Positions 1 to 64,000 of a stretch of 64,000 nt of DNA are shown here, piece after piece (the stretch's first letter is position 1; every line of letters begins with the position of its first letter). The notes below the pieces were generated by a model that ran no database searches, was not told where the DNA came from, and worked only from the letters and a program-made list of their open reading frames with translations. Source of the stretch: Odontesthes bonariensis (taxonomy: Eukaryota > Chordata > Actinopteri > Atheriniformes > Atherinopsidae). The position numbers and the translations under genes are program-made. The DNA lies in contig NC_134515.1 of NCBI RefSeq assembly GCF_027942865.1, forward strand, positions 17,940,227 to 18,004,226. Reading direction: 5' to 3'.

Positions 1-962
1 ATTAACTTCCAGCTGAGTCACAATTGCGCATTAGGCTATTTACTCTGATAAGATCAACTGAGCTGCTGTGTTCCATATATAATGCGACGGTTTTGCGGCT
101 AAAAAAAGAGACGACGAGTTTCTTAGATTCTTTGGGCGTGAAGAGGGTCACAAGGCAACAAAATGTAATCAGTTTGAGAGGTATTTCTTTGGCCTGGCAT
201 GGACAATCCATGTGAAACACACGCGCGCGCGCGCGCGCGCGCACACACACACACCCCCGCCCACACTAACACCCCGACATGGGCCATATGGTAAAAAAGA
301 ATCCTGTAAAACTTACCCATTCCAACAAACGGATGAATGCCAAAGGCTCCTTCAAGGGTCCAAAGTCAAGACTGAATCCTGAGCTCAGGACTTTCTGATG
401 AAAAATAAAGAAATAAGATTAGGAGAAAGCAGTTGAACTGCTTAGAAGGTGGGCTACAGATAGGTGTGTTTCCTCAACAGTCTCCATTCATATACGCCAT
501 TAATCGTTGAGACTCTTTCTCTACGCGCCGTTACCTGGGCGACGGATTCCATCGTTTCTCCGCAGAAGACACAATAAAAACCCAAATCTCTCGTCTTTTG
601 GCTTTTGTCAGCTCTCTCTATCGAGGCTCCGAGGTCTTGTCAAACTTTTCTACAACTTCAGCGAATCGGGGCTGGTGACACGTGACCACAGCCACTGAGA
701 CACGGAGGGGGGCGCTGCTGGGAAGTGTAGAAAGTCATGTTCAGGATGTTGTACAGGATGTTAAGTTCAACGCCTGAGTAGCGCAAGCAGAAAGTTTGGC
801 TCATTATCTAAACTGATGATCACATGAAACGGATATTTATGAAAGAATGCAACAGTTGAAGGCTTATTCATAACCATTTATAAACGCAGGTTAGCCTAAC
901 CATACAAAGACGTGACATTAAGTACTGACACCAAAATATGGTTAATTATCAGCTGGAACCCT
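1..962. other. Intergenic sequence, no gene recognised
   Basis: No exon of a known protein could be read here. It holds an alternating CA/CG/CA microsatellite (about 217-254). Around 515-700 there is a more GC-rich patch with an E-box (cacgtg near 678) and a sequence near 528-541 loosely like an RFX X-box, so a distant or minus-strand promoter is possible but unsupported. Short open frames here look like chance. Confidence 0.5.
217..254. repeat. CA/CG dinucleotide microsatellite
   Basis: An uninterrupted purine/pyrimidine alternation: CA units, then about eleven CG units, then CA units. A long CG run is unusual in methylated vertebrate DNA because CpG decays, so the tract is probably young or unmethylated. 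Such sequence can adopt Z-DNA. Confidence 0.9.
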
Positions 963-971
963 CGCATTTGA
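963..971. repeat. Left target site duplication of foldback element
   Basis: cgcatttga directly abuts the left inverted-repeat tip; an identical copy abuts the right tip at 3657-3665. This fixes the element ends to the base. Confidence 0.85.
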
Positions 972-1220
972 ACTTAGGTGAAGTTAGTTTTAAGTTGGAT
1001 ATTCGACAAACATTCGACCGACATTCGCAAGCAAGCCACTCCAACATTTCAAGTGCACCCGTATTGCACACTTTACAGTAAACACACGGAGAGGACAACT
1101 GCAGCGTGCTCCAACTTCCTGTTTTCAAAATAAAATAAAAATGAAAAAAATGTGATATTTAAAGCAGAGATGAGCGACTGTGTATAAAGTTATTGAAAAT
1201 TTTGGACAGAACTGAATTGT

Positions 1221-1690
1221 AAAAATAAAAGGTGTATCTCATGTAGCAAGTGTAGTTACATGACCCCACACTGATTTGGAGTCAATTGATCACATGACCT
1301 GGAAGCTATTGAGCAAAAATGCTAATATTTACATATAAAAATTGATAAAAAATATGAACAGATCTAAAATGTAAAAATAAAAGGCGTATCTCATACAGCC
1401 AGTGTAGTTACATGATCCTACACTGATTTGGAGTCAATTGATCACAAGACCTGGAAGCTATTGAGCAAAAAGACTAATATTTACATATACAAATTATTAA
1501 AAAATATGAACAGATCTAAAATGTAAAAATAAAAGGCGTATCTCATGCAGCCAGTGTAGTTACATGACCCCACACTGATTTGGAGTCAATTGATCACAAG
1601 ACCTGGAAGCTATTGAGCAAAAAGACTAATATTTACATATTAATAAAAAATATGAACAGATCTAAAATGTAAAAATAAAAGGTGTATCTC
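1221..1690. repeat. Left subterminal tandem array, ~152-bp unit
   Basis: Three consecutive copies start at 1221, 1373 and 1525, with a partial fourth at 1671. Each carries the blocks gtagttacatga, tcaattgatcaca, agctattgagcaaaaa and gaacagatctaaaatg. Spacings are 152, 152 and 146 bp. They belong to the left arm of the foldback transposon and have inverted counterparts on the right arm. Confidence 0.9.
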
Positions 1691-1696
1691 ATAAAT

Positions 1697-2600
1697 AGTG
1701 GCATTTATTTTTGTGGCTAAGACCCTATTGGCCACAAATGTTTTGTATCTGGAGGTTTCATTTTTGACGTACTTTAGCACTGCGGTGCTGTCAGTCCAAA
1801 AGACGGAGTCAAGCAATGTCATCTGCAGCTCCTTTCTCCACAACCTGTCTGTACGTGCTGCCACTACTGCTGCTGTTAGCTCCAGTCTGGGAATGGTAAT
1901 TGGTTTTAAGGGAGCCACCCTGGCTTTTCCCATGACGAGGATGTTGCACAGCTTTCCATCACTGTTGCGCAACAGTAGGTAAGTAGCTGTCCCATAACCA
2001 ACCTCACTTGCGTCTGCGAAATGATGTAGCTGGGCAGAAGCTACAGTGCCAAAGTCCACAGGCTTAAAACATCTGCTGATCTTAAAATCCTCAAGTAGGT
2101 GGAGTTCCTGTATCCAATTTGTCCACTCCAGCGCCATGGGCGGGGGTACGACCTCATCCCATCCAAGGCCTTTCCTACACAGCTCCTGCAAAATTAGCTT
2201 GGCTTTTAGCATCACTGGCACAAGCACTCCAAGCGGGTTGTAAATGGAACTGACCACAGACAAGATCCCTCTACGGGTCAAAGGTCGATCTTGGATTGAA
2301 ATCTTGAACCTGAATGCATCTGATTGTACACACCATTGTACACCCAGGACTCTCTCAACAGGGAGGGTGTCATGGTCCAGATCCATCTCCTTTACATCCA
2401 CTGCCCTCTCCTCTTCAGGAATTGCAGCCAACACATTTCTAATGTTACTTATCCACTTCTTTAGCTGAAAGCCACCTCTGGCGCAAATGGCTCGAAGGTT
2501 GTGATAAAGAACAATAGCCTCAGACTCCAAGGGTACTGAGGCAAGACAATCATCCACGTAGAAGCTGTGCATACTGGCATCCGCCACCTGCTGACTGAAG
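1697..2600 (-). mobile_element. Fossil BEL/Pao retroelement pol fragment
   Basis: Read on the minus strand, this segment resembles the pol polyprotein of BEL/Pao LTR retrotransposons. It begins near the reverse transcriptase YVDD motif and runs through the peptidase-A17 / RNase H-like part, with family-like wording such as SIYNPLG and IPRLELTAA. No LTRs, gag, integrase or other pol parts are present, so it is an incomplete, broken fossil. It occupies exactly the space between the inverted tandem arrays of the foldback element, so it either inserted there or was captured by it. Age is unknown; it is at least as old as the last transposition of its carrier. Confidence 0.75.
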
Positions 2601-2609
2601 GGATCATGT

Positions 2610-3400
2610 AACTACACTGGCTTTATGAGATACACCTTTTATTTTTATATTTTAGATCTGTTCATATTTTTTATTAATTTTTTTTATGTAAATATTAGCA
2701 TTTTTGCTCAATAGCTTCCAGGTCTTGTGATCAATTGACTCCAAATCATTGTGGGATCATGTAACTACACTGGCTGCATGAGATAAGCCTTTTATTTTTA
2801 CATTTTAGATCTGTTCATATTTTTTATTAATTTTTATATGTAAATATTAGTATTTTTGCTCAATAGCTTCCAGGTCTTGTGATCAATTGACTCCAAATCA
2901 TTGTAGGATCATGTAACTACACTGGCTGCATGAGATAAGCCTTTTATTTTTACATTTTAGATCTGTTCATATTTTTTATCAATTTTTATATGTAAATATT
3001 AGCATTTTTGCTCAATAGCTTCCAGGTCATGTGATCAATTGACTCCAAATCAGTGTGGGGTCATGTAACTACACTGGCTTTATGAGATACGGCTATTATT
3101 TTTACATTTTAGATCTGTTCATATTTTTTATTAATTTTTATATGTAAATATTAGCATTTTTGCTCAATAGCTTCCAGGTCTTGTGATCAATTGACTCCAA
3201 ATCATTGTGGGATCATGTAACTACACTGGCTGCATGAGATAAGCCTTTTATTTTTACATTTTAGATCTGTTCATATTTTTTATTAATTTTTATATGTAAA
3301 TATTAGCATTTTTGCTCAATAGCTTCCAGGTCTTGTGATCAATTGACTCCAAATCATTGTAGGATCATGTAACTACACTTGCTACATGAGATACACCTTT
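2610..3400. repeat. Right subterminal tandem array, ~152-bp unit
   Basis: Five full inverted copies of the left-arm unit, marked by the shared atgagata block at 2625, 2778, 2930, 3082 and 3234, with the final one at 3386 leading into the outer arm. Spacings are 152-153 bp. The array has two more units than the left arm, so copy number has changed by unequal exchange or slippage. Confidence 0.9.
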
Positions 3401-3656
3401 TATTTTTACAATTCAGTTCTGTCCAAAATTTTCAATAACTTTATACACAGTCGCTCATCTCTGCTTTAAATATCACATTTATTTCATTTTTATTTTATTT
3501 TGAAAACAGGAAGTTGGAGCACGCTGCAGTCGTCCTCTCCGTGTGTTTACTGTAAAGTGTGCAATACGGGTGCACTTGAAATGTTGGAGTGGCTTGCTTG
3601 CGAATGTCTGTCGAATGTCTGTCGAATATCCAACTTAAAACTAACTTCACCTAAGT

Positions 3657-3665
3657 CGCATTTGA
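3657..3665. repeat. Right target site duplication of foldback element
   Basis: cgcatttga, identical to 963-971. Confidence 0.85.
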
Positions 3666-4400
3666 CCATATTCTCAACGGGATATATCAGGTACGAACTC
3701 GCTTCTGAAAGAGCTAAAAGTAGCACAAAGTTTATTCCAACATTCCTGACACTACAAGGGCCCTGCATACAATAATAATAATAATCTAAGCCATATAAAG
3801 ACCATATATCCCCCGCTTTTTATTGAACAGTTTTAATTTATTTCTTTAGCTTGATATCTTTATTAATTTTATGCATGCATGTGTGTACAGTATGCTCTGT
3901 ATATACAATATACACTGCCTAGTCAAAAGTAAATACATGAATGATTGAACGTCTATATTTATTTTAAAAAACCAATACCTTGATTACTACCTCCATACAA
4001 TTTTTTCTCTTAGGATGTATTTCTCTTAAAGGTAGGGTAGGAGATCCTGGATTTTGAGTCCAGCGAAGCTGCATTTTGAAAATACACAGGTAAAAAGTCC
4101 CAACCCTTTTCTTCACTTTCCCCCCGATGGCACGCCTCTAGAGTACATGAACGCGCACGAGCACGAAGGTGCACGAGCGCTGTTCTGACAGCAAGCATCG
4201 ATCGTTGCCGTATTTAGTATTTAGTATTTAGTATATGATAACTATACGTTTTAAACTGATGGATGTGGTTTACCCTATGACAAACATTGTCAACTGGTTG
4301 ATCTTAACTGTGATCAGCCACAATAACCAACTGTGGGACCTTGTAGACAGTGTGTGGTTGTAGAAGCACCAAAAGGGCAAAAAGCCTGAATACCTAAGTG

Positions 4401-4764
4401 CAGGGGCGAGGCCAGGGTATTTTTAGTGGTGCCAAGGCACCACCATGAGATAGCTTGGCACCCCTTGGCTCAGCACATTTATTTTCTAGCATTTGTTTTT
4501 GTTTTAACTCTTTTCTCCCAAAATAAATGTTGAGTTATCTTCAATATTTGTCTCAGGCTCTCTGTTATCCCTGTCAAGCCACAGTCTTTTGAAATGAAGA
4601 GGTCAAAATTGAATGTTGGAGGGGAAAACACTACTCAAAGCAAAACTAATACGGCTCCAAAATTTATAAATGTACTAGTTCGCCTCAATTAGTGAGAAAT
4701 AATGTGCCTCTGTGAGCACTGGGGGCTGGGCACCACTAAAGACCAGATCCTAAAATCGCCCCTG
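4401..4764. mobile_element. hAT-type MITE with 8-bp target duplication
   Basis: A 364-bp element with ends caggggcga and tcgcccctg, followed inside by further imperfect inverted similarity (tagtggtgcc near the left end, its complement near the right). The exact 8-bp repeat cctaagtg lies at 4393-4400 and 4765-4772. CAGGGGyG ends with 8-bp duplications are typical of hAT elements. There is no coding capacity, so it would need a transposase supplied elsewhere. Confidence 0.85.
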
Positions 4765-4772
4765 CCTAAGTG

Positions 4773-7700
4773 TATATTCTATATTGCAGCATGTAGTTAT
4801 TCATAAATCATGATTAAACATATGCTGTTATACACACACACTCATAGATACGAGTACAGCCAGGTGTAAACGGACTGGCCAAAAAAAGCCTGATGAATCC
4901 AGGAAAACGTCGTGCCCATGCCATTAGAGGAATAAATCTGTTGATGGAAAGATCTGGTCCTTCATTATATTCAGGCCATCAGTTTACATAATTTTTTGGG
5001 CGCATAATGTTGCTGAACTTACACCTGGCCAAGTGGAGAAACAAAAACATTTCTGCGGCACAGAGAGCGCCTGATAGAAGAGGAGCCTCGATCGTTCTTC
5101 AGTGGAACAAGTCACCAACAGACCCAGTCCTACTAATTAATCACGGGCCTTGGGAAGATAGATAACCAACAAGCCAATGCACATAAATAAGATCAACGTT
5201 GCTTTGTGGAGAAAGAAGAACCTTACAGCATAACAATTATCTGTGCAGCACTCAAGATGCCATTTCTCATAGAAAGGCACATGACAGCCTTCTATGAATT
5301 TGCCCCCCCCCCCCAAAAAAAACACACCCAAATGACTCACAGACCACGAGCACCAAAATCCTCTGATCTTATGAAATATCGCTCTGTGTTCTGGGAAGAT
5401 GCTTTTTCTGTGATAGGTATTGGGAGATTATCTAGGACAGAGGGGAAGGATACAGGAACTAGAGAAAACATTTCCCAATACCTTCCTCATGATCACACCT
5501 TTTTAAAAAACAAACAAACCCTCAGGGTGCTGAACAGGTTCGACTGGTTTTATTACTTTCATGCTGCTTCCAAAAAATGGTTGGAAGCTGGCAACTATTT
5601 GATTCACACTACAACTGCCAGTTTACATATTTTTTAATGATTCGGGTTCTTAAAAAAAGTGGTCTCTCAATCTTTTAAGTAGGTGCCACAATATGAAAAC
5701 TGACTTTGTCATGAACTCACATGATAAACTAACATTTAAATGAGCAAAGTGGAGCAATGCTCCAGTGGCATGCAATGAATCGACAGTTACAGAAGAAGTA
5801 TCACCAGAGGTCACCAGTTCCAGAGTCGTTATGTGATGTTAACTATTAAGCGGACTCTGTGAAGGCAAAGGGTGCCATGTGCCACCCATTACTCCCATCA
5901 GAGTGGACTCATTCACATGCAGGCTCTCCTTGTGATTCCCTCAGCTTGGGTCTCATCCTGACCTTCGTAAGCAGGAAAAAATAGGCTGGATGTGGTTCTT
6001 TGCAGTTCTCGTCCTAACAGAGCACATCTCGAAGGAATAAAAGTGGCTTTGTTCTCCACCTTTTAGCTGTTGAGTAGGCTGCCCGGGGGGGAGGGGCTGC
6101 AGCCCACTTGTACACTCCCTTTGTAGAGGAATGCAGCTCTACAGATTGTTTGATTTTCTGCTTTAATTCGGGCAATCCAGTAATACAGAAGCAAGATAAG
6201 CATGGAATATACTCAGTTGTCCAGGAAGGCTCATTTGAGTGTTTGTAAGTGGTAGATTTGAATTCAGTGTTTCAGTGATTGAAACTTGTATGACAGCTTT
6301 TTATTTTAGACTGATTAACATGACACCGTTTTCGTTGTGTTTCTGTTTCAGGTTCACAGACCCGTTGGACTGGTTGTGCCATGAGGAAAACAAATACTTA
6401 GCATGATGTGCCGATCCAGTCATTCCATCTTTTATCAGCAGTTTCAGTTTGTATGATAAGGCAGTAATGTTTCTTGTTGTGCAGCAGAAGGTTTGCAGAG
6501 GGAAGGACAACTTAAACTCCACACTGGTACATAAGAGTCTCAGTGTCTGCGGTGTCTGAAGTTGGAATAGATTCAGCCATGACAACGATGGGTGATGGTC
6601 TTTTTTTTTCTTTTTTTTTTGCAACACATGACCACTAATCACGGGTTTGGTATGGCACACTATACCATTACTTGTCCAAATTGAATCAGTGCAATATGAC
6701 TCAGAGCAGTTGTCAAAATTTAAAATTTATGCTGTGAGTAAGGCAGGAAAAAGGTCCCCTCCAACTAGATTAGAAGATTATCAGCTCTCTTAAAACTCTG
6801 TTTTACCACTGATGGATTAAATAAACATTGTTAAATCTGATGTAACAAGGATTATTTTCCGTATTAAAAACATTTTTTTTACAACAATTTTAGTTTGATT
6901 GATATTTGTCTGATACTCTGCAGTTATTTCAAATATTCTGTTTTCACAGGATTTTCATGCTCCTCTGGTGGAGGGGGATTACTCCATTTCAGCATGATTT
7001 AATCTCTTGTTTGAGCTTTCCAACCGAGCCAGAGATTTAATCCACGGTGGGGCTGCATCTAAGGAAATGTCAGTTTTTCACAACACATGCTTTACTTGTT
7101 AAGATTAATTTAGCACATTTTTAATATCAACAAAAAATGGCTCTTAGAGTAATGATTAGTGCTAAGGGATGCACAACCACGTATGACATGTCATCTGTAG
7201 CAACTCATAAAGACCAGTCAAGGTCAGATTGTTCAAACCTCAAAGAAGGAAGCAATTAGAAATGTCAATTATTTCTTTGCGTTTTTTTTACACACAAGTT
7301 GTTGTACTTTTATGTCATATGGTAATTCTGCTGCAGGATCTCTGCAGGAGATTTGATGTTCGCTGTAACTAGGTCAGCTAAATCATCAAAAAATCCAATG
7401 TTATGCTTGCCAAATTTCAGTCATGCTGTGTATAAACAAAAGTTAATGAACAATGGCTCTGAATTCAAAGCACACATTTTCACCTGCTAATTCTGTATTT
7501 AACTAAAACGTCAAATATAAGTGGAAACAATATCATCATGCAATGCTGACATACAGTCAAGTGAAACGTAAAGGACCATATCATTATCATTATCATTTAT
7601 TCTTTTCCCCCCACATACAACTGTATATTTCTTTCTTTGTTGGTTTTCATCATTTTTTGATATGATGCTTCTCTTTTATAACCTTTGACAAAACAATGTC

Positions 7701-8370
7701 CTGCAGAAATTATTGAAGTTTTTGTCCTTCATTATTATATAGCTTCTGAATGGCTTTGAGTGCATTTGAGGAGGAAAAACGCCTTTTATCTTTACGGGGG
7801 ACTTTGGGAAAAATAAAATGCAAACTTCAAACGTCTCTCTCCCTCTCTCTGCCACATACAAAGACACACTCGCAGAAACATCTTCATATATATCTAACCA
7901 CCTGTTAAATGTGGTAGAAAGCTAAATAATTTAAAGGGTCTGCTAACCCATTAAGTTTCAGTTCATCTGTTACTGTAGGAATGAATAGTACCACATTTGA
8001 CCCCTTGTATTTAACAGTGGTTAAAAAATATTATTTTATGCTTTCAAATAAGTTCTCACAGGATGGAGCTGCATGCTAGTATCATTCAACCTATCATGAT
8101 TGTCCTTTTGACAGCTAATTATGCAGTTTCTCTGGTGACCCGCCTTTTCACAAACTAACCAGTCAGTGAAGTGGAGAGGCGGTTCAGAATGGATGACCAG
8201 CCAATCACAGTGCGCTCTCTTAATAGAGCAGTACGACCTGCAAGCACAATTTCTATGCTCGTTACAGTGTATCCTGTCGGAGATGGAGTAGCAGTGCGAA
8301 CAATTGCTGTTAAACACACAGATTAATGTACGATAAATTGTGTTTTTTTCCCCCCCAGCATTGATATTTT
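4773..8370. other. Intergenic sequence upstream of sort1
   Basis: No protein-coding exon or RNA gene was recognised. It contains short homopolymers (poly-C/poly-A near 5289-5315, poly-T near 6600-6620) and AT-rich sequence. A block around 4850-5640 looks like old repeat DNA but no family could be named. The part after about 8150 belongs to the sort1 promoter. Confidence 0.5.
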
Positions 8371-8593
8371 TTCGGGTAGGCGGCGAAACAGGAGACGCTT
8401 TGAGGACGCTTCGTGTTTTTAAAGACCGAAATAGTCGCTGTCACTGGACGACTACTGTTTTGTTGATGTCATCCGCGGCAAAGCTGTAGCGACAGTCAGT
8501 TGCCGTACAAGACAAGGATAAACAAAGACTGGTTTTGGGGTTGTGCTTTGCTCCTTTGTTGCGCTGTGTTTGTCACTTTTAGCAGCAGCGAGG
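8190..8593 (+). promoter_or_regulatory. sort1: sort1 promoter and 5' UTR region
   Basis: A CCAAT box in the strong NF-Y context agCCAATcAc lies at 8201-8205, about 390 bp before the start codon. GC content rises toward the start codon and no TATA box is evident. The transcription start is not visible from sequence alone. Confidence 0.45.
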
Positions 8594-11500
8594 ATGGGAC
8601 TTTTGCTCCACGGTATCCTGCTGCTTTCTGTGTGCACTTTCGCTGCCGGCTTAGATTTTGAGCAGGGCTCCAAACCTTTCGGACAGTCGGTTTTCCTGAG
8701 GCACTCGAACATTAAAGAGAGAGCCGCGAACATCGTGAAGAGGTCCCTGCCTGCGTGGCTGGCCGCATCACCAAATCACCAGATAAAACGAAGAAGCACC
8801 GAGCAGGGCGACTCGTGTAAAGCGCTTCAAGGATACGACACCAAGTTGCCAGACAACACCCACAGTGTAAGTTACCAACTGAGGTCCTGTTTCATGTTGC
8901 ATGTCTGTCTGACAATTAAATGAGCCCAGTGAGGAAGATGCGCAGGTGTTTACCAGGTGCACGGACAGGCCTAATCAGCTATTCAGTGTGGTGAGACACA
9001 CCGCTACTAATGGGCTGTTTTCCACTCACCTGTAAGCCTTCAAGCCTGGGTTAACAGCATACGGTACCTAAATACCTCATTGACACAAAAGATATGTGCA
9101 GTGCTTTTCACGCCACACCTTTCTCCAAGTTTAGTCATTTCATCAGTTTTGCCACCTGTGTTGTCATGATTTCGAACCTGGAGCTACGCATTTTAGTCCA
9201 GCATTTGGGTCAACTGAAGGACAAGCAGACCAGTTTCCCTCTACAAAGGTTGCTCTGGTGGTTATGACCCATATCTTTGTCTTCTCGAGCACGCAGCTGT
9301 ATTCTGTATTTAACCTTCCCACTCTCCTCCGCTTCACTGAGAGCGAAATCTGCCTGAATGTTGACAAGAAAATTGGCCCAGGGGAAACCATGTGACTGGC
9401 TGTGTGGTTCTTATTTTGTAATTAAAAGCTCTGCTTGTGCGGCTGTGGAAACGGTTAGCAAACAGGAAGTCTTGTTGGGATATACTGACGAATATGTTTG
9501 TTTGTTCTTTCTCTCCAGCACAGAAACTAACCAGGAAGAGAAAACACCCTCATTAGCAGAGCTTATGAAATATCTACTATACTCTCCACAAAATAAACAA
9601 AGAGACTTCATGCCTTTCATCAGAACCCTGTGCGGTTTATTTGCCTATCTCCTTGCTGCCTTGTGCTCGACTTTGCATTGCAGTCTTTGCACAGTTGGCC
9701 CCAGTAATCTGAGGTTGAGAGAATTCCTGGAGGCTGAGCCTAGGTTACTGCTTTAGGTCCCACCGGCACTGGAGCTGCTCATAGGACGAGCTGCTTCGAA
9801 CAGTGCGTGAGAGGAAAACTGGGCCTCTGAATGGTTTTTATAGAATTAGAATTTGTACATCAGGCAGCAGGTGCCAATGAAAGCACAAGAGTCTTCCTCA
9901 ATTATCCTTGCCAAATGTATTCCATTTGCACACAATTATAGTTTGAATTATAGTAAAATCCTTCATCTGTTGGGGTTTAGAAGTCTGCTGAGAGCTGTAA
10001 AAAGGAAATGCATTGCCAGTCCAACCAAAAATAGGCTGTCTAGAGGCAAAAAGCATAAATAGATGTTAGCTGCAGTTTATAATTGTTTGGGGCTTTGAAT
10101 GTTTGATTGTGTTTTACATGTATGACCATGATTGTCCTCTTTTCCTCAGTACACCTTCAATGATCTGAGTGGGTCAGTGTCGCTGGCCTGGGTGGGAGAT
10201 GGCACAGGGGTGAGTGTTGTACCCAATCTGACATGAGTAGGTCAAACATAGCTGGCTAATTTGGCGTTGGGTAATGAGTAATGAGTTCCCTCAGTCTCAT
10301 GCGCAATCTTAAAAGATACATGGCTGATTCTCCTCAAGCTTAACCTTCCTTCTACACAGGTCATTCTGGCCCTGACAACTTTTCAGGTGCCCTTTTTCAT
10401 GATAAGACTTGGACAGTCCAAACTTTATCGCAGGTAAGTCTCATGTGCTCAGCTTTTTTTGGCAAAGTGCATAGTTTGAATAAGATTTACATCTAATTTT
10501 GCTGCAACCGCCTGTCTGCCAGCGAGAACTACGGCAAGTCATTTCAGGATGTGACCAACTTAATCAACAACACCTTCATCAGATCAGAGTTTGGCATTGC
10601 AATTGGCCCAGAGAACTCGGGAAAGGTAAGCCATGTCCCCCTAAAGTCATCATATTCACTTCATGTGTTCATCTTGTGGTTATGCGAACATAGCAGCACT
10701 GCAACGTCTCCTGTAAAGACACTTTTGGACTCTGGCTTTCAGGTGATCCTGACAGGTGAAGTATCTGGAGGTCAGGAATCTCGGATTTTTGTCTCTGATG
10801 ACTTTGGAAAGACATTTACCCACCGGGACTTGCCTTTCAACCCCCTGAGGCAGATCACATACAATCCTGAGAACTCAAATGTGCTGACAGTCCTCAGCAA
10901 CGATGTAAGTCGTAAATCCTGAAGAAGCTCCTTTCTTTTTTTTTTAAATGTGGAGAGAAAGCGGTTAGTATTGATAAGCTAGAAAGCCCAAGTTATGCAT
11001 ATGCATATCTCAGACAACATCTATACTTTATGCAATTGGGACATTCCATCTCAAGTCACCCAGAGCATCCAATCTAAAATTTGGTAATATTTGGGGGGGG
11101 CTAAAAAGGCCTAATTATATAATAGACAAATCCTAAATATTAGAGCCATTTGGATACCAGTCATAAAGTAAAGTTTAGTTTAATAGAGCACAAAATTTTA
11201 ATAGATTTGATATATTTTGCATTCGAGAAGATGGCTCCACAATAAAACTTCAAATGTAAATGGATTGAGCAACGGTTAATAGAAAACAAGGGAACAAACT
11301 AAATGAAGAAGTATTTATTTTCAGTCTTGTAAAGTAATAAAATGTCCAGTAAAATGTTATTTTCTTGGCTAAAATACATTTATTAACAGCTGGACTACAC
11401 CTACATACATTACAACATTCACCTTTCAACTTAAAAGTAAATATTAGAGTTCTACCATCATCAGGTTAAAAAAAAACATATATACGATGGGGGGAAAACA

Positions 11501-14500
11501 CATTTTTATTTTTTATAAGAGGTACTCTCTCAGACAATTAAAAGGAAAGACAATTTGGTGGTTATCACTAAGTACCTCAATTCCATATTTGCGGCTTTAT
11601 GCTGATATAGTTTGTTAAAATTTGACCCCATCAACTTGTGCTGTCTCTCTTTCATCAAGTATTGAAGTATTCAATCTATCCAAAGACGGTGACCTTTGTG
11701 TTTTTAAAAGGGTTTCTGCCAGATAAAAAAAAAAAAACTGTGACAAAACCCACTAAAGTTTGTTATGAAATAAGAGTTTTTATAGTTCAAATATTAACTT
11801 GATCTTTGTCTCTTTTTTTTTTTCTCTTTTTTTTCCAAATCTGAAATAAATCTAAAGTACACATTTGTTCCAAAAAGCAAAATGAATAAGACAAAATTAT
11901 TTAAAAGAGTTCCATGAATTAGGTTAAATTGTACATTTTCATTTTATTTCAGATATTTGGGAATCCTATCAGTTAGGGTTAGTTTTACCTGAGGGGTTTA
12001 AAGTGATGTGTAATAGTTTTGTAAACCTAAGAGGGTGTTTTTGTTGTGCTTTTATTAACATGGCTGTGGTGTTACTGTGGAGGTGTGTCAAGTTCTGCAT
12101 GAGCCTTGTAAACCGTGGCTTTACTTTAGATAAACTCAGTGTGTGTGTTTTGTTTTTATTTTGTTTTTTCCATCTACAGAACGAACTGTGGCTTACTGAG
12201 GATTTTGGTAGCGACTGGAAAAAAATCCACGACATGGTGTGTCTGGTAAAATGGTGAGAGATGAGACAAAATGATACGCACCTTTTATCAGGTGCGCAGC
12301 GAACAAACAATGATCTCATTCAATATCCCCAAGTGTGGTGTGGGAGGGGGGTGGAACACGGAGCATTTCAAGAACTGCTCTGTTTGGCACCAATCCTCTT
12401 CTTTATTTCTCGTTCTTTAGTTCACCCTCCTTTGCTCTGCTGGTGTTTTAAAGCAAAACATGTTTAAACCATGACCGTGTGGCTTGGTTGACTCGCTACG
12501 GTCATTTTCACACATTCTCCTTTGCTCACACTAAAGCCTGGTTTATAGTCGGTAATGCAAGACGCAACGCAAGCCCTTGCGCGGTTGCAAGCCCCCCCTT
12601 GCGTACTTGCGTGTGTCACCTCAATTTTCTAAACTTTAAGGAAATTCACCGCCAGGACCTCTTCGGCAAGTCTCTCTTCGAGTGGATTCATCATAGACAT
12701 AATATATTATGTCTATGGGATTCATGCTGCTTCTTCTTCTTCTTCTTCGCTTTCTACCTTGGCGTTTGAAAACAGCGGTCTTTTATTAGGGGATGAAACC
12801 GGAAGATCAACACGCTGCCGGATGTGATGTAGATAGTGGCTTGTGCTCGCGTCCAGAGTGGCTACTCTATAGCTCTGCTCGCGTCTTGCGTGAAGTTTAG
12901 AAAATTGAGGTGACATACGCAAGCATGCAAGGGGGGGCTTGCAACCGCGCAAGGGCTTGCGTTGCGTCTTGCGTTGCGTCTTGCGTTGCGTCTTGCGTTA
13001 CCGACTATAAACCAGGCTTTAGGTCAAAGAAAGAAATGGAACATTTCCACACAAACACTTTCAAAGCTTTCTGCCAAGAACATAGTCGTTAGTGGCGTTT
13101 TGCAAATGAAGCAGTACAACTGCATTGCACTGGGTGACTGTTTGACAAGCTGCGTTGTGGCCGTGCACGACAAACTGTTGCTTCAGAGACGCTTCTTGGT
13201 ATGTGTCACTTATTAACCCTGGTAGCACTGAGTATCTTTGTAGTTTCAGTGTTAAGGCTGTGTAGTGAAGGTTACAGAGACCAAGAGAACCGTATTTACA
13301 GAGCCTTTTATCACTATCGCCCAAGGTGTTGATCTGAACAGCGTGCCGTCAATTTCAACCGGGGCCGGAACGTTCTGCAGTCAGAAACAATTTATCTAAG
13401 AAGGAATTGTTGTAATTGATAAGCCATGTCATGCGTCAATGAGGCAAGACCTGCAATAGCATGGGAATAAGTAACTAATGCCAGATGAATCTACTTTTGA
13501 CTCCTCAGAATTAGCACCCTGGCATTGTTGTTCACTGAGACACTGTCCTTATCAACAAAGCAACCTCCATTTATTTTGTTTTCATGTCCTTGGCAAATTT
13601 TTCATGATTTCCAATTTGCTTTCAGGGGAAGAAAAAATGGCATTTTCTTTACAGCCAGCCTAAATGGATCCTGCAGTAAGTGATTTCTCCCTGAAACACG
13701 TGCAACATCAAATCATATGATTTAGAATTTCACTGATTTTTGAGCACTATCATTTGAAATATGACGTCTCTCAGATTTACTTAAGACGGTATGAGACATG
13801 ACAATAAAAACATGGAGGCAAAAAGACTGAAATGGCAAATAGTATTAACATGATGGCAGTCCAAGTAAGATGTTTTGTCATGATTTATATATACAACTAA
13901 TGGGCGCAACATGATAACATGGAAATGCTTGTTTTACTTTTGGTTCTGAGCCATCTGTGTGTTTCAGGTGATCGGGGAATGTTAGAACTGAGGAGAACTG
14001 CAGACTACGGTAAAACCATCAAGACAGTCGCCAGTAAGATCTACTCCTTTGGCCTGGGCGGACGCTTTCTTTTTGCCTCTGTAATGACAGGCAAGGTCAG
14101 TATACAGAGAAGTTAGTTCAGGGCACTATGAGGACATTAGGTGAAATGTATATATATTTTGTAGACCTCTGCATTTCTAAGAAATTACAGCTTTAAAATA
14201 TTATTGTTCTTGACATAGAAGAAAGAGAGAAGTCACTGAGTTACATGCCAGAGTTTTTTGTTTTTTAACAGAGTTAAATATGGGGAAGTGTAGTAGCACT
14301 TAACCACAACTAATGGGGAAATGGTCAGTAAACCACATGATGGTATGCATATTTATGTTTCTTTCCCAGCACTGACCACATTTTTTGGACTAGTCTATAT
14401 CTATGAAGGGCTTGCTGGATTTTAGCTCCAGGTTTAACGCATGTTTTGTCATTACATTTAAAAACACCAAGTTCTCACGACACACTGTGCTTTTTTATTT

Positions 14501-17500
14501 ATTTATTTATTTTTTTGGTATAGTTCCTTTTCATGAGGTTGCATAACCACAAACCTTTCGCATTGTAACCCCTTCTGCATCTTCTCTTTCTTTGTGTTTC
14601 TTCTTTTCCTGCCTCTGTCCCTTGCAGGGCACACTGAGAATGATCCACGTGTCGGTGGACCAGGGTGACACTTGGAACATGGCCCAGCTGCCGCCTGTTG
14701 GTCACGAACAGTTCTACTCCATCCTGGCTGCAAATGACGACATGGTTTTCATGCACGTTGATGAGCCTGGCGGTCAGTCCACGCAGCAACCTGACATGTA
14801 TACTTATCAAATCGCATGATAACGCAGTACTGACATTAAGCAGGAGCAGACACACGCTGAGGATCTGTGGATGACCTCCATGAATCAATTTCTAACAATG
14901 TATTTTTCACCGTAATTGTTACAAGAAATAAAAACGGTATTACGATTTATACGGAAAGGAAATCAATTAAAAATTGTGGGACCTGACTTGCAGGTTTTAC
15001 ACATGCAAAACTTGGCCTGTTGAATTGATGATTGAGAGTAGCTCAGACACTTTGATGAAAATAAATCTAAAATCTGCGCTGTGCCGGCTGTAACTTGGTG
15101 CAGAAGATCATCTCCCGTGTTATTGTTTTGCCACTTTTAGCTCAGTCAAACACCGTACTTGTAAACCACACGCACGTGTGGGGGAGCACTGGAGAAATTG
15201 CAAATTTACAATTTGCAAGTACCTTACAATTTCCAAATGACAGTTATTTGCTACTTCCAAACTGCATCTACAAATTTTGATCTGAATTATAATTATGTCC
15301 ACAAATTGCCTTTTTGTCCTACCTTATTAATGCTCTTTAGGCGTATGGGAACTGACTTTAAACCAGGTAGAAATGTATTTATTATTATTCCGTTATCTTA
15401 AAGCTCTGAAAACCTCCTGTTTTATTTTATTTTATTTTTTTTACCCTCAGATACAGGATTTGGTACAATTTATGTATCAGATGACCGGGGCACTGTGTAC
15501 TCCAAGTCACTGGAGCGCCACCTTTACACCACCACCGGCGGCGATACTGACTTCACTAATGTCACCTCCTTACGAGGAGTTTTCATCACCAGTGTCCTGG
15601 CTGAAGGTACCTCTTCATGGCTCTGTGCTTAAATAAATAAATAACAACACATACCTGCACTCAAATTCTCCCCAGCAACACACCCACACAGCACTTTTCC
15701 ATTGCATACCAGTAGAAGGGTGTGAGGTAAATATTTAATTAGTTGTTCAGTGTTAGATGTGTTATCTGTTTGAAGTGGCTTATTGAAGCAGACATGGCGC
15801 TCATCATTGCTTCTGCACTGATCTAACCATTGCATTTGTTACTCTTGCTTACTTGTAGAATGTGAATCCAGCTTTTTAAAACACTGTTTCTGTTGCCGCC
15901 TATAACGTCCTGTAAACGGTGTGCTCTTGTGTTGTGGTTCCAGATAACTCTGTGCAGTCTGTGGTGTCCTTTGATCAGGGAGGCGAGTGGGTTCCCCTGC
16001 GGAAACCTTCCAACACGAAGTGTGATGCCACAGCTAAGGACCCAGACAAGGTAAAAACTGACAGTGGAGGGGGTAAGACAGTGAATTGGTCTGAATGAAA
16101 ATTGTGCTGATTTCCAAGTTCAGTGTCATACTGAGTTTTGCAGTGTTCATATTCAGTAAATTACAGTGTTACTGTAAACCAGTCCTGCTTGCGCTTTGTT
16201 TACAGTGCAGTCTCCACATCCATGCTGCTTATAGCACCGCAATGAAGCTGAACGTCCCCATGCTGCCTCTGACTGAACCAAATGCTTTGGGACTCATCTT
16301 GGCTCATGGTAATCTTAAAAGCAGGGTTTCTATGCAGTTTTAGATAACCAAGAGGGTTTCTTTTTGTCCTCTGAACCTATTTAAATGTTTCATCAGGCAG
16401 TGTTGGGGATGCAATCTCAGTGATGCGACCCGATGTGTATGTGTCTGATGATGGGGGCTATACTTGGATAAAGGCGCTTGATGGGCCCCATCACTATGCT
16501 ATGCTGGACTCAGGAGGGCTGCTGGTGGCTGTGGAGCACAGCACAACTCAACCCATCGACAAGATTAAGTGAGTTACATTCTTTTTCAGCTGCAGCTGTT
16601 TTTAAAAAAAACATTGGAATTAATACCCTGTTCTCAACAGTAATTTTGCTTTATACACAAACGCTGTGTAAATGTGCAACATACTTTAAAAAGCAAACAA
16701 ACAACAACTATATTCTGGCAATTTGATTGATTAAAAAGCGTTTTGCATGTGACAACATCAGACAATCAAAACAAAACTCGCCGAATGGAGGCAACTTATC
16801 CAAAAATCCTCCTGATTATTATCCACATATACACTCCTCCTTATCCACATTGATACCTCCTGACAAAAACTTTTTAGTAAAACGTTTGAGTCTTTGAACA
16901 TTCTTTGATGTCCTGGCAGATTTTCCACAGATGAAGGACAGTGCTGGGGTGTGTACAAATTTACCAAAGAGCCAATCTACTTCACTGGGCTGGCATCAGA
17001 GCCAGGAGCTCGCTCCATGAATGTCAGCGTCTGGGGCTACAGAGACTCCCTCTTTAGCCAGTACTGGATCTCCGTCACCATCGACTTCAGGGATCTTCTC
17101 ACCAGAGACTGTGAGTAAAATGATGAAAAGATTATTTCCATTGTGAATGTAGGCATCATTTTCTCCCCACTTTGATAAATTTGTGATTGATGTTTTTAGG
17201 TGAAGACGAGGACTATGTGCAGTGGTTGGCCCACTCTGATGACATTAGCGACCCGAACGATGGCTGCATGCTGGGATACAAAGAGAAGTTCCTGCGGCTC
17301 AGAAAGGACTCTGTTTGCTGGAACGGGCGTCAATATGTTGTCAACACACAGCCGACCCCGTGTCCATGCACCCTGGATGACTTCTTGTGGTAAAACTGAT
17401 TGTTGATCCGATGATGTTAAACTCATGGTTCTATTTTCCACCCATGCTTATTATCCATGCTTTGTGTGACTATTCGCAGTGACTTTGGATACTATCGTAA

Positions 17501-20500
17501 AGAGAACAGCTCAGAGTGTGTGGAGCAGCCAGACCTGAAAGGCAAAGTGTTGGAGTTCTGTCTACATGGCAAAGAGGAGCAACTGCTGACCAGTGGGTAA
17601 GGTCCCACCTCAGCCTTTGAATGCAAGAAATATCTAAATGTTTTTTCTTTCTTTTTAGATTACAGACAGATTGTCCCAAAAAGGCGGCGCCCGTGTGCCA
17701 ACATTTGCTTCACTGCAGTGAATATGCTGGCCTTCTCTTTCGGTCACTGTTGCCACATAATCTGATTTAACTTGTTTATAATTGTGTGGTCTGGTTTATA
17801 ACTGTCTCCATTTAATGCGGAATGACTTGATTACAGTCGCGTCTGAGTCTATTGACTGTAGAAGTGATAATCTTGTTGAGATGATGGTGAGTCACAGAGC
17901 AGAGACAGTATTGAAAATGAGGAAGTAATTCTCATGCAGTGAGCAGTCAGAGGAAGTAAGATGAGGGTGAGAGGGAGTCTTGTTGTAAGAGTGTCTGCTG
18001 TCCAAAAGAAAGATTTTTCTTTAGTTTCTGACTTCACTGAAAGCTAATAATCATTAGTCATCTATTATGTGTTGCAGAAACAGCGGGGTGCTGCATTGAC
18101 GCAAATTGAAAATGATTAAGTAGGACCTGCCTTAGACCCATCTGGATTTTGAAGAGCTAGATGATTGATTTAAAATCTTAAATTACACATTTTTATTTAT
18201 TTGAGGTTTTTGACTTCAAAGCCAGCCAAAAATGAAGCATTTTGCAGTTTTCCTCTTAATGTCTGTGTGCAAACCACAGGCTAACTATTAAAAAAATCGC
18301 CCGTCTACTCTTGGTTCCCAGGTATAGAAAAATCCCTGGAGATAAATGTGAGGGAGGACGGATGCCTGAGCGAAAAGAGATCGACCTCAGCAAGAGGTGC
18401 GTCAGCGACCTGGTGGGTCCAGAGCCTCAGGTCAGTATTTTTTTTTAATACTGAAATTCACTCAAAATGTGTGTTTATGAAACCTTGTGTGTTCCTGTGG
18501 TACCATTTTATTTTTTTTCCTCTGTTCTTATATTCTACAGACAGACAGTCAGACCTCCAAGTCCGTTCCCATTGTAATTACAGTGATAATTGTTATGCTG
18601 CTCAGCACTGCAGCCGGAGTGGTCTTTGTCAAGAAATATGTCTGCGGTGGCAGGTAAGTTTCTCTCAGCTCAAATTTAGTGTTTTCTCCTGCTCATAAAC
18701 CTAGCCTGCCTACAGGATAATGCATCTTGAATAACCAAATGTTTCTTTATGTGGATCCTGGAACGTCATGTGTTGAGTCTTGGTTTGATATTGCTTGGGG
18801 TGACCTGACAGTGTTTTGAATGTGTCCTGTAGGTTTTTGGTCCACAGGTACTCTGTGCTGCAGCAGCATGTTGAGGACAATGCCACCGATGGGATGGATG
18901 ACCCGCTGGAATCCAACCACGCCCCAAATGGCAAAATAGAGTTTCACGATGACTCTGATGAGGTACAGTGGACATACAGTAGGAACGATAGTTAAGAATG
19001 AATAATTCAGCATTAAATACAATGATGTTGTTTTATCTAAAATGATGTGTAGAAAGAAACGGAACTTGTTGACCACCTGTGCTTGGTTTTTTTTTATTTT
19101 TTATTTTTTATTTTTTTTTTTTTTTATGGTCATTGAGATGCACAATTGGGAGGTTTTATTTCCTGTAGTTATAATGAACTAATATTCTTTCTTTTACAAA
19201 CACGGAAAAAAACGCACAACAGAGAGAAGGATTTTTTTTAACATTTCCATCTTAAGAATTCAAATGATCAAAATGGAGATGTATTTTTAAACTTGAGATC
19301 ATCTTAAGAGGAGGTGACAAAGGTCACTAGTCAGTTTGATAATGTCCTGACCAATGAATACTCATTATTGTACACTACATTATTACAGTAGAGCTCAGTG
19401 CTTATGGGTTGCACCCACAACCATCTTTTAACCGTACCAACATTTTGCTTTCAACTCCACACCTGTAAGCTTTCCTCACTGTATCTTGTATTGTTGTGAC
19501 AAACTTGTGGTGACAGACAGACATATTGCCTGATACATATTGCCTGATTGCTCCAAACCGTCACTGTGGCAGTCTCTGTTACAGGATACGTCTGTAGAAC
19601 CACATTTTGCCATGACGACACACACACATCATGTTTACAAGACACTTGAAAAGAAAAGAGAATTATTGTGTTTGTCAAACCAAAATTGGAATTTTGCAAC
19701 ACAAGTAAACATGTTAGTCTGACTGAATTTGTACAAAATCAAGCTTCTCAAAACTGGGCAACACACTCAGATAATGGGATTTGGGGTTGAATCACTCCTG
19801 CGTGTATGTGCTCGGTTAGAATTAAATGTTCCGATCTCTACATGCTCCAAAGTGGAAGTATCTGTTACTGCAGCCAAATTCCCAATAAAGCTGCTCCCTT
19901 TCACATATTTTTCTGTTTCTTATGTCAGGCGGCTAAAAGTGTAAGAAAATGTGCTCGTCGAGACTATTTGTTAACTCGTGGTCGGTTAAAGCTTTTACGC
20001 AGCTTCATCGGACAAAATCCCCATTCAGATACGTTAAAGACGACGTCTGTGCAGTGAATTCAGCTCTACTTACACGTACCGTGTTCTCCCACAGAGAAAG
20101 TTGGAAGCAACCGAATGTCTTGAACATTTTCTCACCTGGTCCACAGAGTCGCAGCGTCGGACAGTCTTTGGTCAATAATTCGATTCCCCTCCCGTGCATG
20201 TATGCTGGGACAAGGACAGTGATCCAGTTACTGACTGATTCACAAGGTGTAAATTATTCAACCACGTGATTTATTTTTTTTTTTTTAGCGCATCATTATT
20301 ATTATTTTTTTTTACGAATTCTCACAATCAACCGCGGAGCATTATTAGCTGACACCAAAGGTTCTCACATGAAAAAGGTCTTTTAAGATTGAAACAACTT
20401 GATGCAGATGTAGGTCACTTGGGTAACAGAGTTGGGTGTGTATCTGTAAACACAACCATAATGGTCTGTTTGCTCACCTGTGTTGTTACTGGCTTCAGTG

Positions 20501-20540
20501 GTATGCTTTTTCCCTCTTTGCACAGGATCTGCTTGAATAA
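8594..20540 (+). CDS. sort1: Sortilin, VPS10-domain sorting receptor (20 exons)
   Basis: Type I membrane receptor that carries cargo such as neurotensin, progranulin and proneurotrophins between Golgi, surface and endosome. Coding exons: 8594-8866, 10150-10209, 10360-10433, 10523-10625, 10743-10904, 12180-12253, 13626-13675, 13968-14095, 14628-14772, 15451-15606, 15944-16050, 16206-16308, 16397-16568, 16920-17110, 17200-17389, 17480-17596, 18322-18430, 18541-18653, 18833-18962, 20526-20540. All junctions keep phase and give 823 residues (human 831, also 20 exons). Order: signal peptide (about 1-19), propeptide with a basic IKRR cleavage site, VPS10 ten-bladed propeller, 10CC cysteine module, membrane helix about 747-768, then a 55-residue tail with YSVL (782-785) and terminal acidic DDSDEDLLE. 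The start is MGLLLHG; the upstream in-frame CTG codon at 8543 is not needed. Teleosts often have two sort1 paralogues and I cannot say which this is. Confidence 0.95.
12534..13019. mobile_element. Foldback MITE in sort1 intron 6, TA target
   Basis: A 486-bp element with inverted repeats starting aagcctggtttatagtcggt and ending with the complement, flanked by TA on both sides (12532-12533, 13020-13021). The arms are well over 100 bp. The right arm has an extra 12-bp unit (gcgttgcgtctt) repeated about three times. The centre holds a perfect 26-bp palindrome (12692-12717). No coding capacity. Superfamily is uncertain; a TA duplication suggests Tc1/mariner-type mobilisation. Confidence 0.75.
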
Positions 20541-22620
20541 CGAGCGCCACCTGTTATGCAACTGAGCAACGGGTCTCCTGTCCACTCCGTGGCCGGCTGC
20601 AGTTCGTGCCACTCTTTTGTCTCCAGTTACTTCTTCCTCTTACCCTTTAGTATAAGCTTTGGCAACAGACGAAGAGTCTGTGTCACTCTGCTGTCATCAG
20701 TGAAGTTTAATGAATGTACGGAGGCTCCTGAAACTAACGCCACAGTTGAGAACAATGAAGGAGGTCTTGTGGTGTTGTACCTTCAGTTTTCGGGTTTAAT
20801 GAGCGAGTTTGAATCTCACAGATATTTATTTTACTGAATGAAGAAGTGATGCAGTAACTGCTGAGCGCTCCCAAAAGTGCTTCTCATTTCTATTGAAGAT
20901 TTTTTTTTTTTCTTATTTACTTGTACATAAACCTGTATTTCTTTTGCAATTTTTGATCCAATATCAGTTTGGTAGGTGTTCAAAAGGTTGCAGTTGATTT
21001 TTGGTTGATAATTCTCCCAGACCACTGGAATCTTAACCCTTAATTTTAATAAAGTATTGTCAAAATGTACCCCAGATGACTAGGAGCATAAATTTGAGGC
21101 TTTTAGCCTTTACTGATTTTAGAAATCTTCTGTTTTGGTCTGCACTTGGAATACTGTCCCGCTGACTTTTGGAACATCTTGGCATTGGGGTCTGTTGATG
21201 GAGTAATAAGGCACAAACGGAAATGTCCATTTCTATGAAATTTGATAGCAATAATGATTATATTTTTTGTGCATTTAATATGTTACACTTGCACGGTAAG
21301 TAATCCTTTTTGACACAATATCCCTCATTGCTCTTTTGTTTGAGTGAAGATGTCATTTCACAAATCCCAATGGGTCAATGTCCGGGGCCGTGAAGTGTGT
21401 CTGTTTTTAAAGACCGAATGAGTTTCAAACCTGGGCTGTAGTTCTAACGGCTGAGAGCACAAAGTCCTTCATATGCTAAGAGTTTGTAGTTTGACAGTTT
21501 AAATGTGACCTATTGTGTTAGGATATCACTGTAATCACGAATAAGTTGTGTTTGGAATCATCTGAGCAGTTTTTGTACTAATCAACTCTTCCAAATCATG
21601 CAACATCTGACAAATTGTTGTTTAAGAGATGTCACGAACGATTATAGTTTGATGGTGAATACGACAGCTGCTTTTTCTTTTTTTTTTCGTGCAACATACT
21701 CTGATAACCAAATGCATTGATGGAATTAGGTGATTGAAATATGGAAGCAATGTGAATAAATCAATGAAGTTATGTAAATGTTGTATAGCATAATTACAGC
21801 TGTAGCCTGTTAGGAGAGTTGACAAACATGTTTGGATAAGCTGTACCAAAATCACGACTTTTTCTTTTTCTACTTGCGTTTGAAGCGAAGCAAATGATCT
21901 AAAAATAACAGGGTTATTGAAGGTTTCTTGTGTATTTTACTATGAACTGCTGTATTTTAAATGAATCTGTTCAAATAATCCGTCTTATCATGTGAAGTCT
22001 TACTTTTCTCTTTTTGTTGCACAGTTGTCTTTAGGTACTTCACTTTCATACAAGTTTAACTTATTCATGACAAGCTGGTTCAGAGCGAAGTATGTTGGAT
22101 GTGGTAATACAAGTGCCTGGTGTGAGGTCCTTTTATTTATATCAGATACATGTAACCAGTTTAATCCAGTTTGTCAGTGACGCCCCTCAAGTTGCACTTG
22201 TTGCCTAAAATAACCTCTTGAGCAGTAAATGTCTTGTTTTATATTAAGTCCCATTAAACTGCATGTTAGCTCTCAATACTTTAAAAAACAGAACTTTTTA
22301 GGAGAATTGGTCTGCAATAGCCTGGTTAGTCCCTTTTTTTTTTTTTTAACAGCAGTCTGACGAGACTAGACTCAAATAAGAAGACTAAGTGGAAACCAGG
22401 TCACAATGTAGCTGTTTTACACTGGAAAACATTTGGTAGGTTGATTATTTAACGACGGTTTATTGGATTTCATGAGGGTTCCACATTTTTCTTTAAAACT
22501 TGTATAAATTAACAAAGACATGACGGCTCTGTAAATATACATGGTTATATTTATAACTGCAATGTTTCTCTTTTCTGTATATTTGAGGCTGTTTTATTTG
22601 GGTTTGACAATAAATTCATA
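20541..22620 (+). other. sort1: sort1 3' UTR and polyadenylation signals
   Basis: After the stop codon there is about 2 kb of AT-rich sequence with no open frame of note. Possible polyadenylation signals are aataaa near 21047 and at 22609-22614, the latter followed by a GT-rich stretch (gttcctcttgtttttg) typical of a cleavage site. Long sortilin 3' UTRs are normal. The end lies only about 170 bp from the opposing ngrn polyadenylation signal. Confidence 0.6.
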
Positions 22621-22792
22621 TGTTCCTCTTGTTTTTGTTTCCCATTGCTTATTCCTCATGTCAAATGGAGACTGGACGATCATTCCAGAGCACAAATAAA
22701 TTAAGTAAAAAGACATGTAAAATAAACCTAAATATTTACTTAAAAGTTCAATAAATAGCCATTAGGATACTACAAAATTATGTTTATTGGGC

Positions 22793-22798
22793 ACTTTA
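22793..22798 (-). terminator. ngrn: ngrn polyadenylation signal
   Basis: aataaa on the minus strand, 86 bp past the ngrn stop codon. The gene converges tail to tail on sort1, whose last signal is at 22609-22614. Confidence 0.6.
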
Positions 22799-22883
22799 AA
22801 AAAAAAAGATGATTGAGCTGATAACTTAGTACAATGCCAACCTAAACATACATGCTCATCCAACATCTTAACTCAAGATGTCC

Positions 22884-24006
22884 TCAGATTCTGTACAAAA
22901 AGTTTCCCTCGGCATCAAAGAAATCATTCCCAACCTGCACCGCAGGAGAAGGTTTTACCATTTCGAGATACTCTTCAAGCTCTCCTTCTGTCAACACCTG
23001 CCCGTCCCAGACCTCTTCATCATCCTCATCCCCCTCTCTTGGAGTGCCCTTTACTGTTGATATCTGCTCTGTGACATCTTTGCTAATACCAGCTGTAAAA
23101 TTGGAGGGCAGGACAGGTGCTGGACTTTTAACTTGGGATTCTGAGCCTTTACCTCGGATCATCTGAGTCTGACCAGAAACGGGGACCAAAGCACCTTCTG
23201 ATCTCCCAAACGGGAGTGTGGCTGGTGTGCGGTTCCCAGGCAGTTTCAACTTGTCATTTGACAACCCAGCACCCAAAGGCAGCACCTTCTGACCCAGTCT
23301 AGTCATTACTGTAGCATCCTGCCTCACTTTCCTGTCTGGAGAGGGGGTGAAATTGCCTTTTAGGACTCTCAGGATAACATCAGGAGCGACGGAGAAACCC
23401 TCAGCCAGTCGCTCTACCGTCCACTCTTCTGGCTGCTCTTTCTTGAGATATCTAAAAATTACGAGAGGATTGATTTAGAGCTTTAAATGGATGGCAGCAC
23501 TTGATTGTTTGGCGACTAGACTGTCAAGAATGAACTCCTTCACCTGATTTGTTCAATAGCATCCCAGGTTAACCTCCTCTGCGGGGCTCCTGATGGAGTC
23601 ATCTGCCTCCTCAGTATGTGATACTTCACTGTCTTCTGCCTTTTTCTTCCTTCACTGTATAACATGTGGAAAGAGGTTAAAACTACCATAGAGACGGCAT
23701 AGACATAATGTTTTCATCCGATAAAGCGTCATATCTGAACTCCTGTATGGTGAGGCCCGTTGAATCTTACTCGAGCAAAGCCTGGAGCTTGTCGTCCACA
23801 TCATCTAGGTCCAGCTCATCATCAGACATCTCATCTCTGTTTCTGGGGCTGTTTGATCCTCTGTCTCCGTGCACATGGCTCTTTCCCATCCATGCTTTGT
23901 TGGTACCTCTGCTTGCGAATCGGCAGCTACTAACAGAAACTGAGGGGATAACTGGTGGGGCACGAAGCCTAAAGATGAGGGAGAAAACCTGAAGAGGTCG
24001 GGCCAT
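22884..24006 (-). CDS. ngrn: Neugrin, mitochondrial ribosome assembly factor
   Basis: Minus-strand gene of three coding exons: 24006-23771, 23654-23544 and 23451-22884, giving 304 residues (human about 291). Introns use GT/AG with matching phases. Recognition rests on the conserved core KYHILRRQM ... LTWDAIEQIRYL ... ERLAEGF ... VILRVLK and the terminal signature FFDAEGNFLYRI, almost the same as human FFDSNGNFLYRI. The N-terminus (MARPLQVFSLIFRLR) is basic and amphipathic, fitting a mitochondrial presequence. In mammals neugrin joins a pseudouridine synthase module needed for 16S mt-rRNA and the large mitoribosomal subunit, and was first described as a neurite-outgrowth gene. The start is the ATG at 24006, with A at -3 and G at +4; an in-frame TTG 12 bases upstream is not a start. 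Confidence 0.93.
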
Positions 24007-25440
24007 GCTAAAGGACAACGTATCCCCCTTTATGTAGTTTGTATTGTTAGCTTGTTATGCTAAGAAGATTCATCTTGTCAGTGAAAGGAAACAACACAAC
24101 CCCCCCGGCCCACCCATAAATTCTGTATTAAGCGAATTATATTCTCTTCAGTTAAAATGTCTCATTTCTTTAACAACAGAAGTGACACACTTACATGCAA
24201 ATTCTGAAATTACCCGTTAAATAACTTCCGCAAACATTAGCGCCACAGTACATAGATATCGGAGTGCTGCCACCTAGTGGGCTGGGGGTGAAGTTATTAG
24301 TCTGGTTGCATGTGGTGTTTGTCCGGACTAAAATAAACAGGCTCTGTCTGATCTACAACTGTACATTCCGTGCACTTATGGCTCGTTTCAGATGACACTG
24401 ACGTCAATTTAATTGCGAGGAATATCATGAATAAACAAGTGAAGGAATATTAACATCCGAAGAGGGGAACAACGAAGCTACGTTGCTCCATCTGCTGGGG
24501 GACCGAGGCGCTGCACCTTGCACCCTCACCCCTCCCCTCCCCTCCCTCCCTCCCTCCCAGTCATGTGTCACGCAGCTGCGCACCTCCTCCCAGTCGCCGT
24601 TGTTTCATTTGCGCCATTTTGTCCGCTCACTTTGTTGATTGGGCTTTAGCGAGCTGTACTAGAGCCAATCAGAGGGAAACCGGACAGCGAAGATACGGTA
24701 AGGGAGCCACGATTGAAGGCATTGGTAGTTGTCAGCACGGATTGGTTTGTCATGGACCAACCAAATTACTAACCCAGCTAAATGCAAAAAAATCAAATTG
24801 CAGTTTGATTTCGGCCGCTGTGACCGAGACTAGTTTGGCTGCAAATGGCTTCGTCTTCTCGTTGTTGGCTGCTATGAGGAAACATGATCTCTGCAGGTCT
24901 ACAAGCCTGCGCTAACGTTAGCCTGCGTGCTAAGATATTGACTCTCAAACAAAGAGACGGTGGAGACTGACACCGTCCACGCGTCAGCAAACGGTGCCCT
25001 GCAAACGACTAGAATTTGTAATAAAGATGCCATTAATTTGACCGAGTTTCGCCATGTACCAGATAACGAGCATCCATTTTGCGCTTTCCAGAATTTACCA
25101 TGCTTTGCATCTAGATGCGGCGCCAACCGCATTAGCCCACTTCGTTTACCCTCACAAGAAAATGTCCTGCTAATATAGTCCAGTGGAAGCTCTCGTGTGG
25201 ATCCTAATATTACAGTTAAATATCAGATGTAACGTTGACTGGTTTCGATACGAGTTGAATTAAAGCACCCACTCTTAAGGGCGCAATTTCAAATAATAAT
25301 ACCGTTGGCAGGAATTTTACTCGTTGATATAAGTTAAAAGAGAACCTTGTTTGCCCGATGTGTAATAGAACTATTAATAACATTTTCAAGAGGAATAGTG
25401 ATTGTCTGCTAAAAACACCATCTGTGTCTTTTGTCTCCAG
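24007..25440. promoter_or_regulatory. Divergent ngrn / nfya promoter region
   Basis: Head-to-head interval of about 1.4 kb between the two start codons. Visible sites: a full palindromic CRE, tgacgtca, at 24399-24406; a CTCF-like core tgccacctagtgg at 24268-24280; CCAAT boxes at 24665-24669 (agCCAATCAg, a textbook NF-Y site) and, as ATTGG, at 24638-24642, 24721-24725 and 24741-24745. A C/T-rich tract spans about 24515-24560. A consensus splice donor (gtaagg at 24698) could end a non-coding first nfya exon that joins the acceptor before 25441. Start sites cannot be fixed from sequence. Confidence 0.6.
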
Positions 25441-25462
25441 AGGACTGTGACAGTGACAAGCT

Positions 25463-28400
25463 ATGGAGCAGTACACCACTGCCACCACTACCACAGGGGA
25501 GCAGATTGTTGTGCAGACTACCAATGGACAGATCCAACAGCAGGTGAGCTGATCACACACATTAGATGTTTGGTCTGGACGCCACTATTAACCAATAATG
25601 CGGTGACTTAACAGAAGCTTTTACAGACTGCAAAAGCGTTTAAGGGATCCCATACCCAAGCCCAAAATGATTCATCCTCGTGCCAAATTTGAATTTATAC
25701 TGAACTCGATGTGTGACTGATGGCAATTTGACAAAAGACAGTCAAGACGTTCTGCTGGAATATTTATGAAAAAATGGTTGCTATTTGTTTTTTTTTTGTT
25801 TTTTTTACAACTTTATGGTTCGATCCTTTCTAATCTACATTTTAGTGAAAAAATCAAATGGTTGTACACTTGCTCAGTAATCAGCTGTAAAGGTTTCATT
25901 TGTCAACACGGCAACCAAACGGGTCTTTTGATTTTCTAACAAGCTTTCTGTGACGATCTCCAGGCCTCTGTCATTTAAGGGGTTTCCTTGCCATCATCCT
26001 GTTCTTTAGTTTTCCTCCACACGTTCTTGATGGTGTTCTGGCTCCACACAGTTTTGGATCACTGTTTTGCTGGAAAGCTGCCCAATGGCCGATGTTTTCT
26101 GCAGATCGCTCGATGTATTCCTCCAGAATCTCAACTTCTCCCTGTGTTCACGATGTTGTTTACTTTGAAGCCCAAGCCTAACTGTACAAAATAATTGTGA
26201 GAATCCACGATCGAGCGCTCGGTTTGGAGTTGGCGAGCTTTTGCCAAATCTGGATGACCTTTTACACGCTTGTCTTGGAAAACCAGCCTTGAGCAGTAAC
26301 CGCAGATGTGTCTGTTTCGACGTGTTGATACCAGGACTGCTCAGATATGTCAGGGCGGTCTTGATGGTGGTGCAGGCACCATAGATCATCTGTAAGAAGG
26401 TAATAGATGTTCTGGAGGAAAACATTAGGGAGCCTGCAGAAAAGCTTTCCTTTGGGCAGGCTGACAACTTTTCCAAAGTCAGAGTCCGGACTTGATTCCC
26501 ATCAATAATTTGAGGAGGGAAATAAAAGGGGAGTCGAGAAAGACTTCCAACCTTTGACCTTTGCAGAAGATCGTGGACCCCAGACCCACAAAAAGCTTGT
26601 GTTTCTTCCACTTTATCTACATCAGCAACACAAAGTTTTCCCGTGTTTTATTTCCATTCAGAAAGAACCCCCCCCCAAAAAAAAAAAAAAAATCACTATA
26701 AATTAGAAATTTGCAAGGATATGAACAGTTTTGGGCTTCACTGTACCTTTCTGAGACTGCGATGTCCCGCCTTGCCTGCAGGCACAGGGCACAGTGACGG
26801 CTGTGCAGCTGCAAACGGAGGCGCCGGTGGTGACGGCCTCAGGCCAGCAGGTGCAGACACTCCAGGTAGTGGTGTCACCGCCGCCCTGTGTCACCTCCAT
26901 AACAGTTTGACAGCCTACCCGTTTGCATGTTACACCCAGGGCTGTTTTTCACGACCCACCTGTGCTGTTTGGTTCATCATCATCCCCCCCGTCAGCATGT
27001 CCTGCATCTGTCTGAACTGCATGTTGCTCAGCACAGTGTGTTGTGTACCAGGCTCTGGTTTTTGCTTGTGCTCTCACGGCTGCAGAAAGACCACTGTTTG
27101 TCTGAGATGTGTCCGTCACTGGCTTTTGAAACCGAGTTTCAGAGGCCTGATGTTCTTGTTTTGTGAGCTTCTGCTGGTGATGCGTCTCGCTATTAGTTGA
27201 GGACCCTTCTGGGGTTCAAATATTGAACAGCATGTATCCGCTGCCATTGCTGGTAGTTAGATTCATCCTCTGCCAATATCTTTCTTATTATCTTTTTGCA
27301 AAATGGCAGTGAGTCTCTTTATCCTGACCCGTCTCCGTGGGATACATCTGCTTCCACAGGCTGTCAATTTTACTTTGTGGTCGATTTACGGACGCAGCTT
27401 TGACCAATAGCTTCGTCAGTTTCCCACCAAAAGGCTTGATTTTTATTTTTTTAGATTAAGTTTGTGTAGCGATTTAGTAATTTCCTATTGTAGCCTAAAC
27501 TCGTAATGAATTTAAGTAGGAACTACATTCAGGCTGCATTCTCCCCTACGTAAGGAGATGATTTAGTGGTTGTACACTGAGAAACTGAAGAAAAAGACAA
27601 TAAGGTATCAGCTATTACTTTTATCTGCAATGTTTTGTCCTGGATGTTTGGGATTTGACTTGCATGCATCCCTGTTGGTCACAGAGATGACGAGATAAAC
27701 GGAAGCAATGCTGCTCTAACGGCTTTGTGTACCTCTCTGTAGGTTCAAGGTCAGCCACTGATGGTTCAGGTGAGCGGTGGACAGCTCATCACTTCTTCTG
27801 GGCAACCTATCATGGTGCAGGCCATGTCAGGAGGCCAGGGTCAGACCATAATGCAGGTCCCTGTGTCTGGAGCTCAAGGACTACAGCAGGTATATGGAAA
27901 TGTTGGATTCTTGCTTGAAGACCAGGTTTTACTTCTTCAATGAGTTTCCATTCCACCCATTTTTTTTGCTTATTATTGTATTGATAAAATGATGATAATG
28001 TTGTAAGTTTCCTTTTATTTTTCTTCTTCTTCTTGTATCTAAATTTGAATGGCCATTTATATATGTTATTTTTTTAACTTAGGCTTTTTTCTGTCACTGG
28101 AACATTTGTGGTTAATCCACTGTCTTATTGACCGATAAGGTAAAAATCCACTGAAGGTGTAATTGTGTCTATGTGTAGATCCAGCTGGTGCAACCAGGTC
28201 AGATACAGCTGCAAGGGGGCCAGACTCTTCAGCTCCAGGGCCAGCAAGGTCAACCTCAGCAAATCATCATCCAGCAGCCACAGACCGCCATCACCGCTGG
28301 ACAAAACCAGGTGTTACATTTCATCAGTGGAATCAAATGAATACATTTCCAACATGTGATGTTTTGCTTCTTTATCTGTTGTGCCACAGTACCATTTTAT

Positions 28401-31076
28401 TCGAATAGATTTTCAGTCGTGAATAATTCTTGAATCGGGGACATTTTGTTCATTTTTTTTTATTTATTTTTTTTAGATATTCACAAGATACTTCAACTTG
28501 AAAAGAACATTTTTAAGTAACCAAATCTAAAATGAATCCAGACGCCTGCCTCGTATACAGCACTATAAAAATAAACTAAATATAAGTCTAGAAAGCGTGG
28601 GCTGATCTATCAACAGTCTAATGTTGTTTATCTATTCAGAGTCAAAGCTCGAGTTTTGTGTTAACTTTTGATCCTCCCGTTAAAAACAGGGGCAGCAGAT
28701 CAGCGTGCAGGGCCAGCAGGTGGCACAGACGGCTGACGGACAGACCATCGTCTACCAGCCTGTCAACGCAGACGGTTCTGTCCTCCAGCAGGGTGCGTCC
28801 GGGCTTCTTCGAACTTTTGCGTCTCCAACTTTACAAACTGGAGTATCGCCGAGTTGCCACTTTGGTTAAGATGATTGTCTGTGTGCAGGAATGATCACGA
28901 TTCCAGCTGCCAGCTTGGCAGGTGCCCAGATTGTACAAGCAGGAGGCGCCAACACTAACACCACCAACAGCGGCCAAGGCACTGTGACCGTCACCCTGCC
29001 CGTCTCCGGCAACATGGTCAATGCAGGTGGAATGGTCATGGTAAGACCCTGTTCAGAGGTACCCAGCATCTCATTATCTTTGTGTTTTTTTCTTTTACCC
29101 AGACTCTTGGAAGGGGGGATGAACTTTGAAGCGCACTTTTTTGTGTCAACCTTTCTTGTACTAATCACCTGTAGCAGAACTAGTTTAGATTAATTTTCAC
29201 CCTTGATTAAATATTAACGTGCTTTTAAAATGAGCCATCCACAGAGCTGCTTTTCTATTGTCTTGTTGGATAAGACGTGTTTTCTGTTTTAATTTTTGCC
29301 ACGACGAACAACTGTTCACATGTAAATGTCATTCACACGAGTCATCTTTTTCCAATAACTTAAATGCTCTGAAGAGTTGTGTTCAAGCATTCTTAAAAAG
29401 CACGTAAACATGATGCCTCGTGTCTACCGATGACACCCCTGAAAGGAAACCCAAATCTTATGAATACATTCTGTGATTATATTGTTTGGGTTCATGAAAT
29501 TCAATTTCTGAGCTGCAGACCACTCGGGATCAGCCCAAATCAAAGTCTAAATTAAAAGAATGATATCGTGTGTGTGGATGTAAAATGCGACTTTACGTGT
29601 GAAAGCTGTCCAGTGGCATACTGTACTGAATTGATGTAACTTCTTGTTTGTGTCATTTAAAAAGGAAAAAGTAATTTCATGTGCCTGGGGCTCTAAGCAC
29701 TGTGGGCCTGTTTGTGTTTCCCTGTCTATCAGATGGTGCCAGGAGGTGGCGGAGTTCAAACAATGCAGCGTATCCCCCTGCCGGGGGCAGAAATGCTTGA
29801 GGAAGAGCCTCTCTATGTCAACGCCAAACAATACCACCGCATCCTGAAACGACGACAGGCCCGGGCCAAGCTGGAGGCCGAGGGCAAGATCCCCAAAGAA
29901 AGGAGGGTATGTTCTAACTTTGACAATTGAACTGCAAATGTAACCAAATACTGCTGTTATGGAGACAAGCAATCAGGGCTTGTGATCACTTCGGTTGTCT
30001 GCTCTACGTGTTGGCTGGTGTGGAGGGTCGTGGCTGAGCGTGCTTTAATATGGGCTCTTTGGTAAAAACCAAAACAATGAGCTGTGAGCTACAAAACGTG
30101 AAATGCTCGGTAGTAACTATCCGTTTTCATATTGTGCAGTCTTAAAAAATTGTAGTTTGATAGACGGCATCAGAATCCAATCATTGTGAACGGTCCGTTC
30201 ACAATGATTGGATAGTGTTTTTCCTAGATTGTACGTTCTAGAGGCCACTAAAACTTTTCATATTTGTGTCAAAACTTTTAATTAATTGGTTGCAATGGGG
30301 GTGTGAAGAGTATTTCAAGCAATATGTAAACAAATGTTCCAGAAAAAGATCCCCTACCCCACGTTTAAGTAAAGAGAATAAAATTTGGTATCATGGATTT
30401 TGAGCTGTGTGTGTGTGTGTGTGTCACAAAGCTCAAAATCCATGATACCAAATGTTATTCTCTTTACTTCATGACATTACAATTAGCACACAAGTATGGT
30501 GTCTTTCCAAGCAGTAAGTTTGGCACGCCTCAAACGAATAATGAGCAACTGTCTCGCATGAGGAAAACGCACATTACAGCATGTAAACCTGTTGAAATAG
30601 ACCTACAGAATAGATTTATGAAATGTGTTGGGTATATATGGGATCCTTAAGGGAAAAAAATTAGCTGGACAAAAAAACCTTTTGTGGGTGATGTAAACAA
30701 TTAAACAAACGTGACTGAATGAATTCCTGATAAATGTGCAATAAATCAATGCCCCAGATTTCTCTCCGGCAGAAATACCTGCATGAGTCTCGCCACCGTC
30801 ACGCAATGCAGCGTAAGCGTGGAGACGGAGGACGCTTCTTTTCCCCTAAGGAAAAAGAGGAAGCAGCTTTGGCCTTGGCACAGGTAAGAAACAGTGAAGA
30901 AAATTAAACCTGTGAGTAGTTGATGTACCACCAATTAAGCACTGGGCTGTAAAATACACATATCATTTTTTGAATGAATAAAAAACCAAATCGTCTTTCT
31001 GTTCATGCAGCAGCAGCAGGAAATGGGCCAGACGACAGCAGATGAGACGGTGGCTCAGATGATCCGGGTCTCATAG
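25463..31076 (+). CDS. nfya: Nuclear transcription factor Y subunit alpha
   Basis: NF-YA joins the NF-YB/NF-YC histone-fold dimer and gives the trimer its CCAAT specificity in the nucleus. Coding exons: 25463-25543, 26782-26865, 27743-27889, 28179-28310, 28690-28792, 28889-29040, 29733-29906, 30773-30883, 31011-31076; total 349 residues (human 347). N-terminal two thirds is a Gln-rich activation domain with repeated GQ and VQ steps. The A1 helix that docks on NF-YB/C starts at YVNAKQYHRILKRRQ (261-275), the linker has the GKIPKERR stretch, and the A2 DNA-contact part is KYLHESRHRHAM (292-303), followed by GGRFF. The end, AQMIRVS, is the family's. The stretch after SPKEK (EEAALALAQQQQEMG) differs from mammals. 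Exon 3 (26782-26865) corresponds to the exon skipped in the short mammalian isoform. Confidence 0.97.
25970..26620 (-). mobile_element. Degenerate Tc1-like remnant in nfya intron
   Basis: On the minus strand a short stretch reads EILEEYIERSAEN followed by FQQNSDPK (about 26045-26130), which resembles the ILEENL...FQQDNDPKH part of Tc1/mariner transposases around the second catalytic Asp; a later NVWRKTK-like piece fits the ENLW segment. The rest is too changed to place and ends are not visible. It is decayed; the long open frame over it is out of register with this similarity. Confidence 0.45.
30176..30212. repeat. 37-bp near-perfect palindrome in nfya intron
   Basis: Two exact 18-base arms (tccaatcattgtgaacgg and its complement) around a single central T. 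It contains a CCAAT pentamer on each strand. No transposon ends or target duplication are apparent. Confidence 0.85.
30367..30469. repeat. Long hairpin with GT-repeat loop, nfya intron
   Basis: Arms of about 40 bases (from aagtaaagagaat... to ...attctctttactt) pair with only one or two differences, separated by a loop rich in GT repeats (about 30405-30424). A transcript would form a strong stem. It is 85 bp after the palindrome at 30176-30212. The stem could be a foldback remnant, a small-RNA precursor or a product of template switching; sequence alone does not say which. Confidence 0.75.
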
Positions 31077-31970
31077 CAACGTCATCACACTGCAGTCTGA
31101 ACTCTACCCTGCCCAAGAATCTTCATCCCAGCTAACCATTTAAAACACCCTCTCATTTCACATGTACTCCTTCCAGCCCCATTAAACCAAACTTTCAGTG
31201 GGGGTTCTCTGTTGTCTATCAACACCTTTACTGGTCTTCCAGGGAGCTGGCTGTGTGGCTGCTGAGCCAGTGGACTTCTTAGTTCTTCTTCATTCAAATG
31301 GAGGATACTCTCATGCTCAGCTCATCTGGCGGAGCACCTAAGCCCAGCTTTTTATTTTCATACTTTCTTTGAACAATAACGAAAGATGGATTTGTTTGTA
31401 AGCAGTCGCGCAGAGGGAATGACAGCCATGAAGCCATACTCTGTCAGACTGTGGTCTGTTAAATATATGCGGATTTCTCTCCAGTTGAAACTTTGCTTTA
31501 GAGCTTTTTGTAAATGGTACCTTTTTTTCATAAACATTTAAGTGTTAATGTTACACTGCTGTTCTGTATCATATATGTGACGCCTCTTATATTGTTATGT
31601 AATTATTTGAAGCCATGTACTGTGAGGGTGGGCTCATCAGACATCCAGGCCTCCATCCACTGAGCAAAAACTGAGATGTGATTTTGATGAAGATATTGTA
31701 CAGAGAGTCTTTTCTTCCCCGCTGTGTGGATATAAATACCAGTCCTGTAGATGCGTTTTATACAGTTTGTAGTTGGACTTTGTTTTTTTTGCAAGAAAAA
31801 AAAAATAGTTGTGTTGCATCACATTACATCCTCTAGCTGTGTAGTTGTTCCACCTAAAGTGTTACTTTTTTTTTTTTTTTTTGTTGTTGTCATTGTAGAT
31901 ATAATTTTTTTTAACCTTCAGACACAGTCATGCAATGTTTTTTTTTTTTTTAGTAATAAAAAAGGTTGGA
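31077..31970 (+). other. nfya: nfya 3' UTR with polyadenylation signal
   Basis: Non-coding continuation of the last nfya exon. aataaa occurs at 31955-31960. T-runs near 31869-31883 and 31938-31950. No other gene seen. Confidence 0.6.
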
Positions 31971-33540
31971 CATTACATTCATAAACCTTGTCAATTAAAA
32001 TTTTATAAAGTGACTCGAGGTCATTTGTGGTTAATTTTGTTATATCCCAGGAGTCTTATCTGTTGGCATAACAAACTCATCGGTACTGTTTGCATTAACC
32101 ACGCCAACAGTAATGGCTTGTTTGGGACGCAAGTGCAATTCATTCTGGGTGAAGTATCGGAAATCGCTATCTTTTCATTAAGATTGTGGAAAGGTTTGAG
32201 CAGAGTGTGGTGCTACCAAGCCTCTTTAAGGCTGCATCAAACTTCCATTAAAGATTATTTGCAGATGGGTTGTGGGGTTTATTTATTATATATTTCTTTG
32301 TAACATTGATAGTGCAATGAGTTGTCATCCTCTGCAGGGAGAGATGTACTTGTACAATCTAATAATAGCATTTAAAGGAACAGTCCTGGATTCCTCTTTT
32401 TTAAAGAAAAAACATTTTATTATTGGTATTTTAAATTCCCACTATGTAACTGATCTCTCACAGTGTTTGATTGACTGTAATTAACCAGGCTATACTGTGT
32501 ATGTAGTTACACTCAACAAAATAACAATGAATGCTAATTAATATAATGATGCAAAAGTACCAAGATAATAAGTTTATATGAACTCAAACGAGAAGTTACA
32601 TTTAACGTCATAAAAGCGTTTCGAGTCTCTTTCTGCTATTGCGACTGTTTGGTATATTTCAGTTGATCCTTCTATTAATGTTCACTTTCCATTGTTAATT
32701 TTTTCAATGATTTTTTTAAATTATTTATTGGTTTCCCTGTCTGTAGTTATTGGGCATCTTTGAATCCATTTGATTAGTCTCCAGTTATTTGAAGTAATTG
32801 TCATGTCTTTGTCATTGTATCTCCCTGCGGTGGTTGGATTAAACAAGGTGAAATGTTAACAGTCACTTAAATCAGAGGCCTGTTCAGACCTGATGCTGAC
32901 TGTTGCCCCGGGTGATCAGGTTGCAGGTGGACAGTGCTAAATTCTGGTGGCTTGAGGACATATCAAGGACACATTCTTATAACAGTGTGAATGCAAATGT
33001 GACCAGGAGTGAGAGCGTTCATGCACATTTCAAGCTATACGCAGCCTAAGAATGCACAAAGAAATCATTCTTCTCAACTTTTGATTCTCTTATATTTCAT
33101 GTGTCACATAAAAGCTTGTTTGGATGTTTGTAAAAATTCCACAAAAAAGCAACTCGGGTGAATCTAAGATGTATTAATGTGTGCATAATAATATTGTTCA
33201 GATCACTCTATGTAGTCAGGACTTAATAGATGATAAATTGATGTGAATATAGACGAGGTCAGTGACATCTGATCATAAATCGTCACTCAAGATGCATGTG
33301 AAGATGCCAGGTGTGAAACAGCATGTCCTCCTGTATTCAGAACACATTTTAAAACCAGGTATAAGCAGCCTCAAAGGGTCAGGACCAACGCTTTTTAACT
33401 CTTTTGGGTACTTGTCAACTTGTTCAGCAAATGTAACCCCTCCCTATTTCAACACAATGGAACAGAGTTAATTTGTAAGAATTAAAACACTGATAGATAT
33501 ACTAACAGACAGACAGTGGAAAAGAGATAGCCTCCCTGAA
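31971..33540. other. nfya-ahcyl1 intergenic sequence
   Basis: AT-rich DNA without recognisable exons, RNA genes or transposon ends. Short open frames show no family resemblance. Confidence 0.5.
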
Positions 33541-33574
33541 CAGGACCTCCCAGGTATAAATGTTCTGATTAGCA

Positions 33575-34194
33575 GGCTCTACCAATCAGAAGCTATGAAT
33601 TGTGAACGCTGGCACACAGTCGGCCAATCATGGTAGAGGGGGCGGGACTTGTGCTCAGTCTCCTTGGCAGCTTAACTGGAGCACTTAGGGCAACGGAAAC
33701 TGAACATCTACGCGTGCGCCAACAAATAAATAACTAATGCCTGCGACAACCCAATATTGTAATTACTCTTGTTACGGTTAACCTCAGCCGTTACTACTCA
33801 GGTTTCCCCTCCAATGGGCTGGAGAACTGGATGATACCGCCTACACGCTGCTCACTTGCTCGGGTGACAGCCTCAACAAACCGCCCCCTCCCGTCGAAGA
33901 TGTTGCTGTCTGCGCCTGACAGCTGAACTGCAGAAGCGAAACAAGTGCCTGTGCCGCTCTCTCAGAAAGTACAAGGATAGGAGCCAGAAAACGGCTTTAT
34001 CAGCCTCAAAGTGAGCTACCCAGTGCTTCGTTCGTAGGTCTAGTGCTTTATTGCTTCATCGTCGCTTCGCTCATTTTAAGCCACGAAGCTTAACAAGAGA
34101 GCAAGAAGGCGACGGATAAAGCTTAACATCAGTCTGAAGTCAATAGAGAGCTGGCTTTTTCCCCCCCTTCTGGTATCGGTATCAATCGGATGCA
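33575..34194 (+). promoter_or_regulatory. ahcyl1: ahcyl1 promoter and 5' UTR
   Basis: Two CCAAT boxes in NF-Y context (acCCAATCAg-like at 33582-33586 and gCCAATCA at 33624-33628) are 42 bp apart and are followed by a GC box (gggggcgggact, 33637-33648). No TATA box is evident. GC content stays raised to the start codon at 34195. This is the layout of a TATA-less housekeeping promoter. Confidence 0.6.
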
Positions 34195-57750
<23,556 letters not shown>

Positions 57751-57759
57751 TTTAGATCA

Positions 57760-58270
57760 TTTACAGCTCTGTCTTCAAAGAAGTTGGGACGCCATAAAAA
57801 TGGGTATAACACAAAGACGTCAAATGTTGAAACTGAGACATTTGATTGTAGTTTGAAAATCATATGCTCATTTTGAATTTTTATGTGAATAACAATGTTC
57901 AAAAACTTGGAATTTTTTCAGCAAAAAGTTGGAAAATGTGTGTATGCTGGAAAGATGTATGCCGAGTCAGGTCTTGACAGGTGTGTTAGCAATGAGAATA
58001 ATGTTCCTTAGTGGAAAATAGAAGAGATTTTGGGTAATTTAAAGTCTAACAGAACAGAACATTGTTTGAATTCAGAGACTTGTTGAGAAACAAGACTAAA
58101 AACTCTTACTGAATGGATGGTATTTCTTATTTCAGCAAGACGATGACAAACCACAGCCTGCAATTATTACACCAGCATGGCTGCTTAGTAAAAGAGTCTG
58201 GAAGCTAAACTGGCCTGCCTGCAGTTCAGACCTGTTACTGTCACATCTCACTGAAGACGATTGGTGCTTT
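57760..58270 (+). mobile_element. Decayed Tc1/mariner-type element, second copy
   Basis: Starts near aagttgggacgcc and gtcaaatgttgaaactgag, shared with the family seen on the other strand at 37310-38235. Near 58135-58235 it reads QQDDDKPQPAIITPAWLL and KLNWPACSSD, like the FQQDNAxPH...W...NWPACSPDL region of its transposase. The middle of the element is missing. Confidence 0.65.
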
Positions 58271-59106
58271 AAGGACTATGGGGAGAAAAAAAAAAAAAAA
58301 AAAACACAACAAAGGAGGCGAGTTCACTTTTAAAAACTATAATTTTTTAACTCTAGTTTTAAAAACAACAATTGTGCTGTTAAAACGAGATTTAATACAA
58401 CGATATAGCCACAATCCCAATTGTTATTTGTTTTAGTATGCATCAAATTTAAAATGGGCATATATATTTTTAACAAACAATAACATTTAATAATTTCACA
58501 CATTCTCTTTGTACCACTCCACAAGGAGTTTAGATGATCTGCAAAGATTTTCTTTTTAAAGAAACCTCCCAACTTCTTTAGAAAGTTGAACAACTAAACA
58601 TCAGCACTGACCTTAATTATATTAATCATACCTTTTTGTAAAACCACACTTATTTGTGTCGCATTTAATGTCTTTCTTCCACTGCTTCTGCTAGTAATTG
58701 TAACTCGTAATGTAAGATCTGTATTTTGAGGAAATTATTAGACTTTGTCTGGCATATGATTTTCACTGTCCTAATTTGATCCAACAGGGTCCCTTGAGTA
58801 ACATTTCATGTGATCAAAAGTGTATGCTATATATGAAAATGAATGCATTAAATCAGCAATAAACTAAGTCTTTTTAAAAGAGAAAAGCTACTTTAAATTG
58901 AGTTTCTTTAGAAACTAATTCAGAGAATGGAGGAGAGGCCTTGGTGGTTATACAGTGCTTTCCATGATTTTGGGGATAAAGCTGGCATTCATGGCTGCTA
59001 ACACTTCTACATAACTCCCTGAATGTGCCTTACCTCTACATTCTCCACACTGTTTTTCTTGACCGTCAGCCCTGCTGGCTGAACGTCAAACCGCTGCTCC
59101 TCTCTG

Positions 59107-59231
59107 GAATATTCGCCGACTCGCACACCAAGCCAGCTGCATGAGTTTCTAATATTAACAGTTCAGTCACTGAGCTTGGAGGAGGAGGAGGGGGCAGAGA
59201 GCGTTCTGGAAGCCTGGTTGTAACTATATAA
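59107..59231 (+). promoter_or_regulatory. hsp70 heat shock promoter (HSEs and TATA box)
   Basis: Two heat shock element cores: gaatattc at 59107-59114 and ttctggaa at 59204-59211, opposite arrangements of the HSF1 unit nGAAn. A TATA box (tatataa) is at 59225-59231, just after the second. Transcription would start near 59255. Each HSE shows only two clean units, so inducibility is likely but its strength is not predictable. Confidence 0.7.
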
Positions 59232-59254
59232 GCAGCAGGCCTGAGTCAGTCCTG

Positions 59255-59789
59255 GCATGAGTTTCAGAAGAAGTGCACAAAGACTGAAGCTGACTCGTAG
59301 GAAACTTCCCAGGAGAATCTTCTCCCACTTCTAACAGAGAGATCATCACTGAAAGTAAGTACCCGCAGCTAGGAGATTTGAGATATATGCGGTCGAAAAC
59401 TTCTGAGATGTCTGTCAAATTCAGTAGTTTTAATCCTCAGCATAAACTAATCAGTTCAGCTTTAATTAAATATTTTTCAGTAGTGAGTATTAGAAGCATG
59501 TACAAAACTATTCCAGGCTTGATGTTTGAGAAATTCTTTGACACAGGAGATACAAAACTTGTAGAAATTGTGAAGTAGAGTCACTAGCATAGTTTGTAGC
59601 CAATAATTAGTTGTACCACTCAGCCAGTGTTAATTAATTATTAAGCACACAACAAATGAATGTGATGACTAGATGGATGGAGTAGACACACGTTTTCATG
59701 AGCATTACTTACTACAGTCAATTGATTTTGACTGTTTTGACTTCAAATTCCTTCACTATTAAAATGCTATGTTTTCTGGATCTGTTTAG
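59255..59789 (+). other. hsp70 5' UTR exon and 5' UTR intron
   Basis: After the TATA box a leader of about 100 bp ends at a perfect donor, gaaa|gtaagt (intron from 59355), and an acceptor tctgtttag ends at 59789, 22 bp before the start codon. A leader intron would separate the promoter from an uninterrupted coding exon. Start site is inferred from TATA spacing. Confidence 0.65.
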
Positions 59790-59811
59790 ACACTTCCAAG
59801 CAACAAGCAAG

Positions 59812-61752
59812 ATGTCCTCGGCTAAGGGAATATCCATTGGCATTGATCTTGGCACCACCTACTCTTGTGTTGGGGTTTTCCAGCATGGCAAAGTGGAAAT
59901 CATAGCCAATGATCAAGGCAACAGGACCACTCCCAGCTATGTGGCCTTTACTGACACAGAGAGGCTCATTGGAGATGCTGCTAAGAACCAAGTGGCCATG
60001 AACCCCACAAACACAATCTTTGACGCCAAACGGCTTATTGGAAGAAAGTTTAATGACCCAGTGGTCCAGTCCGACATGAAACTCTGGCCTTTTAAGGTGA
60101 TCAGTGACAACGGAAAGCCCAAAGTCCAGGTGGAGCACAAAGGTGAGACAAAGGCATTCTATCCTGAGGAGGTTTCTTCCATGGTTCTGGTTAAAATGAA
60201 GGAGATAGCTGAGGCCTACCTGGGACAGAGGGTTTCAAATGCAGTTATCACAGTCCCAGCTTATTTCAATGACTCGCAGAGACAAGCCACTAAGGATGCT
60301 GGGGTTATCTCTGGACTAAATGTTTTGAGGATCATCAACGAGCCAACTGCAGCAGCCATCGCCTATGGCCTGGACAAAGGTAAAAGAGGAGAGCGTAACA
60401 TACTCATTTTTGATCTTGGTGGAGGCACCTTTGACGTGTCGATCCTGACTATTGAGGACGGCATCTTCGAAGTGAAAGCCACTGCGGGAGACACACACCT
60501 TGGCGGGGAAGACTTCGACAACCGAATGGTCAACCATTTTGTGGAGGAATTTAAAAGAAAACACAAGAAGGACATAAGCCAGAATAAGAGAGCATTGAGG
60601 AGATTGCGTACAGCTTGTGAAAGAGCCAAGAGGACCTTGTCCTCCAGCTCTCAGGCTAGCATCGAGATTGACTCTCTGTTTGAGGGAATTGACTTTTATA
60701 CCTCAATCACAAGGGCACGTTTTGAGGAGCTCAACTCTGAGCTCTTCAGGGGAACACTGGAGCCAGTTGAGAAAGCCCTGCAAGATGCCAAGCTGGATAA
60801 GTCCAAGATCCATGAAATGGTCCTGGTTGGTGGCTCCACAAGAATTCCAAAAATCCAGAAGCTTTTACAGGACTTCTTTAATGGGAGAGATCTGAACAAG
60901 AGCATAAACCCAGATGAAGCAGTGGCTTATGGGGCAGCAGTCCAAGCTGCTATTCTGATGGGTGACACTTCAGAGAACGTCCAAGATCTCCTGCTGCTGG
61001 ACGTGGCACCCCTGTCTCTGGGTATTGAAACCGCAGGTGGTGTTATGACACCTCTTATCAAACGAAACACCACAATACCCACAAAACAGACTCAGATCTT
61101 CTCCACATACTCAGATAACCAGCCAGGAGTGCTAATTCAGGTATACGAAGGCGAGAGGGCCATGACAAAAGACAACAATCTATTAGGGAAATTTGAGCTC
61201 ACAGGTATCCCTCCTGCTCCCAGAGGTGTACCACAGGTAGAGGTAACCTTCGACATTGATGCCAATGGCATTCTAAATGTGTCTGCCATCGACAAAAGCA
61301 CTGGCAAAGAAAACAAAATCACCATCACCAATGACAAGGGCCGCCTCAGCAAAGAGGAGATAGAGAGGATGGTGCAGGATGCAGAAAAGTACAAAGTAGA
61401 GGACGGACAACAGAGAGAGAAGATTGCAGCAAAGAATGCACTGGAGTCCTACGCCTACCACATGAAGAGCAGCGTTGAGGACGAGAATTTGAAAGGAAAG
61501 ATTAGCGAAGAGGATAAAAAGATGGTCATTGAAAAGTGCAACCAGACAATCTCCTGGCTGGAGAGCAACCAGCTGGCGGAGAAGGACGAGTACGAGCACC
61601 AGCAGAGGGAACTAGAGAGGGTGTGCAAGCCAATTGTGACGAAGCTGTATCAGGGAGCGCCGCCTGCAGGAAGCTGCGGTAGCCAGGCAGGAAGCTGCGG
61701 TAGCCAGGCAGGAGGCAGCTCTCAGGGCCCCACCATTGAGGAAGTGGATTAA
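59812..61752 (+). CDS. Heat shock protein 70, inducible cytosolic type
   Basis: ATP-driven chaperone of cytosol and nucleus, 646 residues in a single coding exon. Visible signatures: [12 protein letters not shown] (11-22), [12 protein letters not shown], and [13 protein letters not shown]; the C-terminal GPTIEEVD binds TPR co-chaperones such as CHIP and Hop. The start is [12 protein letters not shown]; the longer open frame from 59698 runs through the 5' UTR intron acceptor and adds non-homologous residues. The linker before EEVD has a Gly-Ser-Cys repeat in place of the usual GGMP/GGF pattern, with an exact 21-bp duplication. Close to hspa1/hsp70 of fish and unlike constitutive hsc70, whose coding region is cut by introns and whose C-terminal region is GGMP-rich. 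Paralogue name not assigned. Confidence 0.93.
61669..61710 (+). repeat. Two 21-bp tandem repeats in hsp70 C-terminus
   Basis: Exact copies at 61669-61689 and 61690-61710 each encode GSCGSQA. They lie 10 codons before the EEVD end and add cysteines to a region normally made of Gly, Met, Pro and Phe. Confidence 0.9.
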
Positions 61753-62149
61753 AACCACCGACTCTAGCATGTCATCTTTGTAAAGGTCTTTTCATTGTTT
61801 CGTATGAATTACATTACAAATATGTAATACATAAAAATCTCACTTTAAATAATAGTTTGGGGAGGGGGGGGGGGGGGGGGGGGGGATGCTGAAAGCTCTG
61901 CTAAATCATCTGGCAGATAACAGTAGAAGATAAGCCACTAAAGATAAGCAGTAGCAAAAAAGCCTCTCTCAAGCCACACCACTGTCAATAAATGCAACAG
62001 ATTTTCATTTGACAGTTCCTTGTTGAATATATAAGCATGTGCATGTTGGCTGGAGCTTTACTTTAAACTGGTTATCTGATGTCACCAAACAATAAGAATG
62101 CGAGGGAAGGTTGACAATCCCCAAAGCTACAGCATGATTAAATCAAGCC
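61753..62149 (+). other. hsp70 3' UTR
   Basis: Contains a G tract of more than 20 bases around 61861-61885 and an aataaa signal at 61987-61992. Confidence 0.6.
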
Positions 62150-62415
62150 GTGGAAAAAGTATTCGGATCCTTTCGTGAAATAAATCTACCGATATAGCAA
62201 AGTGAAAATACACCCGCATTAAAAATCCTAAAAGACCTTGAGGAGCATTGTAGTTGTATGTCAAAATAATGTTTTGAGGTTGTAATCATTAAAAAACATC
62301 TGAAAAATGACCTTGACTGTGCACTGATATTTGTAAGATTAAGATGTAGCGGAGCGGAAGTATTCAGTAGCATAAAACAGAAATACTTGAGTAAAATTGT
62401 GCTCAGGTAGAGTTT
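62150..62415. mobile_element. Probable fish MITE remnant
   Basis: Begins ccgtggaaaaagtattcgga and ends with aagtattcagtagcataaaa, gaaatacttgagtaaaattg, wording I associate with a common fish non-autonomous repeat. Ends and target duplication are not clear. Confidence 0.4.
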
Positions 62416-63300
62416 TTGTGTTGTTCAAAACGGGAGAATAAGGCTGAGGCCAAATCAAGCTATCGAACACATCCATATTGTCGATGTCTTGCACTTCCAC
62501 CTGCACCACCAGTTTACCAAACTTGTTTTCAAATACTGAGGAGAACCACTGATTTCTAGGGCTTGATTTTTTTTATTATTCCTTCTGTTTTTTATTTATG
62601 TATTCGGTTCTGTTTTCGTCTGTTGTTCCCCTTTTAATCCACTAGGTGGAAACCTCAGGTTGTAAATTTGAGAAAAAACGCACTGGTGGTCCAACAGCGA
62701 CCTGTTGGATGACACTATATGGACTCCTTTTGACAACAACAACAGCAACAATAATAATACTTTCCTTGTTATAAGTTTCTTAGTTGACTGGTTGTAGCTG
62801 CTTATTTAGTGTGTAGTTGTGTCTGTGCCTGAGTTGACATTATGAACCCCATGCAGTCACCGAGGAATAAATGTCACATTATGGTGCACAGCAGCTCATC
62901 TGATGTAATTGACTAATTTTGCTGCTGCTTCTGTATGAGCTCTTCAATTTGAAGCAAAGAAAAAACATTGCTGGTGCCAAAGAGCGCGTCAGTGTCACCA
63001 TGATGTCTCACTGTGTGTAATCCAAACCGGCCAACAACTAAAGTAAACAGGCTTAATTAAACTGTGTCATTGCTCTCATCTGTCACACTTCAGCGCTTCA
63101 GCAGCCTTTCCTGGCGCTCTAATTAGAGGGAGTGGTTCAATAACACGCCAACCCTCAGCACCCAAAGAGTTAACCTGCCGAGCCTGTTGTTGAACGCACC
63201 ATCCATTCGGGCTGTGTCGCTAGGGCAAGATAGGCTGCTGGTGGAGAAGCAATCACTCCCCAGCCGGAAAACTACCTCACATGCACATCTGGCGCGCGAG
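62416..63300. other. Intergenic sequence between hsp70 and kcnc4
   Basis: No exon, RNA gene or transposon recognised. A ccactaggtgg core at about 62639-62649 is CTCF-like but lacks the full flanking consensus. Confidence 0.4.
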
Positions 63301-63940
63301 AAGAGCGTTTTCAGCAACAAGAGGAGGTGAAATCTTTACTGCGCGATTGAATGGAGCCGGAGCGTTTCCCGGCTTTCTATTTATGACTTAAGAGGAGAAA
63401 AGTTGGCAGAAATAGTTGTGAATTTGAGCGCTGCCGAATTGGGGTGAGATTTTTCAGAGAGGGCAGAGTTGTGCCACATTGTTTCTGACCAACAGGCGCG
63501 TTACTGCCGTGCGTAACAAGCGAGAATATCCATTTCATTGGCAACGACCTTACCTTCACGGACATTCAAAATGTCAACAACCCCCGTGTTCGCGGACAAA
63601 ATTAAGAGCATGATCTTGAGAAATCAAGTGAACTCACCCAAACTGTTTCATGAAAACATTTGAAGACATACAGCGAGACAAGCCACCTGGTTTTGCTGCG
63701 GCACTGGACTGAGTTTAGTCACAGGTGGTTTTCACTGATCGCCTCACTTTGGCGCTGTCTGGACCGTTTTTTCTTCTTTTTTTTGTTTGTCTTTTTTTGC
63801 AGCCTAAATAAGCGATATGGTTCATCGTACACGGACTGGGGACTGACATGAGAGCACACCTTGAGCCATTTTTTCGATTTTTGTCTTCTGGGAGTGGGCA
63901 CCAGTTCTATAACAGAGGAGCGAACAGGGTCTGCTTCTAA
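63300..63940 (+). promoter_or_regulatory. kcnc4: kcnc4 upstream / 5' leader with uORF
   Basis: Sequence just before the kcnc4 start. It contains an upstream open frame at 63571-63663 (30 codons, MSTTPVFADK...) whose ATG has A at -3, and further upstream ATGs. If transcribed, such frames would dampen translation of the channel. Transcription start is not visible. Confidence 0.4.
63571..63663 (+). other. Upstream ORF before kcnc4, 30 codons
   Basis: Reads MSTTPVFADKIKSMILRN... and stops at TGA 63661-63663, 277 bp before the kcnc4 ATG. It matches no protein I know. A role as a translational uORF is inference. Confidence 0.3.
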
Positions 63941-64000
63941 ATGATAAGCTCGGTGTGCGTTTCGACTTACCGAGGGCGCAAATCAGGCAACAAACCTCCA
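63941..64000 (+). CDS. kcnc4: Kv3.4 potassium channel, N-terminus (partial)
   Basis: The window cuts the gene after 20 codons, which read MISSVCVSTYRGRKSG then NKPP. Human KCNC4 starts MISSVCVSSYRGRKSGNKPP, so only one residue differs. This segment is the N-type inactivation ball of Kv3.4, which plugs the open pore; Cys6 is the residue whose oxidation slows inactivation, and Ser8 and Ser15 are known PKC target positions in mammals and are kept here (Ser9 is Thr). Synteny with ahcyl1 and sort1 as in human 1p13 supports the call. The rest of the channel lies past 64000. Confidence 0.9.
   Translation, partial: MISSVCVSTYRGRKSGNKPP

Follow-up and report, generated by a model that had tools for sequence, protein, structure and literature searches.

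In plants, Pack-type capture is a main route to new gene structures. Pack-MULEs and Pack-TIRs (Tan et al. 2021, PMC8277862) are, like the family described below, inverted-repeat transposons with foreign DNA inside, short microhomology at the junctions and multiple copies after transposition; that work describes gap filling for Pack-TIRs, of which 67.6% show microhomology on at least one edge, and its survey of 100 animal genomes reports no Pack-MULE in reference genomes. MULEs are defined by an 8-11 bp target-site duplication together with long ends in PMC6446971, whose accessible text could not confirm them in vertebrates and asks whether they are truly absent there. To judge from the available parts of the published accounts, the closest described systems are the non-autonomous derivatives of Muta1 in Aedes aegypti (PMC5225508), the Tetris foldback of Drosophila virilis (PMC4079207) and the Tm1 Mutator/Foldback elements of Meloidogyne (PMC3169594). 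The Muta1 derivatives share with the present family duplications of 8-9 bp, long ends, subterminal short tandem repeats in variable number, and varied internal sequence in which gene fragments are included. Tetris likewise has long ends with a variable number of ~220-bp tandem units, duplications of 8-10 bp and a link to satellite-like arrays, while Tm1 has composite tandem-repeat ends, mostly 9-bp duplications, and one class with a putative transposase beside other classes without one.

Several differences are nevertheless apparent from the same partial sources. The transposase of Muta1 is of Mutator type and active in yeast (PMC5225508), whereas that of the family treated here is putative, and the arrays of ~150-bp units seen here find no mention in the accessible description of Muta1. 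Neither coding capacity nor an autonomous copy was found for Tetris (PMC4079207), in contrast to the long transposase-like frame found here in a relative and to the retroelement cargo. The units of Tm1 are 13-15 bp long, and its other classes are histone-hairpin-motif and MITE-like rather than carriers of retroelement cargo (PMC3169594). Finally, Pack-TIRs are defined in PMC8277862 by non-TE sequence, whereas the cargo here is retrotransposon or satellite DNA.

The window analyzed here, a stretch of 64,000 nucleotides from the fish Odontesthes bonariensis (C15:17940227-18004226 in a 945-Mb assembly, the genome also searched for relatives), contains at positions 972-3656 a DNA transposon of foldback structure, whose long arms are inverted and include arrays of 152-bp units facing each other (Table 1). 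The initial annotation had fixed its ends by a 9-bp duplication, and the two flanking copies are indeed perfect. The arms, described there as near-identical, agree at 95.5% in a gapped alignment (972-1692 versus 3656-2930) and at 210 of 214 positions in their outermost ~214 bp; without gaps, the inverted repeat 972-1643/2985-3656 covers 672 nt at 96% identity. Three array units had been given for the left arm and five for the right, which is right to the nearest whole unit (3.4 and 5.4 copies). As in Foldback (FB-like) elements, the long inverted ends are thus made of opposed tandem arrays. The outermost 152-bp unit of each arm is a divergent variant common to both ends (L1 versus R1, 148/152), being further from the inner units than from its counterpart in the other arm, and foldback relatives show from 1 to 32 unit matches per arm.

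Table 1. Coordinates of the window element (positions of the window) and of two satellite-cored relatives (genome positions)
Feature	Position	Strand	Remark
Left target-site duplication CGCATTTGA	963..971	+	perfect 9-bp direct repeat directly outside inverted repeat
Left outer terminal inverted repeat	972..1186	+	starts ACTTAGGTGAAG
Left subterminal 11-bp repeats, imperfect	~1001-1027		taken as mirror of right-side repeats
Left array, 152-bp units	1187..1692	+	about 3.3 copies; 3.4 over 1183-1693
Transposase-gene vestige	1693..1723 (31 bp)	-	codons for KKKCHYF of P0001; adjoins left array
AGAC, 4-bp microhomology	1720..1723		transposase-vestige/BEL junction
BEL/Pao pol fragment, 882 bp	1720..2601	-	RT from close to YVDD, then the Peptidase_A17 region and RNase H; frame is open
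GG, 2-bp microhomology	2600..2601		BEL/right-array junction; BEL ends GAAGG, overlapping array GG
Right array, 152-bp units	2600..3442	-	about 5.5 copies; 5.4 over 2600-3422
Right outer terminal inverted repeat	3442..3656	-	
Right subterminal 11-bp repeat CGAATGTCTGT x 2.5	3601-3627		
Right target-site duplication CGCATTTGA	3657..3665	+	perfect 9-bp direct repeat directly outside inverted repeat
Satellite-cored copy, largest, 53.9 kb end to end	C12:22224681-22278587		10 kb at each end read
Satellite-cored copy	C22:20293124-20314340		

A genome search with the outer 212 bp of the arm gave 157 first-look candidates, 40 of which were scored (all counts are lower bounds), and revealed at least 40 matching ends, which, counting the window, lie at no fewer than 26 places. 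For 16 two-ended copies, the 9-base flanks of the two ends were compared, a set that leaves aside C20b and C19a, eight more copies read at one end, and C1, whose outer ends are lost. Flanking 9-mers match at 7/9 or better in 12 of the 16 (C3 counted after a 1-base shift of the cut), with exact 9/9 flanks in the window copy, C13, C24a, C22big and C3 (cut corrected by 1 base); C23b and C23c reach 6/9 only, and two copies, C16 and C20 (3/9), have no visible 9-bp duplication. The mean match across the 16 copies was 6.8/9, versus 2.27/9 in 240 swapped left-right pairs, of which a single one reached 7 (C3 entered this control with its cut 1 base off). Similarly, mean flank identity was 0.757 at length 9, versus 0.26-0.36 at lengths 6, 7, 8, 10, 11 and 12. 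Target-site duplications therefore mark several independent insertions, another property of Foldback elements, and the family moves, with shared ends and differing cores. If instead an old retroelement had been surrounded by a local inverted duplication, with a 9-bp repeat at its flanks through chance, this would explain the inverted symmetry of the window element and nothing else; it is refuted by the occurrence of the same ends at no fewer than 26 places, with 9-bp duplications at most two-ended copies, and its probability is practically nil.

Sequence from the other 25 places was taken in part or whole for classification of the cores. One relative is a candidate autonomous copy, eight have BEL/LINE cores, twelve have satellite cores, two are short (855 and 771 bp), and two (C20b and C19a), with one end each in the stretch examined, stand outside the core classes. 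In the eight BEL/LINE copies (C16, C23a, C4, C20, C13, C23b, C3 and, in part, C4b), a remnant of the transposase occurs together with pieces of BEL and a reverse transcriptase that is LINE-like. Nine relatives hold portions of the BEL fragment seen in the window, eight of them with the LINE-like insertion, and in C23a (locus L010, about 3907-5684) a further insertion inside the LINE part holds what we take to be a hAT-like frame. In the twelve satellite-cored relatives, the shared ends enclose a core that, as far as read, is made up of 68/314-bp satellite repeats; the smallest (C24a) measures 3.2 kb end to end, the flanking 9-mers of the 53.9-kb copy match at 8/9, and 9 kb within C22big are without match to the satellite query. 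Because relatives carry other pieces or satellite DNA between shared ends, the ends move while the contents change, and the genome search with the outer arms suggested in the initial annotation brought out several copies with different cargo, a result named there as support for capture or amplification, and 9-bp duplications. The satellite-cored relatives may be a seed of satellite DNA, and they bear on how foldback ends seed such DNA.

The copy on C12 (locus L013) contains an open frame of 674 codons (protein P0001), in which LDATG (D248), ETDHSW (D321), LCSAH (C366, H369) and HVELW (E553) presumably represent a DDE triad with a C..H motif. Since this frame looks like a DDE transposase, C12 is considered a candidate autonomous copy; it also holds what we assume to be a retroelement-like frame (7918-8856) and may itself be altered. 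P0001 matched no Pfam family at E up to 5, had no relative in viral_contigs and gave only one match, at E 0.4, in a PDB search, and the AlphaFold2 model of the protein alone has a mean pLDDT of 36, too low to be of use. In the genome it has at least 69 matches, and among the matches listed ten paralogs show 44-48% identity over the greater part of the protein (at least 575 residues), in open frames of 801-1432 codons.

The element had initially been termed Pack-MULE-like. The part of this claim that concerns a mobile foldback family with 9-bp duplications and varied cargo is well founded, whereas its membership of the Mutator superfamily is unproven, because P0001 matches no Pfam family and the places matched by the MULE model PF10551 (21 in the genome, ten over the cut-off plus one with its neighbours) do not overlap any of the P0001 matches listed; no MULE-type transposase profile could thus be assigned to the family, though a 9-bp duplication, within the defined 8-11 bp, and arms of several hundred bp do fit ends of Mutator type. 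PF10551 places over the cut-off include C16:36973304-36973588, C18:7791854-7792138 and C29:30591243-30591536, with open frames of up to 579 codons, even though the existence of vertebrate MULEs is doubted in PMC6446971.

A broader and more tentative idea, to which we give less than even odds, is that the family represents a vertebrate transposon of the type 'ends with exchangeable core', with a transposase outside the known Pfam families. Its own gene may have been swapped repeatedly for mobile or satellite DNA (a BEL fragment, BEL plus LINE, satellite cores in copies of up to 54 kb), each combination founding an amplified subfamily that is recognizable by its ends alone.

The core of the window copy matches Peptidase_A17 (Pao pol, PF05380) with an E value of 7.3e-43 over model positions 1-162 of 162, as expected for a Pao-type pol, and it includes what we read from the letters as YVDD and RNase H motifs. 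The open frame at 1643-2611 on the minus strand has 323 codons, of which about 294 are BEL, and in 0 of 20000 Markov simulations of the same composition did the BEL part stay open, so that this part is regarded as real coding sequence. The initial annotation had seen a fossil BEL/Pao pol fragment in the centre; the assignment to BEL/Pao holds, but the fragment is not a decayed fossil, because about 294 codons lie in one open frame, and the first 31 bp of that centre (1693-1723) derive from the transposase gene that the element once had, the last 4 being shared with BEL. Between the arrays there is room for the RT-RNase H part and this vestige only, and LTRs and gag in one unit are not present in the window copy. 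The cargo has no relative in viral_contigs or genome_contigs and none in PDB.

A genome search with 1695-2600 yielded 70 candidates, 40 of them scored, and 41 listed matches. Apart from the window itself, C1 ranks first among the matches listed (99% over query 23-906), followed by C6 (99% over query 697-906); the eight BEL/LINE copies match over 88 bp only (93-98%), and the remaining listed matches do not exceed 83%. The window fragment differs from C1 at 13 of 884 bases (98.5% identity), with 9 nonsynonymous and 4 synonymous changes and an expected nonsynonymous share without selection of 0.74. As these 9:4 changes fit the expectation without selection, the open frame reflects youth rather than use, and the cargo evolves neutrally, probably with no function of its own. 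Selection on the cargo, which the open frame had raised, was discarded in view of this count. The same numbers bear on the proposal that a composite element uses the BEL pol frame and that the retroelement protein has been kept by selection: the single open frame of the window BEL part and the 0/20000 simulations agree with it, but the ratio of changes does not ask for selection, the longer fragment of C1 lies in two frames (though its window-matching part is confined to one), and the BEL/LINE copies are without the RT part, all of which makes this proposal very improbable.

The history of the window copy can be approached through C1 (locus L041, C1:31796200-31802200), a foldback copy that has lost both outer ends and adjoins what we take to be a frame resembling a UDP-glucuronosyltransferase exon. 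Its order is array, transposase remnant (97% to C12), BEL integrase/RNase H/RT/protease, and array, with the longer BEL fragment split over two frames, one of which includes the part matching the window. The array-to-transposase junction falls at the same base in the window, C1, C16 and C3, the copies in which the letters were compared. In the window, the transposase stretch ends and BEL begins at the same AGAC, while the gap between transposase and BEL measures 749 bp in C16 (2345-3093) and about 571 bp, by alignment, in C1. Because the window junctions lie at AGAC and GG and both C16 and C1 retain intervening sequence on the AGAC side, it is concluded that sequence on either side of the fragment was lost from the window copy. 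In C12, 2.5 kb lie upstream of the transposase frame, where the C1 fragment runs from inside the transposase 5' remnant to the right array. A tree of the ends agrees with this history: the window ends and C1 are grouped with modest support (80/79, rough values, as the bootstrap had not settled), the BEL/LINE copies cluster together (89/93), and so do the satellite-cored copies (96/94), theirs being the only one starred of these three groups, with equally rough values.

The sequences show the states from which the following order of events is inferred. The window copy, C1 and the BEL/LINE copies would share an ancestor that had already lost the greater part of its transposase gene, with the array abutting near codon 73, and ~2.5 kb of BEL/Pao inside (protease through early integrase) would have occupied its core. 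The window copy would subsequently have lost the transposase remnant and the integrase side through the 4-bp microhomology, and the protease side through the 2-bp microhomology, so that RT-RNase H is what its arrays now enclose.

With regard to the source of the fragment, a separate BEL-like copy on C3 is 99% identical to the protease part over 480 bp (C3:45218691-45219170), and at the fragment edge 58 of 58 bases are the same as in C1 (C3:45218541-45218740). Of this locus 200 bp were read at that edge; the open frame extends past it, without a break, for another 142 bases that have no match in the foldback copies compared. Because the separate copy runs in frame past the edge, the fragment is an internal piece, and the window family therefore has, like Pack-type elements, foreign DNA inside, the parent of which stands apart at another place (C3:45218541, within the 200 bp read at that edge). 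The side beyond the edge resembles a gag zinc knuckle, although the Pfam score of 14.8 bits is below the cut-off of 20.8 and covers the motif end only. No match to this gag-side DNA was found by blastn in the fetched foldback copies, and tblastn gave only short weak matches (C20b, C16 array); the outcome that would have refuted the initial annotation, with the fragment lying inside a complete retroelement in all copies, did not occur. LTR-like direct repeats were absent from the two cores examined for them, those of C1 and C16; the latter has one 79-bp duplication. When C1 and C16 are compared with C3, the fragment and the array share 1 bp at the array edge. Another BEL copy of near-identical sequence, at C6:3504958-3510648, is broken, and there is no array in the two short pieces of it that were read.

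Taken together, we consider, with a probability of roughly 70%, that the window holds a non-autonomous, internally deleted foldback copy from a family in which BEL/Pao DNA took the place of part of the family's own gene before the family spread. We prefer capture to an insertion that was followed by loss of the BEL ends. For the latter, a whole BEL/Pao retrotransposon would have been inserted by its own integrase into a foldback element, followed by a deletion on each side, three steps that would leave the same structure; further deletions did occur, since the window copy lost both fragment flanks, and other elements are nested in the family (the LINE-like reverse transcriptase of the BEL/LINE copies and the presumed hAT-like frame of C23a). 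However, the fetched copies show no gag-side DNA, no LTR-like repeat was seen in the C1 and C16 cores, and one insertion and two deletions would all have to precede the common ancestor, compared with one event for capture. Insertion thus seems unlikely, although a good deal less so than the composite element considered above. Under capture, the fragment might have been copied, with BEL as the template, while an internal break of the element was being repaired, by gap filling or template switching as proposed for Pack-TIRs. Because C13 and C20, at different sites, have an identical protease piece, the later spread is attributed to the foldback ends under capture and insertion alike, and mobilization of the copies in trans could be due to a transposase of the C12 kind that works on these ends.

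One genome holds a candidate autonomous copy, the copy C1 close to the inferred intermediate, several kinds of derivatives and a near-identical separate retroelement copy. Because all these stages sit together, it should be possible to resolve base by base how the junctions formed, in which order the events took place, and whether capture or insertion was at work. The 24-base end pattern had no exact match in viral_contigs or genome_contigs, and the left arm had none in plasmids. No such element in fish was found in the literature searched by title and abstract start, two papers on fish TEs (PMC4746887 and PMC6404401) included, which is not proof of absence from print, and 'foldback element' combined with 'zebrafish' gave no match there.

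Outside the element, the window contains three further long open frames, which we take to resemble a neugrin-like gene (22884-23474), a Tc1-like transposase (40339-40985) and an intronless HSP70 (59686-61752).
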